64,000 bases of DNA. Origin: Candidatus Brocadia sp. WS118 (GTDB lineage Bacteria; Planctomycetota; Brocadiia; Brocadiales; Brocadiaceae). The translations under genes were made by a program, and so were the position numbers. The stretch lies in assembly GCA_007618135.1 (NCBI GenBank), contig PHFX01000003.1, positions 62,001-126,000 of the forward strand. The letters are read 5' to 3'. The notes under the pieces are model-generated. The model made no database searches. It was not told the DNA's origin and worked only from the letters and a program-made list of their open reading frames with translations. Below, piece by piece: positions 1 through 64,000 of this stretch; the stretch's first letter is position 1; the number at the start of each line of letters is the position of its first letter.

Positions 1-2
1 AA

Positions 3-3000
3 TATATAGGACTTGATATTGGTTCTGTAAGCGTAAAGGCGGTATTAGTTAACGGCCACAAGGAAATCCTGGAAAATCACTACGTCCGTTCACACGGTCA
101 ACCGGTAGAGACATTCATCCTTGTCTTACGGGACATATTCAATCGGACACATATTGATGACATCGACGGAATAGCAATTACCGGTTCTGGTGGTAAGCTT
201 GTCTCTGAATTGATGAACATTGCCTTTGTCAACGAGGTTGTTGCCCATAGCCAGGCGACAACAACCCTATACCCTGAAGTGCACACCATTATTGAAATTG
301 GCGGTGAAGATTCCAAGCTTATGCTGATTGAAAGGGATGCAGCCTCCGGGCAAACAAAGGTTTCTGATTTTTCCATGAATACCATGTGTGCTGCAGGGAC
401 GGGTTCGTTTTTGGATCAGCAGGCTACCCGACTTGACATTGCTATTGAAAAAGAATTTGGAGAGCTTGCACTAAAATCCAAAAATCCTCCGCGAATTGCC
501 GGCCGCTGCAGTGTCTTTGCCAAAACCGATATGATTCACCTACAACAGGAAGGCACACCCGTATATGACATCGTGGCTGGTCTTTGTTATGCCATGGCCA
601 GGAATTTCAAGAGCAACATTGGCAAGGGAAAGGAATTTTCCAAGCCCATTGTTTTTCAGGGTGGTGTGGCAGCAAACGTCGGAATGATTAAGGCGTTTGA
701 GGATATTTTAGAACTCAAACCCGGAGAACTCCTGATACCAAAATATTTTAGTGTCATGGGGGCAATTGGCACGGTATTCACTCTTATGGACAAAGGTATC
801 CATTCGCCCTTCCGTGGTTTAAAAGAGGTCGAAGAATATTTAAGAAATCGTGGCGCAAAGGCTTCGAATCTGGAACCCCTTCAGGCGGATAATTATAAAA
901 TCGTTGAAAAAACGCATGCAATCGCTGGCGATGAAAAGATTGATGCGTATGTGGGGGTTGACGTGGGGTCGATCAGCACCAACATTGTTGTGATTGACAA
1001 ACATAAAAATGTCCTGGCAAGGCGCTATCTTATGACGGCGGGAAGACCGCTTGAGGCCGTAAAACAAGGGTTGTATGAGGTTGGTCTTGAGGTGGGAGAT
1101 AAGGTGATTGTCTGTGGCGCAGGAACGACAGGTTCCGGGCGTTATTTAACGGGGGATTTTATCGGTGCAGACATAGCTAAGAATGAAATTACCGCCCATG
1201 CAACCGCCGCTGCAAATGTAGACAAGAGTGTAGACACCATCTTTGAAATCGGCGGACAGGATTCCAAATTTATCCGGCTAGAAAACGGCGCAATCGTGGA
1301 CTTTGCCATGAACAAAGTGTGTGCCGCAGGAACCGGCTCATTTCTGGAAGAACAGGCGGAAAAGCTAAGCATAAGTATTAAAGGAGAATTCAGCAAACGG
1401 GCGCTTTCGTCATGCTGTCCGTCCCATCTTGGCGAGCGATGTACGGTGTTTATGGAGTCAGACCTGAACCACCATCAGCAGCGCGGGACGTCTAAAGATG
1501 ATTTGCTTGCAGGGCTGAGTTACTCTGTTGTGTTAAACTTTATTAACAGGGTCGTAGAAGACAGAAAAATTGGAAATTCAATTTTCTTTCAGGGGGGAGT
1601 GGCAGCCAATCGCGGGGTAAAGGCTGCATTTGAAAAGGTGACCGGGAAAAAGATCCGTGTTCCACCTCATCACGATATCATGGGCGCCATCGGATCCGCG
1701 ATTATTGCCATGGAGGAAAGGACGTGGGAAAAATCCCGGTTCAAGGGGTTTGACCTCCGGCATAAGAGATATGAATTATCTTCGTTTGTTTGCAAGGACT
1801 GTTCAAATATCTGCGAGATCAGAAAGGTCACCATTGATGGAGAAAACCCACTTCACTATGGAAGCCGCTGCGGTAAATTTGATGATGAACGGACGCTGAA
1901 AAAGGGGAAGCATCTCCCCAGACTTTTCCGTGAGAGGAAAGACGCCCTTTTCAATACGTACAAAAAAAATAAACCTGATCAACCCATTGGGAAAAGGGTT
2001 GGAATACCGCAGGTTTCTACCTTTTACGACTTCTATCCGATGTGGAAGGCATTCTTCATGGAATTAGGTTTTGAGGTAATAACTTCCAGCGATACCAATA
2101 AAGATATTATCTATAATGGCGTGGAAGTGATTACGGCAGAAACCTGTTTTCCCATCAAGGTTGCACACGGACACGTAATCGATATGCTCGAAAGGGATAT
2201 TGATTACCTGTTCCTGCCCAGTGTGATTAATTTAACGCACAGTAGTCCAAAACTTACTCATTCATATGCATGTCCTTATGTGCAGTGCATACCGTATCTT
2301 GTCCGTTCGGCCATCGATTTTGAGGGGAAGAAGTTTGAGGTTTTGTCTCCTGTCATTCATTTTGAATATGGAGAGGAGTACGTCAATAAGACCCTGCGCG
2401 AGATTGCGAAAAGCTTGGGAAGAACGGGAGCAGTTACGGAAACAGCTATAAAGACCGCACGTGAGGCGTTACAGAATTTTAACAAAACGCTTGAGACAAG
2501 AGGGAGTGAGATCCTGAAAAATTTGGGGGAAAACGATAAAGCCTTTGTGCTGATCAGCCGTTCCTATAACGGCTGTGATACGGGTATGAATCTGGGGCTT
2601 CCGGAAAAACTGCGGGATTTAGGTATTCTGACCATCCCGCTGGACTTTCTGAAGCTGGATATCGAGGAAGTTGCCCATGAGTATCCGAATATGTATTGGA
2701 AGACCGGGCAAAAATTCCTTGCTGCGGCGCGGATCATTTCAAGAGACAAGAGGTTGTATCCGCTCTATATCACGAACTTTGGCTGCGGTCCAGACTCTTT
2801 TATAACCAAGTTCTTTACCAAAGAATTAGCTGGGAAGCCCTGTTTAACCATAGAGATTGATGAGCATAGCTCTGATGTTGGGGCAATTACCCGGTGCGAG
2901 GCATTCATTGATAGTTTGAAAAATGTCAAACCTTCCGCTGAGAGAAAAAAATTACGAGATGATGTGCCGATCCGTAATTTGGCAGAGAAAAAGCGACGTA

Positions 3001-4265
3001 CGATATACATCCCTTATATGTGTGACCACGGCAGGATGATTGCCTCATCCATGCGGGCTAACGGGGTGCTGGCAGAGGCGTTGCCCATGGCAAATAAACA
3101 GTCAGTGGATATTGGAAGAAAATTCACTTCGGGGAAGGAATGTTATCCTGCAATTCTTACCACCGGGGATATCGTAAAAAAGGCGATGAGTCCTGATTTT
3201 GACCCTGAGGCAAGCGCTTTCTTTATGGCGACGGCATCAGGTCCCTGCCGGTTTGGCCAGTACAATAAATTTCAACGGATGGTGCTCGATGACCTCGGGC
3301 TTCCTCATGTACCTCTCTATACGATGGACCAGGGGGATAACTATGACGAAGATACAAAAAATCTCGGTACCCACTTCCGTAAACTGGCATGGAACGGCAT
3401 TATGTACACTGATCTCTTGCAAAAATTGCAGAGAGAGACGAGACCCTATGAATTACAGAAGGGAGAAACTGACGCTCTCTATGAAGGGTATGTGAAAAAG
3501 GCCGAGGTTGCGCTCGAAAAACATCTGAATTTAGTTGAATTTGCACGTGAAGCCAGCGAAGCATTTGCAAAAATAAAGGTAGACCGGAGCAAGCCAAGAC
3601 CTTTGATTGGCGTCATTGGGGAGACCTATGTCAGATGCAATGAGTTTGCAAACAATTTTCTCGCTCGAAGTATTGAAAGATTGGGCGGAGAAGCCTTTAT
3701 TCCACCTTTTTCTGAATGGATTAATTATATTGCACACTGCCGCAGAGAATCATGTCGTTTTGAAAAAGATTATAAGGGTCTTTTTGGCGAAATCATCTCA
3801 GACATAGTTCAGAGGTACGACGCCTATAAGCTCACGAAGGTGTTTAAGGGAAGCATCAGGCATTTCCTGAAAGATGCATCGATTAAAGAACTCATCAAAA
3901 AGGGAAAACCGTACATCGATGATTCTTACAAAGGGGATCCGGTGCTCAGTATGGGCAAGGCAATCGAATACGTAGAGGAAGGATTTGACGGCTTGATTAA
4001 CGTTATCCCGTTCCACTGTATGCCGGGGACAGTGGTGAATGGTGTGCTTGAAAAGTTTCAGAAAGATTTTTACGGTATGCCGTGCCTGAAGTTGTCCTTT
4101 GACGGCCAGGAACAATCAAATGAAGAGACGCGGTTGGAGGCATTTATGCATCAGGCATATCAAAGGATGGAAGGCAGGTTGCATTCCAAAAAACACGGCA
4201 CGGTAAGTCGTAAGCGAAAGGGTGCAGAGCGCGACAGGGAGTTGGTGGCCGGAAGAGAAAGATAA
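3..4265 (+). CDS. Two-headed acyl-CoA dehydratase activase with dehydratase-like C-terminus (5' partial)
   Basis: The reading frame is open from the first bases of the window, so the gene starts upstream; the TTG at 210 is internal, because the codons before it encode the ASKHA phosphate motif (GLDIGSVSVKAV, residues 3-14 of the in-window part). There are two tandem BadF/BadG/HgdC-type activase domains. Domain 1 has GGEDSK (~100) and the cluster cysteines in MCAAGTGSF (~129) and RCSVF (~169). Domain 2 starts near residue 315 with VGVDVGSIS, then GGQDSK (~413), VCAAGTGSF (~438) and ERCTVF (~478). A DUF2229/HgdB-like region follows (~665 on). The family couples ATP hydrolysis to low-potential electron transfer to 2-hydroxyacyl-CoA dehydratases and related double-cubane proteins. 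The 1,420 in-window codons fit the roughly 1,400-residue fused class. The substrate is unknown. leuD follows after 45 bp on the same strand. Confidence 0.88.
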   Translation, partial: YIGLDIGSVSVKAVLVNGHKEILENHYVRSHGQPVETFILVLRDIFNRTHIDDIDGIAITGSGGKLVSELMNIAFVNEVVAHSQATTTLYPEVHTIIEIGGEDSKLMLIERDAASGQTKVSDFSMNTMCAAGTGSFLDQQATRLDIAIEKEFGELALKSKNPPRIAGRCSVFAKTDMIHLQQEGTPVYDIVAGLCYAMARNFKSNIGKGKEFSKPIVFQGGVAANVGMIKAFEDILELKPGELLIPKYFSVMGAIGTVFTLMDKGIHSPFRGLKEVEEYLRNRGAKASNLEPLQADNYKIVEKTHAIAGDEKIDAYVGVDVGSISTNIVVIDKHKNVLARRYLMTAGRPLEAVKQGLYEVGLEVGDKVIVCGAGTTGSGRYLTGDFIGADIAKNEITAHATAAANVDKSVDTIFEIGGQDSKFIRLENGAIVDFAMNKVCAAGTGSFLEEQAEKLSISIKGEFSKRALSSCCPSHLGERCTVFMESDLNHHQQRGTSKDDLLAGLSYSVVLNFINRVVEDRKIGNSIFFQGGVAANRGVKAAFEKVTGKKIRVPPHHDIMGAIGSAIIAMEERTWEKSRFKGFDLRHKRYELSSFVCKDCSNICEIRKVTIDGENPLHYGSRCGKFDDERTLKKGKHLPRLFRERKDALFNTYKKNKPDQPIGKRVGIPQVSTFYDFYPMWKAFFMELGFEVITSSDTNKDIIYNGVEVITAETCFPIKVAHGHVIDMLERDIDYLFLPSVINLTHSSPKLTHSYACPYVQCIPYLVRSAIDFEGKKFEVLSPVIHFEYGEEYVNKTLREIAKSLGRTGAVTETAIKTAREALQNFNKTLETRGSEILKNLGENDKAFVLISRSYNGCDTGMNLGLPEKLRDLGILTIPLDFLKLDIEEVAHEYPNMYWKTGQKFLAAARIISRDKRLYPLYITNFGCGPDSFITKFFTKELAGKPCLTIEIDEHSSDVGAITRCEAFIDSLKNVKPSAERKKLRDDVPIRNLAEKKRRTIYIPYMCDHGRMIASSMRANGVLAEALPMANKQSVDIGRKFTSGKECYPAILTTGDIVKKAMSPDFDPEASAFFMATASGPCRFGQYNKFQRMVLDDLGLPHVPLYTMDQGDNYDEDTKNLGTHFRKLAWNGIMYTDLLQKLQRETRPYELQKGETDALYEGYVKKAEVALEKHLNLVEFAREASEAFAKIKVDRSKPRPLIGVIGETYVRCNEFANNFLARSIERLGGEAFIPPFSEWINYIAHCRRESCRFEKDYKGLFGEIISDIVQRYDAYKLTKVFKGSIRHFLKDASIKELIKKGKPYIDDSYKGDPVLSMGKAIEYVEEGFDGLINVIPFHCMPGTVVNGVLEKFQKDFYGMPCLKLSFDGQEQSNEETRLEAFMHQAYQRMEGRLHSKKHGTVSRKRKGAERDRELVAGRER

Positions 4266-4310
4266 ATTGCAGAAAGACGATGTGTATTAATACAATAGCG
4301 TGAGGATACG

Positions 4311-4802
4311 ATGAAAGGTAAATGCTGGAAGTTTGGAAATAATATTAATACGGATGAGATCATCCCGGCGCGATATTTAAATACCACCGATACAAAAGAA
4401 CTGGCATCTCACTGCATGGAAGATGCCGATCCGGATTTTATGAAGAAGATTAAAGCGGGTGATATCATTGTTGCAGGAGATAATTTTGGATGTGGTTCTT
4501 CCCGCGAACATGCCCCCATTGCCATCAAGGCTGCGCAGATTTCGTGTGTTATTGCAAAGTCCTTTGCCCGTATCTTCTTTCGGAATGCCATTAATATCGG
4601 CTTGCCTATTTTTGAGTGTCCTGAGGCTGCAGAGCATATCCGGGAAGGTGACGAGATAGAGGTTAACCTTACGACCGGAGAAATTCTCAATCACACCTCA
4701 AAGAAAAGATTCAAATTTGAACCATTTCCCCAGGAGATGCAGGAGATTATTCAAGCCGGGGGATTGATGAATTTTGTAAAAAAGAAGATGGCTGTTGCAT
4801 AG
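4311..4802 (+). CDS. leuD: 3-isopropylmalate dehydratase small subunit
   Basis: A protein of 163 aa, the usual length of the short LeuD/HacB class. [13 protein letters not shown] near the N-terminus and the substrate-binding loop [11 protein letters not shown] (~59-69) are characteristic of the aconitase swivel domain. With LeuC, which is not in the window, it isomerises 2- and 3-isopropylmalate in leucine synthesis. The ATG is preceded by a GAGGAT-like ribosome site. It lies 45 bp behind the activase gene and may share its transcript, although no functional link is known. A homoaconitase or related small subunit cannot be excluded without its large subunit. Confidence 0.9.
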
Positions 4803-4938
4803 AACCAAAATCAAAACCGTCAGATTCCCAATAAGTTCTGACAAGAGAAATCATTGTCAACACGGTTTAAAAATCAGGAAAGGTTGTTTGATATTTCTGT
4901 GACTTTAAACTTTATTCTCGAAAGCCGTTAACGACACC

Positions 4939-6135
4939 ATGCAAACCTTGGAAATTACCAAAAATATTCACTGGGTAGGGGCGTTAAATGCAACCCTCAG
5001 AGTATTCGACGTGGTGTTTCAAACCCGATTCGGAAGCACGTACAATTCCTATCTCATTCAGGCAGACAAACCCACCCTCATTGACTGTGTACATGAGAAG
5101 TTTACCCAGGAATATCTGGAAAAACTCCGGTCATTAATTAACCTGAAAGACATTTGCTACATTGTGATAAACCACACCGAGATGGATCATACCGGGGCAT
5201 TGGATAGGTTGTTAAAAGAAACACCAAATGCCCAAATCCTGTCCACAAAGACGGCAGCCCTTTTCCTGAAAAATATTTTACACCGGGAAGCAAAAGGAAG
5301 GGCGGTTGAAGATGGTGAGAGTATAAGCCTGGGCAATAAGCAATTAAAATTTATTCATGCGCCATACTGGCATTGGCCGGATACGATGTTTACTTACCTG
5401 GAAGAAGACCACGTACTCTTTCCGTGTGATGGTTTTGCAACCCATTTTTGTGATGAACGGCTCTTTGATGACCGGGTTGATGACTTTACCGAAGATTTTC
5501 GGTACTATTTTGAGCATGTCATGGGCCCTTACCGGAAGAAGATCCTGGAGGCAATTGAAAAGATCAAAGGTCTGGATATCCGCCTCATTGCTCCAAGTCA
5601 CGGGCCTGTCCTGAGGACCGATCCATGGAAATATATTCATGCCTATAAAGACTGGAGCACGGCAAGAAGAGACCCGTATAAAAAACGCGTTTTGGTCTTT
5701 TATTCATCCATGTACGGAAATACCAAAAAGATGGCGGAGGCCGTGGCGAAAGGCGCATCTACGGTTAATACCGAGGTCAAACTCTATGATGCTACCTGCG
5801 TATCATCCGAATTTATGCGGTGTGAGATGGAAGCTGCCGACGGCATCCTGATTGGCTCGCCGACGATAAATGGTGATGCATTAAAACCCGTGTGGGACGT
5901 GATCAACGTTATGTTTAGCGTCAACATAAAGCTTAAGAAATGTGCCACCTTTGGCGCCTATGGATGGAGTGGAGAGGCAACAAAACTCCTGGAAGAACGG
6001 CTGAAAGGTCTTAAACTCACCATTGTCCAGCCACCCATCAAGGTACTTTTCATCCCGACAGAAGAAGACCTGAAAAGGTGTTCCATCTTTGGGTATGACT
6101 TCGCCTCGTCCCTGACAGCCAGTCCGGCAAAATGA
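4939..6135 (+). CDS. fprA: Flavodiiron protein (FprA-type A-type flavoprotein)
   Basis: A protein of 398 aa with the two-domain architecture of rubredoxin:oxygen oxidoreductase. The N-terminal metallo-beta-lactamase-like domain carries the diiron ligands H79-x-E81-x-D83-H84, a His in the APYWHWPD stretch, Asp in CDGFATHF and His in APSHGPV. The C-terminal flavodoxin domain starts near residue 248 with VLVFYSSMYGNT, the FMN phosphate loop. The family reduces O2 to water, or NO to N2O, using electrons from rubredoxin or F420H2, as protection in anaerobes. The usual iron ligands appear present. It stands alone with 136 bp upstream; a weak TTGATA-17-TTTATT promoter is possible at 4888-4916. Confidence 0.92.
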   Translation: MQTLEITKNIHWVGALNATLRVFDVVFQTRFGSTYNSYLIQADKPTLIDCVHEKFTQEYLEKLRSLINLKDICYIVINHTEMDHTGALDRLLKETPNAQILSTKTAALFLKNILHREAKGRAVEDGESISLGNKQLKFIHAPYWHWPDTMFTYLEEDHVLFPCDGFATHFCDERLFDDRVDDFTEDFRYYFEHVMGPYRKKILEAIEKIKGLDIRLIAPSHGPVLRTDPWKYIHAYKDWSTARRDPYKKRVLVFYSSMYGNTKKMAEAVAKGASTVNTEVKLYDATCVSSEFMRCEMEAADGILIGSPTINGDALKPVWDVINVMFSVNIKLKKCATFGAYGWSGEATKLLEERLKGLKLTIVQPPIKVLFIPTEEDLKRCSIFGYDFASSLTASPAK

Positions 6136-6266
6136 AAGGAGCTTCTTTCGTTTTTCATTGATATCAGTAAATACCCCCAAATTCTCTGGTTTATCAAAGA
6201 GGTCTTTCCTCTAGATTGGGGAGCCGTGCCGGAAAATATTTTGTTCTTGCTGAAATATCAATTTTC

Positions 6267-7076
6267 CTATGCGGATTCCCGTGCCATCATATAGAGAAAT
6301 TGCTGGGCATATCCCGCATATCTGCCAAAATATTCCACCCCGAAGTCCCGCAATTTTTGATTTGATACCTGCTGATTTTTGAAATAGAGTTTCTGAAGTA
6401 TCTTTTTCATCCAGGTATCAATAGGAAATGCCTCCGTAAAGCCTAAAGAAAACAAAAGGATACAATCTGCGATCTTATCTCCAATGCCAGGAATATCCTT
6501 CAACGCTCTCTTTGCCTCCGGATAAGGAAGGTTTTTGAGAGACAGCAAAAAGGCCTCGCTTACGAGGTCGTTGGCCGTTCTGATATACTTTGCCCGAAAA
6601 CCTGTCTTTGCCCGAACAATCTGGTCGTAGTTGTTTAAATCGCCGGGATTGGGAAACGCATGCATCTCTCTTCCTTTCACCGTAATTTTTTTCCCAAAGA
6701 ATTGTGATAAATTTTCAAGGTTTAGCTTTATTTTAGGGATATTTGCAGCAGAAGAGCAGAGAAATGATATGAGACATTCCCACGGGTCCTGCCGGACAAT
6801 ACGCAAGCCGTAGTATCTCCTGATTGCCTTACCGATGTGCCGGTCCCTGTTTATTTCTTTTAAAATAGCGGAATATGGCTCATCAAGGGCAAAATAGTGT
6901 ATCAGGGATTCGCGGTCAATGCCCTGGAATTCTAAGTGATTTGCAGACTGTCTGACATGAAAGATACGGCCCCTTGCAGCTATATCATACCAGTCGTTTC
7001 TTCTGGATACCCGGAACAGTTGACCGCACAAGAGGGTGGATTCGAGATTAAAATTATTTACGAGTATCGCGGGCAT
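6267..7076 (-). CDS. ogg: 8-oxoguanine DNA glycosylase/AP lyase (OGG1-like)
   Basis: A protein of 269 aa with an OGG_N-like first half (LLCGQLFRV, DWYDIAARGRIFHVRQ) and a helix-hairpin-helix GPD domain, IPGIGDKIADCILL followed by FPIDTWM. The Lys in GIGDK corresponds to the catalytic Schiff-base lysine and the Asp in FPID to the conserved GPD aspartate. The family excises 8-oxoguanine opposite C. It faces away from the flavodiiron gene, with its stop 132 bp from that stop. The ATG at 7076 is the first in frame and has no strong ribosome site. Confidence 0.88.
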   Translation of the reverse strand: MPAILVNNFNLESTLLCGQLFRVSRRNDWYDIAARGRIFHVRQSANHLEFQGIDRESLIHYFALDEPYSAILKEINRDRHIGKAIRRYYGLRIVRQDPWECLISFLCSSAANIPKIKLNLENLSQFFGKKITVKGREMHAFPNPGDLNNYDQIVRAKTGFRAKYIRTANDLVSEAFLLSLKNLPYPEAKRALKDIPGIGDKIADCILLFSLGFTEAFPIDTWMKKILQKLYFKNQQVSNQKLRDFGVEYFGRYAGYAQQFLYMMARESA

Positions 7077-7142
7077 GATATAGGCTTCAAGGTGTTTCGT
7101 ATTTTTATGCGATTTTCCTTGCCATAAGAACCTTGTTGAAAG

Positions 7143-7898
7143 TTATTTTAATTCCTCTGGCTTATCTGGTCCTTTGCTCGTCCATTGCCGGCCAATCTCA
7201 TCAGTTGACTTCGGCACATCCACGTTCGGTACCTGGTAACCATAGCTCTTTCTTCGTTTCCGGAGTTCGTCAGAAGAGATACCGAACTGCTTGTCTCGTT
7301 TTTCTATTATTCCTTTGCTGATCTGTCCGTCAGCACCGGCAGACCACATGAGAAGCGGTTCACCCATTGGGATCTCAGTGGTTGGATCAGGCCAGGTATG
7401 GAATGTCTTACCCCAGCTCGTCAAAAAGCCCTCAAGGGCCTTATCACCCATATCAGCTAAATCAGGCACAACAAGTTGCCCGGATATAATCTCGTACGCA
7501 TGGGGGTGCCAATACTTCTTCTCCCCGGACGGAAGCGTTTGGTAGGTCTCGTTGCTGATGATGTATTCAATACCAAGGAGTCTTGCAGGCGCTTCCTTGG
7601 AGTCATATATGACACACTGGTGGATATCTCTACCCTTAATATTGAGATTCCGCATCGAGCAATAATGATGGGCCTCTATCTCAAATTTTGGATTGTTCTT
7701 GGCTATATGGAATGCGCAGAGGTAGAGATGTATATCCTTGACGGGATTGGCATACTTTAATTTATTAACATTTTCAACACCATGTTCACCTTTTTCTGCC
7801 ACAGCGTTTCTTAACGGAATAAGCATCAAACTAAGAAACGCAATAACTACAACAAACGTCAGGATCTTCGCGATCGTTTTGCATGAACAACGAAGCAT
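7143..7898 (-). CDS. Exported DUF1264 (OBAP-family) protein
   Basis: A protein of 251 aa. The first ~34 residues form an uncleaved anchor or signal peptide (basic start, hydrophobic run FVVVIAFLSLMLIPL, then NAVAEKG). The body matches the DUF1264/oil-body-associated-protein pattern: HLYLCAFH, EAHHYCS, QCVIYDS, ARLLGIEYIIS, WHPHAYEI, GKTFHTW. Function in bacteria is unknown; the conserved His/Cys residues suggest metal binding, which is inference. A strong AAGGAGGT ribosome site sits upstream of the ATG. It stops 66 bp upstream of the glycosylase start on the same strand, so the two may be co-transcribed. Confidence 0.82.
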   Translation of the reverse strand: MLRCSCKTIAKILTFVVVIAFLSLMLIPLRNAVAEKGEHGVENVNKLKYANPVKDIHLYLCAFHIAKNNPKFEIEAHHYCSMRNLNIKGRDIHQCVIYDSKEAPARLLGIEYIISNETYQTLPSGEKKYWHPHAYEIISGQLVVPDLADMGDKALEGFLTSWGKTFHTWPDPTTEIPMGEPLLMWSAGADGQISKGIIEKRDKQFGISSDELRKRRKSYGYQVPNVDVPKSTDEIGRQWTSKGPDKPEELK

Positions 7899-8335
7899 TT
7901 TGTTTACCTCCTTTTCAGTTGAATGTTTAAGAAATTATGGTATAGGCTGCCGATGTTACATCATTCTTTTCGGTACACGTTTTTCTTTCATCCGGGGCAT
8001 ATATTCAACTTATTATTATAACATACCTTCAACCGTATGATAAAATATTATTTATGCTACCTTGAAATCATCTTAAACAAAATGAAACATCCATGAGCCT
8101 CTGGCTCTCAAGAGATAATAAAAATGTCACGCTGAGCTGAAGGTGAATGGTCTCGTTAAGACCAGATTCTTCGCTTCGCTCAGAATGACAAAAAGCGAAG
8201 GGCTTAGAATGACAGTGAGTTGTTATTTCCAGGTGAAAAACTGATACAATCCATTATTTTTCATGACAAATTTGGCTCATCGTGATAAAATTTGGTAACG
8301 GTAAATTTCGGTAACAATTTTAGGAGGAGTGTATC
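7899..8335. other. Divergent intergenic region with a palindromic repeat
   Basis: A 437-bp gap between the - strand DUF1264 gene and the + strand exported-protein gene. It holds the interspersed repeat at 8125-8214. I see no ORF of coding quality and no convincing sigma70 pair; TACAAT at 8245-8250 could be a -10 for the + gene but lacks a good -35. Confidence 0.6.
8125..8214. repeat. Interspersed palindromic repeat
   Basis: TGTCACGCTGAGC at the left and GCTTCGCTCAGAATGACA at the right are imperfect inverted copies around about 35 bp. A second degenerate copy of the right end (AGCGAAGGGCTTAGAATGACA) follows at once. This 'TTCTTCGCTTCGCTCAGAATGACA' type of intergenic repeat is widespread in environmental bacterial genomes; no transposase is associated here. 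Confidence 0.7.
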
Positions 8336-8929
8336 ATGAAAAAGACATGCCTAACATTCTTTATTGTCATGATTGTCTTTGCCGGGCTCTGTCAGGCCCA
8401 GGACCCACCAAGGGTGATCGTGGAGAAATACCTCGATGCCGTCCGGAGCAACGATTACGATAGGGCATATTCCCTCATTTCTAAGACTGATACCACGATT
8501 ATCAATTGGCTGAAACTCATACAGTATGTGAAAAAGATCGCCCCATTAAGGCTCACTGAAATTATTGACCTTGCTCATAGCGCCGTCCGGCAGGAGATCA
8601 TAAGCACATCCGTGGGCGGTAACACCGCCCTCGTAAAAATCCACTCCGGGATTCCTGATATGAAACAAACCCTGAGGATTACTCAGAATATAGAAGATAT
8701 AAAGTCTCTGTCAGCGCGTGGTGGATTACCTATGAAGGAAAGATTCGGGGAATGCGCGCTGGTATTGGAAGATGATATGTGGAAGATTTCGGAGGTCAAG
8801 GGTGTTTCCTCAGATCAGGCTGCAGATATTGCCACTGATTTTGCAGAGCTCATTTTAGGCAAGGACGAAGCGGAAAGGATTGTGAAAAAAATCGATGAGT
8901 TTATGAAGAAGCAGGAAAAGGGCGCTTGA
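8336..8929 (+). CDS. Small exported protein, NTF2-like/DUF4878 type
   Basis: A protein of 197 aa. The signal peptide is clear: MKKTCLTFFIVMIVFAG then LCQAQ with a likely cut after CQA. PPRVIVEKYLDAVRSNDYDRAYSLIS, directly after it, is the typical opening of DUF4878/NTF2-like periplasmic proteins, and the VLEDDMWKISEV strand near the end fits the same fold. The C-terminus is a charged helix. There is a good AGGAGG ribosome site 8 nt before the ATG. Binding function is not predictable. The glycan-island boundary element begins 13-33 bp after its stop. Confidence 0.75.
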   Translation: MKKTCLTFFIVMIVFAGLCQAQDPPRVIVEKYLDAVRSNDYDRAYSLISKTDTTIINWLKLIQYVKKIAPLRLTEIIDLAHSAVRQEIISTSVGGNTALVKIHSGIPDMKQTLRITQNIEDIKSLSARGGLPMKERFGECALVLEDDMWKISEVKGVSSDQAADIATDFAELILGKDEAERIVKKIDEFMKKQEKGA

Positions 8930-8961
8930 TTTCAAGTGGATAAATTTTTTTGATTTTTCTA

Positions 8962-8990
8962 TTGACATTTTCCAGAGAAATGTTTTAAAT
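8962..8990 (+). promoter_or_regulatory. Sigma70-type promoter of left boundary element
   Basis: TTGACA (8962-8967), a 17-bp spacer, then TTAAAT (8985-8990), preceded by an AT-rich stretch from 8942 that could act as an UP element. The same hexamers, spacing and AT-rich stretch recur inverted at 40689-40717, so the arrangement is conserved rather than chance. Confidence 0.75.
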
Positions 8991-8993
8991 AGT

Positions 8994-9017
8994 AAACGTT
9001 TAGAAAATTAAACGTTT
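8994..9017. promoter_or_regulatory. Tandem AAACGTTT palindromes (candidate operator)
   Basis: Two perfect 8-bp palindromes at 8994-9001 and 9010-9017 have centres 16 bp apart and begin 3 bp after the -10 box. The expected start site falls inside the first one, so an RNA hairpin between the two would be incomplete and a repressor site on DNA is the simpler reading. The right element has the same pair with the same spacing at 40662-40685. Confidence 0.55.
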
Positions 9018-9103
9018 GTTGTAAGCAATAGATCTCTCGTATCTCCCAATAGAGAGACCCCTGGTTCCTCCCGCAGATTAATATGCTGCGGGAGGAATTT
9101 GTT
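8997..9103 (+). ncRNA. Leader or small RNA, left copy (unrecognised family)
   Basis: From the predicted start, the transcript would contain a variable linker, a hairpin TCTCTC/GAGAGA (9033-9038/9052-9057) with a 13-nt loop containing ATCTCCCAAT, and a 12-bp GC hairpin (9065-9097) with a TTTGTT tail. The right copy keeps the stems, the loop length and most of the loop sequence. It matches no RNA family I recognise; it is not 6S-like, because the ends do not pair. It ends about 130 nt before the carbamoyltransferase gene, so it is either an attenuating leader or a free small RNA. Confidence 0.55.
9065..9103 (+). terminator. Terminator-like hairpin, left copy
   Basis: Stem TTCCTCCCGCAG/CTGCGGGAGGAA (12 bp, loop 9 nt) followed by TTTGTT. 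The U-tract is short, so termination may be partial. The 3' arm contains GGGAGGA, a strong Shine-Dalgarno sequence 7 nt before the ATG at 9104, so the hairpin could also mask a ribosome site. Confidence 0.55.
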
Positions 9104-9232
9104 ATGCTCCATAGCCGCAACCAAAATATCACCAGCGCAAGCATGATGACAAGGAAAAGTCATCAAAGGTATAATAGAAAAAAACACAACATCTTCCCTC
9201 ATGGAAAAGGAATTTATCGTTCAAAAATCTGA
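9104..9232 (+). CDS. Possible 42-aa leader ORF
   Basis: ATG at 9104 lies 7 nt after GGAGGA in the 3' arm of the preceding hairpin. The ORF is rich in basic residues (MTRKSHQRYNRKKHN in the middle) and ends with TGA at 9230-9232, three bases before the ATG of the carbamoyltransferase, which has no ribosome site of its own. This suggests translational coupling. The peptide matches nothing I know and the right boundary copy has no comparable ORF, so it may be chance. Confidence 0.3.
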   Translation: MLHSRNQNITSASMMTRKSHQRYNRKKHNIFPHGKGIYRSKI

Positions 9233-9235
9233 TGC

Positions 9236-10951
9236 ATGAAAACGCTGGGAATTCATATCGGTCATGATAGCGGCAGTTCCTTAATAATCGACGGTCAAAT
9301 CGTAGCAGATGTATCAGAGGAGAGGTTTGTCCGGATAAAACATTATGCAGGGCTCCCGGTAAATTCCATAAATTTCTGTCTTGCTGCGGGAAAAATCTCC
9401 TTTGAAGAACTTGACTTCATTGCAGTATCGGGTGAAATCGCTGACCTTAAGCTGAAAACACTCCTCAATCTCTCCGATGAAGATTTTGACCGCATCATCA
9501 GGCAGAACCTGCCTTGCCAATCCATCAGAAAAAAACTAAAGGGCATGATTAAGGATAAAATAGTGTATCGTGAAACTCCTCCGCTTTACCTGAAGTTTTT
9601 TCACCTTGCGCCGAAGACGAAGGTAATTAAGGTAGACCATCATCTGTCTCACGCAGCATCGGCATACTATACCTCAGGGTATCAGGATTGTATGATAATT
9701 ACCTGCGACGGAGTCGGCGATGGAACCTCCCTGGCCGTTTGGAATGGTTCACGCGGGACGATAATGGAAATAAAACGCTATGGCACATCAGGCTCGTTTG
9801 GGTGGTTCTATAGCCTGGTAACAGAGGCTCTTGGGTGGTGGGTGGGTGACGGAGAAGGGAAAACCATGGGACTGGCGCCGTATGGTGACAGAAAGACCGT
9901 TCTCGATAAAGAAATATTTGTTCATTATCTGCCACGCTATCAGAACGGAGAAATTGCTAAAGGGACTGATTTTGGCGCCGTTAAGTATTTTAAAGAATTT
10001 GATGCCTTTCATTGGCATTTTCCTGATGCCGGTAAAATTAAAAAGGTGGTTGATCGGTATGGTGCAGAAAATATTGCAGCCGAAGCCCAGGATTTATTAG
10101 AAGAATCGTTGTTGGGCTTTGTCAGGTACTGGGTGAAAAAAGAAGGGGCAAGGAACCTGGCGACCGCAGGAGGGGTATTTTTAAACGTGAAATTAAATCA
10201 AAAAATCATCGAGGATAATATCGTAGAAAACTATTCTATTTTCCCGAATGCGGGGGATGCAGGCCTTGCACTGGGGGCTGCATTATCGGTATCCCAAGGT
10301 TTTTCCAAAGAAAATATTACACAAAAGATCGATCATATCTATTGGGGGCCAGAGTATGGCAACGAGGAAATCGAATCTATTCTCAAAGAAAGAAATCTCC
10401 GTTACCGGAAGGCTGATAATATAGCGCAAGAGGCGGCAAGGGCATTAGCAGACCAGAAAATCATCGGGTGGTTCCAGGGAAAGATGGAGTCAGGCCCAAG
10501 GGCACTCGGCGGAAGATCTATTTTATTCGACCCGGGAAAGCCGGAAAATAAAGATATCATAAACATGCGGGTAAAGTTCAGGGAGCCTTTCAGGCCTTTT
10601 TGCCCTTCGATCATGGAGGAATATGCCCACGAATATCTTGTTACAAATTACAAAGACCGGTACATGATAACTGCCTGCAAGGTAAAGGATGAAAAAAGGA
10701 ACGTCATCCCGGCCGTAACGCATGTCGATGGTACCTGCCGACCGCAATTTATTTCACGGCAAATAAACAAACGATTCTGGGAATTACTCGACAACTTTCG
10801 CCAATACACGGGTGTGCCGGTAATTCTTAATACTTCCTTTAACATTAAAGGGGAACCCATTGTTTGCAGTCCGAGGGATGCCATCAAGTGTTTTTTTGAT
10901 ACGGGGCTGGATTTGCTGTTCATAGGCGATTTTATCGTGAGCAAATATTAG
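9236..10951 (+). CDS. NodU/CmcH-family O-carbamoyltransferase
   Basis: A protein of 571 aa, the family's normal length. The N-terminal Kae1/YrdC-like domain carries IHIGHDSGSSLI at the start, the metal-binding VDHHLSHAASAYY (~131) and DGVGDGTS (~157). The C-terminal carbamoyltransferase domain has GPRALGGRSILFDP, RPFCPSIMEE and NTSFNIKGEPIV. The family transfers a carbamoyl group from carbamoyl phosphate via carbamoyl-AMP to hydroxyls of sugars or antibiotics. As first gene of the + arm of the glycan island it most likely decorates a surface glycan. It lacks a close Shine-Dalgarno and may be coupled to the 42-aa ORF before it. Confidence 0.92.
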   Translation: MKTLGIHIGHDSGSSLIIDGQIVADVSEERFVRIKHYAGLPVNSINFCLAAGKISFEELDFIAVSGEIADLKLKTLLNLSDEDFDRIIRQNLPCQSIRKKLKGMIKDKIVYRETPPLYLKFFHLAPKTKVIKVDHHLSHAASAYYTSGYQDCMIITCDGVGDGTSLAVWNGSRGTIMEIKRYGTSGSFGWFYSLVTEALGWWVGDGEGKTMGLAPYGDRKTVLDKEIFVHYLPRYQNGEIAKGTDFGAVKYFKEFDAFHWHFPDAGKIKKVVDRYGAENIAAEAQDLLEESLLGFVRYWVKKEGARNLATAGGVFLNVKLNQKIIEDNIVENYSIFPNAGDAGLALGAALSVSQGFSKENITQKIDHIYWGPEYGNEEIESILKERNLRYRKADNIAQEAARALADQKIIGWFQGKMESGPRALGGRSILFDPGKPENKDIINMRVKFREPFRPFCPSIMEEYAHEYLVTNYKDRYMITACKVKDEKRNVIPAVTHVDGTCRPQFISRQINKRFWELLDNFRQYTGVPVILNTSFNIKGEPIVCSPRDAIKCFFDTGLDLLFIGDFIVSKY

Positions 10952-11156
10952 TTGTTTTCTTAAGAAGATATTTTGACATTTTTTAACAAAAAAGGTGACA
11001 GCTAGAACGGTAGAAACATCCTCACTGTATTAATTGAAGTCTGTAGGACCGTACTTGCAGAGGAAGGGATAAGGGCAGAAAGGTATGGATTTGGGACGAG
11101 AAAAGAAGAAAAGACTCGGGACTGACAAGCTCGTTAACTGACAACCGGGGAAAAAA

Positions 11157-12665
11157 ATGTCTTCAGAAATCTACAAAAAAATCGGCGGAAACTCAATTTA
11201 TACCCTTATCCGAAGGGTAATCATCCTTCCCATAGGCTTAGCGATAGTCCCGATCATCATTAAGTTTATTGGGGTTGAGGGATATGGGGTATGGATTATG
11301 ATACAAACCCTCCTCGCGTATTCTTCTGTGATGGACATGGGATTGAGCCCGGCTATAACAAAATATACGGCAGAATACGATGGGCAGGGAGACCATCGTA
11401 AAATGATACAAATTTTTAACACCCTTTTTGTTGTGTATCTATTTTTATGTCTTATATTGTTTCTCGTGGTTTTTGTGGGTAAAGGGATCATTGTAACTTC
11501 TCTGGTAAGGCCTGTCCATATCCCGAAGGAAACGGTGTCCTTTGTCTTAATAATCTCAGTGCTTGTGTTTTGTCTTACAATGGTTTTCAGTGTCTATCCT
11601 TCGTTTCTGAATGGTTTACAAAGGATGGATGTAACTAACAAAATAGATAGCATTTCGTCGGTAATCAAGTTTGCCCTTTCAGTGCTGTTTTTATATTTCG
11701 GCTGGGAAATCAAAGGTCTTGCCCTTGCGGGTGGCATATCCTGTATCATCGTTATTGCTTTGTATATCTACGCCAGTAAAAGAATCGCACCTTATTTAAC
11801 CTTCAACCCTTTTCTGTTCAATCTTAAAACGTTACAAGAGATTTGGGGATTTAGTATGTATGGTGCAATGAGTAATGTTGTGGCAATGATACATCTTCAA
11901 TTAGACAAGCTTATTATAAACTATGTTCTCGGGATCAACAGCCTTGCTATGTACGACATTGCTCACCGGCTGGTATCTTTTCTATGGGGCTTATGTGGTT
12001 CGTTTGTTGTGCCCATTATGCCTGCAATTTCAAAAATACACATTACTGATGGGATTGAGAAATCAAAGGAGGTTTTTCAAACGGTCTTTCAATATACCGC
12101 GCTGATTGTGTGTCCGCTGTTTTTGTTTGTTTCCGTATTTGCACACACCTTGATTGTGGCCTGGTTAGGCACTGGTTATGAAAATGCCGTTTCTGTTTTG
12201 AGGATTTTATCGGTTGCGTATATGATGAATATCCTGTGCGGGCCGGTTACATCGGTTTTGTCGGGGATGGGATCGTATAAGATTACGTTTTACGGAGGTG
12301 TTGTCGCTTCTGTGGCTGCCGTTCTTTTCTGTATCATCCTTTCGTTAAAGTTTGGTATCATAGGGTGTGCCGTGGGTATTTTATTAGCATTTCTCCTTGC
12401 AGATACCTTTCTCTTTCTTTGGCTTCAAAGGCTTTTTGTCTCTTCTTCCCTGTCTCGTCTTGCGTATCGTTCCCTTTGCTTTCCTGTGGTTATCAGTATC
12501 ATTATTTTTCCTGGGACTAAGGTACTCATAGAGCACTTCTTCTCAAATAGATATATCGGGTTGATGCTGGCTAGTGTTGCACTGTTGATAGTTTATGGTG
12601 CAATAATTTATAAAGATAGAAATTATCGGGTTGTATGGCAGTCTATATCTGCGGTTCGTTGGTAA
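11157..12665 (+). CDS. Wzx-type polysaccharide flippase (copy 1)
   Basis: A 502-aa integral membrane protein with about 12-14 hydrophobic segments. The N-terminal GGNSIYTLIRRVIILPIGLAIVPIIIKFIGVEGYGVW and MDMGLSPAITKYTAEY patterns are typical of the PST/MATE-like oligosaccharide flippases that move lipid-linked repeat units across the inner membrane. GGGG followed by A-rich sequence precedes the ATG. The 205 bp upstream hold nothing I can name. A second, dissimilar flippase lies at 35535. Confidence 0.85.
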   Translation: MSSEIYKKIGGNSIYTLIRRVIILPIGLAIVPIIIKFIGVEGYGVWIMIQTLLAYSSVMDMGLSPAITKYTAEYDGQGDHRKMIQIFNTLFVVYLFLCLILFLVVFVGKGIIVTSLVRPVHIPKETVSFVLIISVLVFCLTMVFSVYPSFLNGLQRMDVTNKIDSISSVIKFALSVLFLYFGWEIKGLALAGGISCIIVIALYIYASKRIAPYLTFNPFLFNLKTLQEIWGFSMYGAMSNVVAMIHLQLDKLIINYVLGINSLAMYDIAHRLVSFLWGLCGSFVVPIMPAISKIHITDGIEKSKEVFQTVFQYTALIVCPLFLFVSVFAHTLIVAWLGTGYENAVSVLRILSVAYMMNILCGPVTSVLSGMGSYKITFYGGVVASVAAVLFCIILSLKFGIIGCAVGILLAFLLADTFLFLWLQRLFVSSSLSRLAYRSLCFPVVISIIIFPGTKVLIEHFFSNRYIGLMLASVALLIVYGAIIYKDRNYRVVWQSISAVRW

Positions 12666-12788
12666 GAATTTTTGGAATAGTGTGTGATAAATGCTTGATA
12701 CGTCCTTCTTCTTTTAGCCACTCATGACAATACCTTGCGATGGCGTTGTTTCCATTGTTTTTTTTATCCAACGAAGGCGTGAAAATCC

Positions 12789-14168
12789 ATGCTTTATAGT
12801 TTGTGCAGAGAAAAAGAGATAAAAGGTCGGCTATCCAAAGCAGGTGAAATAGATCCTCAGTTATATAATTTCTTAATCGAGAAGATAGAATTTGGTAAAT
12901 ATCTCCGATATAAAAAAATCGTAACGCAATTGGTAAGAAAAATCATTGCGATGGGGACAAGGAGTTATTTAAATAGTCTCTCATGGAGAGGGATTATCAA
13001 TAAGATAAACATTCCTTCGCATAAGAAAAAAATTTTGTTCGTAACAGGATTAACGTTTAATAGTGTGGGAATAAGTATCTACTTGAGAAAAACGGGTGAA
13101 TTTGAGACGATCCTCCTTACGGAAAATCCCTGGCTTGTTGGATTTTTCAGGCAATATTTCGATGCGGTCTATGTATATAATTCTTATTTTGATGTTATTC
13201 GTATTCTCATGTTGTCAAAGCCTTACAAAGTACATATTCACGGATCGCATAATTACTACTTTTTGGGTGTCCTTGCATGCTGTTTTAATAGCGCTGGCAC
13301 AATTGCCGGATTTATCGACCCGCCTTCTTTTGAACCTTCGGCAGACAACCCTGAAGAATTACGCAAAAAACCGAAGGATACCCAGATGGATTGTTTTTCA
13401 GAAGAATTTATCTTTAAAGAAGCGGATGGAATTGTTCTCACCATGAACACGCTTGTTGCAGGAGAAAAATTACGGCTTCGTTATCACTCAAAGGTGCCTG
13501 TACTCGAATTTCCCACGTATGTATGTGATGAGTTTTTCGAGGAAGAAGAGAAATATTCACAAAGAGACGGCAGGACATACCTTGTCTATGGCGGTATTGT
13601 TGCTCCTTCTCATCAACCGAAGGAAATCTATGGCGCTGCTCAATTTATTGATCTTGCCAAAAATTTTATTCGGCAGGGATTGTGTTTCCATATGTATCTT
13701 TCTCCGCATTTTTCTCCGATTCAAATTGATACCTTATATTCAGACTATATTCAACTCGCTGCAGAGTCGCCGGATTTCAATTTTCAATATGGAATTCCTC
13801 TTGATAGAGCAACAAAAGAATTCTCAAAATATGATTTTGCTGTTATGATACATATAACAAAAGGCACAAAAATGAATGCATTTCATTTTAATACCTGTAT
13901 TCCAACGAAGTTTTTCACGTATCTGTCTGCGGGGCTGCCGGTCATTATCAATAAAGAGTTTGCATATATTGTATCCGTAGTCAGAAAATATGAAATTGGC
14001 ATTGTCGTAGACCAGGATGAAATTGATTCTTTGGCTGAGATTATTAAAAGCTATGATTATGAAAAACTAAAGGCGAATGTCAAACGTGCCAGGGATGAGT
14101 TTTCCATGAAAAAACATATTGGTCGTTTGATTGAGTTCTATGGGCAAAGAGACGGGAATTTTTCGTGA
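12789..14168 (+). CDS. GT4-like glycosyltransferase (paralogue A)
   Basis: A protein of 459 aa with a GT-B-like layout. There is an N-terminal domain beginning at the KKKILFVTGLTFN strand (~76), and a C-terminal nucleotide-sugar domain with FDFAVMIH-type strands and the signature PTKFFTYLSAGLPVIIN (~377-393), the GT4 pattern that precedes the ribose-binding Glu. The region around ETILLTENPWLVGFFRQYFDAVYVYN is closely matched by the protein at 30710, so the two are paralogues from one island. Donor and acceptor are unknown. The ATG follows an AAGG about 11 nt upstream. Confidence 0.75.
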   Translation: MLYSLCREKEIKGRLSKAGEIDPQLYNFLIEKIEFGKYLRYKKIVTQLVRKIIAMGTRSYLNSLSWRGIINKINIPSHKKKILFVTGLTFNSVGISIYLRKTGEFETILLTENPWLVGFFRQYFDAVYVYNSYFDVIRILMLSKPYKVHIHGSHNYYFLGVLACCFNSAGTIAGFIDPPSFEPSADNPEELRKKPKDTQMDCFSEEFIFKEADGIVLTMNTLVAGEKLRLRYHSKVPVLEFPTYVCDEFFEEEEKYSQRDGRTYLVYGGIVAPSHQPKEIYGAAQFIDLAKNFIRQGLCFHMYLSPHFSPIQIDTLYSDYIQLAAESPDFNFQYGIPLDRATKEFSKYDFAVMIHITKGTKMNAFHFNTCIPTKFFTYLSAGLPVIINKEFAYIVSVVRKYEIGIVVDQDEIDSLAEIIKSYDYEKLKANVKRARDEFSMKKHIGRLIEFYGQRDGNFS

Positions 14169-14181
14169 AGAACCGAAGAAC

Positions 14182-15126
14182 ATGACAGTCAAAATTCTCA
14201 TTATAAAGTTAGGATATTCAGAAACGTTAGACACGGAAATAGGACGAGTCCCCAGCCTGGGAGATGTACTCAGGACAACACCCATCCTTTGGGCATTGAA
14301 GGAAAAATACCCGGATTCCCATATAACATGGCTTGTCTCTGAAAATGCGGAACAACTCCTGCATGGAAACAAATTTATTGACAGGATTCTTGTGTGGGAT
14401 GCCTTTGTGCCATTCCAGCTCATGAGAGAAAAATTTGACATCCTCATAAACCTTGAAAAGATACCCGGTGTGGCGGCGCTCTCTGACATGATTGACGGGT
14501 GGACACGGTATGGTTTCCGGTTTGACAGCGTCACAGGACGGTACCATGCATATGAAAGTGGTTTAAGTTTTATCGATTACATAGAGAAAAAAAGGAAGAC
14601 CAATAACACAAAAGATTTTTGGCAGAAAGTTCTCATTGAAATGTTGGGGGTGGAATGGAAAGGGCAGGAATATATCATTGGATATAAACCAAAAACAGGG
14701 GTGGTTCACGATGTTGGATTAAATTATGAAGTTGGGTCTAAGTGGCCCACAAAAGCTATGCCTATCGAAAGATGGAAAGAACTTGAGAAAAAACTCCTGC
14801 ATTCCGGGTACACCGTGTCGTGGCAGCATGGGCTGAAGGATTTATATGAATATATGGACTGGATACATTCCTGTAAACTCATCATATCGACTGATAGTCT
14901 TGGGATACATCTTGCATTTACCTTTAAAAAAAACGTAATAGGAATTTTTGGTTCGACGGATTCACAAGAGATTTATCTGTATGACAAGGGCAAAGTGATT
15001 CATTCTCATCAGGAATGCACCCATATGCCCTGTTATTATTCAAAATGCATAACGGGGCTCAATTGCATGAATGAAATAGATATCGACAAAGTTGTTGAGA
15101 CATCACGGGAAATGCTGAGGAGATAA
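14182..15126 (+). CDS. ADP-heptose:LPS heptosyltransferase-like protein (GT9)
   Basis: The start is placed at the ATG giving MTVKILIIKLGY, 13 nt after the previous stop; an earlier in-frame ATG at 14131 would overlap the preceding gene. The protein has 314 aa. RVPSLGDVLRTTPILWALKEKYPDSHITWLVSE is the diagnostic GT9 N-terminus, and IHSCKLIISTDSLGIHLAFTF with GIFGSTDSQ is the C-terminal donor site. GT9 enzymes transfer heptose or related sugars to LPS core or other surface glycans. Cysteines near the end (HMPCYYSKCITGLNC) are usual in this subfamily. Confidence 0.85.
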   Translation: MTVKILIIKLGYSETLDTEIGRVPSLGDVLRTTPILWALKEKYPDSHITWLVSENAEQLLHGNKFIDRILVWDAFVPFQLMREKFDILINLEKIPGVAALSDMIDGWTRYGFRFDSVTGRYHAYESGLSFIDYIEKKRKTNNTKDFWQKVLIEMLGVEWKGQEYIIGYKPKTGVVHDVGLNYEVGSKWPTKAMPIERWKELEKKLLHSGYTVSWQHGLKDLYEYMDWIHSCKLIISTDSLGIHLAFTFKKNVIGIFGSTDSQEIYLYDKGKVIHSHQECTHMPCYYSKCITGLNCMNEIDIDKVVETSREMLRR

Positions 15127-15134
15127 AGAGTATC

Positions 15135-15929
15135 ATGGAATTGAAAAAATCACAGATATCGAAAGAGATAAGAAAAACGATTATCGAGCTGGCGAATAAA
15201 TCGAAAAGTCCCCATGTAGGGTCCTCTTTGTCCTGTGTAGATATATTAACGGTGCTGTATTTTGATGTGCTGAACCTACAGCCGTGGGAAAATCGGGATA
15301 TCTTTATTTTAAGCAAGGCACATGCTGCCATGTCACTCTATAGCACGTTAGCCAGGAGAGGCATCATAGATGAGAAGCTTTTAAACGGCTATTATCAAAA
15401 TGAGGGAACACTGCCGGCACACCTCGATAGATTCACGGCAAAGGGGGTGGAAGTATCGGCGGGTTCGCTTGGACATGGATTTAATATGGGACTTGGCATG
15501 GCCTTTGGATTTAAAAAGAAAAAACAGGACCGGAAGGTATACACCTTGATAGGTGATGGGGAATCACAGGAAGGGTCTATCTGGGAAGGCGCCCTGTTTG
15601 GTTCAAAGCTTGGATTAGATAACTTTACTGCAATTATGGACTATAACAACCTCCAGGGATACGGAAGGGCGCGAGAACTCTGCAGTTTTGAACCGGTAAA
15701 ATCAAAATGGCAGGCATTTGGCTGGCATGCTGTAGAAATAGGTGGTCATGATTTTAACGCTCTAAAGGATGCTTTCTGTGAATACACGCAGGGAAAACCC
15801 AAAATAATCATTGCACATACTACCAAGGGTAAGGGGGTTTCATTTATGCAGGACCAACTCATATGGCATTATTATATTGTGACGGATGAGCATAAGAAGA
15901 AAGCCCTCCTGGAATTGAGTGATATCTAA
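15135..15929 (+). CDS. Transketolase N-terminal (ThDP-binding) subunit
   Basis: A 264-aa half-transketolase. KSKSPHVGSSLSCVDILTVLYF, SKAHAA, SAGSLGHGFNMGLGMA (~113-128) and the ThDP/Mg motif GDGESQEGSIWEGA...NN (~143-171) are all present. With the C-terminal half at 16284 it would transfer a two-carbon ketol unit. Split transketolases inside polysaccharide loci often serve special sugars rather than central metabolism, which is inference. It begins 9 bp after the GT9 stop, so it is probably in the same operon. A small gene separates the halves. Confidence 0.9.
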   Translation: MELKKSQISKEIRKTIIELANKSKSPHVGSSLSCVDILTVLYFDVLNLQPWENRDIFILSKAHAAMSLYSTLARRGIIDEKLLNGYYQNEGTLPAHLDRFTAKGVEVSAGSLGHGFNMGLGMAFGFKKKKQDRKVYTLIGDGESQEGSIWEGALFGSKLGLDNFTAIMDYNNLQGYGRARELCSFEPVKSKWQAFGWHAVEIGGHDFNALKDAFCEYTQGKPKIIIAHTTKGKGVSFMQDQLIWHYYIVTDEHKKKALLELSDI

Positions 15930-15979
15930 AAATTACACTGGACACTGATTTCCCCGGAATTTTTAGATGGAGCAATACC

Positions 15980-16237
15980 ATGAACATTATGGAAAGAAAA
16001 AATACTGAATTAATTAAAGAATTCAATAGATATATTAGAGAGCATCCTGAATTTGTTGATAATATTCCCAGTAATGCAGTTGTAGTAATGCAGTTAGAGA
16101 AAGATGAGGAATTTAATAACTGGAGCCGTGAGATGGCAAAAAGTCAAGCAGAGAAAGGTCAATCAATCATATATATCAAGATAAAAAAAATGAGACCTAT
16201 CCGCTCTCGAATCGAAAAGCTGGAAATTGCCCTGTGA
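15980..16237 (+). CDS. Small DUF5647-like protein between transketolase halves
   Basis: An 85-aa acidic-to-basic protein. ELIKEFNRYIREHPEFVDNIPSNAVVVMQLEKDEEFN resembles DUF5647 proteins, which are usually near toxin-antitoxin-like or DUF2281-type genes; function is unknown. It may start at MERKN (15989) rather than MNIMERKN. Its insertion between two genes whose products act together suggests a passenger gene acquired later. Confidence 0.6.
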   Translation: MNIMERKNTELIKEFNRYIREHPEFVDNIPSNAVVVMQLEKDEEFNNWSREMAKSQAEKGQSIIYIKIKKMRPIRSRIEKLEIAL

Positions 16238-16283
16238 GGATAAAATCAATACGGACTTTGAGAAAAATTTTTTGCCTTAGCTT

Positions 16284-17201
16284 ATGAGAAATACTTTTAT
16301 TAATACCATAATTGACGCATGCAAGATCAGAGAGGACGTTTTCATCATCAGTGGAGACGCCGGACTCGGAGTGTTCGATGAATTCAAAAATACATTTTCT
16401 GATAAATTCCTCAACCTCGGAGTTGCGGAACAAAACATGATAAGCTTCACCGCAGGTCTCTCCATGACAGGGTTTAAAGTATATGTTTATAACATAATAC
16501 CTTTTGTGCTTTATCGATGTTACGAGCAGGTGAGAAATGATATCTGTTACCAGGAGCTGCCGGTTACCCTGGTTGGTATTGGAAGCGGCATTACTTACTC
16601 TCCGCAGGGGATGACTCACTACTCGGTTGAGGATATTGGGATAGCTCAATCCCTTCCGAATATGAAGGTCTTTTCGCCAACAGATCCGATAGAAGCAAAA
16701 CTTGCAGCAAAATTTTCTTTAAGCAGCGGATCGCCCGTATATGTAAGGCTAGCCAAGAGAGGTGAGCCCAATATACACAAAAATGAAACTTTTGATATAA
16801 CCGAACCCCAACTGATAGAAGACGGTGAAGATATAGCCATCATTTTCCACGGATCTATCGGTCTTGAGGTCTTGAAGGCCAGAGAGATACTGAAAAAGGA
16901 CGGAATCCTTCCCAAGCTTATCTCGATGCCCATGGTGATGCCGATAAATGGAGAAAAATTGTTTCTCATGCTCCGGAATCTAAAATGGGTTATTACCGTT
17001 GAAGAGCATTTCATAAATAGCGGGATCGGCTCTATGCTGTCGAGGGAATATGTAAAGGCAAACCCGGATTGGAAGCTGTCTACACTCGGAATACCAGATG
17101 GATTTATTCATGCGATCAAAGATTTGGATGGTATGCGTGAATATTTTGGGATTTCAGCAACCAGAATTGCGGAGTATATACGAAAGAAAGCAACTGTGTA
17201 A
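16284..17201 (+). CDS. Transketolase C-terminal subunit
   Basis: A 305-aa partner of the 15135 gene. It contains the pyrimidine-binding (Pyr) domain: FIISGDAGLGVFDEF, the catalytic Glu region FLNLGVAEQNMISFTAGLSMTG (~50-71), GSGITYSPQGMTHYSVEDI and PTDPIEAKLAA, followed by the transketolase C-terminal domain (YVRLAKRGEP, EEHFINSGIGSML). Length and motif order match the C-terminal split subunits. The intact catalytic and ThDP residues in both halves argue for an active enzyme. Confidence 0.9.
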   Translation: MRNTFINTIIDACKIREDVFIISGDAGLGVFDEFKNTFSDKFLNLGVAEQNMISFTAGLSMTGFKVYVYNIIPFVLYRCYEQVRNDICYQELPVTLVGIGSGITYSPQGMTHYSVEDIGIAQSLPNMKVFSPTDPIEAKLAAKFSLSSGSPVYVRLAKRGEPNIHKNETFDITEPQLIEDGEDIAIIFHGSIGLEVLKAREILKKDGILPKLISMPMVMPINGEKLFLMLRNLKWVITVEEHFINSGIGSMLSREYVKANPDWKLSTLGIPDGFIHAIKDLDGMREYFGISATRIAEYIRKKATV

Positions 17202-17219
17202 GAAAGGTGAAAGGGAGAA

Positions 17220-17882
17220 ATGGGAAGATTGTTAAATGTAGTCACACCCCTGCATAAAAAGACAAAGAGGGACTATCTTGGAAGGATGACTGATAACAAA
17301 ATCGAGTGTATGAAAATTGCCAAGAAATACGGGCAGGAATATTGGGACGGGGATAGACGATACGGATACGGTGGTTATAAATATGATGGCAGGTGGGAGG
17401 CCGTTGCCAGAAAATTAATCGAGACATATCGTCTTCCGGATGATGCAAAGATCCTCGATGTTGGTTGTGGGAAAGGTTTTCTGCTCTATGAGTTCAAAAA
17501 AATTTTACCAAACTGCAGTGTTACGGGTTTTGATGTCTCGGAATACGGCCTGAAAAACGCCAAAGAGGAAATAAAAGAACAGGTTTTTCCATACAAGGCA
17601 CAGGATGTTTATCCCTTTGGGAATCATGCCTTTGACCTGGTGATTTCGATAACAACACTCCACAATCTCCATATCTTCGAACTGAAAATGGCAGTAAAAG
17701 AAATGGAAAGGGTGGGGAAAAACAAATATATCGTTGTAGAGGGATACCGAAACGAAGACGAGCTGTTCAACTTAGAATGCTGGGCGCTCACCTGCGAGAG
17801 TTTTTTTAAACCACAGGAATGGATCTGGTTGTTTCACGAATTTGGCTATACGGGCGATTATGAGTTTATCTATTTTGAGTAA
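17220..17882 (+). CDS. Class I SAM-dependent methyltransferase
   Basis: A protein of 220 aa. AKILDVGCGKGFLLYEFKK (~79-97) is motif I for SAM binding, VTGFDVSEYGLKNAKEEI supplies the acidic loop, and FDLVISITTLHNL is motif IV. It sits 18 bp after the transketolase gene, with a GGGAGAAATG start context. It probably methylates a sugar or sugar intermediate of the island; the exact acceptor cannot be read from sequence. Confidence 0.85.
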   Translation: MGRLLNVVTPLHKKTKRDYLGRMTDNKIECMKIAKKYGQEYWDGDRRYGYGGYKYDGRWEAVARKLIETYRLPDDAKILDVGCGKGFLLYEFKKILPNCSVTGFDVSEYGLKNAKEEIKEQVFPYKAQDVYPFGNHAFDLVISITTLHNLHIFELKMAVKEMERVGKNKYIVVEGYRNEDELFNLECWALTCESFFKPQEWIWLFHEFGYTGDYEFIYFE

Positions 17883-17902
17883 AGAAGGAGGAAAATACAA
17901 GT

Positions 17903-18130
17903 ATGCCATTGAGAGTGATAGAAGGAAAGTTTAAAAAAGGGGTGGTAACCCTCAAAAAAGTACCAAAAGATATAGAAGAATCTGAAATAGTAGTTATTTT
18001 TACCCATGAAAAAAAGATTGAAAGAAAAAAGATGCAAAATGATTTAAAAGAGGCACTTCTGAATGTGAAAGACATGCAGGCAGGAAAACTACCCAAAAAA
18101 AGTGCAAGAAACTTGTTGGATGAGTTATAG
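17903..18130 (+). CDS. Antitoxin of RelE-type pair (DUF104/AF2212-like start)
   Basis: A 75-aa protein. The N-terminal strand-rich MPLRVIEGKFKKGVVTLKK resembles AF2212/DUF104 antitoxins, while the C-terminal charged helix is typical of a toxin-wrapping tail. It overlaps the next gene by 11 bp, the usual antitoxin-first order. It has a strong GGAGG ribosome site. Confidence 0.7.
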   Translation: MPLRVIEGKFKKGVVTLKKVPKDIEESEIVVIFTHEKKIERKKMQNDLKEALLNVKDMQAGKLPKKSARNLLDEL

Positions 18131-18446
18131 GCTATATACTACCAGGAAATTTGAGAAAGATATTAAAAGGCTGAGCAGAAAATATCGCGGATTAAAGGAT
18201 GATTATAAGGTATTGTTGGATGAATTGGAAAATAATCCGCTTAGAGGTATCAAACTTTTTGATGGTATTTATAAAATCAGACTTAAAAGTTCTGATATGA
18301 AAAAAGGAAAGTCTGACAGTTTCAGAGTAATTTATTATGTTATGACAAATAGTAAAGAAGTTTATCTTTTAACAATGTATTCAAAGGGTGAAAAAGAAGA
18401 TATATCTCGTGAAGAGATACGAAACATTTTGCGAGAAATTTTCTAA
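18120..18446 (+). CDS. RelE/ParE-superfamily toxin
   Basis: The start is chosen at MSYRLYTTRKFEKD, overlapping the antitoxin stop; it gives 108 aa. TTRKFEKDIKRLSRKY, NPLRGIKLFDGIYKIRL and DSFRVIYYVM follow the RelE/YoeB/HigB pattern of alternating helix and basic strands, with the SFRVIYYV strand carrying the usual Arg. The likely role is a ribosome-dependent mRNA interferase or gyrase poison. It lies inside the glycan island between a methyltransferase and a radical-SAM gene, where it may stabilise the locus. Confidence 0.78.
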   Translation: MSYRLYTTRKFEKDIKRLSRKYRGLKDDYKVLLDELENNPLRGIKLFDGIYKIRLKSSDMKKGKSDSFRVIYYVMTNSKEVYLLTMYSKGEKEDISREEIRNILREIF

Positions 18447-18495
18447 ATATCTGTGTTTATCTGCGAGAATCAGCGTCCAATTTGATTTTTTCATT

Positions 18496-19566
18496 ATGGG
18501 ACTTTTATATACGAAATTAAAAATATTTCATTATCAAAAGAAGATCGACTCCTTACCCTTGCACAGAGAGGAGATACTTCCACCCATACACATACGAATT
18601 AAGCCGACCAATGCTTGTGGTCACAACTGCTGGTATTGTGCCTATAAAGCGGATAATTTACAACTTGGGAAGGATATGAATAAAAGGGATTTTATCCCCA
18701 AAGAAAAGATGTTGGAAATTATTGATGACCTCGTGGAGATGGGGATAAAGGCCGTCACCTTTAGCGGAGGTGGAGACCCATTCTATTATCCTTACCTGTT
18801 AGATGCGGTAAAGAAACTCTCCCAGACACCGATAAAATTTGCATCCTTAACCAATGGGGCACGGTTGCAGGGAGAAGTTGCTGAGATTTTTGCCCACCGC
18901 GGTACCTGGTTGCGCATTTCTATCGATGGATGGGATGATGAAAGTTATGCCTTTTATCGGGGAGTCTCAAAGGGCGAATTTTCAAAAGTAATGAAGAATA
19001 TGGAGAATTTTAAGAGGCTTGGAGGGGAATGCTATTTGGGGGTGAGTTTTATCATCGATAAACACAATGCCGGCCATGTGTATACCTTCATCAAGAAACT
19101 CAGAGATACCGGGGTCAATAGTGTAAAAGTATCACCCTGCATCGTGAGTAACGACGGTGCTGAGAACAATACATACCATAAGCCTTTTTTTGATATGGTA
19201 AAAGAACAAGCACAAAGAGCAAAAGAAGATTTTGCAGATGCTACCTTTGAGATATTTGACGCATATCATGAACTGGATGTAAAATTTAAGAAAGACTACA
19301 CCTGGTGCCCCTACCTCCAGATTCTTCCTATTATTGGTGCAGATCTTAATATCTATCCATGCCAGGACAAGGCCTATAATCTTGAAGAGGCGCTCATTGG
19401 CTCTATAAAAGAACAGAGGTTTAAAGATTTCTGGTTTACCGACAAAAGTAAATTTTTTAAGGTGAATCCTTCAAAAGTTTGTAACCATCACTGCGTGGCA
19501 AATGAAAAAAACAGGCTTATCGGTGAGTACCTAAATGCGGATAGCGAACATTTAGGATTTGTGTAA
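18496..19566 (+). CDS. Radical SAM/SPASM-type protein 1
   Basis: A 356-aa protein from the ATG giving MGLLYTKLK; a longer frame from 18388 would overlap the toxin gene and is not needed. The radical-SAM site is CGHNCWYC (CX3CX2C, ~44-51), followed by the GGGDPF SAM-binding motif. The C-terminal third has extra Cys (WCPYL, YPCQD, VCNHHC) of a SPASM or twitch auxiliary cluster. The exact reaction is unknown. The 49 bp between it and the toxin carry a degenerate interspersed repeat (ATCTGTGTTTATCTGCGAGA). Confidence 0.85.
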   Translation: MGLLYTKLKIFHYQKKIDSLPLHREEILPPIHIRIKPTNACGHNCWYCAYKADNLQLGKDMNKRDFIPKEKMLEIIDDLVEMGIKAVTFSGGGDPFYYPYLLDAVKKLSQTPIKFASLTNGARLQGEVAEIFAHRGTWLRISIDGWDDESYAFYRGVSKGEFSKVMKNMENFKRLGGECYLGVSFIIDKHNAGHVYTFIKKLRDTGVNSVKVSPCIVSNDGAENNTYHKPFFDMVKEQAQRAKEDFADATFEIFDAYHELDVKFKKDYTWCPYLQILPIIGADLNIYPCQDKAYNLEEALIGSIKEQRFKDFWFTDKSKFFKVNPSKVCNHHCVANEKNRLIGEYLNADSEHLGFV

Positions 19567-19642
19567 ATATAATCGTATAGGCTTTCGCTTTATGCAAACA
19601 GTTTTTGCGGGTATAAATCACAAAATTATCCTCCATCGGTAG

Positions 19643-19662
19643 GACAAGCGTCCGCGCTTGTC
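19643..19662. repeat. Short perfect hairpin repeat
   Basis: GACAAGCG-TCCG-CGCTTGTC lies in the 236-bp gap between two radical-SAM genes. It resembles the common intergenic 'GGACAAGCG...CGCTTGTCC' palindromic repeats of environmental genomes. It has no T-tract, so it is not scored as a terminator. The rest of the gap shows nothing else. Confidence 0.55.
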
Positions 19663-19802
19663 ATTATGATGTCAGCCGGGGACGGTTGACCTACCTTAGG
19701 GATTTAGGGAGGGGTGTTTGATGCGGGCAAACACATTACCCCTTCTAAGGGCTGCCAACCTTTATTGTTTTGAGATTTTTCATAAAACTAAATTGTTACA
19801 AA

Positions 19803-20744
19803 ATGGATAATGTCACATTTTTAAAACAAAAACTCAATCTGGATACGTTTGCCGATTACCTGCAATTTCCCCTCTACTATGAAATTGAGACGGTAAATGC
19901 ATGCAATGCGTCCTGCAAGATGTGCACGGTCAATAAATGGCGGGAATCAGGCAATCCGCTTATGAGTCCTGAGTTGTTTAAAAAAATGGCCGATGAGCTC
20001 ATTCAGTACAAGGATATTGTGAGAACGATTAATCTGTGCAGGGACGGTGAGCCTTTAATGGATAAGAACTTAGAGGGAAAAATAGCCTATTTAAAAAAAG
20101 GCGGCATCAGACATATTACCTTTTCAACGAATGCAGCACTTTTAACGAAAAAAAGGGCATTGTCTCTTCTCGATTGCGGACTGGATGAGATTATGTTTTC
20201 CATAGATGGGTTGAAAAAGGAAACCTTTGAGAAGATACGAGAAGGACTAAAATTTGAAAAGATTGTTGGTAATGTACTTCAGTTTATCAAACTCAGAGAC
20301 AGCATGGTATCGAAGCTAAAGATCAGGGTGCGCATGGTCATACAACGAGAAAATGTTTCAGAAGTGGAAGAATGGGGAAAGTACTGGCGAAGCGTCTTGC
20401 AAAGGCAAGATAGCGTTCACGCTAAAAACGTGCATAGTTGGGCAAATAAATTAGAAAATTATATACCGGTAAAAGAAACGGGCAAGCTCAGTACACCCTG
20501 TACATCGACGTTTTCAACCATGATTATACGATATAACGGCGATGTCACGATATGTCCCCTGGACTATGATTTCAAATTCGTTAATGGCAACATCAATGAA
20601 CAAGACATCAAGGACGTCTGGCATCATGGAGCCCATTTCAAAAAATTTAGAGAATTGCATTTGCAGGGATTGCGGGATGAGTTTGATTTTTGCAGAGGAT
20701 GCAGGTTGTGGGATACGGAAGCATCGAAACGGAGTTTTAATTAA
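19803..20744 (+). CDS. Radical SAM/SPASM protein 2
   Basis: A 313-aa protein starting at MDNVTFLKQK; the upstream in-frame ATG at 19770 adds an 11-residue head without family character. CNASCKMC (~32-39) is the radical-SAM cluster, with NLCRDGEPLMDKNL in place of the usual GGEP. The SPASM-like C-terminus has TPCTSTFS, ITICPLDYD-type strand and FCRGCRLWD. It is followed 2 bp later by the WbuC-like cupin, so the two are likely co-translated. Substrate is unknown; a sugar or lipid-linked intermediate is suggested by context only. Confidence 0.85.
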   Translation: MDNVTFLKQKLNLDTFADYLQFPLYYEIETVNACNASCKMCTVNKWRESGNPLMSPELFKKMADELIQYKDIVRTINLCRDGEPLMDKNLEGKIAYLKKGGIRHITFSTNAALLTKKRALSLLDCGLDEIMFSIDGLKKETFEKIREGLKFEKIVGNVLQFIKLRDSMVSKLKIRVRMVIQRENVSEVEEWGKYWRSVLQRQDSVHAKNVHSWANKLENYIPVKETGKLSTPCTSTFSTMIIRYNGDVTICPLDYDFKFVNGNINEQDIKDVWHHGAHFKKFRELHLQGLRDEFDFCRGCRLWDTEASKRSFN

Positions 20745-20746
20745 AC

Positions 20747-21289
20747 ATGGAATACTTTTCTCAATATCCTTTTATTGCACAGGACAAGCATGCAAAATCT
20801 TTGTCTTTCTTTTGTAAGGATGAAGTTGTGTCTTTAACCAAGGATATTATGAATGAGTTAAAGAAGATCGCCCGGAGTGAAAAAAGAGATGTACGTATCT
20901 CAATGCACCAATCACCGGCATCCGACCTGCATAATATGATTATTTTGCAGCAGAAAGGCGCCTATGTAAGACCTCACAAACATCTGATAAAAGCCGAAGC
21001 TTATCAACTAATAGAAGGGACACAGGCGGTATTTATTTTTGATGAAACTGGACAGGTAATAAGGCGATGCGATATGTCTCTCGAAAGAAATTTTTTGTGT
21101 AGATTCGAGAAGAACCATTACCACATGTCTATTCCAACCAGCGACCTTGTTATCTTTCACGAGAGTAAAATCGGCCCCTTCATTCGTGAAGGAGATAGTA
21201 TATTCGCTCCCTGGGCGCCATCGGGTGATAATAAGGAGTCGGTAAAAATGTTTATGGATAATCTTTTGGGAATGCAACCGGGTATATGA
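20747..21289 (+). CDS. WbuC-family cupin
   Basis: A 180-aa cupin. DLHNMIILQQKGAYVRPHKH (His pair), KAEAYQLIEGTQAVFIFDETGQV and the closing FHESKIGPF follow the WbuC pattern found in O-antigen loci. WbuC function is not established; a metal-dependent sugar modification is presumed. The last bases overlap the next gene's ATG (ATGA), showing tight coupling. Confidence 0.78.
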   Translation: MEYFSQYPFIAQDKHAKSLSFFCKDEVVSLTKDIMNELKKIARSEKRDVRISMHQSPASDLHNMIILQQKGAYVRPHKHLIKAEAYQLIEGTQAVFIFDETGQVIRRCDMSLERNFLCRFEKNHYHMSIPTSDLVIFHESKIGPFIREGDSIFAPWAPSGDNKESVKMFMDNLLGMQPGI

Positions 21290-22155
21290 TCTTTTTAGTT
21301 ACGGGATGCAGCAGTTACATAGCAAACTATGTCATAAAAAAACTCTTGGTGGATGGCGATAAGGTTTTAGGCATTTCAAGAACCAATCCCGGCATCGTGC
21401 ATCATAATTTTACCTGGTTAGCCCATGACTTAAGCAAAAGTCCGTGCAAGCTTAATACCGCATCGGTAGATATAATCATTCATATGGCGGCACAGTCCTT
21501 ATTAAACAAATCTGCTGTAGAATATTTACATTCAAATATTTTGCTAACCTATCATGTAGGCAAAATGGCAACAGAACTAAAACCCAGGGCCGTTATTTAT
21601 ACCTCTTCCATGAAAGTTTATGGTGAAATACGAGAGAAAATAGCGACGGAGGATATTGATAGAATAAACCCGGAACTCTATGGACAAACCAAATATTTTG
21701 GCGAGAAATTGTTACAGGAAACCACCGTTGCCATTTCGCTCAGAATGCCAGGTGTTATCGCCGTTGGTTCGCATGGATGGGTCGATAGTATCTATCACAA
21801 ATTAAAAAAAAACGAATCTCTGGTAATTTACAATGCGCCGTATAATCATGTTGTGCATGCCTGCGATATATATGGGATAATCAGGCAAATGTGTACTATG
21901 GGGTATTATAAAAATGACGTTTTTAATGTATGCTCAAACGGGGTTACCACATCCCATGACGTGGTAAAATTGATGAAAGATGAAATTCTTTCTCAATCTC
22001 TGATAGAGGTAAAAGAACACAAAAATGCGGTTAGTCACCTCATTTCAAACAAAAAACTTCTCACCATTTATAAACCGATGGATATAAAAGACTCGCTGAA
22101 ATTGTACGTAAAAGAGATGTTGTCAAGTGAAGAGGAAAAAGATGAAAACGCTTGA
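21286..22155 (+). CDS. NAD-dependent epimerase/dehydratase (extended SDR)
   Basis: A 289-aa Rossmann protein. The N-terminus MIFLVTGCSSYIANYV aligns with the SDR TGxxGxIG loop but the second glycine is Ser and the third position Ala, so cofactor binding may differ. The Ser in IYTSSMKVYG and the YGQTK catalytic Tyr/Lys pair are present. Such enzymes epimerise, dehydrate or reduce nucleotide sugars. It overlaps genes on both sides, placing it in the tight rSAM-cupin-SDR-rSAM operon. Confidence 0.82.
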   Translation: MIFLVTGCSSYIANYVIKKLLVDGDKVLGISRTNPGIVHHNFTWLAHDLSKSPCKLNTASVDIIIHMAAQSLLNKSAVEYLHSNILLTYHVGKMATELKPRAVIYTSSMKVYGEIREKIATEDIDRINPELYGQTKYFGEKLLQETTVAISLRMPGVIAVGSHGWVDSIYHKLKKNESLVIYNAPYNHVVHACDIYGIIRQMCTMGYYKNDVFNVCSNGVTTSHDVVKLMKDEILSQSLIEVKEHKNAVSHLISNKKLLTIYKPMDIKDSLKLYVKEMLSSEEEKDENA

Positions 22156-23200
22156 ACTTCCAAAACCGGCGCCTGATTTAAAAGCTTACGATAGGAAATT
22201 AAGCGCAGGATTTCAAAAATATCCTGAAAGGCATGAAAATTTCCTGAAATATAAAAAAAGTTCAAGATGCGCAAAAATAGACTACATGCCGATAAAGCTG
22301 GACATCGAAAACGTGAGCCGTTGTAATCTCAAATGTGATATGTGCCAGGTAAGCTCGTGGGAATCCCTGAAAAGAGGTGCGGATATGACGTTTGAAGATT
22401 TTAAACGCATACTCGATGAACAATTTGGCCTTATTGAGCTGAAAATCCAGGGGATGGGCGAGCCATTTTTGGGAAAAGATTTTATCAGGATGGTAGAATA
22501 TGCCAGCAGGAAAAACATATGGGTGCGCACATCAACCAACGCAACAGTGCTTGATAGAAAAGAAAATTATAAACGAATTATTGACGCGGGGATAGATGAA
22601 GTTCAGATCTCGGTCGACGGGACAACAAAGGATACCTATGAAAGGATACGAGGTAATGCAGATTTTGAAGTTATGATGAAAAACTGTAAACGTATCAACA
22701 GGCATTGTGATAGCCTGGAGATTGATAAAACAAGGATGTGGGTTTTACTTCAAAAAGACAACAGAAAAGAGTTGCATCACTTTCCGGCATTCGCAAGAGA
22801 GCTTGGGTTTAAAAGGGTTGCTATTATCCTGGATGTGCATGGCTGGGGTAACGACCAGTTGACGGATAAAAACACCCAAAAGAAGGTTGCCTATTTAGGA
22901 GAAGAAGACGTTGAAAAACTCCTTGAGAATGCCCGCGATTTAGGCATTAACGTAACTTTTTGGGATATAAGCGATAAATATTCACAAACAAATCTGTGTC
23001 CCTGGCCATTTGAGAGGGCGTATATATCTTCAGATAAGAAGGTTGTTCCCTGCTGCATGATAGCAAACCCTGACACATTCAATTTTGGAATCTTAGATAA
23101 TACCTTTGAAGATATTTGGAATTCACAACGGTATGTTCAGTTCAGACAGGCACATTTGAGTGGTAAAGTACCAGGTGTGTGCAAGTATTGTTATAGATAA
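22142..23200 (+). CDS. Radical SAM/SPASM protein 3
   Basis: A 352-aa protein. The ATG at 22142 follows AGAGG at good distance; ATG 22127 is possible. CNLKCDMC (~61-68) is the CX3CX2C site, IQGMGEPFLGKDF the SAM motif. The C-terminal SPASM-type Cys are LCPWPFERAYI, VVPCCMIANP and GVCKYCYR. Its layout (SPASM with GDV-like strand, NTFEDIWNS) matches proteins 2 and 6 rather than the B12 type. It overlaps the SDR by 14 bp. The product is unknown. Confidence 0.86.
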   Translation: MKTLELPKPAPDLKAYDRKLSAGFQKYPERHENFLKYKKSSRCAKIDYMPIKLDIENVSRCNLKCDMCQVSSWESLKRGADMTFEDFKRILDEQFGLIELKIQGMGEPFLGKDFIRMVEYASRKNIWVRTSTNATVLDRKENYKRIIDAGIDEVQISVDGTTKDTYERIRGNADFEVMMKNCKRINRHCDSLEIDKTRMWVLLQKDNRKELHHFPAFARELGFKRVAIILDVHGWGNDQLTDKNTQKKVAYLGEEDVEKLLENARDLGINVTFWDISDKYSQTNLCPWPFERAYISSDKKVVPCCMIANPDTFNFGILDNTFEDIWNSQRYVQFRQAHLSGKVPGVCKYCYR

Positions 23201-23210
23201 GATTGTGTAA

Positions 23211-23312
23211 GGAAGGGGAAAGGGAGAAGGTGGAGAAATGGAGAAAAGTATTTTTAGATTGTGTTTTTTCCCGCCTCCCCTTTTCTCCCCTTCTCCTTTT
23301 TACATTTTTTCC
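23211..23312. repeat. Long purine/pyrimidine inverted repeat
   Basis: A purine-only run (GGAAGGGGAAAGGGAGAAGG and onward, to ~23248) is followed about 25 bp later by a pyrimidine-rich run (CCCGCCTCCCCTTTTCTCCC and onward), forming an imperfect hairpin with arms near 40 nt. It fills the 141-bp gap between rSAM 3 and glf. It could be a processing or attenuation hairpin or a degenerate mobile repeat. Confidence 0.5.
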
Positions 23313-23341
23313 CGGCTCATTCAAATAAGGGTTTTTGACTT

Positions 23342-24448
23342 ATGAAAAAAGCTTTAATCATCGGTGGTGGATTTGCGGGCTGCACTGCCGCAAACCTGTT
23401 AAAACAAAAAGGATTTAGCGTTACCATCATAGAGAAGAGTGATGTCTTGGGTGGCGGATGCCGGACGTTTTTTTATTACGGACACCCGTATACTTACGGT
23501 CCTCACCATTTGCTGGTGGACGTTGGCGATATCCATGTCTGGAACTATATGAACAAATATCTAAAATTAAGGGAACTCAAACACTATAATATGACTTTTG
23601 TAGGCAGGGATAATGCCTTTTATACGTATCCGATTCATAAAGATGAAATCGAATTAATGCCTGACAAAGAAAAAGTACATGAAGAATTGAAGGATAGACC
23701 CGACGTCTCGACTGCTAGAGATTTTGAGGAGTATTGGACATATTCGGTAGGCGAAACCCTGTATGATAAATTTATCAATACGTACTCAAAGAAGATGTGG
23801 AAGATAAAAAACAATAAGATGCTCGATGAATTCACCTTTTCGCCCAAAGGGGTAGCCCTTAAAACAGGCTCAAAGGCATGCTTCGAAGGGAAAAAAAACG
23901 TTGCTTATCCAACGGAGGTTGACGGATATAATAGCTATTTTGAAAAATGCGTGGAGGGGTGTACAGTTATTTTTAATACTTCCGTTGAAAAGTTTGATAT
24001 ACAAAAAAAGAAGGTGTGGGTAAATAATGAGTGGATGACGGGAGATGTCGTTGTGTCAACGATTTCTCCGGATATGCTTTTTAATTATCAATACGGTGAA
24101 TTGCCTTATATCGGCCGTGACTTTCTTAAAGTGATACTCCCTATCGAACGCATCACCCCGGAACCTTACTATTTCATCCACTATGCCAATGATGAACCGT
24201 ATACCAGGGTCTTTGAATATAAGCTGCTTACCGGCTATAAATCACCGCATACCCTGATTATCATCGAAACACCTTCATTTAATAACAAGCTGTATCCGTA
24301 CCCTATCATGTCGGAAATCAATAAGGCAAAGAAGTATATCAGTGAACTACCTGCCACGGTATTTTCCATCGGAAGAATGGGAAAATATCACTACGACAAT
24401 ATGGATGTCGTGATAAAAGATTGTATGAGACTCTTTGAACAGCTATAG
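23342..24448 (+). CDS. glf: UDP-galactopyranose mutase
   Basis: A 368-aa flavoprotein. The N-terminal FAD motif is ALIIGGGFAGCTAANLLKQKGFSVTIIEK with LGGGCRTFFYYG directly after it. YGPHHLLV, NTYSKKMWKI and PHTLIIIETPSF fall at the places where Glf proteins bind the substrate and flavin. It interconverts UDP-galactopyranose and UDP-galactofuranose, so the island's glycan probably contains galactofuranose or a relative. The length is the family norm. No strong ribosome site is visible before the ATG. Confidence 0.85.
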   Translation: MKKALIIGGGFAGCTAANLLKQKGFSVTIIEKSDVLGGGCRTFFYYGHPYTYGPHHLLVDVGDIHVWNYMNKYLKLRELKHYNMTFVGRDNAFYTYPIHKDEIELMPDKEKVHEELKDRPDVSTARDFEEYWTYSVGETLYDKFINTYSKKMWKIKNNKMLDEFTFSPKGVALKTGSKACFEGKKNVAYPTEVDGYNSYFEKCVEGCTVIFNTSVEKFDIQKKKVWVNNEWMTGDVVVSTISPDMLFNYQYGELPYIGRDFLKVILPIERITPEPYYFIHYANDEPYTRVFEYKLLTGYKSPHTLIIIETPSFNNKLYPYPIMSEINKAKKYISELPATVFSIGRMGKYHYDNMDVVIKDCMRLFEQL

Positions 24449-24478
24449 GATACTCTTGCTAAATATTTAATCTGGTCT

Positions 24479-25393
24479 ATGAGCATAAAAGAAAAATTCG
24501 ACAAATTTCTCTATCCATCGCCTGATGCGCATAAGAGTGGGCAGTTTGGTTATCAGCCGAATTTTTTTATAAAAACGTTACGATATATAGCAAAAAGTGC
24601 CATCTCAGTATTTGGGCTAAACAGTAACAGCCGTCTTATGGTTGAAATTCAGCAGATGCTGGACCCATCAATAAGTATAAAGCTTCCAACCGGTGGGAAT
24701 TTGATTTTTTGCACGGGTCATGGCAGGTTGGTGTGGAGGGCAAAGACCTTATTGACCGAAGAAGCAGAAATTATCAAATGGATAGATAGCTTTAACAAAG
24801 ACGATATTTTTTATGATATTGGCGCCAACGTGGGTAATTACTCCCTCTATGCGGCAAAAACGAAGGGTATAAAAGTATATGCCTTTGAGCCGGAGATAAA
24901 CAACATCCAATTACTTTATGCAAATCTGTATAAAAATGGGTTAAGCCAGCAGTGCGTTCCATTGCCTCTGGCCTGTGACAGAGAAACAAAGATAAAGCCA
25001 TTTTATATCCGTGAGTTTACGAAAGGTGGCGCAATAAACTCTATCGGACGGAAATCGATTTTTTTAGAAAATGACAAGGATTTGTTTATCCAGGATACCT
25101 TATGTATGAAAGTGGACGATGCCGTAAAGTTTTTTCGTATACCCTTGCCTACAAAAGTGAAAATCGACGTTGATACCAATGAGTTGAATGTAATAGAGGG
25201 AATGGACAAGACCCTTGATCAGGTTAAGGAGATATATATAGAGTTATATGCTCATTTCGATGAACACAAAAAAGTGATACATATTTTAGAGCAAAAAGGA
25301 TTCTTTATTTACAAAACCACAAAGGCAAAGGCGCCAAAAAAATTTGAAGATACCTCAAATTACATCTTCAAGAGAGGTAATGAATGGCAATAA
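24479..25393 (+). CDS. FkbM-family methyltransferase
   Basis: A 304-aa protein. DDIFYDIGANVGNYSLYAAK (~109-128) is SAM motif I of the FkbM family, VYAFEPEINNIQLL is motif II, and the later VKIDVDTNELNVIEGM is the family's DVDGNE-like motif. FkbM proteins O-methylate sugars or polyketides. In this island it probably methylates a sugar hydroxyl. It overlaps the next gene by 10 bp. Confidence 0.86.
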   Translation: MSIKEKFDKFLYPSPDAHKSGQFGYQPNFFIKTLRYIAKSAISVFGLNSNSRLMVEIQQMLDPSISIKLPTGGNLIFCTGHGRLVWRAKTLLTEEAEIIKWIDSFNKDDIFYDIGANVGNYSLYAAKTKGIKVYAFEPEINNIQLLYANLYKNGLSQQCVPLPLACDRETKIKPFYIREFTKGGAINSIGRKSIFLENDKDLFIQDTLCMKVDDAVKFFRIPLPTKVKIDVDTNELNVIEGMDKTLDQVKEIYIELYAHFDEHKKVIHILEQKGFFIYKTTKAKAPKKFEDTSNYIFKRGNEWQ

Positions 25394-26973
25394 AAGGCTC
25401 ATATCACAGGATATTATTAATCAACCCACCAGGCAAAGTTTATGTGCTTCCGGATGGTACGCCGGCACACCGAAAACACTGTACTCCACCGTTAGGATTG
25501 GCGTATATTGCTGCGAATCTTTTGCAAAATGGATACGAGGTGCAGGTTATGGACATCCTGGCTGAAGGTTATAAAAATGAGATTTTCAAAAACCAATCTA
25601 TTATGTATGGTTTGAGTACAGAAGATATGCTTGCCCGGATTGAAAAGGCAAAGCCGGATATCATAGGAATCAGCGTGTTATTTTCCTTCTTAATTTTTGA
25701 GGTCTTCGAACTCTGTGAAACAATAAAAAGACATTTCCCTTATATCCCAATTGTGCTGGGCGGACAACATCCGAGTGGAGCGCCAGAGGACGTAATGAAA
25801 TGTGACTACGTAGATTATGTGATCGTTGCAGAGTCAGATCAATCTATGGTCTTTTTTTTAGAGAGCCTGAACGGTCGTCTTCCCCGCAGTGAAGTTCCTA
25901 ATTTATACTATCGGGAAAGTGGGGAGGTAAAAAATACCCTTTTAAGGCACACGCCGGTTACGAAAGGTATGGGGTGGAATTATTATAATCTTAAAAACGC
26001 AGGCATCCCTGCTGACATAGATAAATTACCATTTCCAGCTTGGGATATTTTCCCTCTGAAAGATTATTGGGATTCAGAGGTACGGATTGGCGGCGGAGAC
26101 GTGGTGCGGAAAAGACATGCCGTGATGATCAGTACCCGCGGATGTCCTCATGCATGTTATTTTTGCACTTCGCCTTTGATGAGTGGTTACCGCGGTTACC
26201 GTATGCGGAAGAATGAGGAGGTCATCAGGGAGATCGGGTGGTTAGTTTCCCGGTACGATATTGGAGAAATTGCATTTCTGGATGACAATTTTTTTGTGAG
26301 TAAACCACGGGTGAAAAGACTTCTAAAAATGATAGCAGCGGAATTTCCTCATATCTACTTCCACGTTCCAGGGGGAACGGAAGTAAATGCGCTTGATCAT
26401 GAAATGATAGACCTCATGGCAGAAGCTAATTTTTATAAGGTTCAGATTGCTGTTGAAGCGGCAGATCAGGGAGTGCAAAATTCCCTCATTGACAAGAAAG
26501 TGAAAGTAGATCAGGTTCCAGAAACCATTGATTACCTAAAAAGCCGGGGTATTGAGACACGGGCATTATTTATGATTGGTTTCCCCGGAGAAACCAGGGC
26601 ACAGATTCAAAAAACAATTGATCTGGCAAAGAGCCTTGATGTGGACGATTTTTATATATCAATTGTTACCCCTTTACCCGGGACACCTGTTTATGATGAG
26701 TGTATACAGAAAGGTTTATTTGTGGATGGTTTTGATGTTAACAAACACCGGTATTCTTCTGCAAAGATTAAGCTGCCAGACACGACCCCTGACGAATTGG
26801 AACAAATACGTCGGGATGTCTGGCAAGAAGTTTTTAATGAAAAAAGAAAAAAAATGAAAAGCATTGCCGGAGACCGCCTGCGACAATTTACCGATGTACG
26901 TGATTATGAAAGGGCTGGTTTTACCATTCTCAATAATATTCCTAAATCTGCATCTCAAGGAAACAAGAAATAG
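25384..26973 (+). CDS. Cobalamin-binding radical SAM protein (rSAM 4)
   Basis: A 529-aa protein. The N-terminal B12-binding domain begins at RILLINPPGKVYVLPDG and includes PPLGLAYIAANLLQNGYEVQVMDIL and VLGGQHPSGAPED. The radical-SAM core has CPHACYFC (~255-262), FLDDNFFV and GTEVNALDHEMIDLM. This BchE/methyltransferase-like class B architecture commonly catalyses methylation at unactivated carbon or related radical chemistry. It is the only B12-type member of the seven radical-SAM proteins here and overlaps the FkbM gene, which suggests paired methyl transfer steps; that is inference. Confidence 0.88.
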   Translation: MAIKGSYHRILLINPPGKVYVLPDGTPAHRKHCTPPLGLAYIAANLLQNGYEVQVMDILAEGYKNEIFKNQSIMYGLSTEDMLARIEKAKPDIIGISVLFSFLIFEVFELCETIKRHFPYIPIVLGGQHPSGAPEDVMKCDYVDYVIVAESDQSMVFFLESLNGRLPRSEVPNLYYRESGEVKNTLLRHTPVTKGMGWNYYNLKNAGIPADIDKLPFPAWDIFPLKDYWDSEVRIGGGDVVRKRHAVMISTRGCPHACYFCTSPLMSGYRGYRMRKNEEVIREIGWLVSRYDIGEIAFLDDNFFVSKPRVKRLLKMIAAEFPHIYFHVPGGTEVNALDHEMIDLMAEANFYKVQIAVEAADQGVQNSLIDKKVKVDQVPETIDYLKSRGIETRALFMIGFPGETRAQIQKTIDLAKSLDVDDFYISIVTPLPGTPVYDECIQKGLFVDGFDVNKHRYSSAKIKLPDTTPDELEQIRRDVWQEVFNEKRKKMKSIAGDRLRQFTDVRDYERAGFTILNNIPKSASQGNKK

Positions 26974-26995
26974 ATACATTGCAACATATTTTATT

Positions 26996-28066
26996 ATGAA
27001 AAACTATTTTTTTGACGACCATAAACTTATTTACCATATTGATAGAGTGAGCAGCTATATTTACGAAGGGGATTGTTTTCCTTTGTATATGGAGATAAGT
27101 CCCATTGGGAATTGCAATCACAGATGTATATTTTGTGCCTATGATTACATTGGTCATCCTAATAAAAGATTAGAAACAAACAGATTAATAAAATTTATCG
27201 ATGAAATTGCAACCTGTGGAATGAAGAGTCTGCTGTATGCGGGAGAAGGGGAACCATTACTTCATCCGGATATCGATAAGTTTATTGTCCATTCTAAAAA
27301 GAAAGGGATTGACGTTGGGTTATTTACGAATGCACAATTTTTAAAAGAAGAACTGTTAGAAAGGATTCTCCCTTCCCTTACGTTTATACGCATTAGTTTT
27401 AATGGCGGTTCAAGGGAAAATTATGCCGCCATTCACGATGTTAAACCAGAGGTCTTTGATACCGTTGTCAAGAATATGGAGATGGCTGCAAAAATAAAAA
27501 AGAAAGGCAAGTTAGAAACCGATATAGGTCTTCAGTATGTATTATTACCAGAAAATATAAATTATTTAATTGATGCAGTGAAAAGGATGGGAGAAACCGG
27601 GATCAGTTATTTTGTTATAAAACCTTTTGTGCAGCAAAGTCATTTACAGGCTTATCAAATGAAAGCACCATTTAACCTGAATAAGATAGAAGATACCCTG
27701 AACCAGGCAGAAAGCCTCTCCGGTGAAAATTTTTCCGTAATAGCAAGGAGGGCGTCTTTTGAAAACTATGGCAAGAGGAAATACAAGCATTGCTATGGAA
27801 CGGCTTTTATTTCCGTTTTAAATTCGGCAGGAGATATTGCAACCTGTCTCCCATACTGGGATAAAAAAGAATTTGTTTTCGGTAACTTTTACAAAAATTC
27901 ATTCAAAGAAATATGGTTGGGTGAGAGGAGGAAGAAAATAAAGGCTTATTTAGAAAATGAATTAAATGCTGCGGAATCATGTCCGCCAAACTGCCGTCCG
28001 AATGCTATTAATGGTTTTTTGTGGGAAATAAAAAATCCGTCTGTGAAACACATAAATTTCATTTGA
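26996..28066 (+). CDS. Radical SAM/SPASM protein 5
   Basis: A 356-aa protein from the ATG of MKNYFFDDHK; a longer frame from 26864 would run 110 bp into the preceding gene and is rejected. CNHRCIFC (~39-46) is the radical-SAM site, LYAGEGEPLLHPDI the SAM motif. C-terminal Cys are HCYGTAFISV, ATCLPYWD and SCPPNCRPN. The reaction is unknown. A Nudix gene with a repeat-derived start follows after 24 bp. Confidence 0.85.
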   Translation: MKNYFFDDHKLIYHIDRVSSYIYEGDCFPLYMEISPIGNCNHRCIFCAYDYIGHPNKRLETNRLIKFIDEIATCGMKSLLYAGEGEPLLHPDIDKFIVHSKKKGIDVGLFTNAQFLKEELLERILPSLTFIRISFNGGSRENYAAIHDVKPEVFDTVVKNMEMAAKIKKKGKLETDIGLQYVLLPENINYLIDAVKRMGETGISYFVIKPFVQQSHLQAYQMKAPFNLNKIEDTLNQAESLSGENFSVIARRASFENYGKRKYKHCYGTAFISVLNSAGDIATCLPYWDKKEFVFGNFYKNSFKEIWLGERRKKIKAYLENELNAAESCPPNCRPNAINGFLWEIKNPSVKHINFI

Positions 28067-28090
28067 GCTAAATTCTGCAATCGAATACCG

Positions 28091-28555
28091 ATGAACGCAG
28101 ATACACGCAGAAATCCTAAAGAAGTGGTTGTTATTCTCCCTTACGTCAACGGAAAAGTGCTCATGCAATTACGGGACATGAAAGAAGGGATAAATTTTCC
28201 TGGTTGTTGGGGATTTTTTGGCGGTTCCCTTGATGAAGGGGAAACTCCGGAAGAAGCATTCAAAAGAGAGTTGTTTGAAGAAATTGGTTACAGGCCAGCA
28301 GAAATGTATAATCTGGGTTTTAGCATAATTCCCGATCTGGAAAATCTTCATGCTCATGCTTTCTGTTGTCCTTTGACAATCCCAATTGAAGAAATAAAAT
28401 TAACGGAAGGGCTTGACCTTGATCTTTTTTCTCTCAAAGAGGTCATGGCAAAGGAATTGTATTCACACAAGATGGGAAAGTCGTTTCCTGTTATTGAAAC
28501 ACCGTATCTTGGTGATACCATACGAAAGCTTTGGAAGTATCTTAAATTAATTTGA
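28091..28555 (+). CDS. Nudix hydrolase
   Basis: A 154-aa protein with a full Nudix box: GSLDEGETPEEAFKRELFEE then IGY. The position after VVVILPYVNGKVLMQLRD is typical of ADP-sugar or nucleotide diphosphate hydrolases. The start codon lies in a degenerate interspersed repeat (GATGAACGCAGATACACGCAGA), so the first residues (MNADTRRN) are repeat-derived and a later start at an alternative codon is possible. The role in the island may be clearance of nucleotide sugars or be unrelated. Confidence 0.82.
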   Translation: MNADTRRNPKEVVVILPYVNGKVLMQLRDMKEGINFPGCWGFFGGSLDEGETPEEAFKRELFEEIGYRPAEMYNLGFSIIPDLENLHAHAFCCPLTIPIEEIKLTEGLDLDLFSLKEVMAKELYSHKMGKSFPVIETPYLGDTIRKLWKYLKLI

Positions 28556-28602
28556 TATACGTAATTGGTTCACCGCAAAGGACGCAGAGGAAAAAAATAT
28601 AA

Positions 28603-29010
28603 ATGGATGGTGTCCTGTTTAATAAAATTCAGAGGCTAAAGGAAGAGGGTAAATATTTAATCGATAATAAAGTTGATTTTCTGAGTACGTTAAAAACTTC
28701 CCTGGCAACAAAAAAGATTGTTGAACGCTCTGTATATCTCTGTGCTGAAATTATCCTGGATATTGCAGACCTCCTTATTATAAAAAAGGGTTATCCAAAG
28801 GCGTCCTCTTATAGCGATTCGATATATAAACTTGGGGACTACCATATTATTTCAGAAGAGTTTGCAAGTAAATTTGTGTATATTGCGGGATTACGGAACT
28901 TTCTTGCCCATGATTATCAAAAGGATACAATACCGGAGTTGGAAAAATTTTTGAACTCAGGCATTAAAGATATCGAATATTTTATTGCCGTTATAAAGAA
29001 TTATTTATGA
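28603..29010 (+). CDS. hepT: HepT-like HEPN toxin
   Basis: A 135-aa all-helical DUF86/HEPN protein. GLRNFLAHDYQ carries the RX4H-type RNase motif. The ATG at 28603 is downstream of CACCGCAAAGGACGCAGAGG, a common interspersed repeat. It overlaps the following nucleotidyltransferase gene by 4 bp (ATGA). HepT is the RNase toxin inactivated by MntA in the known HepT-MntA system. Confidence 0.84.
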   Translation: MDGVLFNKIQRLKEEGKYLIDNKVDFLSTLKTSLATKKIVERSVYLCAEIILDIADLLIIKKGYPKASSYSDSIYKLGDYHIISEEFASKFVYIAGLRNFLAHDYQKDTIPELEKFLNSGIKDIEYFIAVIKNYL

Positions 29011-29399
29011 TAGATAATATTCAGCGCTTGAAAGAAATTTTGAGTAAACAATCATCAATATCCTTTGCGTATCTTTTTGGTTCAAGGGCTAAAGAATATG
29101 CAAATCAGCAGAGTGATTGGGATATAGCAGTATATTTTTCTGAACCACTGGAAAATCTTGGGCTTTGGCCTGCATTTGAGCTTGAGGCAAAATTATCAAG
29201 GGCAGTTGGTTCGACAGTACAGATTGCAGTCCTCAATAATCATTTGCCCCCTGTCTTTGGTTTCAAAATAGTGAGTGAGGGAATTTTACTTTTAGACAAA
29301 AACGCGGACATGAGAATGGATTTTGAAAACAGGACATTGAGGTATTATTACGACTGGCAGTATTTCCTAAAGAGACAGATATTGGCGGAAAAATCATGA
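29007..29399 (+). CDS. mntA: MntA-like nucleotidyltransferase antitoxin
   Basis: A 130-aa protein with the minimal nucleotidyltransferase motif GSRAKEYANQQSDWD (GSX10DXD), matching MntA, which inactivates HepT by adding AMP to it. It overlaps the hepT gene upstream and overlaps the radical-SAM gene downstream by 4 bp, so three genes are tightly coupled. Confidence 0.84.
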   Translation: MIDNIQRLKEILSKQSSISFAYLFGSRAKEYANQQSDWDIAVYFSEPLENLGLWPAFELEAKLSRAVGSTVQIAVLNNHLPPVFGFKIVSEGILLLDKNADMRMDFENRTLRYYYDWQYFLKRQILAEKS

Positions 29400-30244
29400 A
29401 GCCGATTTTTATTCCGCAAACATATAATTATATTGCCACTTTTTTGTCCCTCGCCTGCAATCTCCGTTGCAGTTACTGCATCAATTATTTCGAGGAAGGC
29501 AATTTTCGTAAAAAACATATCTCCGGAAAAGAATGGGTTCAGGGATTAAACAGGATTGTTTCCAGGGATGACCTCCCCATCTCGCTTCAGGGGGGAGAAC
29601 CAAGCCTTCACAAGGATTTTATCTATATACTGAACCATATAAAACCGGAGTTAAATATTGACGTCCTGACAAATTTACAGTTTGATGAGGACGAGTTTAT
29701 CCGTAATGTAGACCCCAACAGAATTAAAAGGAAATCCCCTTATGCATCTATAAGGGTTAGTTATCACCCGGCAACGATGAAGCTTGAACCCTTAGTTAAA
29801 AAAGTCCTTAAATTACAAAACAACGGATTTAGTATCGGGATTTGGGGAGTAACGCATCCCGCTCAGGAGGCAGAAATAATGAGGGCAAAGGAATATTGCA
29901 CATCGTTGGGAATAGACTTTCGTACAAAAGAGTTTCTTGGCGAATATAACGGGAAGATGTACGGCACGTATCGCTACGAAGGTGCGTGTGATAAAAAATT
30001 TACGAAAGAGGTATTATGCAAGACGACAGAGCTGATTATCGGAAGTGGTGGCGATATTTACCGGTGTCACAGTGACCTTTATGAAGGCAGAAAGCCCATA
30101 GGAAATCTCCTTGATGAAAATTTTGAGATAGAAGATAGATACCGCGAGTGTGATGTCTTTGGTCATTGTAATCCCTGTGATGTAAAGCTGAAGACAAACC
30201 GGTTTCAGCAATTCGGTCATACGTCGGTAGAAATTAAATTTTAG
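29396..30244 (+). CDS. Radical SAM protein 6 coupled to HepT-MntA
   Basis: A 282-aa protein. CNLRCSYC (~22-29) is the radical-SAM site, ISLQGGEPSLHKDFI the SAM motif. The C-terminal Cys (ACDKKFTKEVLC, YRCHSD, CDVFGHCNPC) indicate an auxiliary cluster. Its ATG overlaps the mntA stop (ATGA). Whether it belongs to the toxin-antitoxin unit or only to the surrounding glycan island is not decided by sequence. Confidence 0.84.
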   Translation: MKPIFIPQTYNYIATFLSLACNLRCSYCINYFEEGNFRKKHISGKEWVQGLNRIVSRDDLPISLQGGEPSLHKDFIYILNHIKPELNIDVLTNLQFDEDEFIRNVDPNRIKRKSPYASIRVSYHPATMKLEPLVKKVLKLQNNGFSIGIWGVTHPAQEAEIMRAKEYCTSLGIDFRTKEFLGEYNGKMYGTYRYEGACDKKFTKEVLCKTTELIIGSGGDIYRCHSDLYEGRKPIGNLLDENFEIEDRYRECDVFGHCNPCDVKLKTNRFQQFGHTSVEIKF

Positions 30245-30253
30245 TAATTTGTT

Positions 30254-30704
30254 AGCCACGAATATACACGAATGAGCACGAATGAAGATAAAATTTTGTA
30301 TAAGGATTTATCTTATAAAATTGTTGGATTAGCCATGCAGGTGCATAATAAACTCGGGTATGGCTTTTTGGAGAAAGTTTACGAGAATGCCTTGATGGTG
30401 CTGTTTAGGCGCGAAGGTGTTCAGTCAAAGCAGCAAGCGCCAATAACTGTCTACTTTGAAGGTGAGGTAGTAGGCGATTATTACGCAGATATTTTAGTCG
30501 AAGAAGAAATTATATTAGAACTTAAATCTTCGGAAGGGATCATTGATGCCCACAGAGCACAAACTCTCAATTATTTAAAAGCAACAAAACTGCAGTTGGC
30601 AATTATCCTAAATTTTGGGAATGAGAAGTTGGAGTACGAAAGAATAGTTCTATAAATTGTTATTTATTGTCTTAATTCGTGTAAATTTGTGTTTATTCGT
30701 GGCT
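30254..30704. repeat. Repeat-bracketed GxxExxY cassette
   Basis: The 30-nt arms at 30254-30283 and 30675-30704 are inverted copies (25 of 30 positions match): AGCCACGAAT begins both when read inward. They bracket only the GxxExxY gene, and its ATG (30272) is inside the left arm. Similar 'CACGAAT' arrays surround GxxExxY genes in other genomes as I recall. No transposase is inside, so movement, if any, would be in trans. Confidence 0.7.
30272..30655 (+). CDS. GxxExxY-family protein
   Basis: A 127-aa protein. VHNKLGYGFLEKVYENAL contains the GxxExxY signature, and DYYADILVEEEIILELKSSEGI resembles a PD-(D/E)XK core, the basis for suspecting a nuclease-like fold. Its function is unknown. The first residues (MSTNED) come from the surrounding repeat. 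Confidence 0.82.
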   Translation: MSTNEDKILYKDLSYKIVGLAMQVHNKLGYGFLEKVYENALMVLFRREGVQSKQQAPITVYFEGEVVGDYYADILVEEEIILELKSSEGIIDAHRAQTLNYLKATKLQLAIILNFGNEKLEYERIVL

Positions 30705-30709
30705 AGATA

Positions 30710-32071
30710 ATGTCAGATACTATCAAAGAAAAATTTTTACCGATTAAAGAGCTTAACGAGGAAGTTTATAATATTCTTATTCAGGATAAACTCGAATTCG
30801 GTCGCCTCACACGCTTTAAAAAGGGCATAAAACAATCGTTGAGGAGATACAAGGTCGGGGGTTTGAAGACTGTTTTTAATAACCCAAACCTTAAGCAGAT
30901 AATTAACAGAACAAATACCACCTCCGGCAAAAAAAAGATACTTTATGTCACGATTACCCCTTCCTTCAATCTGTTACGGCAGAGCATGTATATACGAAAG
31001 ACCGGAAACTATGAAACGATTCTCCTTATGGAAAGTCCGTGGCTGGTCAAACTCATGAAGCAATATTTTGATGCGGTATATATTTATAACCATTATTATG
31101 AACTGGCTAACATCCTTAGGGAAATAAATCCCTGTTTAATTCATGTCCAGGGGTCCATGATGGGATCTGATTTTCTGTGTATAATTGCCAAATTATTTAA
31201 CCGTTCGAAAATTATTTTTGAATTTTATGATGTTCCAAGTCTTACCATTGATAATGAAGACAGCATATGTGTCTGGGGAAAGAGGGAAACTGAACTTGGT
31301 TTTTTCGCCGAACGGTTTGCTTGTGAAAATGCAGACGGAATTATTCTTGGTTATTCCAATGAGGCAGGCAAGATGTTACGAAAACAATATCATATAAAAG
31401 TCCCGATGGTAGAGTTTTATCCGTATGTATGTAACGAATTTCTTGCCAAGGGGAGCAACGCTAAATATTCACAAAAAGATGGTAAAATTCATTTGGTGTA
31501 TGGCGGCTATGTGTATACAGCAAATATTCCTAAAAATGTACTTGATAGTCATCAATTTATAGAATCGATAAAACAGATTACAAAACAAGGGATATGTCTT
31601 GATGTATACACTTCTCCGCACATGAGTGCTTTAAAGTTTGAACACTTATTTGCTGATTACATAGCTGTTTCTAAAGAAAATAATCTTTTCCGATTTATGA
31701 AGGGATTTTCCCCCCGTGAAGCAGTTAATAAATTTTCTCAGTACGATTTTGGAGTGTTGCATTTATTTGACCAGGGATCTTCTTTGAATAAATCTAACAG
31801 AATCAGGATACCTGGAAAATTCTTTTTTTATCTCGAGGCAGGCCTTCCTCTTTTAATCAGTGAAGAGTTTGAGTATGCATCAGAGTTGGTGAGAAAACAT
31901 GAGATTGGTATTGTTGTAAGCCAAGAGGACATGCACAATCTTTCAAAAATAATTTCTGTATATGACCGCGACAGGCTAAGGACCAATGTTTTTGCTGCCA
32001 GGGAAAAACTTTCCATGGGAACTCATATTGGCAAGCTTCTTGGGTTTTATGAAGAAATAAAGAGGACGTAA
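30710..32071 (+). CDS. GT4-like glycosyltransferase (paralogue B)
   Basis: A 453-aa relative of the 12789 protein: EVYNILIQDKLEFGRLTRFKK, ETILLMESPWLVKLMKQYFD and KFFFYLEAGLPLLISEEF match that protein at the same places. The donor-site Glu region and closing KHEIGIVVSQEDM are kept. It starts 5 bp after the GxxExxY repeat arm. Duplication suggests two successive linkages or two acceptors. Confidence 0.75.
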   Translation: MSDTIKEKFLPIKELNEEVYNILIQDKLEFGRLTRFKKGIKQSLRRYKVGGLKTVFNNPNLKQIINRTNTTSGKKKILYVTITPSFNLLRQSMYIRKTGNYETILLMESPWLVKLMKQYFDAVYIYNHYYELANILREINPCLIHVQGSMMGSDFLCIIAKLFNRSKIIFEFYDVPSLTIDNEDSICVWGKRETELGFFAERFACENADGIILGYSNEAGKMLRKQYHIKVPMVEFYPYVCNEFLAKGSNAKYSQKDGKIHLVYGGYVYTANIPKNVLDSHQFIESIKQITKQGICLDVYTSPHMSALKFEHLFADYIAVSKENNLFRFMKGFSPREAVNKFSQYDFGVLHLFDQGSSLNKSNRIRIPGKFFFYLEAGLPLLISEEFEYASELVRKHEIGIVVSQEDMHNLSKIISVYDRDRLRTNVFAAREKLSMGTHIGKLLGFYEEIKRT

Positions 32072-32163
32072 TTGTGAAATTATTAAAATATTTACTGAAA
32101 TATTTGATTTTTCATTTAAGTAATTTAATTCATCTAACAGGAAATTAATACCAGGAAGCTATA

Positions 32164-33312
32164 TTGCGCCTCGACAGACTTTACGACATCTTATTAACAT
32201 CGCATGCGGTTCTGCCATACCGGGTGGGCGGTGGTTTTGCCCTTCCCATGTTAAAAGTATCGTTGGACTTAACGTATCAATGTAATTTGAGATGTGTCTT
32301 TTGTTTTCAGATGGAACAAAAAGGGACAAAAGAACGAAATGAATTATCGGCGGATGAATTTATTCACGTTATTTCACAAATCCCCAGATTTGCCCTGATT
32401 ACCTTCACTGGTGGAGAACCTTTCGTAAAGAAGGATGCCCTTGAGGTTGTAAAGTATGCTCTTGGAAAACACGGGTGTAATATTATAACCAATGGAGTTA
32501 TGCTGACTGAGGAACATGTGCAGGCATTTGTTGATAAACGATTACTCTTGGCAGGAGTTTCTGTCGATGGGATTGGACACTATCATGACCAATTGAGAGG
32601 TATGAAGGGTGCCTTCGATAAAACAACGCACAACTTGAAATTGCTTCAGGAGTATAAAAACAGGAAAAGAACAAGATACCCGTTGCTCGACATTAAGACG
32701 GTAATAACACAAGAAAATATAGGCATGCTGGAAGATATCTATCAGTATGCCGTTGATATGAAAGCAGATTTCTTTACTTTATCACCTCTTAAGGTTACTA
32801 ATATACAATTTCAGGCAAATTTCATAGATGATTTGAAAGATGGTAAGCTGTGGTCACCTATAACAGTAACACCCTATATTGATCCAAAAATCTTAGTTCA
32901 GAAAATAGCAAAAATAATAGAAAACAGCCGAAACAAGAAAATCAAGATCCGTTTTTATCCCATAGCGCAAACGGCCGAAGGTATGGAAACGCATTTTGAT
33001 AATACGCGAAGACTTATTGATCGGTATAAACCATGTCTTGTCCCCTGGTCCAGTTTGCAAATTTCTCCCACGGGAGACGCTTATCCATGCATTGCCTACA
33101 AAACAGGGAATATAAGGGAATCCAAGCTGATGGTCCTGTGGAATTCTATACGATTCCGGGAATTTAGAAAGCAACTCCGTGCTGTTGGGCTTTTTCCTGG
33201 ATGTGCAGGCTGCTGCTATCTCAAAGAAAGAAATCACACCTCTTCCTATTCAAATGTCAGGGATTACGATAGAATCAAGACTAAAAGCGCTGATGAATTT
33301 GTCTTGAAATAA
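32164..33312 (+). CDS. Radical SAM/SPASM protein 7
   Basis: A 382-aa protein. A TTG start is chosen because CCAGGAAG lies 5 nt upstream; an ATG at 32248 is a shorter alternative. CNLRCVFC (~40-47) is the radical-SAM cluster, ITFTGGEPFVKKDAL the SAM motif. The SPASM C-terminus has PCLVPWSSLQISPTGDAYPC and PGCAGCC. This is the most canonical SPASM protein in the set. Between it and the upstream glycosyltransferase are 92 bp of AT-rich sequence without a clear promoter. Confidence 0.85.
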   Translation: MRLDRLYDILLTSHAVLPYRVGGGFALPMLKVSLDLTYQCNLRCVFCFQMEQKGTKERNELSADEFIHVISQIPRFALITFTGGEPFVKKDALEVVKYALGKHGCNIITNGVMLTEEHVQAFVDKRLLLAGVSVDGIGHYHDQLRGMKGAFDKTTHNLKLLQEYKNRKRTRYPLLDIKTVITQENIGMLEDIYQYAVDMKADFFTLSPLKVTNIQFQANFIDDLKDGKLWSPITVTPYIDPKILVQKIAKIIENSRNKKIKIRFYPIAQTAEGMETHFDNTRRLIDRYKPCLVPWSSLQISPTGDAYPCIAYKTGNIRESKLMVLWNSIRFREFRKQLRAVGLFPGCAGCCYLKERNHTSSYSNVRDYDRIKTKSADEFVLK

Positions 33313-33359
33313 AAGCCCGGCAGATGATGTTTTAAGGATAAAAGCATGAAGGATGATTT

Positions 33360-34145
33360 ATGAATTATAAACTGAGTGTGATTGTGCCTGCACTGAACGA
33401 GGAAGGTAACATCGTCTGGGCTGTGAAAAATATAATAGAATCCTTCCAAAAGGTCGGATGTACCGCAGAAGTTATTGTGGTCAACGATGGCAGCACGGAT
33501 AGAACCGGTGAGCTTGTAAATGGCCTCATTGAGAAATATCCGTTTATCCGGATGCTTTGCCATGATAAACCTAAAGGGCTTGGCGCTTCGTATTGGGACG
33601 GCGTTCAGAATGCACAGGGGGAAGTCGTAATGTATGTCCCCGGTGACGGCGAAAATGATGCCTACGAGATTATGCGGTATCTGCCACTCTTGGACCACGT
33701 CGATATCGTAATTCCATTCTTTTACAACAGGAATGTGCGGTCGTGGGGTCGCAGGATGATATCAAAGACGTATAAAGGGATTATTAATCTGACCTTTGGT
33801 ATACTGTTGAATTACATGAATGGACCCGTGATGTATCGCAAATGTGTATTAGACGACATTGAGTTGAGGAGTACCGGCTTCTTCTATCAGACAGAATTAT
33901 TAATCAAATGTTTGAAACGGGGATATTTATATGCAGAAGTATCCTGCGCCCTCCATCAGCGGTTAAGCGGAAAATCAAAGGCGCTTACGCCCAAAACATT
34001 ATCCAGCGTCATCCTTGATTATCTTGCTACGGTGGCTACCATTTACGTATTCGACAGAAAAAATAGACTCATCGTTCCAAATTCTGTAACGGCTTTGCGA
34101 TACAGACAATTTGAAGAATTTCTTAACCAGTCAGTGAAAGGCTAA
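33360..34145 (+). CDS. GT2 glycosyltransferase, DPM1-like
   Basis: A 261-aa protein. SVIVPALNEEGNIVWAVKNI opens the GT-A fold, EVIVVNDGSTDRTGELV the nucleotide site, and VMYVPGDGENDAYEI replaces the usual DxD segment. It lacks C-terminal membrane spans, as in soluble dolichyl/polyprenyl-phosphate mannosyl- or glucosyltransferases. An AAGGAT ribosome site precedes the ATG. The neighbouring GT-C-like membrane protein would accept the lipid-phosphate sugar it makes; that pairing is inference. Confidence 0.82.
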   Translation: MNYKLSVIVPALNEEGNIVWAVKNIIESFQKVGCTAEVIVVNDGSTDRTGELVNGLIEKYPFIRMLCHDKPKGLGASYWDGVQNAQGEVVMYVPGDGENDAYEIMRYLPLLDHVDIVIPFFYNRNVRSWGRRMISKTYKGIINLTFGILLNYMNGPVMYRKCVLDDIELRSTGFFYQTELLIKCLKRGYLYAEVSCALHQRLSGKSKALTPKTLSSVILDYLATVATIYVFDRKNRLIVPNSVTALRYRQFEEFLNQSVKG

Positions 34146-34150
34146 CGCAC

Positions 34151-35461
34151 TTGGGAAGTAAAATCTTATCAGAAAAAAAAATATTAATTTTTATCCTGGG
34201 GGTTGCATTTTGTGTACGGGGTATTGCGCTTGTTGGATTTATGTTCAAAAATAATATTACTATTCATGAAAGTGGAATAACTGCATATCCTCACATTGAT
34301 GATTCTCAATTATACTACGGTACCGCCAAAAATCTTGCGGAGGGGAAGGGATATAGCTATTCAACCACAGAGGTACCCCTGGAATTACCGGAATATTTTC
34401 AGCCGACTCCTCTTTCTGACACCTATTACCAGAACTTTTATCCCCCCGTCTATTCGTCATTTTTAGGGATATGGTATTATTTTTTTGGTGCAAGTATCCT
34501 GGCATACGCTATACCGCAAATAATTCTGGGAACGGTGAGCTGCTATCTCACGTTTGTTATCGCTAAGGAGATCTTTTCCTCAAAAGCGGCATTAATGGCT
34601 GGTTTCCTTTTATCTGTTTACCATCCACTGGTATGGTGGACCTCTTACATACGAGCCGAAACCTTATTCATATTTTTACTGCTATTAGTCATTCTTTTTC
34701 TCCTCAAGGCCGTCAAAAACAATCTTGATATAAAAAACACTGTCATAGCTGGAGTTATTTTAGCCGTTACCTGCTTATGCAGGACGGTTGTACTTTATCT
34801 GCCCATATTTATTGTGTTTTACTTTATCATAATCTTTTTCAGGAAAGATAAAAGAAGACTCCTGTGCGGTGTCACTGCTTTCTTGCTATCATTTTACCTG
34901 TCGCTTTCACCCTGGGCATATAGAAATTACACGATATACAACCAGTTTGCTATTACCTCAAGCGATGCATGGGCTACCTTTTATGGCTGTAATGTAACGT
35001 CGGCAGATTTGCCATTTTTTGATTTGTACGAAATAAAATATGACGAAGAAAAAGCTGTTTTGGCAACATCGAAAGGATTAAAAGAGGAAAGCATCGAATT
35101 TGTAAAAAAGTATCCCATAAAATATATAAAATTATGCATCAAAAGATTTGTTGCCTTCTGGGGACCAGTAACAAAGAAACCCTCGTTTTTCAAAAAAATC
35201 ATGGATACTTTTATTTACATCTTTGTCTTTCCCATGGCCTTTTACGGGTTTTATAAATCGAAATGGTGGACAAATACAGGGGCTGGTTTTAAACCTGCTC
35301 CTACACTCCTGATTATCATTATTCTGTATTACACCTTATTACACGCTGCAGTCGGAGTTGATGATGCCCTCATCTATCGATATCCCATAATACCCTTTAT
35401 CTGTATTTTTTCAGCGTATGGATATTATACATGCCTTAAATCACTTAAATCATTGGCATAA
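34151..35461 (+). CDS. ArnT/PMT-like (GT-C) membrane glycosyltransferase
   Basis: A 436-aa protein starting with TTG, 6 nt after the previous stop. It has about 10 predicted membrane segments and the GT-C luminal pattern, with acidic YPHIDDSQLYYGTAKNLAEGKGYSY in the first loop and FYPPVYSSFLGIWYYFFGAS after it. GT-C enzymes use polyprenyl-phosphate sugars, fitting the DPM1-like gene just upstream. An O-antigen polymerase is the alternative. Confidence 0.78.
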   Translation: MGSKILSEKKILIFILGVAFCVRGIALVGFMFKNNITIHESGITAYPHIDDSQLYYGTAKNLAEGKGYSYSTTEVPLELPEYFQPTPLSDTYYQNFYPPVYSSFLGIWYYFFGASILAYAIPQIILGTVSCYLTFVIAKEIFSSKAALMAGFLLSVYHPLVWWTSYIRAETLFIFLLLLVILFLLKAVKNNLDIKNTVIAGVILAVTCLCRTVVLYLPIFIVFYFIIIFFRKDKRRLLCGVTAFLLSFYLSLSPWAYRNYTIYNQFAITSSDAWATFYGCNVTSADLPFFDLYEIKYDEEKAVLATSKGLKEESIEFVKKYPIKYIKLCIKRFVAFWGPVTKKPSFFKKIMDTFIYIFVFPMAFYGFYKSKWWTNTGAGFKPAPTLLIIIILYYTLLHAAVGVDDALIYRYPIIPFICIFSAYGYYTCLKSLKSLA

Positions 35462-35534
35462 ATGGTTTGTATTGGTACAACCGTTATTACAGATTCTCTG
35501 CCCGTGATTCTTTTTTTGTTTTCAGGTTTACCTT

Positions 35535-36914
35535 ATGAATGCTTACGCCAGAGTATGTCAGCCTATAAGATATTTATACCAAACTTTTTTCACTAAAAAA
35601 TCGATACTACTGAAAGGTCGTCTTGCCAGAAATGCTTCCGGATCATTTGGTCTCAAAATAGCCTCCGCAGGATTATCATTTATCGTAGGGCTCTTACTGG
35701 CTCGATTGCTTGGTTCTACTGGTTATGGAACCTATGCCTATGCCATGAACTGGGTGGGATTGCTTGCGGTTCCTGGTACATTGGGGCTTGACAGATTGCT
35801 TGTGCGGGAAGTTGCTGCATACGAAACAAACGCAGAATGGCGTTTGTTGAGAGGTCTCCTCCGGTGGGCAAATCAGGCGGTGTTGATAGTCTCTTCGGGG
35901 TTGGCATTATTAGCGGCTTTCATCGGTTGGATCCTGGTAAGTCATAAGGATTCTTTAGTGCAGATCCCCTTTCTGATAGCGCTGACATCACTTCCGCTGG
36001 TCACACTTATCAGACTAAGACAATCTGTATTGAGAGGGCTTAACAGGGTAATCGCTGGACAAGTGCCGGAAATGCTTATTCAACCTGTTATTTTTATCTT
36101 TTTTATTGGTGCTGCGTACATGCTTTTGGGAAAAAGGTTGACTGCTCCCTGGACATTGGGAATGAACCTTGCGGCAACAGCGGTTGCCTTCGGAGTAGGA
36201 ACAAGGGTATTGCTCAAAACGCTTCCTTTACCTGTCCAGGAAACGTTTCCTTCCTATAAAATTCGGGAATGGATACGGAGCGCCTTGCCTCTGATGTTTA
36301 TCGCAGGAATGAAAATAATAAATGCCAAGACAGACATCATTATGCTTGGGGCAATAAAGGGACCACAAGAGGCGGGGATCTATTCGGTAGCTAATCGTGG
36401 GGCAGAATTAATAAGCTTTATCCTGATTGCCATCAACACCGCTCTGGCACCCACGGTAGTAAATCTTTTTGCAGCGGGAGAAATAAAAAAATTGCAAAAG
36501 ATCATTACCAAGAGCACACGGATAATTCTGATATTCTCTCTACCCATTGGGCTAATTCTTATAGTATTCGGTCATTGGTTTTTACTCCTCTTTGGAGAAT
36601 CGTTTACACAGGGCCGCACAACCCTCTCAATCTTATCCGCAGGGCAGCTCGTTAACGCTACCATGGGCTCCGTCGGTCTCTTGCTAGTTATGACCGGTCA
36701 TGAGCGGAGCGTAGCCATTGGCGTAGGTATCAGCGCAGCTTTGAACGTCATTCTGAACGCTCTCCTGATCCCTCAATGGGGTACAGCAGGGGCTGCAATT
36801 GCTACAGCAAGCAGCATGATTGCCTGGAATATTTTGTTGGCAATATGGGTATATAAAAAGCTTGGAGTCCATTCTACGGTAATGGGGGAATTTGTTCCCT
36901 GGAGAAAAAGATGA
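35535..36914 (+). CDS. Wzx-type flippase (copy 2)
   Basis: A 459-aa membrane protein. ARNASGSFGLKIASAGLSFIVGLLLARLLG followed by GYGTYAYAMNWVGL and DRLLVREVA are the hallmark of PST-family oligosaccharide flippases; GAIKGPQEAGIYSVANRGAEL lies in the middle. It is a different subfamily from the 11157 protein, so the island may export two distinct lipid-linked glycans. Confidence 0.86.
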   Translation: MNAYARVCQPIRYLYQTFFTKKSILLKGRLARNASGSFGLKIASAGLSFIVGLLLARLLGSTGYGTYAYAMNWVGLLAVPGTLGLDRLLVREVAAYETNAEWRLLRGLLRWANQAVLIVSSGLALLAAFIGWILVSHKDSLVQIPFLIALTSLPLVTLIRLRQSVLRGLNRVIAGQVPEMLIQPVIFIFFIGAAYMLLGKRLTAPWTLGMNLAATAVAFGVGTRVLLKTLPLPVQETFPSYKIREWIRSALPLMFIAGMKIINAKTDIIMLGAIKGPQEAGIYSVANRGAELISFILIAINTALAPTVVNLFAAGEIKKLQKIITKSTRIILIFSLPIGLILIVFGHWFLLLFGESFTQGRTTLSILSAGQLVNATMGSVGLLLVMTGHERSVAIGVGISAALNVILNALLIPQWGTAGAAIATASSMIAWNILLAIWVYKKLGVHSTVMGEFVPWRKR

Positions 36915-37061
36915 CGAAATTTTCCGGTTGTGATCTTGTTTAACGATACGCGACAATACCGGCTCAGCATTACTTCCATAGGTTTTTCAGTTGAATTGGG
37001 GTGGGGCAACGTCTGTTTTCCGTCAAAAAGGTATATTTTAAAAAGGGGCGTTTTCTGATTT

Positions 37062-37844
37062 ATGATTATACCGCGAAATAGTGACATAAAAAAAGTGGGC
37101 TTCTTGATTGCCGGAACCCAGAAGGGAGGGACTTCGGCTCTGGACGCCTACCTGAGAGAACATCCAGAAATCTGTATGGCTGATAAAAAGGAAGTTCATT
37201 TTTTTGACACTGAAAGATACTTTCAAAAAGTAAAAGTCGACTATTCAGTATACCATTCATTCTTTAGTCCAAAATCGTCTCATAAATTGCTTGGTGAAAC
37301 CACACCAATTTATATGTATTGGTATGACTCGCCAAGACGTATTTGGCAATACAACCCCTCTATGAAAATTATTATGATTCTGCGCAATCCGATTGATAGG
37401 GCATACTCGCATTGGAATATGGAACGAGACAGAGATGTGGATCATTTGTCATTTTGGGATGCCATTCAAAATGAGTCGGCAAGATGCCGGGAAGCTATGC
37501 CTTATCAACACAGGCAATACTCTTATGTTGACAGGGGTTTCTATTCGGAACAACTGCGAAGAATCTGGACCTACTTTCCGAAAAATCAAACACTCATTTT
37601 AAAGTCTGAAGACCTCAGAATAAACCCAAAAGAGATGCTTGAAAAGATATGCCTTTTTCTTGACCTCAGTTGCTTGCATACGGTTGCAATAAAAAAAGTG
37701 CATAGCAGGCCATATGTTTCCTCTTTGAGCCGTAAAGAGTGGGAATATCTGAGGCTGCAGTTTGCGTGTGAAATAAGGAGTTTAGAGAGCATATTGGGTT
37801 GGAATTGCAACGATTGGCTTGAAGCTCCATTACATATCGCTTAA
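37062..37844 (+). CDS. Sulfotransferase 1
   Basis: A 260-aa protein. GFLIAGTQKGGTSALDAYLREHP is the 5'-phosphosulfate loop that binds PAPS, and MILRNPIDRAYSHWNMERDR the 3'-phosphate site. ILKSEDLRINPKEML and FLDLS complete the sulfotransferase pattern. It would sulfate a hydroxyl of a glycan or tyrosine. It is the last gene of the + arm, ending 74 bp from a second sulfotransferase on -. Confidence 0.83.
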   Translation: MIIPRNSDIKKVGFLIAGTQKGGTSALDAYLREHPEICMADKKEVHFFDTERYFQKVKVDYSVYHSFFSPKSSHKLLGETTPIYMYWYDSPRRIWQYNPSMKIIMILRNPIDRAYSHWNMERDRDVDHLSFWDAIQNESARCREAMPYQHRQYSYVDRGFYSEQLRRIWTYFPKNQTLILKSEDLRINPKEMLEKICLFLDLSCLHTVAIKKVHSRPYVSSLSRKEWEYLRLQFACEIRSLESILGWNCNDWLEAPLHIA

Positions 37845-37918
37845 TGACAATACATTTTTTCATTGCCTGCCTAATATTTTTGGCTGCAATTACGACACGA
37901 CTCGTATAGTGTGCTTTA

Positions 37919-38749
37919 CTATTTTAAAAGTATCTCAACGCTTTCTTTGCTATAAAAATTCCAATATGCCCCATCAGTTTTCAATAGTCGTTCTCCAAGA
38001 CAATGCATCAATTTTATATCATATAAATCGTTCTTATTCTTGTTCTCTAATTTTTCATTCAGAATATTTGAGCCAGGAACAATAACGTTCAATGCCTGCC
38101 CTCCCGAAGAAACTATTTTCTCATAGTGAATGATCGAATCATGGGAAATTAGTTGTTCGTATCTCTTAAAAAACCATGACAGAAGATATAATTGTCGTTC
38201 AATTCTGTCATCAATTTTTGCAAGAGCCTTTTTTAATTGAAAATCCAAATTTTCTGCAGCTGGAGCGTGTCCATTTTGAACTGGGAACGCAACGCTGTTC
38301 CATGAAGTTAGTACAGATAATGGATTTCTAATTACAGCGTAAACAGGAAATCGGACGACTAAAACCTCCAGCAGGGCAGTGAAAGCAGATGGATGTTTAA
38401 CAATCAAAGTAAAGTTGGTTTCTAACGGCTTCTCAATAATAATTTCAGTATGAGAAGCTACGCTTGCCCTGAGACCGGAAACAGAATATTTACTCCCTAC
38501 CGGATTGTCTGGCACTTTGCCATTCACTTGTTTAGATATTGCCTTTTTGCCTTTAAGGATAGACATTCGCATTTGTTCAAAAAATGCCTCAATGTGATCG
38601 CACGCTAAGGAATGATTTTTATGTTTTGCAAGTTCCCTCACTTCCATTGGTTCATGCAAGGCTACGGTATTTGGCACCTTATTTAATAAATGGCACGTTA
38701 GTGTTGTGCCTGAACGCGGCAACCCTGTGACTATTATATTGTTATACAT
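37919..38749 (-). CDS. Sulfotransferase 2
   Basis: A 276-aa protein. IIVTGLPRSGTTLTCHLLNKVP is the PAPS 5'-phosphosulfate loop, and PVYAVIRNPLSVLTSW the 3'-phosphate site. It is a different branch from sulfotransferase 1. It begins directly at the stop of the upstream glycosyltransferase (38750), so the two are one operon. No terminator is obvious in the 74-bp convergent gap. Confidence 0.8.
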   Translation of the reverse strand: MYNNIIVTGLPRSGTTLTCHLLNKVPNTVALHEPMEVRELAKHKNHSLACDHIEAFFEQMRMSILKGKKAISKQVNGKVPDNPVGSKYSVSGLRASVASHTEIIIEKPLETNFTLIVKHPSAFTALLEVLVVRFPVYAVIRNPLSVLTSWNSVAFPVQNGHAPAAENLDFQLKKALAKIDDRIERQLYLLSWFFKRYEQLISHDSIIHYEKIVSSGGQALNVIVPGSNILNEKLENKNKNDLYDIKLMHCLGERLLKTDGAYWNFYSKESVEILLK

Positions 38750-39697
38750 TCAAATTCTCTCCCAAACCTGTTTTATATCCTCCAATATTTTGAGAAAAGC
38801 ATCCCTCTCTTTACCTATTGAATGTCTGTTGGTTGTTTCATATGCATTGGTAATCATTTGGTTTTTTTTATGATCGCTTAATTTTAAAGCAGTGTCAACA
38901 GCACAAAGGATATTTTCCAAGGTATAGTCAACCCTTAAACAATTATAATTATCGAAACAAAAAGAACGATTGCCTATGCAGTCAGGACATACAACCAAAG
39001 TGCCAAGAGCCATTCCTTCGAGAGCCGGCAAATAAAAACCCTCACTATGGTTTGGCAAAAATATGGTCACTCTTGCCTGATTTAATTCATTCAGATAGTC
39101 GGATCTTAACATACTTGTTGCCAAGATTTTTATCTGTCTGCCTGGAAAATGAAGTTTTTGCATTAATTGAAGACCTAATTTTGGTTGTTTCAGCGCAGCA
39201 ATTACTATATCAATTTTCTTTTCTGATGGGTCAATAGGGTTAGGAAGGCCTTGAAAGTCTATTCCGTTCGGAATAGTAAATACGGGGCCAGTTACCTTTC
39301 CTGTTTTTACTATTGCTGATTTAACCTCATCGCTTACGCATATCCTTATTGCTTTAAACTCTAGAAAAGAGTAGAGAGTTTCATTTGGATCCGAGTGTCT
39401 GACATGCTGAATGTAGTTAATAATTGGAACGGGCGGTTTTTTCCTCTGGCTTTTATTAAGCATTAACCAGTCTTTGCCTGCCAGAAATAAAATATCAGCA
39501 GAAGAGGGATCCCAAGATTGAATGGCCTGATCCTGTAATTTCAACCATGGATTTGTGTCATCCCAGACTGTCCTGCCGGAAAAAAAAATTTTAGGGTGAT
39601 AACTATGTGAGTGTATGACATGATTAAAATAATCCCAAACTTTTAAATGGCCGCCTTGAAATTGCCTAAAATCTCTATAGAACAACACGGTCTTCAT
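38750..39697 (-). CDS. GT4-like glycosyltransferase
   Basis: A 315-aa protein. FQGGHLKVWDYFNHV near the start and the later GIDFQGLP, KILATSM, VTIFLPNHSEGFYLPALEGMALGTLVVCPD pattern match GT4 enzymes; the EGFYLPALE stretch is the conserved donor site with two acidic residues. Target sugar is unknown. The gene before it on this strand is the winged-helix regulator, 91 bp away. Confidence 0.8.
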   Translation of the reverse strand: MKTVLFYRDFRQFQGGHLKVWDYFNHVIHSHSYHPKIFFSGRTVWDDTNPWLKLQDQAIQSWDPSSADILFLAGKDWLMLNKSQRKKPPVPIINYIQHVRHSDPNETLYSFLEFKAIRICVSDEVKSAIVKTGKVTGPVFTIPNGIDFQGLPNPIDPSEKKIDIVIAALKQPKLGLQLMQKLHFPGRQIKILATSMLRSDYLNELNQARVTIFLPNHSEGFYLPALEGMALGTLVVCPDCIGNRSFCFDNYNCLRVDYTLENILCAVDTALKLSDHKKNQMITNAYETTNRHSIGKERDAFLKILEDIKQVWERI

Positions 39698-39788
39698 AGT
39701 TACTCAAAAAAATGTGAAAACAGATTGACTGGAAACACATAGGCTCAAAGATACTTTGTGCCATAGCCAGGCATTTCGGCGTAAGCAG

Positions 39789-40358
39789 CTAAATTCTGAT
39801 GTCGAAAATTGTTGTAGAATCTGATATTTGTCTGATATCATGAGCTTCCAATTCCTTTGTTACGAGAAGAAAATCGGGGGCATATTTGTTTATTTCTTCG
39901 ATACCGATTACCTGATAGCCAAATATCCGAATCTTTGTTTCGTTGTCAACGATTGCAACAAGGTCTAGTTCCTTGTCCTGGATGACGAGATAGGCCATCT
40001 CCATAAGGTCGGTTACGCCGTAAATGGCAACAGAATTTTTGCCTTGGAAAGGAATGCTGTCGATCTTGTTTTCAACTTCGTTTCTGACGGCCTTATAGAA
40101 GTGAAAATTCCTGTCAAAAAATTTATAGGCAAGTTGTGTTTTTTCTGCAATCCCTTTGGGAGTCAGAATATATCGTATTCTTCTTGGGTTAACCCCCAGC
40201 ATTTTTACCAAGCCTTTCTTGGTGAGTTTTTTCAATGCGAAATTGATAGAGGCTACATTAATACCCAATTGCAAAGAAAGTTGTCGTTGTGATATCCTTT
40301 CTCCGTTCTCGATCGATTGAAGTATGTTGTATTGGGTGATTTCTTCCTGATTAGACAT
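39789..40358 (-). CDS. Winged-helix (EPS-associated MarR-like) regulator
   Basis: A 189-aa protein. Residues 8-70 form a winged helix: RISQRQLSLQLGINVASINF is the helix-turn-helix and KKLTKKGLVKMLGVNPRRI the wing approach. Residues 100-189 (KNSVAIYGVTDLMEMAYLVI, VAIVDNETKIRIFGYQVI) resemble a Rossmann-like sensing domain. It is the first gene of the - arm and follows the right boundary element, so it is a candidate regulator of both arms, possibly via the AAACGTTT palindromes. That link is inference. Confidence 0.78.
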   Translation of the reverse strand: MSNQEEITQYNILQSIENGERISQRQLSLQLGINVASINFALKKLTKKGLVKMLGVNPRRIRYILTPKGIAEKTQLAYKFFDRNFHFYKAVRNEVENKIDSIPFQGKNSVAIYGVTDLMEMAYLVIQDKELDLVAIVDNETKIRIFGYQVIGIEEINKYAPDFLLVTKELEAHDIRQISDSTTIFDIRI

Positions 40359-40571
40359 AAATTGATATAATAAGCGCTGGAAAAGATTATCGTTATTTCA
40401 AGATGTCGTGGCAAACAAAGGTAGGCTGAAAATTATTCTCCTGATTCTTCAACGGTTTTTCTATGGATGTGTTAAAGGAATGAAATAGTACGCCTTTTCT
40501 TAAAAATGGGTTGCCTTGCTTTTTATGACCGGCTGCGCGCGCGGTAAACCCATAAATGCGCATTTCATTCT

Positions 40572-40614
40572 GTTGTATAAATTCCTCCCGCAGTCTTTTT
40601 GTCTGCGGGAGGAA
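40572..40614 (-). terminator. Terminator-like hairpin, right copy
   Basis: Same 12-bp stem as the left copy (40582-40593/40603-40614), loop 9 nt, followed on the - strand by TTTATACAAC. It would attenuate transcription towards the regulator gene. The GGAGGA in its 3' arm here is 14 nt from the next ATG, a poor spacing for translation. Confidence 0.5.
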
Positions 40615-40682
40615 CGGGGTCTCTCCATTGGGTGATCTGAGAGATTGTTGTTTGTAATGGCAAACGTTTGTTTTCTTAAACG
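40576..40682 (-). ncRNA. Leader or small RNA, right copy
   Basis: Inverted copy of the 8997-9103 element: TCTCTC/GAGAGA hairpin (pairs 40620-40625 with 40639-40644) with a 13-nt loop containing ATCACCCAAT when read on -, and the same GC hairpin. The linker differs in sequence and length from the left copy while stems and loop are kept, which suggests selection on structure. About 220 nt separate its end from the regulator start; that stretch shows no further gene. Confidence 0.55.
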
Positions 40683-40685
40683 TTT
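40662..40685. promoter_or_regulatory. Tandem AAACGTTT palindromes, right copy
   Basis: 40662-40669 and 40678-40685, centres 16 bp apart, next to the -10 box as in the left element. Confidence 0.55.
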
Positions 40686-40688
40686 ATT

Positions 40689-40717
40689 ATTTAAAACACT
40701 TTTCCGGAAAATGTCAA
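40689..40717 (-). promoter_or_regulatory. Sigma70-type promoter of right boundary element
   Basis: On the - strand TTGACA (40717-40712), 17-bp spacer, TTAAAT (40694-40689). It starts 28 bp after the STN-HEAT gene's stop and faces the regulator and the - arm of the island. Confidence 0.75.
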
Positions 40718-40744
40718 TAGGAAAAATGAAAAATTTGGGAAAAG

Positions 40745-41623
40745 CTACTTCTTGGTATTGAGTTCTTCCAGTATTTCCTGTGCGAGTTCTCTGACTGAGC
40801 CATCTTCGTCGTTGAGCGCATTTTTTATAAACTCGATGGCTGCCTCACCGCCTACTTCACCTAACGCTTCAACGGCGCTTTCACGCACCCAAGGATCCCG
40901 ATCATTGAGTGCCGTGGAAAGCGGATCAACAATGCTTTTGTCGCCGATATCCAGTAAGGCATCAATAGCGCTTAATCGCACATCCTCAATGGGGTCATTT
41001 GCAAGCGCCTTTGAGATGATTTCTATTGCTTTTGTGTCTTTGCTTTCTCCTAATGCTATAATTGCATCTTCCCTTTTCCCGGGATCTTCACTTTCTAAAG
41101 CGTCTTTTGCAAGGGTTTCAAAGGAAGGCCGGTCCTTTTTCGGTTTGTCTTTTTTGGCGACGGGCAGTCCTGGTTTTGGAGAGAGTTTTTTGGACGGTTC
41201 TTCCTTCACTTTCGTAAAGATTTCCTGGGATTTACTAGCGCTCACGATGGAAAGTTTTCCTTCTTTTGCATCGTGGAGGGAATAAACAAAGGCATAATTT
41301 TTATCCTTCAGAATCCTCCGAACCCCCTCTCCAATAGGTAAACTTTGGAATTCTATGGTAACGGTCCCATCAATTGAGTCATTTAACCATATCTTGGCTC
41401 CGCTCTGTGACATGATTTCTTTTAATACCTTTTCCATCGGAGAGTTTTTCAGTTTTGCCGATAATTGTCCGTTGCTGAACTTAATATCAATGGATTCCTC
41501 GCCTGCTGGTGGATTTGCCCAAAGCAATTGATGTTTGTTGATGGTAAAAACGGGTAGCCCTACGATAACGGTAAACAGGCTCATTTTTGTATACAGGGTA
41601 ATGACACGGTAAAAAGAAATCAT
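40745..41623 (-). CDS. STN-domain plus HEAT-repeat protein
   Basis: A 292-aa protein with an N-terminal membrane segment (~15-30) that may be a signal anchor. Residues ~44-125 resemble a secretin/TonB short N-terminal (STN) domain: LKNSPMEKVLKEIMSQSGAKI, GTVTIEFQSLPIGEGVRRIL. A Lys/Pro-rich linker is followed by about four HEAT repeats (~165-290), for example KREDAIIALGESKDTKAIEI and VRESAVEALGEVGG. This combination suggests a periplasmic scaffold. Its job is unknown. Confidence 0.78.
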   Translation of the reverse strand: MISFYRVITLYTKMSLFTVIVGLPVFTINKHQLLWANPPAGEESIDIKFSNGQLSAKLKNSPMEKVLKEIMSQSGAKIWLNDSIDGTVTIEFQSLPIGEGVRRILKDKNYAFVYSLHDAKEGKLSIVSASKSQEIFTKVKEEPSKKLSPKPGLPVAKKDKPKKDRPSFETLAKDALESEDPGKREDAIIALGESKDTKAIEIISKALANDPIEDVRLSAIDALLDIGDKSIVDPLSTALNDRDPWVRESAVEALGEVGGEAAIEFIKNALNDEDGSVRELAQEILEELNTKK

Positions 41624-41773
41624 CCTTTATCACCTTGAGTAATTCTACTGGTAAAATTCAGGGTTGAGAAGTCATCCGGCATTTGTCCGCGAGTTGTGCA
41701 GATCTTCCCAAAAGACACGCTAACCATAAGGGCTGACTCCCCGGTAGATGACCTGTTGAATTGAATGTTCATA

Positions 41774-43306
41774 TCATGCAGTTTTGCCGTGAATGATATT
41801 GATTAATAATTTTCTCCCTTTCTCCATGATTTCCTGTGTTTTTCCTTCTAAATTTAATCGGAGCAGGGGTTCCGTATTTGATTTTCTGACGTTAAACCAC
41901 CAGTCGTTATACTCCACGGTTACTCCATCAAGATGGTCTACTTTTCCATTTGAAAATTTCTTGGCAATTTCTGCAATTTTTTCGTCCTTATCCTCTACCT
42001 CAAAATTTATTTCACCGGTAGAATAATACCGCTTGAGCGGTGATACAATGTTTGAGAAGGGGACGCGTTTTGTGCTCAGGATCTCCAGAACCATAAGGAA
42101 GGCAATCATTCCAGAATCAGAATAGTAATTATTTTTAAAGTAGTAATGTCCGGAGAGTTCGCCGCCAAAGATGGCCTTTTTTTCTCGTAGGGTTGCCTTC
42201 ATATAAGCGTGGCCGACACGTTCGCGGTACGGTATGCCGCCACCCGCCTTTATTTCTTCGGGAACAACCCAGCTTGAGCGGAGATCGTAAAGGATCGCAG
42301 CTCCTTTTTCTCGTTCGAGAAGCTGTCTTGCGATCAGTGCCGTAATAATATCGCATCCAATGATTCGCCCTGTTTCGTCCACAAAAAAACATCGGTCAGC
42401 ATCTCCATCAAAGGCTACTCCAAGGTGTGCTCTCGTCTCGCGCACTTTTTTTTGTAAATCAACCATGTTTTCAGGTTTCAGGGGATTGGCCTCATGATTG
42501 GGAAAGGTTCCATCCAGTTCAAAGTAGAGGGGAATAATTTCGAAGGGAAGTCCTTCGCAAACGATCGGGATTGTCTTTCCTGCCATTCCATTTCCTGCGT
42601 CGACAACGATGCGAAGATGTCTGAGGTTACTGACAAATTTCAGGACATGCTTCTTATAATCTCTAAAAATGTCATTCACGATAACTTTGCCGAGTTGTTC
42701 CCCGCGTGGCGGGTGATACTGGCTTGTCAGCTTTGAAATACGGTTGATCCCTGTCTCAAGGCTGACGGGGATGGCCTGTTTTCTGCATATTTTGAATCCG
42801 TTGTATTCGGCGGGATTATGAGAGGCGGTAACCATTACCCCGCCGTCGTATTGGTAATGGCCCACGGCAAAATACGTCATTTCCGTTGAAATGACACCCA
42901 GATTAATGACGTTGAGGCCAGCCGTGCATAAACCGTCTATTAAGGCATTAGCGAGCGATTTAGAAGAAGTTCTCATATCCCTTCCCACAGCAATGTTTTT
43001 TACATCCGGGTCTTCTTCCTTAAAAAATTGGGCTATAGATGTTCCGATTTTGTGGGCTATAGTATCGTTTAATTCTGAGGGATACTTCCCGCGAATATCA
43101 TAACTCTTAAATACATCTCGAGATAGTTTGGTTTCAGCAGGCGTATGGCTAAAACTCCCTGGCTCAACCCTCTCCAGGCACACGTTACATTTAGGATAAT
43201 TTACCCGCTGTCTTCCCTTGCACACCGAATCGTTAATGGTGTAAGACTCTCCGGGACAACGGTGCTGTCTCTCTTCGCCTTTTTCTCTTATGGATCCTTT
43301 TTTCAT
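41774..43306 (-). CDS. Phosphomannomutase/phosphoglucomutase with Cys-rich head
   Basis: A 510-aa protein. The alpha-D-phosphohexomutase signature is complete: VFKSYDIRGKYP (~65), the phosphoserine loop VMVTASHNPAEYNGFK, the metal loop AFDGDADRCFFVD, the sugar loop GGELSGHYYF and the phosphate loop RKSNTEPLLRLN. Ahead of it, residues 17-43 carry C17, C29, C40 and C43 (VCKGRQRVNYPKCNVC), a small zinc-ribbon-like head absent from standard enzymes. It interconverts hexose 1- and 6-phosphates for GDP-mannose or UDP-glucose supply. It lies 25 bp downstream of the flavoprotein gene. Confidence 0.9.
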   Translation of the reverse strand: MKKGSIREKGEERQHRCPGESYTINDSVCKGRQRVNYPKCNVCLERVEPGSFSHTPAETKLSRDVFKSYDIRGKYPSELNDTIAHKIGTSIAQFFKEEDPDVKNIAVGRDMRTSSKSLANALIDGLCTAGLNVINLGVISTEMTYFAVGHYQYDGGVMVTASHNPAEYNGFKICRKQAIPVSLETGINRISKLTSQYHPPRGEQLGKVIVNDIFRDYKKHVLKFVSNLRHLRIVVDAGNGMAGKTIPIVCEGLPFEIIPLYFELDGTFPNHEANPLKPENMVDLQKKVRETRAHLGVAFDGDADRCFFVDETGRIIGCDIITALIARQLLEREKGAAILYDLRSSWVVPEEIKAGGGIPYRERVGHAYMKATLREKKAIFGGELSGHYYFKNNYYSDSGMIAFLMVLEILSTKRVPFSNIVSPLKRYYSTGEINFEVEDKDEKIAEIAKKFSNGKVDHLDGVTVEYNDWWFNVRKSNTEPLLRLNLEGKTQEIMEKGRKLLINIIHGKTA

Positions 43307-43331
43307 ACCAGATCACTTCCTCAAGAAGTCG

Positions 43332-43910
43332 TTACCATGTAAGCAACTGTTTGCCGGCATCAAATGCCTTTTGCAAGAGGTCATGTTTCGTGTATACCAT
43401 GCCTTTTTCTTCTAACCCGCAACACAATATATCCCCCACATATTTTGTGTCTACTACATGAAAAAAGGCCTTTATTGTTTTTACCGCACCGGTAAATAAT
43501 TCCTCTCCGGCGCTCCGCGCTGCGGTTGCAATCAAAAATCCATTCGCGATCCGTGCGCCTTTCCTGACCGGGAGATGTAAAATATATTTTCTTGCCCAGA
43601 AGGCCTGACATCGGTCAATAAGAGCTTTCAGCTGTGCACTTACACCCATGAAATAGATAGGGGAAGCTACGATAATGCCATCGGTATCAACAAAGTGGGA
43701 ATACACTTGTTGCATATCGTCATGGATAACACACTCACCTTTTTCAAAACAACCGCCGCAAGAATTGCACGGAGCAATTTGTAAATTGCGGATTACAATC
43801 TTTTGCACCTCGGCGCCGCTTGCCGCTGCTCCCTGTATGGCATGATTGAGCAATATATCAGAGTTTCCATCAGCGCGTGGACTGCCAAAGATGGCAACTA
43901 CTTTTTTCAT
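43332..43910 (-). CDS. Iron-sulfur flavoprotein / NADPH-dependent FMN reductase
   Basis: A 192-aa flavodoxin-fold protein. [17 protein letters not shown] is the FMN phosphate loop, and [19 protein letters not shown] carries the compact Cys motif of archaeal-type iron-sulfur flavoproteins. [19 protein letters not shown] lines the flavin. Redox partner and substrate are unknown. Its ATG overlaps the stop of the decarboxylase gene upstream. Confidence 0.85.
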
Positions 43911-44857
43911 GAGTCTTTTCCGCAGGGGATTAACTCGTCCCTGAAATACGCCAGTGTCTTTCGCAGCCCTTCCGTCCGCAGAACCTTTGGTTCCCAGCGT
44001 AAGACCGTTCTTGCTTTGGAAATGTCAGGTTGCCGGATCTTGGGGTCATCAACAGGGAGGGGCTTAAAGATCATCTTGCTTTTGCTGTTGGTAAGGATAA
44101 GTATCTCTTGTGCTAACTGGTGGATGGTTATTTCTTCAGGGTTTCCGATATTTACCGGATCATGCTCATTTGAAAGAAGCAGTTGATAGATACCTTCTAC
44201 GAGATCAGAGATATAGCAGAAACTTCTTGTCTGCAAACCGTTCCCAAATACGGTAATATCCTCACCCCTCAATGCCTGGCACATAAAGCTAGGGAGTGCA
44301 CGACCGTCATTCACTCGCATCCTCGGGCCGTAAGTATTGAATATCCTCACAATTCTGGTATTTATGTCATGGTATCGGTGATATGCCATGGTCATTGCTT
44401 CTGCAAATCGTTTTGCTTCATCATAAACCCCCCTGGGTCCCACAGGATTGACATGTCCCCAATAATCCTCCGGTTGAGGATGGATCTGCGGATCGCCATA
44501 TACTTCAGAGGTAGAGGCCAAAAGAAACCTGGCTTTCTTTGCCTTGGCAAGTCCCAGGCTATGCAGTGTGCCGAGTGAACCGACTTTTAATGTTTGTATA
44601 GGAAATTCCAGATAATCAAAAGGGCTGGCTGGTGACGCAAAATGCAATACATTATCCACGTGTCCGTCTACATAAATATAATCACTGACATTGTGCTTTA
44701 TAAAGCGGAATTGACAATTCCCCATTAAGTGGACAACATTATCCATTTTACCGGTTAACAGGTTATCGATACATATAACTTCATGTCCCTTTTCTATCAA
44801 ATAATCGCACAGGTGTGAACCAATAAAACCCGCACCACCTGTAACTATTGTTCTCAT
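43907..44857 (-). CDS. UDP-glucuronate decarboxylase (UDP-xylose synthase-type SDR)
   Basis: A 316-aa protein from the ATG of [10 protein letters not shown]; a GTG four codons earlier is possible. [22 protein letters not shown] is the NAD site, [10 protein letters not shown] the catalytic Ser/Thr, and [10 protein letters not shown] the YxxxK pair. [17 protein letters not shown] and [20 protein letters not shown] are characteristic of UXS enzymes. It makes UDP-xylose from UDP-glucuronate, so the surface glycan may contain pentose. Confidence 0.88.
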
Positions 44858-44971
44858 GAGGAATATCACTTTCGAATACGGTAAAATCCAATATTTTAGA
44901 GGATTAGGATGAATTTTACAACATTTTCATAAATATTCAAGTGGGAAATCTCGGCGCGGGAGTAGTTTTCT

Positions 44972-45000
44972 TTGACAAACAAATTTATTAAAGATAAAAT
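44972..45000 (+). promoter_or_regulatory. Strong sigma70 promoter for nadB
   Basis: TTGACA (44972-44977), 17-bp spacer, TAAAAT (44995-45000). Only 7 bp separate the -10 from the GTG of nadB, so the predicted start site falls on or next to the start codon. Confidence 0.65.
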
Positions 45001-45007
45001 TCGTTCC

Positions 45008-46642
45008 GTGAAAAAACAAACAGAACCCAAAAGATACCTTAGTTCCTTTGACAGTCGCACTACGGCTCACGTTTTTACCGACGTCCTGGTGATTGGAAGC
45101 GGAGTGGCGGGGCTCAGCGCCGCCATACAGGCAGCAAGGCATAATACCGTTTTAATTGTCACCAAGGAAAGGGTTGATGAAAATAACACTGCTTACGCTC
45201 AGGGGGGTGTGGCGGTAGTTCTTTCTGCCGGGGACACGGTATCGAAACACATCAAAGACACTCTGGATGCAGGTCAGGGTTTGTGTGACGCTGCGACGGT
45301 AAAAGCCATTGTTGGCGAAGGCCCGAAGCGGGTGAATGAATTGATTGAATGGGGCGCGTCATTTGATAAAGAAGACGACCATTTGATTTTTACTCAGGAA
45401 GGCGGCCACCACTTTCCCCGCATTATTCATGCTCAGGGCGACTCCACCGGAAAAGAAGTAGAGCAAACCCTCATCAGGGCTACAAAAGAAAATAAGAACA
45501 TCAAAGTCTTTGAACATACCTTTGTGGTTGATTTGATCACCGGAGACGAAGTTTGTCACGGTGCAATTGCCTGGCACGCAAAGAAGGGAAACATGCTGAT
45601 CTGGGCGAAGCGTACAATTCTCGCTACTGGGGGGTGCGGACAAGTCTACCGCGAGACAACGAATCCCGCTGTAGCCACGGGGGATGGCTTGGCAATGGCC
45701 TACCGCGCAGGCGCTACCCTTCAGGACATGGAATTTGTGCAGTTTCATCCTACGACGCTTTATATTGCCGGTGCGGTGCGGTTTCTCATCACGGAGACGG
45801 TGCGCGGTGAAGGGGGTATCTTAAGGAATAAAAGGGGAGAGCGATTCATGCCGAAGTATCATTCCCGTGCCGAGCTGGCGCCGCGGGACGCTGTCAGCCA
45901 GAGCATCCTGAAAGAAATGCAGAAGACCGATCATACCCACGTGTATATCGATATCCGTCATATTCCGAAGGAACGATTGTATGCCCGTTTCCCCAGGATC
46001 AGGGAGATCTGCGCATCTTTTGGAATTGACATTGCCAAAGACCTCATTCCGGTGCGTCCGAGCGCTCACTATATGATTGGGGGAGTTAAGGTCAATCGTC
46101 TTTCCGGAACGACCATTAGGCAACTTTACGCCTGTGGTGAGGTGGCCTGCACCGGGATGCATGGAGCCAACCGGCTTGGCAGTAATTCTCTGCTTGAAGG
46201 GCTGGTGACCGGTTCTGTTGCCGGGAAAGATGCCGGTAAGTCAATCCAAAGGTCTAAGCGCGAATTGTTTCCTTACCCCATTCAGGAGTTTGCGGGCGGA
46301 TCAAAGATTAGCTGGCTGGATCTGAATGATATTGGAAATTCACTCAAGAGTCTTATGTGGAGGGATGCCGGCATAGAACGGGACGAAAAACACCTGCTTG
46401 AGGCGGAAGAGATGATTGAAATGTGGTGCCGGTATGTCATGGACAAAGAGTTTGCCAACCCGACGGGATGGGAATTGCAGAATATGCTGCTGGTTTCCCG
46501 TCTCATTGTGGTCTCAGCCCGTAAACGCAAGGAATCCCGCGGCGTTCATCATCGTGCTGATTATCCCGAAACAGACAATACCCGCTGGAAGAGACATATT
46601 ACCATGAAAAGGCCGAAAGCTGGTCTGGGTTGTAAAAGATAG
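45008..46642 (+). CDS. nadB: L-aspartate oxidase
   Basis: A 544-aa flavoprotein from the GTG at 45008. The start fits because the following RYLSSFDSRTTAHVFTDVL matches the usual planctomycete opening as I remember it, and because a TTG at 44972 would be inside the promoter. VLVIGSGVAGLSAAIQAARH is the FAD site, NNTAYAQGGVAVVLS and the HxxHRxG-type GANRLGSNSLLEGLVTG region are NadB hallmarks. It oxidises aspartate to iminoaspartate for NAD synthesis; with fumarate as acceptor it works without oxygen. nadA and nadC are not in the window. Confidence 0.92.
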   Translation: MKKQTEPKRYLSSFDSRTTAHVFTDVLVIGSGVAGLSAAIQAARHNTVLIVTKERVDENNTAYAQGGVAVVLSAGDTVSKHIKDTLDAGQGLCDAATVKAIVGEGPKRVNELIEWGASFDKEDDHLIFTQEGGHHFPRIIHAQGDSTGKEVEQTLIRATKENKNIKVFEHTFVVDLITGDEVCHGAIAWHAKKGNMLIWAKRTILATGGCGQVYRETTNPAVATGDGLAMAYRAGATLQDMEFVQFHPTTLYIAGAVRFLITETVRGEGGILRNKRGERFMPKYHSRAELAPRDAVSQSILKEMQKTDHTHVYIDIRHIPKERLYARFPRIREICASFGIDIAKDLIPVRPSAHYMIGGVKVNRLSGTTIRQLYACGEVACTGMHGANRLGSNSLLEGLVTGSVAGKDAGKSIQRSKRELFPYPIQEFAGGSKISWLDLNDIGNSLKSLMWRDAGIERDEKHLLEAEEMIEMWCRYVMDKEFANPTGWELQNMLLVSRLIVVSARKRKESRGVHHRADYPETDNTRWKRHITMKRPKAGLGCKR

Positions 46643-46799
46643 CGGGCCTGACAATTCCCTCTCGTGAGGTCGTTAATTTCACCTCAATAAAAAAATCTTT
46701 CTTAAGACAGGGATTGCTTCGCTGTCGTTTGCAATAACGGATTCGTATCAACGTATTTGGTCCGTTTACTCTTGAAAATACAAATGAGTCGGGAAAATT
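46643..46799. other. Short intergenic stretch
   Basis: 157 bp between nadB and the next exported protein. It holds only a fragment of an interspersed repeat (GGGATTGCTTCGCTGTCGTT) and no clear promoter. Confidence 0.5.
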
Positions 46800-47885
46800 A
46801 TGAAAAACACCTCTTTTCTCCCTGTCTCTTATCTGATAATTATTTGCAGTATTTTCAGCTTGCATGCAAAGTTAACACTCGCTTATGCAGAGCCTACCCC
46901 AATTCTTGATTGCCTTTGTGCGGTATCTGGCAGAGTAACAGATGCCGTATCTAAGAAAGGCATCGGGAATGCAACCATCGGTAGCTTTGAGGGACATCTG
47001 TGCTATACAAATACATCTGGCTATTATACATGGGATAATGGGATTATACCCTGTAACTTCGGAGGGACTTATGACCTTACCGCCTCAGCGGCAGGTTACT
47101 TGTCGTTAACACAATCGATTTACGTAGAACCATGTATTGAGAGAACACTGGATATTGAATTACAACCCATTACAACACCTGCTCCAACCGTAACGCCATG
47201 GCTGATAACAGAGGATGCAACAAATATAACATCAAGCTCTGCGACCCTAAATGCAATAGTTCCTTTGGTGGTAGGATATATATTTTTTGAATATGGCACT
47301 GCAAGCGGTTCATACACCAAGTCTGTGAATGCTACAAGAGAAGGTACTTCAGATAAGGTAAGTGCAAATATAAGCGGTTTATCACAAGCAACGACGTATT
47401 ACGATAGGATCGTTGCCGTGACGAAGCCTGTACCTACAGTTAGTACCGGATACACGTATGGAAATGAAGAATCATTTACCACGCTAGCGGTAACACCCAC
47501 ACCCGTGTGCGAAGCTGACTCTGTAGAAGCATCACCGAAAACGCTAAAGCTCGAAAGAGGGGGGAGTGATGACGTAACGGTAACGGTGACAGGCAGCAAA
47601 GGTTGCACGGCTGCCGGTGAAATGGTAACGGCGAAGATTCAGTCCGGTAAGAAGCGTATATCGATTTCACCACAAAGTATGGATGCAGGCGCCAAAGGAG
47701 AGGCCGTTTTTACGATTACGGCCATAAAGAAGACCGGTAATGCACGGGTAAAATTTGAGACTGCCAGTGGCTTAAAGACAACGGTAACTGTGAAGGTGAG
47801 AAACTTTAAGAACGGTGGCCGGGAATGGAGGAAGAAGGGCAACCCTGAACTTGTTGACATCTATGGTTTTATTGACAACCGCTAA
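46800..47885 (+). CDS. Secreted carboxypeptidase-regulatory/fibronectin-like protein
   Basis: A 361-aa exported protein. The signal peptide runs to about residue 30 (PVSYLIIICSIFSLHAKLTLAYA). Residues ~40-120 form a carboxypeptidase-regulatory-like domain (CAVSGRVTDAVSKKGIGNAT, YDLTASAAGYLSLTQSIYV). A proline/threonine linker is followed by a fibronectin-type domain (~140-225; TNITSSSATLNAIV, YFFEYG-like EYGTASGSYTKSV). The last ~110 residues (LERGGSDDVTVTV) are a beta domain. It is probably a surface or matrix protein of unknown partner. Confidence 0.75.
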   Translation: MKNTSFLPVSYLIIICSIFSLHAKLTLAYAEPTPILDCLCAVSGRVTDAVSKKGIGNATIGSFEGHLCYTNTSGYYTWDNGIIPCNFGGTYDLTASAAGYLSLTQSIYVEPCIERTLDIELQPITTPAPTVTPWLITEDATNITSSSATLNAIVPLVVGYIFFEYGTASGSYTKSVNATREGTSDKVSANISGLSQATTYYDRIVAVTKPVPTVSTGYTYGNEESFTTLAVTPTPVCEADSVEASPKTLKLERGGSDDVTVTVTGSKGCTAAGEMVTAKIQSGKKRISISPQSMDAGAKGEAVFTITAIKKTGNARVKFETASGLKTTVTVKVRNFKNGGREWRKKGNPELVDIYGFIDNR

Positions 47886-48165
47886 TTATTGCAGCAACAT
47901 TATTTATCATCGTCACATAATATCCATTCTACCAAAGATTATCAAATCTCAATTTCATATTAAGCCTGCAAATTTTGCCAATAACCCACCATGAATTAGC
48001 AGCATATTCCAAGGAATATATTTTATTTTTTTTAAAACGAAAAATAATGAAATTTTCTTGAATAGCTTAAGATTGCTGGTAAAATTTAATTTTTAATGAA
48101 TGGAACAAAGGGTGCGGTATTGGCATGCGAATCCCAAAGGGTTTCATAATAATAAGGTTTTTCCT
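47886..48165. other. AT-rich intergenic stretch
   Basis: 280 bp of A/T-rich sequence before yjbQ. I see no ORF of coding quality and no clear hairpin; the in-frame ATG at 48100 is judged too early for yjbQ. Confidence 0.5.
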
Positions 48166-48579
48166 ATGAAATTTCTGACTGAATACTTGACATTTAATAC
48201 CAAAAAGCGCCGTGAGTTTATTAACATTACGCGTGAGATAGAACGGGTCTTGCTGAAGAGCGGTATTAAAGAAGGCATGATTTTGGTATCCGCCATGCAT
48301 ATAACATCGGGAATCTTCGTTAATGATGCAGAACCAGGACTCCATCGGGATATAGAAGAGTGGATGCTCAAATTGATTCCGGAAGGCCATGATTATTACC
48401 ATCATAGAACCGGCGAGGTGAATGGCGATGCGCACCTCAGAAACCTCCTGCTGGGACATCAGGTGGTAATACCGGTAACAGAAGGGAAATTAGACCTGGG
48501 CCAGTGGCAGAGGGTGTTTTATGCAGAATTCGATGGTCAGCGCAGCAAGCGGGTAATTATAAAAGTCATGGGAGAATAA
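48166..48579 (+). CDS. YjbQ/UPF0047 family protein
   Basis: A 137-aa protein starting at MKFLTEYLTF. KRREFINITREIERVL, GMILVSAMHITSGIFVND, and the closing HLRNLLLGHQVVIPVTEGKLDLGQWQRVFYAEFDGQRSKRV follow the UPF0047 pattern with conserved His and Glu. Homologues show weak thiamin-phosphate synthase activity; the real role is uncertain. Confidence 0.88.
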   Translation: MKFLTEYLTFNTKKRREFINITREIERVLLKSGIKEGMILVSAMHITSGIFVNDAEPGLHRDIEEWMLKLIPEGHDYYHHRTGEVNGDAHLRNLLLGHQVVIPVTEGKLDLGQWQRVFYAEFDGQRSKRVIIKVMGE

Positions 48580-48719
48580 GAATTTTTTCGCAAAGAGTCA
48601 AGAGGTATAGAAGGAAAAGATAAACCTATCTCTTGCCTTTCAGGGCAATTGTCCATTTCCCCGTTGAGAGTGAATAAAAAAATAAGTTTTGAATCCTAAG
48701 ATCAATTAAAGCATTTACT

Positions 48720-50792
48720 ATGACAGTAACGAGTACCTGTACCGTGCCTGACAAAAAAACAGACGAAGAGGCACCGTGTATCTTAGCCTGTCCCATACGG
48801 CAAGATGCCCGTGATTATGTCCAACTCATAGCCAGAGGACGTTTCAATGAGGCATTTCGGCTGGTGAGAGAGAGAAATCCCTTGCCGGCAGCATGTGGCC
48901 GTATCTGTACCCATCCGTGTGAAACAAAATGCCGAAGGAATAGCACGGATGCCCCAATCGCAATCGCATGGCTCAAACGTTTCCTCGGGGATAATTTTTC
49001 CGAGGAACCACGGAGAACAGCTTCCGGACGATACCCGGAAAAAATCGCCATAATTGGTGCAGGGCCTGCCGGGCTTGCCGCAGCGAATGATTTGGCCCTT
49101 TTAGGGTATTCATGCACCATATTTGAATCAAATGCAACCCCTGGTGGCATGCTCCGAATGGGTGTTCCAACGTATCGTCTCCCAAGGGCATCCATTGATA
49201 ACGACGTCAATGTTATTAAAAAGTTGGGGGTAGAAATTCAATATAATGCAACGTTTGGGGCAGATATTACCTTCGACAGTTTGAAGAAAGACGGGTTTTC
49301 TGTGGTGTTTCTTGGTGTGGGTCTCTTAGAGAGCCGCACCTTGAACATTGAAGGGGTGCAACTCGATGGTGTTCTCAAAGGGATATCCTTTTTGAATGAG
49401 GTAAATACTACCGGAAATGCCAGGATTGGAAAGCATGTGCTCGTAATAGGCGGAGGCGCTGTTGCTATGGACTGCGCACGGACTGCCTTACGATTGAAGC
49501 CCAACAAGGTGTCCGTTGCCTGCCTCGAATCCCGGAAGGAAATGCCGACCACCGATTTTGAAATCGAGGAGGCCATTCATGAAGGAGCAATCCTCTATAA
49601 CTCAGTTGGCCCAAAACGCATTGTCGGGAAGGATGGGAAAGTAACGGGTTTGGAAACTCTTAAGGTGAAATATGTCTTCGATGAACAAAAACGCTTTAAC
49701 CCAGCCTTCTACGAAGGATCGGAGTCCATTATTGAGGCAGATACGATTATTCTCGCCATAGGACAAGCATCAAATCTCTCTTTCCTGAGAGGACAGGATG
49801 GTATACAGGTCACGCGCGGCGGCACAATCATTGCAAATCCAACTACTTTTAGCACCTCTGTTCACGGTATCTATGCAGGCGGCGATGTTGTGCTTGGCCG
49901 GGGGACCATGACCGAAAGCATGGCCCAGGGGAAAAAAGCGGCGATTGCTATTCATAATACCCTGAGAAATACGGCGCTCAAAGATGAGAAATGGGCGGAT
50001 AAACCTGCCGTGCCCGATGTGGCCATGTCCAAAATTGCCCTTATCAAAAAAGAGCAAAAACACGAGATGCCAACTATGTCTTTGGATAAAAGACTGAACA
50101 ATTTTGATGAGGTGGAATTGGGGTTCTCCCTGAATGTGGCTGTAAGAGAGGCACAGCGGTGTATGAACTGTGGTGCAGGCGCCCGGGTGGAGGATAATCT
50201 TTGTGTTGGTTGCCTCACCTGTGTGCGGGTATGTCCTTTTGAGGTACCGAAGATTGCAAAAGGCAATACGACAGCGTATATTGACGGAGATTGCCAATCC
50301 TGTGGTTTGTGCATTGTGGAATGTCCTGCAAAGGCAATCAGTTTTAAAACTCCTATGGAAGATTGTGGAAAAGATGCCCTTGAGGCGGTTTTCCAGGAAA
50401 AATTTGTCCTTGGTATAAAACCCTTTATCGTTAATTTTTATTGTCAATATGGTGCGTATAAAGAGGACAAGGAAATAGTAGCTGATGATTTACTGTTTTC
50501 TCATTTCAGGCGTGTAGGCGTTCTGGGGTTGGGTAAAGTAGATCCGTCATTATATCTCAGGGCATTTGAGTTGGGCGCTCATGGGGTATTGGTAACGGCC
50601 TGCAAAGGGGATACCTGTCATTTTTGTGAAGAACAGGAATGGATTGAAAGAAGGTCAAATTTTACCAGCCAGCTCGTGAGTGGATTGGGAATGGATACCA
50701 GAAGGTTTCAGACCCATTTTATTTCTTCACAGAATGGCAAAGAAATCCTTGAGATTGCTTTTAACATGGCTGAAGAACTGAGAAGTGTATAA
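48720..50792 (+). CDS. GltD-like FAD/NADPH oxidoreductase fused to 2[4Fe-4S] ferredoxin and MvhD-like domain
   Basis: A 690-aa protein. N-terminal Cys C20, C24, C59, C63, C67 and C71 form the GltD/DPYD Fe-S region; FAD site IAIIGAGPAGLAAANDLALLG (~102-122) and NADPH site VLVIGGGAVAMDCA (~240) follow. Residues ~479-545 hold two [4Fe-4S] motifs (CVGCLTCVRVCP, CQSCGLCIVECP). The C-terminal ~125 residues resemble MvhD, the [2Fe-2S] subunit that links hydrogenase or other donors to heterodisulfide-reductase-like modules, but several ligand Cys are gone (see findings). With metV and metF following, it probably feeds electrons to methylene-tetrahydrofolate reductase in the Wood-Ljungdahl pathway. 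Confidence 0.85.
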   Translation: MTVTSTCTVPDKKTDEEAPCILACPIRQDARDYVQLIARGRFNEAFRLVRERNPLPAACGRICTHPCETKCRRNSTDAPIAIAWLKRFLGDNFSEEPRRTASGRYPEKIAIIGAGPAGLAAANDLALLGYSCTIFESNATPGGMLRMGVPTYRLPRASIDNDVNVIKKLGVEIQYNATFGADITFDSLKKDGFSVVFLGVGLLESRTLNIEGVQLDGVLKGISFLNEVNTTGNARIGKHVLVIGGGAVAMDCARTALRLKPNKVSVACLESRKEMPTTDFEIEEAIHEGAILYNSVGPKRIVGKDGKVTGLETLKVKYVFDEQKRFNPAFYEGSESIIEADTIILAIGQASNLSFLRGQDGIQVTRGGTIIANPTTFSTSVHGIYAGGDVVLGRGTMTESMAQGKKAAIAIHNTLRNTALKDEKWADKPAVPDVAMSKIALIKKEQKHEMPTMSLDKRLNNFDEVELGFSLNVAVREAQRCMNCGAGARVEDNLCVGCLTCVRVCPFEVPKIAKGNTTAYIDGDCQSCGLCIVECPAKAISFKTPMEDCGKDALEAVFQEKFVLGIKPFIVNFYCQYGAYKEDKEIVADDLLFSHFRRVGVLGLGKVDPSLYLRAFELGAHGVLVTACKGDTCHFCEEQEWIERRSNFTSQLVSGLGMDTRRFQTHFISSQNGKEILEIAFNMAEELRSV

Positions 50793-51073
50793 TTAAATCG
50801 TAGCTACCAGGTCGCTATGGAACAAAGAAAACAATCGTGGTGACTTTGTATATTTATCACATAGGAAACGCAATTAAAAATATAGATACACGTGTCATTG
50901 CGAGGGCGATAGCCCGAAGCAATCTCTGAGGTTTGGATTGCTTTGTTTCTCCCGCACTGACAATTTTCTCTTTGCATTTACTATAATTCAGATGCGTTGG
51001 ATGGGACAGGTGGAGTGACCCCATCATTGTGTTGTTGCAGGAATTCTGTAAAATTCTTTTGTAAATTAGGAAA
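50793..51073. other. Intergenic stretch with repeat fragment
   Basis: 281 bp between the oxidoreductase and metV. It contains the repeat at 50893-50956 and no clear promoter or ORF; the two genes may still be one transcript. Confidence 0.5.
50893..50956. repeat. Interspersed palindromic repeat half-element
   Basis: TGTCATTGCGAGG opens a common intergenic repeat; GAAGCAATC and GGATTGCTT inside it can pair. No transposase is present. Confidence 0.6.
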
Positions 51074-51748
51074 ATGATTGTAGCTGCATCAAAACCGTTT
51101 CCGGAAATCAAACAGATGCTCTCCGGATTTAAAAAGGTCTGTGTGCTGGGGTGTGGTTCGTGTGTAACCATATGCCATACGGGTGGCGAAAAACAGGTCA
51201 AAGAGCTTGCTGCACAACTCCGGCTCGCCGCAAAACTGGAAGGCAGACACCTTGAAGTTGTTGAGGATTCCACGCTCCGGCAGTGTGAGTGGGAATTTAT
51301 TAGGGATATTCATGAGGTTATCAAAGATTGCGATGCCGTCCTTTCCATTGCCTGTGGCGTAGGTGTGCAGTACATGGCTGAAAGATTCCCCAGGATCAGG
51401 ATATTCCCCGGCTTAAATACCACCTTTATGGGCGGACCTATTGAACAGGGCGTTTTTTGGGAACGGTGTGGGGGCTGTGGCAATTGTATTCTGGGGAGTA
51501 CGGGTGGGTTGTGTCCGGTAAGCCGGTGTGCAAAGAGTTTATTGAATGGCCCGTGTGGCGGTTCACAAAATGGGAAGTGTGAGGTCTCACAGGAAACCCC
51601 GTGCGTGTGGCATCAGATCTACGATCAGCTTGATACCCAGCAGCTTTTGGCCACCATGGAAACGATTGTACCGCCCAAGGACTGGACTACCGGCATGGAA
51701 AACCATCCCCGCAAGATGATCCTGGAACACCTGGTCATGAAAAAATAA
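51074..51748 (+). CDS. metV: Methylenetetrahydrofolate reductase Fe-S partner subunit MetV
   Basis: A 224-aa Cys-rich protein. VCVLGCGSCVTICHTGGEKQ near the N-terminus and CGGCGNCILGSTGGLCPVSRC with LNGPCGGSQNGKCEV at the C-terminus match the MTHFR-C-terminal family (PF12225 type) that holds [4Fe-4S] clusters. MetV transfers electrons to MetF in acetogens. It is 60-120 bp from metF on the same strand. Confidence 0.87.
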   Translation: MIVAASKPFPEIKQMLSGFKKVCVLGCGSCVTICHTGGEKQVKELAAQLRLAAKLEGRHLEVVEDSTLRQCEWEFIRDIHEVIKDCDAVLSIACGVGVQYMAERFPRIRIFPGLNTTFMGGPIEQGVFWERCGGCGNCILGSTGGLCPVSRCAKSLLNGPCGGSQNGKCEVSQETPCVWHQIYDQLDTQQLLATMETIVPPKDWTTGMENHPRKMILEHLVMKK

Positions 51749-51870
51749 ATTGATTAGGACGCCGACCTCCGCAGATACGCACGGTTAATCATCTTATCTT
51801 TTAGTTTTTGAATATCCTGATAATCTGTGTTCATCAGGGTTCAAAAGGAAAAATTTTATATTATCAAATT

Positions 51871-52821
51871 ATGATCGAAAGCAGGTCTGACATAAAATCC
51901 GAAAGTATCCTGGAAAAAATCCTCAGGAGTGGCCAGTTTGCCGTGACGGCAGAACTTGGGCCGCCTCGGGGCGCCGACCGTTCAGTGATAGAAAAAAAGG
52001 CTGGTTTATTAAAAGGCTATGGGGATGCATTCAATATTACCGATTGTCAGACTGCCGTCGTGCGTATGTCCAGTATTGCCGCTGGCCGTATCGTCCTTGA
52101 TGCAGGATTAGAGCCGATCATTCAGATGACCTGCCGCGACCGGAACCGCATTGCCATTCAGAGCGACCTGCTGGGCGCTGCGGCGCTGGGTGCAAAAAAC
52201 CTGTTGTGCCTGACGGGTGACCATCAGAAATTCGGAGACCACCCCATGGCGAAAGGCGTTTTTGACATCGATTCCATTCAACTGATTCACATGGTAAAGA
52301 TGCTCAGAGATGAAAGAAAATTTCAGAGCGGGCAGGAACTGAAGGCTGCTGAACCCCGTTTTTTCATTGGTGCCGCCGAGAATCCCTTTGCCGACCCTTT
52401 TAAATTTCGGGCTATACGGCTTGCCAAAAAGATTGCTGCCGGTGCCGATTTCATCCAGACACAGATTATTTATAACGTCAAAAAGTTTCAGGAGTGGATG
52501 AGAATGGTTGCCGACATGGGGCTCCACGAGAAGGCGTTTATTCTTGCCGGTGTGGCCCCACTTAAGTCGGCTGGTATGGCCAAGCATATGAAGCATAATG
52601 TGCCCGGTATGGATGTGCCCGATGAGGTCATGAATCGCATGACAGCAGCTTCGGCTGCCAAAAAGGGCAAGGAAGAGGGCATCAGGATATGTTTGGAAGT
52701 CATAGAACAGGTTAGGGAGATGAAAGGTGTGGCTGGCGTTCACATCATGGCAGTGGAATGGGAGGAGGCCGTCCCCGACATTGTCCAGCAAGCCCGCTTG
52801 TATCCCAGGCCAAAATTGTAA
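51871..52821 (+). CDS. metF: Methylenetetrahydrofolate reductase MetF
   Basis: A 316-aa TIM-barrel protein starting at MIESRSDIKS; an upstream TTG lies in an interspersed repeat and is rejected. QFAVTAELGPPRGAD is the N-terminal strand, LCLTGDHQKFGDHP the flavin loop, and GADFIQTQIIYNVKKF the folate region. It makes methyl-tetrahydrofolate from methylene-tetrahydrofolate in the methyl branch of the Wood-Ljungdahl pathway. It lacks a second reductase domain and relies on MetV. Confidence 0.9.
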   Translation: MIESRSDIKSESILEKILRSGQFAVTAELGPPRGADRSVIEKKAGLLKGYGDAFNITDCQTAVVRMSSIAAGRIVLDAGLEPIIQMTCRDRNRIAIQSDLLGAAALGAKNLLCLTGDHQKFGDHPMAKGVFDIDSIQLIHMVKMLRDERKFQSGQELKAAEPRFFIGAAENPFADPFKFRAIRLAKKIAAGADFIQTQIIYNVKKFQEWMRMVADMGLHEKAFILAGVAPLKSAGMAKHMKHNVPGMDVPDEVMNRMTAASAAKKGKEEGIRICLEVIEQVREMKGVAGVHIMAVEWEEAVPDIVQQARLYPRPKL

Positions 52822-52850
52822 AATTAGTAACAATTTAGTTTTTTGAAAAA

Positions 52851-52923
52851 GTAGGGGCGAAGCATTTGACAGAATTACCTATGGATGCCTCCGTATTTAT
52901 CCTGACAAATGCCTCGCCCCTAC
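52851..52923. repeat. Interspersed palindromic repeat (GTAGGGGCGA type)
   Basis: Arms at 52851-52870 and 52904-52923 match at 18 of 20 positions as inverted copies: GTAGGGGCGAAGCATTTG against its complement. It is a common REP/MITE-like intergenic element in environmental genomes. It lies in the convergent gap between metF and the - strand secreted protein. Confidence 0.72.
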
Positions 52924-53053
52924 GATAAATTTATTTGATCAGGGAGACGACTCCCCTGAATCGCCACCCTGTTTTTTGATTTTCTGCATTATTGACAGTT
53001 GCTCGTCACCGTGTTAGCCACCGCATCCTGAATCGCCGGGGCTTGATTCTGGC

Positions 53054-54973
53054 TCAGCGGCACCGCACCTTGAATTCTGTATGCGCTTCATTCCCAGAAT
53101 TGTCCGTCACCCGTAATGTGATGGCATAGACGCGGCCATTCTTCAAGCCGTCACGTTCCACACGCAGTTTCAGGGATTTGCACGTTGCGGCAATTACGAT
53201 GTCATTTCTCGTGTTGCCATCGCTGCAACCTTGTATATTGTCAGGTTCATCGTTCGTTACCTGTTCGATAACCACGTCACTTATGTCCACTGAGTCACAG
53301 CCATCGCTCACACCCTGCACCATCTGACACACCGTCACGGTTTTGTATTTATGATTAGGCGGCCAATACGTGATCGAAGGTTTGAGCGTTATAGTCGATG
53401 CGGTGGTATCCTTAACTTCGACCGTACGCGTTTTTGTCGTTGTGTTCGTACCATCCGTAGCCGAGTAGGTAATCGTGTACGTGCCGGGAACATTCGGGTT
53501 GACACTACCTGATGTGGTCACATTCACCGTACCGGTGCAGTTGTCATTCGCCGTGGCGCCAGGATCAGTGAAATTCCCACGGCATTCAACCGCCATTGTT
53601 TCGGCGCCGTTGAGCGTGACGGTTGGCGGTGTATCAACAACTACGATCACTGTTGCCTGGCAGGAACTTGAAGCATCATGGTTGTCAGTCGCTGTCAGGG
53701 TAACGGTAGTCTCGCCGAGAGGATACGGCCCGGCAGGCGATTGGCTGACCGAGATAGTGTCTCCGCTATCCGGATCATTGGAGCCGTCATCAACAGAGGC
53801 ATTTGCGCTGCAGTTTGCGTCAGCAGACACCGTTACGTTCCTGCACATCGCCACAGGCGGATTGTTTGACGGACCCCACGTCATTGTAACCGAATTCGAT
53901 GTCCTTGTCCTGCCATGAAAATCCACAAAACCCGCATCAATGGTGTCTGTGCCCTCCAGAGTTCCGGTGTAGTTAAACGTTGCCTGTCCGTTGGCGTCTG
54001 TTGCATCGGTGCCATTTTGTCCTGCATGTGGTCCTGCGGTAATTACAAAGGATACGACAATACCTTCAACCGGATTGTCAGATTCATCCAGAACCTCTGC
54101 GGTAACGGCATGCTGTGAGCCTACGATATTTGTCCCGGAGGCCGGACTTAAAACAATCGTTTCAAGACAAGAGTCAAATGCAGTCCGCCATGGGTCATAG
54201 TCTACATAATGACTGACCGCATCGCCTGAACCTGATGCTACTCCACTCGGTCCATCAGCGCTGCCCCACCAGTTGTTTTCTGCATCAATACTCATGGGAC
54301 TGATATCACTGTAAACTCCGAAATTCGTATTGCCGGTAATGCTGCAATCTATTATGGTTGGATTCGAATCGCTCGTTGAAAAGATACCATAATCATTGTT
54401 CGTTAAAGATGAACAAGAAATCAATGGCAGGGCGCCGCTTCCGGTTGTATAAATTCCATAGCCATCAGAATTCCTTATTTTGCAATTTTGAATGGTAGGT
54501 GAGGCATTGTTGCAATTAATGTTCGAATTATAGCTGTCACTTCCGCCATATTCTACTGTACAATAGTCCATAATCGTTGAACCATCCACGGTGCCATTGA
54601 AAAAAACGATTCCCTTCCAGTCACTAGGCGCTGGAGTTGATTCGTTTGAGGTGAAGGTGATGGGGCTGCCGCTTGTCCCTACCGCATTCAAGGCAGCCGC
54701 GCTGTAATACCCGATGTAAAGGGCGGTCTCCGCATTAAATTTTACCAGACACCCTGGTTCTATCGTCAATGTTGCACTGCTATATACGTGAATGTTTCCC
54801 GTAACGACATGGGGGTTATCGGTAGCAGACCATGTTTCATTGCTGGTAATATTACCACTGTGGTCCAGGCCATAGGTAACCCCTGACCCTGATAAGGTCA
54901 GGATAAAAACCGCAAGGATAAACACCGCGGTGCTCAACACAGATGATGTTGTTTGAAATTTTTTAATACTCAT
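53054..54973 (-). CDS. Large secreted beta-helix/Ig/HYR surface protein
   Basis: A 639-aa exported protein. The signal peptide covers ~1-35 (SSVLSTAVFILAVFILTLSG). Residues ~50-270 form a parallel beta-helix (PITFTSNE, ASPTIQNCKIRNSDGYGIY, NPTIIDCSITGNTNFGVYS). Residues ~275-370 are a Big_1-type Ig domain (GQATFNYTGTLEGTDTID), followed by an HYR domain (SPAGPYPLGETTVTLTATDN) and a DUF5011-like domain (TVTLNGAETMAVECRGNFTD). Such proteins act as adhesins or matrix proteins. Its ribosome site contains a G8 tract 2 nt before the ATG. Confidence 0.82.
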   Translation of the reverse strand: MSIKKFQTTSSVLSTAVFILAVFILTLSGSGVTYGLDHSGNITSNETWSATDNPHVVTGNIHVYSSATLTIEPGCLVKFNAETALYIGYYSAAALNAVGTSGSPITFTSNESTPAPSDWKGIVFFNGTVDGSTIMDYCTVEYGGSDSYNSNINCNNASPTIQNCKIRNSDGYGIYTTGSGALPLISCSSLTNNDYGIFSTSDSNPTIIDCSITGNTNFGVYSDISPMSIDAENNWWGSADGPSGVASGSGDAVSHYVDYDPWRTAFDSCLETIVLSPASGTNIVGSQHAVTAEVLDESDNPVEGIVVSFVITAGPHAGQNGTDATDANGQATFNYTGTLEGTDTIDAGFVDFHGRTRTSNSVTMTWGPSNNPPVAMCRNVTVSADANCSANASVDDGSNDPDSGDTISVSQSPAGPYPLGETTVTLTATDNHDASSSCQATVIVVVDTPPTVTLNGAETMAVECRGNFTDPGATANDNCTGTVNVTTSGSVNPNVPGTYTITYSATDGTNTTTKTRTVEVKDTTASTITLKPSITYWPPNHKYKTVTVCQMVQGVSDGCDSVDISDVVIEQVTNDEPDNIQGCSDGNTRNDIVIAATCKSLKLRVERDGLKNGRVYAITLRVTDNSGNEAHTEFKVRCR

Positions 54974-54975
54974 AA

Positions 54976-54983
54976 CCCCCCCC
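54976..54983 (-). promoter_or_regulatory. G8 homopolymer in the ribosome site
   Basis: Eight consecutive G on the - strand form the purine run AAAGGGGGGGG just 2 nt before the ATG of the surface-protein gene; a TATAAT lies at 55000-54995 further upstream. Length change would alter ribosome binding or spacing. Confidence 0.6.
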
Positions 54984-55083
54984 TTTCGTCTAAGATTATA
55001 GAGTCAATACAAAGTCAGTACCCACCTGGCATTTGCTGGCAATTACCTTTGTCTCCCGAAGATTATTTCACCCAAGCCTCAAC

Positions 55084-55134
55084 AAAAAAGCCTTACTGCA
55101 AAGATATTTTACAAACATCTTCGGCAGTAAGGCT
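55084..55134 (-). terminator. Intrinsic terminator with no upstream gene
   Basis: On the - strand AGCCTTACTGC/GCAGTAAGGCT, an 11-bp stem around an inner hairpin, ends in TTTTTT. The next upstream feature on this strand is the IS element, so the gene it once terminated is now displaced, or it guards the surface-protein gene from read-through. Confidence 0.6.
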
Positions 55135-55185
55135 ATCTTAAGTGATACGTATTTCCGTATACGCTAGAAAGTGATTATTTAATTG

Positions 55186-56579
55186 GGGTCTTCTAAGTTT
55201 TGTGTGGGTAAATTTTCATAATAGTTCTTTCTCAACATCATAAAAGATAAGGGTTATCAGGTAAAATAGAACTCCCAAAAGTTGTCACGAGTAGGTATAC
55301 TACTCTGACAAGAGAAAGGAGCATTCATGAAAACCTGTAAAACCTTAGCAGAATTATATTCACATTCTGGATTTCGAGCACGAAGTAAATTAATTGGCGT
55401 TTATGGTGACCCGTATGCAAGAGTAATAAAACTCGAACGCCGTCAAAAAAAACCGTTTGTTCAGTTTGTCATACATCATCGAAGGCGTACTACGATAGTG
55501 AAATCAAACGGACAAGAGATCTTTCCAGCGGTTCATTCAGGATATACGTTGAGTTTGAATACCGCCGTGTATTTTGCAAAAAGTGTAACGCCGTGAAAGT
55601 AGAGACGTTGTCATGGCTTGCCTCGAATACCCGGTATACCAAGCGATACGAACGTCATATTGGCAGACTTTGTCGTGAACTTACGGTAAAGCGAGTAGCA
55701 GAGCTAGAACGGCTTAGCTGGTATCAAGTCAGGCAAATAGAAACAAACTATATGAATGAGCTTGTTAGTCATTTTGGTAAAATCACCAAGCTAAGAGCCA
55801 TCGGAATAGATGAAATTTCTATTCGCAGGGGACACACCTATATGACCTGTGTCAGCGATTTAGACAAAGGTCGTCCCCTATGGATCGGTGGTGAAGGCCG
55901 TAGAGAAGAAGACCTGGATTTGTTTTATAATATGCTTTCTGATAGCCAGAAGAAAAACATTTCCCTTGTCGTCATGGACATGTGGAAGCCTTTTAGGAAA
56001 TCCACTCTCAAGCATATACCTCATGCTCAAATCATCTACGACAAATTTCATATACTTCGTCATCTCGGTGATGCGATGGACACAGTCCGTAAACAGGAAT
56101 ATAGCCGTGTAAGTGAGAAAGAACGAATATTTATCAAAGGACAGAAGTATACGCTTCTGTCACAGAAAGCCAATTTAGATGTAAAGGGCAAACGGGCGTT
56201 ACAGCTGCTTTTCAAAGCCAACAAACGTATCTACAAGGCTTACCTCTTGAAAGAATCATTTGGTAAGCTCTGGAATTACAAAAGCGCCAGCAACGCCGAA
56301 CGATTCTTTACCAACTGGAAATCCCAGTTGAAATGGTCAAGGCTTAAACCATTTCATCAATTTGTAAAAATGATTGAACGGCACTGGAACGGTATTGTGA
56401 GTTACTGTAACCCCAACAATAAGGTCTCTCTTGGACTCGTTGAAGGTATCAATAACAAAGTCCGTGTCATTCAACGACGGGCTTATGGCATTAAAGATCG
56501 AGAGTATTTAAAGCTGAAAATAGTAACAGCATTTTTACCAGAATTATGAAAATTTACCCACACAAAACTTAGAAGACCC
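55186..56579 (+). mobile_element. Complete ISL3-family insertion sequence
   Basis: A 1,394-bp element with 37-bp perfect inverted repeats; the first bases read inward from each end are GGGTCTTCTAAGTTTTGTGT. The flanking sequence TTTAATTG is duplicated (55178-55185 and 56580-56587), an 8-bp target duplication as expected for ISL3. Perfect ends and duplication indicate recent insertion. The only gene is the transposase. Confidence 0.93.
55327..56549 (+). CDS. ISL3-family transposase split by a frameshift at an A8 run
   Basis: The first frame runs from ATG 55327 through LERRQKK to an eight-A run (55445-55452). Past it the first frame gives non-family sequence and stops at 55596, whereas the -1 frame gives the expected zinc-finger region: TVCSVCHTSSKAYY, then YRRVFCKKCNAVKVETLSW. 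The rest (to 56549) contains the DDE domain: RAIGIDEISIRRGHTYMT, VVMDMWKPFRKS and VEGINNKVRVIQRRAYG. The annotated GTG at 55593 is therefore not a real start. Either slippage at A8 makes the full protein or the copy is a frameshift mutant; the intact ends favour the first, weakly. Confidence 0.85.
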
Positions 56580-56806
56580 TTTAATTGTTCTGTACTTCCT
56601 TATACAGTAAAGACCCTTTACTTTGCGCCCCCTAATTGCTCAGGGTTTGCCTTTGTCGTACTATTTTAGGATTACTACCACAGATTAATTTTAAAGTTAA
56701 GTTAAAAAATATTTTTACAGGGCTACGTCAAATATGAATGCAAGTAAATATAGGTAAAAAAAGAAAATAAAATGGCTTTTTAAAACGGTTCTTATATACG
56801 ATTTTC
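56580..56806. other. AT-rich stretch after the IS
   Basis: 227 bp holding the right target duplication, a small hairpin (CTGTACTTCCTTATACAG) and AT-rich sequence. No gene is visible. Confidence 0.5.
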
Positions 56807-57103
56807 ATGAACCATGAAGGGACAAGAAAAAGCACAGCAAACAGAGAACATCTCCACGATATTAAAGTAAGACCCATCAACCGGGGTGAAAGACATCAAT
56901 GGGATGAACTCATCCGTCATTACCATTACCTTAGACTTCATTCACTCATAGGTGAAAGCATCCGATACATAGCCGTGTATCAGAAACAGTGGCTTGCTTT
57001 GATCGGATGGTCAGCAGTTTCCTCCAACGGTTTGATTACACCCTTGGAAAATCTTGTCCTGATGGTCTTTCCCATATTTGACTCCTGTTTCTCTGTTCTG
57101 TAG
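56807..57103 (+). pseudogene. Truncated DUF4338 (DruA-like) transposase-associated gene
   Basis: A 98-aa fragment. IKVRPINRGERHQWDELIRHYHYL and SIRYIAVYQKQWLALIGWSA match the N-terminus of DUF4338 proteins, which accompany transposable elements and, as DruA, Druantia systems. After SAVSS the family sequence ends abruptly and a stop follows, while full proteins are about three times longer. I count it as a remnant. Confidence 0.7.
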
Positions 57104-57239
57104 GGTATATAAAACAACCTATCGAACCACGACGCCCGATCCCTTGGTCGATATTGATACATGTTCGCTTGCAACAAACAAAGCGGTGAATTCGTATTCA
57201 TGCTGGTTTGCCATAGCTTTTAAGCAGCGACTGTCATAT
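57104..57239. other. Remnant sequence
   Basis: 136 bp between the DUF4338 remnant and the Fe-S protein; it may be left over from the same insertion. No frame is convincingly coding. Confidence 0.4.
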
Positions 57240-58460
57240 TTATGAAAACATTGCGTCTCGTAACACCTGTATCGTATGAGTGCATTTAACCGGAGACCCC
57301 TTTGCGGCAAGCAGGTCTTCGATTTGAAGCTGACAACCGGGACAACCCGTTGCTACAACTTCAGCGCCGCTTTTTTCTACGGCTTTTGCCTTGTATTCCC
57401 CGATCTTCGTGGAGAGGTCGTAGTGTAACAAATTAAATACCCCGCCGCCACCGCAGCATCGTTCCGGGTTTTCCATCTCCTGAAATTCAGCAGAACGTTT
57501 CAAAATATCCCTGGGTTGTTTTGAGATGTTTTGACCCCAGTAGAGATGACACGGATCATGATAGGTAATTTTCGTGTTAAGTATCTTTGTTTCGTATGAA
57601 AAATATTTTTCAATGAACTCGGATACATCGTATATTTTATCCGTGAATTTTAAGGCACGATCGCCCAGAAGATGGAGATAATCTCTTTTCAGTGTCCTTC
57701 CGCAGGTGGCACATGCATTGATAATAAAATCGACGTTGGCATTCTCAAATACCTCCACATTTACTTCCGCCAATCTTCGTGCCGTTTTGACATCCCCCAA
57801 CGATCTTGCGGGGATGCCACAGCACAACTGCTTTGGAGGCACAATCACCTCAACTCCAAGATGGTTTAATACCTCGATTACTGCATCGGCAATATCGGTA
57901 TAGACGTAGTTGATGAGACAACCGACGTAAAATCCCACTTTCATTTTAGGATTTTTTATCTTCTTCGTATTTCGATATTTTTTTAATACCGGCTTCTTCG
58001 CCAAAGGAGGAATCCATCTGCCGCCCATAAGCATAAAGGGCAGATGTCGCATGGTGCCGTGACGTTTGAGTGGAACGAGGCGTTGAAAGGTGCTGGCAGT
58101 TTTCAAAAGAAGGTTAAAGAGCCACCTTCTGGTCAGGAACAGTCTGAATATAATTCGTGGTATCAGCCATATGCCGAGGTGATTTGCCACATCGTCAAGC
58201 ATGGCTTGGATGATGAGATCATAATCAACACCCGAGGGACAGATACTGGAGCATCGAAGGCATTTCTTGCAGGAGAGGAGGTAATCCCTCAGGAGTTCCG
58301 TGTGAAAAATCTCGCCGTTTCGCAAGGCTTCGGCCAGGCTGATGCGGCCTCGTGCTACCATGGATTCGTTACCCGTCTCGATAAAGACGGGACAGATTGA
58401 GCGGCATTTGCCGCATTTGGCGCATTTATGAATTTCGGCTTGCCACTCCTTAGTAAGCAT
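57240..58460 (-). CDS. GlcF/HdrD-like Fe-S oxidoreductase
   Basis: A 406-aa protein. Two [4Fe-4S] ferredoxin motifs (CAKCGKCRSICP, CKKCLRCSSICP, ~13-24 and ~64-75) are followed by a membrane-proximal hydrophobic stretch and two CCG domains (CCGIPARSLGD, CATCGRTLK, CHLYWG, CCGGGGVFNL, GCPGCQLQIED). This is the glycolate oxidase iron-sulfur subunit or heterodisulfide reductase D-type layout. No GlcD/E partner is in the window, so the electron donor is unknown. Confidence 0.85.
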   Translation of the reverse strand: MLTKEWQAEIHKCAKCGKCRSICPVFIETGNESMVARGRISLAEALRNGEIFHTELLRDYLLSCKKCLRCSSICPSGVDYDLIIQAMLDDVANHLGIWLIPRIIFRLFLTRRWLFNLLLKTASTFQRLVPLKRHGTMRHLPFMLMGGRWIPPLAKKPVLKKYRNTKKIKNPKMKVGFYVGCLINYVYTDIADAVIEVLNHLGVEVIVPPKQLCCGIPARSLGDVKTARRLAEVNVEVFENANVDFIINACATCGRTLKRDYLHLLGDRALKFTDKIYDVSEFIEKYFSYETKILNTKITYHDPCHLYWGQNISKQPRDILKRSAEFQEMENPERCCGGGGVFNLLHYDLSTKIGEYKAKAVEKSGAEVVATGCPGCQLQIEDLLAAKGSPVKCTHTIQVLRDAMFS

Positions 58461-58534
58461 CTATTCCTCGTTACGGTAGTTTTGTTTTAAACAATTTTCG
58501 TCTGTTACTAAGGATAATTGTAGCAAAGAGAAAA

Positions 58535-58571
58535 CAAAAAAGGGAGACCTTTTTGGCCTCCCTTTTGTTTT
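58535..58571 (-). terminator. Intrinsic terminator
   Basis: On the - strand AAAAGGGAGGCC/GGTCTCCCTTTT with a 5-nt loop, followed by a T-rich tail. It lies 15 bp beyond the stop of the poly-Asp protein gene. Confidence 0.75.
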
Positions 58572-58585
58572 AAAAACTGTTTTGT

Positions 58586-59584
<999 letters not shown>

Positions 59585-60007
59585 CCTCTTCTCCTTTGCA
59601 AAAATGTTTATTCGACTAAAATAATAACTCAACAAATCATTGTCGGCGTATTTCTGGAAAAATTTAATCTTTTTTCATAGCATAGTTATCCACGGTACCA
59701 TTTTATAGGCTCATTTCTGTTTGTCTTATTGCCCCTTGCGTGACAGCGCTAGCGTATCAATCTTTGGTTGTCCGTGTGATATATAACACAGATTTTGTTT
59801 TTTGCAAGTGAAACAATCCAGCACCATACCTAAATTTATTATGATTTACATACATTACGTGATATTATTTAAACACACATAAGATTGGATGTATAATGCA
59901 AAAGGGTGAACGGCCTGTTTTATGGATACTGCACCTTTTATCATCAACTATGAAACTTTCGTGAGATAAGATTCAAAGACCGACAATTGCCTTTCAGGAA
60001 ATGTACG
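59585..60007. other. Divergent promoter region
   Basis: 423 bp between the poly-Asp protein and mutL. TATAAT at 59892-59897 may serve as a -10 for mutL, but its -35 is weak. An imperfect hairpin with AAAAGGGTG/CACCTTTT arms lies at about 59899-59938. I see no ORF. Confidence 0.45.
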
Positions 60008-61930
60008 ATGTCGCATATTAAGATTCTCCCCGCATCGGTTATTAATAAGATTGCTGCCGGCGAGGTAATTGACCGGCCGGCCGCTGTCGTAAAAGAGCTG
60101 ATTGAAAATTCAATCGATGCTATGGCATCCAGAATCGACACCTATTTGGAGGACGGGGGGAGAAAAATGATTCGGATATCGGACGACGGTATTGGGATGG
60201 ATGCTGAAGACCTTTCCCTTGCGTTTCAAAGCCATGCCACCAGCAAACTTCTCAACGCAGACGATCTCTTTGCAATCCATACGCTCGGTTTTAGAGGCGA
60301 GGCTCTGCCCAGCATCGGAGCCGTTTCGCACGCCACCATCATCTCCAGAACAAAAGGGGCCGTACAGGGAACGGAAATAACAATAAACGGCGGAGTATTG
60401 AGTCAAATGAAGGAATGCGGTGCGCCGGAAGGAACGCAGGTTGAGGTGAGAGATCTGTTTTTTAACGTCCCCGTACGTAAGAAATTTTTACGGACAATAC
60501 CTACTGAAATGGCTTACATCTCAGAGGTGCTTACGAGGTTTGCGCTCTCCTACCCAGCTATCCATTTTACCCTTATGCATAATACCAGGACGGTGTTTAA
60601 CCTCCCCCCTGTTCGGGAGGCGGCCGAGCGAATTGCAACGTTTTTTGGCGACGAGATGAGAAATCATCTCATTCCGGTATTTCTCCGGGAAGAGATGTTT
60701 GCTCTTTCTGGATATATTGCGCCACCCTTCTTTGATAAAGCCAATGCGCGGATGCAGTTTATTTTTTTAAACGGCCGTTACATCAAGGACAGCGCAATCT
60801 TCCGCGCCATTAATGAATCCTATCACGGGAAATTAATGCACAAGAGGTATCCGGTCGTGTTTTTGTTTTTGCAGTTAGATCCCTCTGAAGTGGACGTGAA
60901 TGTTCATCCGACAAAGACTGAGGTGCGTTTCCGAAATACCTCCACGATCTATAACTATGTCCTCTCTGCATTAAAAGAGGGTTTAAATAAATCTGCCCCG
61001 AAATCGTCGGAAGTGGCATCTTTCTCCCAAAGACCGGAAATGGAATCAGCAAGGGCAGAAGGTGCTGGCTTTGTTAAGAGATCGTTATGGGAACAGTTTT
61101 CTTTTAGAAAAACGGAAGAAATAAAAGACACAAAGGGATGTGCGGATATCCCACCAGCCATCTCTGGTATGAGTAACCGTAATGCGTTTACCCCTTTCCA
61201 TAACAGGGAAATTCTTCCTCCCCTTTCAGAAAAGCGCAAAGAGGAAAGAAATGAAGAATTTTTAAATGCAAGAAAATCCGAAACGGATAGCAATGCACAA
61301 GCACCAAAAGCTCCAGACAGGGGAGAAAATACATTTTTTGCTGAGGGAATCAATGAAAAAAAGGTATCTTTTCAAATTCACAATGCTTTCATCGTTGAAG
61401 AAACAGACGACGGAGTAAACATTATTGATCAACATGCATTGCATGAAATCATTTTATATCATGAAATAGAAAGGAATCTGCATAGTTCCCAATCATTGAG
61501 CCAGCGCTTGTTAATACCGGAAATGATAGAGTTAAGCCCGAAGGATTTTTTTTCTATTACCAGTATAAAAAAATATCTTGAGGAGCTGGGAGTTGAAATT
61601 GAGGAATTCGGACAACGTACCATCGTAATTCGTGCCTTTCCTCAGGTTTTGAGACATTTACCTGGCAAGGAATTTATAGAAAGCCTGTTGACTGAGTTGA
61701 GTGATGAGAATTCTCTCAAGGGCAAAGACAGGATTTTAAACAAATTAATAAGCGTTATGGCATGTAAAGGCGCTATCAAGGCAGGACAGCGGTTAGAACC
61801 GCAGGAGATTGAGGAGCTTTTGAAAATGAAAAAGAGTATGAATGCATACACCAATAACTGCCCGCATGGGAGACCCACAACCCTATTTTTTTCTCTGTGC
61901 GATTTGCAAAAACAATTTAAGAGGAAATAA
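60008..61930 (+). CDS. mutL: DNA mismatch repair protein MutL
   Basis: A 640-aa protein starting at MSHIKILPAS with AGGAA 7 nt upstream. The N-terminal GHKL ATPase has VVKELIENSIDA, SDDGIGM and LGFRGEALPSIG. The C-terminal domain holds IIDQHALHEIILYHE and the closing NNCPHGRPT, indicating an endonuclease-type MutL. The spacing in the DQHA motif is one residue longer than the usual DQHAX2EX4E. It acts with MutS, absent here, in strand-directed repair. Confidence 0.93.
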   Translation: MSHIKILPASVINKIAAGEVIDRPAAVVKELIENSIDAMASRIDTYLEDGGRKMIRISDDGIGMDAEDLSLAFQSHATSKLLNADDLFAIHTLGFRGEALPSIGAVSHATIISRTKGAVQGTEITINGGVLSQMKECGAPEGTQVEVRDLFFNVPVRKKFLRTIPTEMAYISEVLTRFALSYPAIHFTLMHNTRTVFNLPPVREAAERIATFFGDEMRNHLIPVFLREEMFALSGYIAPPFFDKANARMQFIFLNGRYIKDSAIFRAINESYHGKLMHKRYPVVFLFLQLDPSEVDVNVHPTKTEVRFRNTSTIYNYVLSALKEGLNKSAPKSSEVASFSQRPEMESARAEGAGFVKRSLWEQFSFRKTEEIKDTKGCADIPPAISGMSNRNAFTPFHNREILPPLSEKRKEERNEEFLNARKSETDSNAQAPKAPDRGENTFFAEGINEKKVSFQIHNAFIVEETDDGVNIIDQHALHEIILYHEIERNLHSSQSLSQRLLIPEMIELSPKDFFSITSIKKYLEELGVEIEEFGQRTIVIRAFPQVLRHLPGKEFIESLLTELSDENSLKGKDRILNKLISVMACKGAIKAGQRLEPQEIEELLKMKKSMNAYTNNCPHGRPTTLFFSLCDLQKQFKRK

Positions 61931-62006
61931 TGAGGCTGATACATTTAAACTATCCTATGTTTTGTAATAATGAGCGTTTAAGTACATATAAACAATCAAA
62001 AAAACC

Positions 62007-62035
62007 TTGACTTTTATTTTCATGAGTGATAAGAT
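62007..62035 (+). promoter_or_regulatory. Promoter for queD operon
   Basis: TTGACT (62007-62012), 17-bp spacer, TAAGAT (62030-62035), 72 bp before the queD start. A separate TATAAT at 62042-62047 is a weaker alternative. Confidence 0.5.
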
Positions 62036-62106
62036 TTTTCCTATAATTCACTCTCTTTATATCAGAAACCACAGTGGAAATACAGCGCTTTGTCGTTGAT
62101 AAAACT

Positions 62107-62472
62107 ATGTTCGAGCTCATTATTGAAACGGATTTTTCTGCGGCGCATAATTTGCGGGAATATAAAGGTCAATGCGAAAGGCTTCACGGTCACAATTGGA
62201 AGGTACAAGTCGTCTTAAAATCAGAAAAGGTAGATAAATTGGGTATGGTTATGGATTTTAGAGATGCGAAACGGGTGGTGGGAGAAATTATCAATAGATT
62301 TGACCATGTTTATTTGAATGAACTCGCAGATTTTGCAGAGGTAAACCCCACTACCGAGAACCTGTCTAAAATACTGTATGAAGAATTAAGGCATGATCTT
62401 CCAGCGGGAGTGAAGGTGGAAAAAGTTACGACCTGGGAATCCGACCGTTGTGGCGCCTCTTATTTCGAATAG
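62107..62472 (+). CDS. queD: 6-carboxytetrahydropterin synthase (QueD/PTPS family)
   Basis: A 121-aa protein from MFELIIET; the GTG at 62074 adds 11 atypical residues. ETDFSAAHNLREYKGQCERLHGHNW provides the catalytic Cys and the zinc histidines (AAH, HGH), MVMDFRDAKRVV the dimer strand, and the NPTTENLSKIL and TTWES segments the substrate site. It makes 6-carboxytetrahydropterin in queuosine synthesis or a related pterin. A eukaryote-like PTPS activity is less likely. Confidence 0.9.
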   Translation: MFELIIETDFSAAHNLREYKGQCERLHGHNWKVQVVLKSEKVDKLGMVMDFRDAKRVVGEIINRFDHVYLNELADFAEVNPTTENLSKILYEELRHDLPAGVKVEKVTTWESDRCGASYFE

Positions 62473-62501
62473 CGGTTCTTTAACAATTTGAGTTTATAAC
62501 T

Positions 62502-63791
62502 ATGGCGGTAATATTACAGGTGGCCCTTGATTTTGTTGACCTTCACCGGGCAGTCAAGGTCGCTCAGGAATCGATTGAGGGGGGAGTGGATTGGCTGGAG
62601 ATAGGTACGCCGCTCATTAAAAGCGAAGGGATGAGCGCAATACGCCATTTTAGAACGTTGTTTCCCCATAAGACTTTGATCGCAGATATGAAGACTATGG
62701 ATGCTGGCCGTGCAGAAATGGAGATGGCTGCCAAGGCAGGCGCTGATATTGCTGTCGTTATGGCAGATGCACAGGATTCAACCATCAGGGAGTGTATCGA
62801 AACAGGAAAAAACTACGGCATAAAAATCTGCGTAGATTGTCTAAATGATGTCAAGATCGAAGACCGCGTTGCTGATATAGAGAAATGGGGTGCAGCCTAT
62901 ATTGCAGTTCATACCGCTATCGATGATCAAATGCTTGGAAAAACACCGTTCGATATCTTGCGCCGCATTTCCGGTAAAGTAAAAATACCCATTGCTGTTG
63001 CTGGCGGTATAAATTCTGAAAATGTAGTGGATGCTGTGAATGTTGGGGCAAGCATTATCATTGTCGGTGGATATATTACCAAGGCAAAGAATGCAAAGGC
63101 AGCAGCGGAAAGTATCAAAAGCGCTATTCAGGAAAACCGAAAGATTCCCACAACCCTCTTCAAGCGGGTAGCACGCGAAGGAGTTCGTGAAGCCCTTGAG
63201 AAGCTTTCTACAGCAAATATTTCGGATGGCAGTCATCGCGCAAAAGGCATTACCGAAGTATACCCCCTGTACCCAAATATCAAAATCGTTGGGAATGCTG
63301 TTACGGTTCGGACATATCCGGGCGATTGGGCAAAACCGGTCGAGGCTATCGATATTGCAAAGGAAGGAGAGGTGATTGTCATTGATGCAGGGGGGGCAGG
63401 TCCGGCGGTGTGGGGAGAACTGGCAACCCATAGCGCATTGCAGAAAAAGATTGGCGGTGCCGTGATCTGGGGGGCAACGCGGGATGTGGCAGAGATTAGA
63501 AAATTAAAATTTCCTGTCTTTACAAAGATGGTAATGCCAAGTGCCGGTGAACCAAAAGGATTTGGAGAAATTAATATTCCAATTTCTCTCTCAGGGGTAC
63601 GGGTCAATCCCGGAGACTGGATTGTGGGGGACGATGATGGGTTAATGGTAATTCCTCTGTCAGAGACGGATGTCTGGGTTAACCATGGTATGGACTGTCT
63701 GGAAAGAGAAAATAGGATACGGGAAGAGATCGTATCTCAAAAAAGTTCTTTAGGAAAAGTTATAGATGTGTTAAAATGGGAAAAGAAATAA
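62502..63791 (+). CDS. 3-hexulose-6-phosphate synthase fused to RraA-like domain
   Basis: A 429-aa fusion. Residues 1-210 are an OMPDC-fold HPS: LQVALDFVDLHRAVKVA, LIADMKTMDAGRAE (the DxKxxD catalytic motif), and IPIAVAGGINSENV. Residues ~225-429 are an RraA/MenG-like domain: ISDGSHRAKGI, GGAVIWGATRDVAEIRKL (Arg-Asp site) and PVFTKMVMPSA. The HPS part condenses formaldehyde with ribulose 5-phosphate or runs backward to supply pentose; the RraA-like part may be an aldolase. HPS-RraA fusions are known in archaea and anaerobes. Confidence 0.88.
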   Translation: MAVILQVALDFVDLHRAVKVAQESIEGGVDWLEIGTPLIKSEGMSAIRHFRTLFPHKTLIADMKTMDAGRAEMEMAAKAGADIAVVMADAQDSTIRECIETGKNYGIKICVDCLNDVKIEDRVADIEKWGAAYIAVHTAIDDQMLGKTPFDILRRISGKVKIPIAVAGGINSENVVDAVNVGASIIIVGGYITKAKNAKAAAESIKSAIQENRKIPTTLFKRVAREGVREALEKLSTANISDGSHRAKGITEVYPLYPNIKIVGNAVTVRTYPGDWAKPVEAIDIAKEGEVIVIDAGGAGPAVWGELATHSALQKKIGGAVIWGATRDVAEIRKLKFPVFTKMVMPSAGEPKGFGEINIPISLSGVRVNPGDWIVGDDDGLMVIPLSETDVWVNHGMDCLERENRIREEIVSQKSSLGKVIDVLKWEKK

Positions 63792-63831
63792 TTAGGAAAG
63801 AGAATCAAAGATTCAGTCAGGTATATAAAGA

Positions 63832-64000
63832 ATGAAATGTGAGTCTTGTAATAAAAAGCATGCAACGGTGCATTTAACAGAGATTGTTGGTACGGTAAAA
63901 AAGGAACGGCATCTCTGCGAAGACTGTGCACAGGGTATCAATAAGCAGCTTGCCAAAATACCTTCTCCTACCGAAATACTGACAAGCCTCATTAATCAGG
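63832..64000 (+). CDS. mcsA: McsA-type protein arginine kinase activator (3' partial)
   Basis: The gene runs off the window. The visible 56 residues begin with MKCESCNKKHATVHLTEIV, then HLCEDCAQG: paired CxxC motifs of the McsA/UvrB-UvrC-motif zinc protein. McsA activates the McsB arginine kinase in protein quality control. The C-terminal UvrBC motif would lie beyond the window. Confidence 0.75.
   Translation, partial: MKCESCNKKHATVHLTEIVGTVKKERHLCEDCAQGINKQLAKIPSPTEILTSLINQ

Follow-up and report, generated by a model that had tools for sequence, protein, structure and literature searches.

A GltD-ferredoxin-MvhD fusion as a candidate NADH-oxidising input subunit for MetVF-type methylene-tetrahydrofolate reductase in Candidatus Brocadia

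A single protein chain encoded upstream of metV and metF in Candidatus Brocadia sp. WS118, within the stretch of 64,000 nucleotides analysed here (the window), probably serves a methylene-tetrahydrofolate reductase (MTHFR) of the MetVF type as the input subunit that oxidises NADH; this reductase would be free of Hdr subunits and most likely works without bifurcation. Judged from sequence, the best reading is a reductase that works like the type III enzyme of Acetobacterium woodii and is built from type IV modules. NADH would reduce the FAD of a GltD-type module, electrons would exit this FAD singly by way of two [4Fe-4S] clusters in the Fer4_20 part and pass to the two [4Fe-4S] clusters of a ferredoxin part, and an MvhD-like domain would dock on, and perhaps relay to, the cluster of MetV. 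We infer the fusion-MetVF complex, its NADH specificity, this order of electron transfer and the absence of bifurcation; direct transfer from NADH without bifurcation is most likely because HdrA flavin domains, HdrB and HdrC were not recognised beside the fusion. The fusion is a candidate donor subunit for methylene-THF reduction in anammox bacteria, and a figure legend in one anammox paper labels metF 'methylene-THF reductase (NADH)' (PMC12213060). No description of the fusion with MetVF was found in the open-licence literature searched.

Domains and cluster sites of the fusion

The fusion, defined by its open frame, domains and conserved gene order, spans 690 aa on the forward strand (48720..50792). 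It begins with a Fer4_20 domain (aa 17-95; 48768..49004; Pfam, 7.7e-21), whose cysteines C20, C24, C59, C63, C67 and C71 are [4Fe-4S] sites of the GltD/NfnL type, followed by a GltD-type FAD and NAD(P) module (Pyr_redox_2, aa 108-404; 49041..49931; Pfam, 3e-27). An EAQRCMNCG segment carrying C481 and C484 (50148..50174), a 2[4Fe-4S] ferredoxin-like motif (aa 495-540; 50202..50339; Pfam 4Fe-4S dicluster, 8.1e-07) and an MvhD/FlpD domain (aa 570-689; 50427..50786; Pfam, 1.8e-18) complete the chain, all on the same strand. The open frame and the Pfam domains bear out the earlier note, which had placed a GltD-like unit, a ferredoxin and an MvhD-like domain in one chain before metV-metF. An assembly or frame artefact is ruled out, as many genomes have a long open frame with this architecture.

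Domain matches, the predicted structure and fold matches agree on a module of the NfnL/GltD type, with Fer4_20 and a two-dinucleotide-binding fold. The top NCBIfam match is the GltD-like model PRK12771 over residues 13-542, at 467.1 bits against a model cut-off of 516, and the tail (residues 487-689) matches the HdrA2 model NF040770. The predicted structure (mean pLDDT 90, pTM 0.89, with residues 1-13 and 582-591 of low confidence) is closest to StnC (8oh5_C, Z 42.6) and NfnL (5jca_L, Z 34.1), the latter aligning to the module over 397 residues with an rmsd of 1.8 and 38% identity; the VIA table is dominated by model residues 15-423, and the MvhD domain is barely tested there. Fer4_20 and the FAD/NAD(P) module are common to the fusion, NfnL and GltD, while the ferredoxin and MvhD domains are extra in the fusion. 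In HdrA2 of Methanosarcina acetivorans, as in the fusion, a single chain ends in a ferredoxin motif and then an MvhD domain, but an HdrA core stands where the fusion has its GltD module.

The 2[4Fe-4S] motif of the earlier note is present, but the whole chain suggests four [4Fe-4S] sites rather than two. All eight cysteines of the ferredoxin motif, as well as C481 and C484, are kept in 70/70 aligned fusions. The EAQRCMNCG region belongs to a match with 4ylf_B in two segments (query 444-485 against chain 2-43), and its Cys-bearing counterpart in NfnL precedes the Fer4_20 domain, whereas in the fusion it follows the module; C481/C484 probably complete a Fer4_20 cluster. In total, 13 of the 16 [4Fe-4S]-type cysteines are kept in every aligned fusion. 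C20 and C24 are found in 69 of the 70, the exception being a row with a later start (L003), and C59 in 64.

The MvhD domain keeps three canonical cysteines (575, 628 and 633) and has an extra C636, while the second canonical position is occupied by G603 (50526-50528). We take positions 575, 603, 628 and 633 to be [2Fe-2S]-type ligand positions, of which three are cysteines here. Despite this loss the domain scores well above the Pfam cut-off (67.2 vs 22.3 bits). One canonical cysteine is missing in the anammox-clade members examined, the named loci having been placed in lineages f1, f2 and f4 from titles and tree position; L035 is a fusion with all four.

Gene order around metV and metF

The metV gene, encoding a DUF5981 iron-sulfur subunit of 224 aa (51074..51748; PF12225, 1.6e-35), and metF, encoding 316 aa from ATG 51871 (51871..52821; PF02219, 8.1e-41), follow the fusion on the forward strand, and metF is the sole PF02219 match in the genome. 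A longer metF frame begins at TTG 51808; the ATG is the likelier start because relatives align from it. No solved relative of MetV was found at E 0.001, and promoter-like and terminator-like sites occurred at near shuffled counts. The gap between fusion and metV is loose, at about 280 nt, and in one relative (G004) a 469-aa ORF is inserted there. Such spacing would suit a chance neighbourhood of fusion and metV-metF, which is nevertheless extremely improbable given that the order is kept across a class and at least seven phyla.

The fusion is present in at least 61 of 78 relatives. Among the matches listed, from which fusion genomes were picked by hand, it shares a strand with metV and/or metF and lies no more than 6 kb away in 56 of 61 fusion genomes; one genome scored as unlinked (G032) has the start of metV adjoining the fusion at a contig end, and in G023 and G035 contig ends cut the fusion before the end of its MvhD part. 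The same matches place it beside metF in 13 of 14 genomes of the f4 lineage, with metV elsewhere or not found, beside metV in 3/3 genomes of genus g11, with metF elsewhere, and away from both genes in two f5 genomes. In a named collection of 80 loci the fusion occurs in 71, spanning at least seven phyla, and lies upstream of metV and/or metF in 53 of these; the nine set aside for want of the fusion architecture are L069, L099, L120, L124-L127, L129 and L130. L069 has an unfused version of the same order, with GltD-ferredoxin (563 aa), MvhD (134 aa), MetV and MetF. The gene order proposed as a test in relatives with the Wood-Ljungdahl pathway thus holds in most, the suggested survey of fusion distribution found it widespread, and the conserved linkage lends genomic support to the fusion as a candidate protein that feeds electrons to MetVF from a single chain. 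CODH/ACS (PF03598) is found in 56/61 fusion genomes among the matches listed vs 9/17 others (Fisher p 7e-4, kinship ignored).

The linkage also bears on whether the fusion is a general NADH:ferredoxin or NADH:acceptor oxidoreductase with a secondary link to MetVF. Such a role would account for 11 of the 71 named fusion loci, Bacillota/Syntrophomonadaceae and Neomarinimicrobiota among them, where metV and metF are absent downstream despite at least 700 nt of remaining contig, and for L114, where the upstream genes resemble 2-oxoacid oxidoreductase as judged from sequence starts. It is nonetheless quite unlikely, as most named loci are linked and the Brocadiales fusion adjoins metV or metF even when the partner gene sits elsewhere.

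The anammox label of this genome rests on its kin, because HZS_alpha (PF18582) is absent from it and present in same-genus relatives (G002, G004 and G005); a further relative of the genus, G007, shares its GltD-module row with the Candidatus Brocadia sp. locus L052. HZS_alpha was found in 43/78 relatives in all; it is unspecific as an anammox marker because G063 and G069 have many matches and G077 two.

The nicotinamide site

In an ungapped alignment to T. maritima NfnL, residues C268-L269-E270 (49521..49529, forward strand) stand at the place of Y-R-R in NADPH-using relatives, and both NADPH-type arginines are replaced. Among 70 aligned fusions, 59 have CLE and 11 YRR (L066 is an example of the latter); CLE is found in the window protein and in all 27 aligned rows of f1, f4 and f5. 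It is also found in the Moorella-type HdrA of L124 and L130, as read from M. stamsii and a Clostridia MAG. NADH is the likelier substrate of the fusion, since CLE replaces YRR and Moorella-type HdrA has CLE too. By alignment with lipoamide dehydrogenase, E270 presumably lies two residues past the classical acidic position, so that CLE is more readily taken as a loss of NADPH binding than as proof that NADH is bound.

The earlier note had favoured an NADPH-linked enzyme, and a non-bifurcating NADPH donor would agree with the module having several relatives, in NCBIfam and among solved structures, that are named as NADPH enzymes, and with the YRR fusions, 10 of 11 of which lie beside metV and/or metF. 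This option is now improbable: the replaced arginines set the window protein apart from the two next-best GltD-type paralogues of its own genome, which keep YRR. YRR is also found in NfnL and StnC, and the Stn enzyme oxidises NADPH according to a passage of PMC7483475. In the transhydrogenases StnABC and NfnABC, the subunits StnC and NfnA resemble the fusion in that a single polypeptide combines Fe-S motifs with a GltD-type module, but they differ in having YRR, another C-terminal half and other partners, without MvhD or MetVF.

The presence of CLE or YRR provides a sequence mark from which the use of NADH or NADPH might be predicted in different phyla. More tentatively than the role proposed for the window protein, we suggest a further MTHFR class, found in anammox bacteria and in six or more further phyla, in which an Hdr-free, NADH-fed MetVF is paired with a donor that unites GltD, ferredoxin and MvhD in one chain; its nicotinamide site would have changed between an NADH and an NADPH type, and the anammox MvhD, having lost a cluster ligand, would mainly dock. 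The GltD-module tree came from a quick search with SH-aLRT only, and its program cautioned that the long branches of the paralogues could have been grouped in error.

HdrA, bifurcation and known MetVF systems

The chain contains none of the HdrA flavin domains that bear the E/K bifurcation signature in Moorella. HdrA was likewise not found in this genome (96% complete), in which all 67 candidates were scored and the top NF040770 match, at 107.9 bits over 571-772, was the tail of the fusion itself, nor in the 33 f1 genomes at E 1e-40 with 11 candidates scored per genome. A separately encoded HdrA that would complete a type IV complex is thus rejected for these genomes, and the possibly bifurcating enzyme of the earlier note loses ground. 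It seems unlikely that the GltD-type FAD itself bifurcates or confurcates, splitting NADH electrons between ferredoxin and MetVF. The module does resemble NfnL (5jca_L), whose FAD is the bifurcating flavin, but the GltD of glutamate synthase has the same fold without bifurcation, and the subset of neighbours scanned showed no recognisable NfnS-like partner. The potentials given in a passage of PMC8760232, -320 mV for NADH and -200 mV for methylene-THF, leave about 120 mV and favour bifurcation.

The proposed enzyme appears to be a shorter relative of the six-protein type IV HdrCBA-MvhD-MetVF systems of the acetogens Moorella thermoacetica and Sporomusa ovata, which share MetV and MetF with the window. 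In these, an MvhD unit precedes metV, as it does here in the form of a fused domain minus one cysteine, and Moorella-type HdrA has the GltD module, CLE and terminal ferredoxin motif of the fusion. The M. stamsii cluster L124 encodes, in order, a CCG-domain (HdrB-like) protein, a 1488-aa HdrA (Fer4_20 161-240, GltD module 258-552, ferredoxin 1415-1469), MvhD, MetV and MetF. HdrA flavin domains separate the GltD module from the terminal motif in such proteins; in the 1487-aa HdrA of L130, E696, K750, E1204 and K1246 have the same residue numbers as those given for M. thermoacetica in a passage of PMC9430772. In the fusion these domains are absent and GltD, ferredoxin and MvhD lie on one 690-aa chain. 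The earlier contrast with acetogens, where functions are spread over HdrABC-MvhD, holds in that Hdr parts were not recognised here, but in M. thermoacetica a GltD domain is already part of HdrA (PMC9430772); the unusual feature is therefore the apparent lack of HdrA, HdrB and HdrC parts rather than the input module.

Excerpts of the same paper give NADH:BV activities of 190 U/mg for M. thermoacetica HdrA vs 0.5 U/mg for S. ovata HdrA, a protein with no predicted GltD domain or NAD(P)H site (PMC9430772). Passages of PMC8760232 place the NADH site of the M. thermoacetica complex in HdrA and report that NADH was not coupled to methylene-THF in vitro; there and in parts of PMC13040438, the second acceptor of type IV enzymes is described as still unidentified. 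A gene set with an NADH-type module, MvhD and MetVF minus HdrA flavins would be a three-protein system for comparing how coupling proceeds when the bifurcating part is present and when it is missing.

The proposed NADH-fed reductase would resemble the type III RnfC2-MetVF enzyme of A. woodii in having a dedicated NADH-oxidising Fe-S flavoprotein that feeds MetVF, although the input subunit is RnfC-type there and GltD-type here; no ferredoxin reduction was observed with the A. woodii enzyme, according to a passage of PMC8760232. An RnfC2-type input for MetVF was ruled out, as RnfC is absent from the window's contig (C221) and the genome's three RnfC_N matches fall elsewhere, on C25, on C117 and, with a score below cut-off, on C14. 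Type II MTHFR is a ferredoxin-dependent MetVF without a dedicated donor; here a conserved candidate donor adjoins metV and metF. Neither HdrB nor HdrC was recognised in the subset of neighbouring window ORFs scanned, and the top matches of a CCG protein at 57240-58460 were LdhH/TfrB/GlpC-type models.

Across the 61 fusion genomes, with 11 candidates scored per genome, the matches listed at E 1e-40 show no HdrA in 45, a count that includes G043, where the only match is the fusion tail. HdrA is present in the other 16, which comprise 14/14 f4 genomes, one f5 and the f7 genome among the matches listed; in these the fusion may have an Hdr link.

Architecture of the fusion protein

The open frame at 48720-50792 (+ strand) encodes a 690-aa protein in which domain profiles recognise Fer4_20, a GltD-type FAD/NAD(P) module, a 2[4Fe-4S] motif and MvhD/FlpD. 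It is followed on the same strand by metV (51074-51748) and then metF (51871 or 51808 to 52821). The frame and its domain matches confirm the earlier note's description of a GltD-like unit, a ferredoxin and an MvhD-like domain in one chain before metV-metF. MetF, MetV and MvhD each have one match in this genome. Within the gap between fusion and metV (50793-51073), bases 50900-50924 resemble a dispersed repeat, with a single occurrence in the window.

The AlphaFold2 model of the fusion has a mean pLDDT of 90 and a pTM of 0.89, and is poor at residues 1-13 and 582-591. Fold comparison aligns residues 11-546 with StnC (Z 42.6), residues 13-554 with the Caldicellulosiruptor NfnABC chain (Z 43.3), and residues 15-423 with NfnL and GltD (Z 28.8-34.3). 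A Cys-bearing segment that opens the T. maritima NfnL chain (residues 2-43) lies instead after the GltD module in the fusion (444-485), which is why C481 and C484 probably complete a Fer4_20 cluster. Both, along with the eight ferredoxin cysteines, are kept in 70/70 aligned fusions.

Moorella-type HdrA contains counterparts of this protein. The Moorella stamsii locus (L124) encodes, in order, a CCG-domain (HdrB-like) protein, a 1488-aa HdrA, MvhD (150 aa), MetV and MetF. This HdrA comprises a short extra HdrA stretch ahead of the GltD module, Fer4_20 (161-240), the GltD module (258-552), HdrA-type regions and a 2[4Fe-4S] motif (1415-1469), a layout from which the window protein can be described as equivalent to the GltD insert and terminal ferredoxin of this type of HdrA, together with MvhD. 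The 1487-aa HdrA of L130 carries E696, K750, E1204 and K1246, the positions of the bifurcation signature described for the two TrxR-like domains of M. thermoacetica HdrA (PMC9430772). According to that source, a GltD domain is found in the M. thermoacetica protein but is missing from its S. ovata counterpart, and their NADH:BV activities are 190 and 0.5 U/mg, respectively. In an actinomycetotal locus (L069), a GltD-ferredoxin (563 aa) and MvhD (134 aa) precede metV-metF as separate frames; the two lie in the same frame and only one stop codon divides them, which may be a nonsense mutation or an error.

Gene order and distribution

The fusion occurs in at least 61 of 78 relatives. Conservation of gene order, on which the earlier proposal turned, holds in most of the 61 fusion genomes listed: within 6 kb on one strand, the fusion accompanies both metV and metF in 37, metF in 13 and metV in 6. 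The five with neither include two cut by contig ends (G023, G035), one adjoining a truncated metV (G032) and two unlinked cases in lineage f5. The linkage persists where one of the partners is sited elsewhere: the fusion accompanies metF in 13/14 lineage f4 genomes and metV in 3/3 genomes of genus g11. CODH/ACS is present in 56/61 fusion genomes versus 9/17 others (Fisher p 7e-4, relatedness uncorrected). In one relative (L050:8590-9999, G004), a 469-aa ORF sits between fusion and metV.

Among the best 80 named loci listed, 71 contain the fusion. It directly precedes metV and/or metF in 53 of these, the sequence stops within 700 nt in 7, and neither gene follows in 11. By title or placement, the linked loci belong to Planctomycetota, Chloroflexota, Actinomycetota, Nitrospirota, Thermodesulfobacteriota, Bacillota and Armatimonadota. 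Bacillota loci L073, L075, L077, L083, L090, L106 and L121 have the fusion and no metV or metF nearby. A longer fusion (773-794 aa) is found in L114:7893-10211, L103, L119 and L122 (Neomarinimicrobiota, FCB; domain scan of L114 alone), and genes resembling 2-oxoacid oxidoreductase precede it in L114, which suggests another partner there.

Nicotinamide site and MvhD domain

Residues 268-270, at the nicotinamide site, read CLE in 59/70 and YRR in 11/70 aligned fusions, with no mixed form. YRR is also found in T. maritima NfnL and StnC, aligned to the fusion without gaps, and in the next-best GltD-type paralogues (two of this genome, two of G020). On a quick tree built without the motif columns, these states require two changes; the simplest reading is that YRR is ancestral, with CLE gained once and one reversion in L066/L067. 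These two apparently returned to YRR, and their tree neighbour L035 (G042, lineage f2) retains CLE but has a longer loop. The same tree places the Moorella GltD rows within the CLE clade at a branching it does not resolve, so change between the fusion and HdrA may have gone either way.

According to a review, the second strand of Rossmann enzymes that prefer NAD usually ends in an acidic residue; it also lists lipoamide dehydrogenase and glutathione reductase among the enzymes in which swaps were engineered (PMC5817062). E270 sits slightly past this acidic position, so CLE points to NADH rather than NADPH with no more than moderate confidence. In T. phaeum, where metVF adjoins hdrA, one soluble fraction was active with methylene-THF and NADH and inactive with NADPH, ferredoxin having no effect; its activity may, per the authors, sum two enzymes (PMC6895022).

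Canonical MvhD has four cysteines, in FxC, CxG, GC and DCH regions, that act as ligands. All four are present in 32/70 sequences, including rows assigned to lineages f2 (3/3) and f3 (1/1). The second is lost in rows assigned to f1 (18/18), f4 (8/8) and f5 (1/1), f1 rows having an extra Cys at 636 (18/18), and five rows outside Brocadiales retain one alone. These losses make electron transfer through an MvhD cluster uncertain in such members, and the domain may serve more generally for docking. In S. ovata, a pull-down with tagged MvhD recovered HdrA, HdrB and MetF (PMC9430772).

Proposed electron path and placement among methylene-THF reductases

An HdrA2 model finds the fusion's own tail as its top match in this genome (107.9 bits, 571-772) and, beyond it, short pieces only. 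No HdrA was found at E 1e-40 in the 33 f1 genomes. HdrA is present in 16 of the 61 fusion genomes listed: 14 belong to f4, one to f5 and one is the f7 genome. The f4 copies do not adjoin the fusion, metF or metV, the nearest lying ~49 kb away.

NfnL bifurcates at its GltD-type FAD, a precedent by which the corresponding FAD of the fusion could also bifurcate. Given a single flavin site, successive clusters and the lack of an HdrA flavin in the chain, direct transfer without bifurcation is the simplest reading: NADH electrons would pass through that site and the clusters to methylene-THF reduction, a downhill path from -320 to -200 mV (PMC8760232). The same source recognises four methylene-THF reductase types in acetogens. 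Fusion-MetVF fits best as an Hdr-free variant related to type IV (Hdr-type) and probably works like type III (RnfC2-MetVF); no description of the fusion with MetVF was found in open-licence PMC literature.

In a genome of the same class (G069), MetV is fused to an RnfC-type NADH module (L045:6173-8158; PF12225, RnfC_N and Complex1_51K), resembling a type III donor in a single chain; the MetF that comes next is itself joined to a FolD-type protein (L045:8800-10722; MTHFR and THF_DHG_CYH). HZS_alpha has no match in the whole WS118 genome and one or two in several same-genus genomes, perhaps reflecting an assembly gap. The window also encodes an ISL3-family transposase (PF01610) at 55593-56549.
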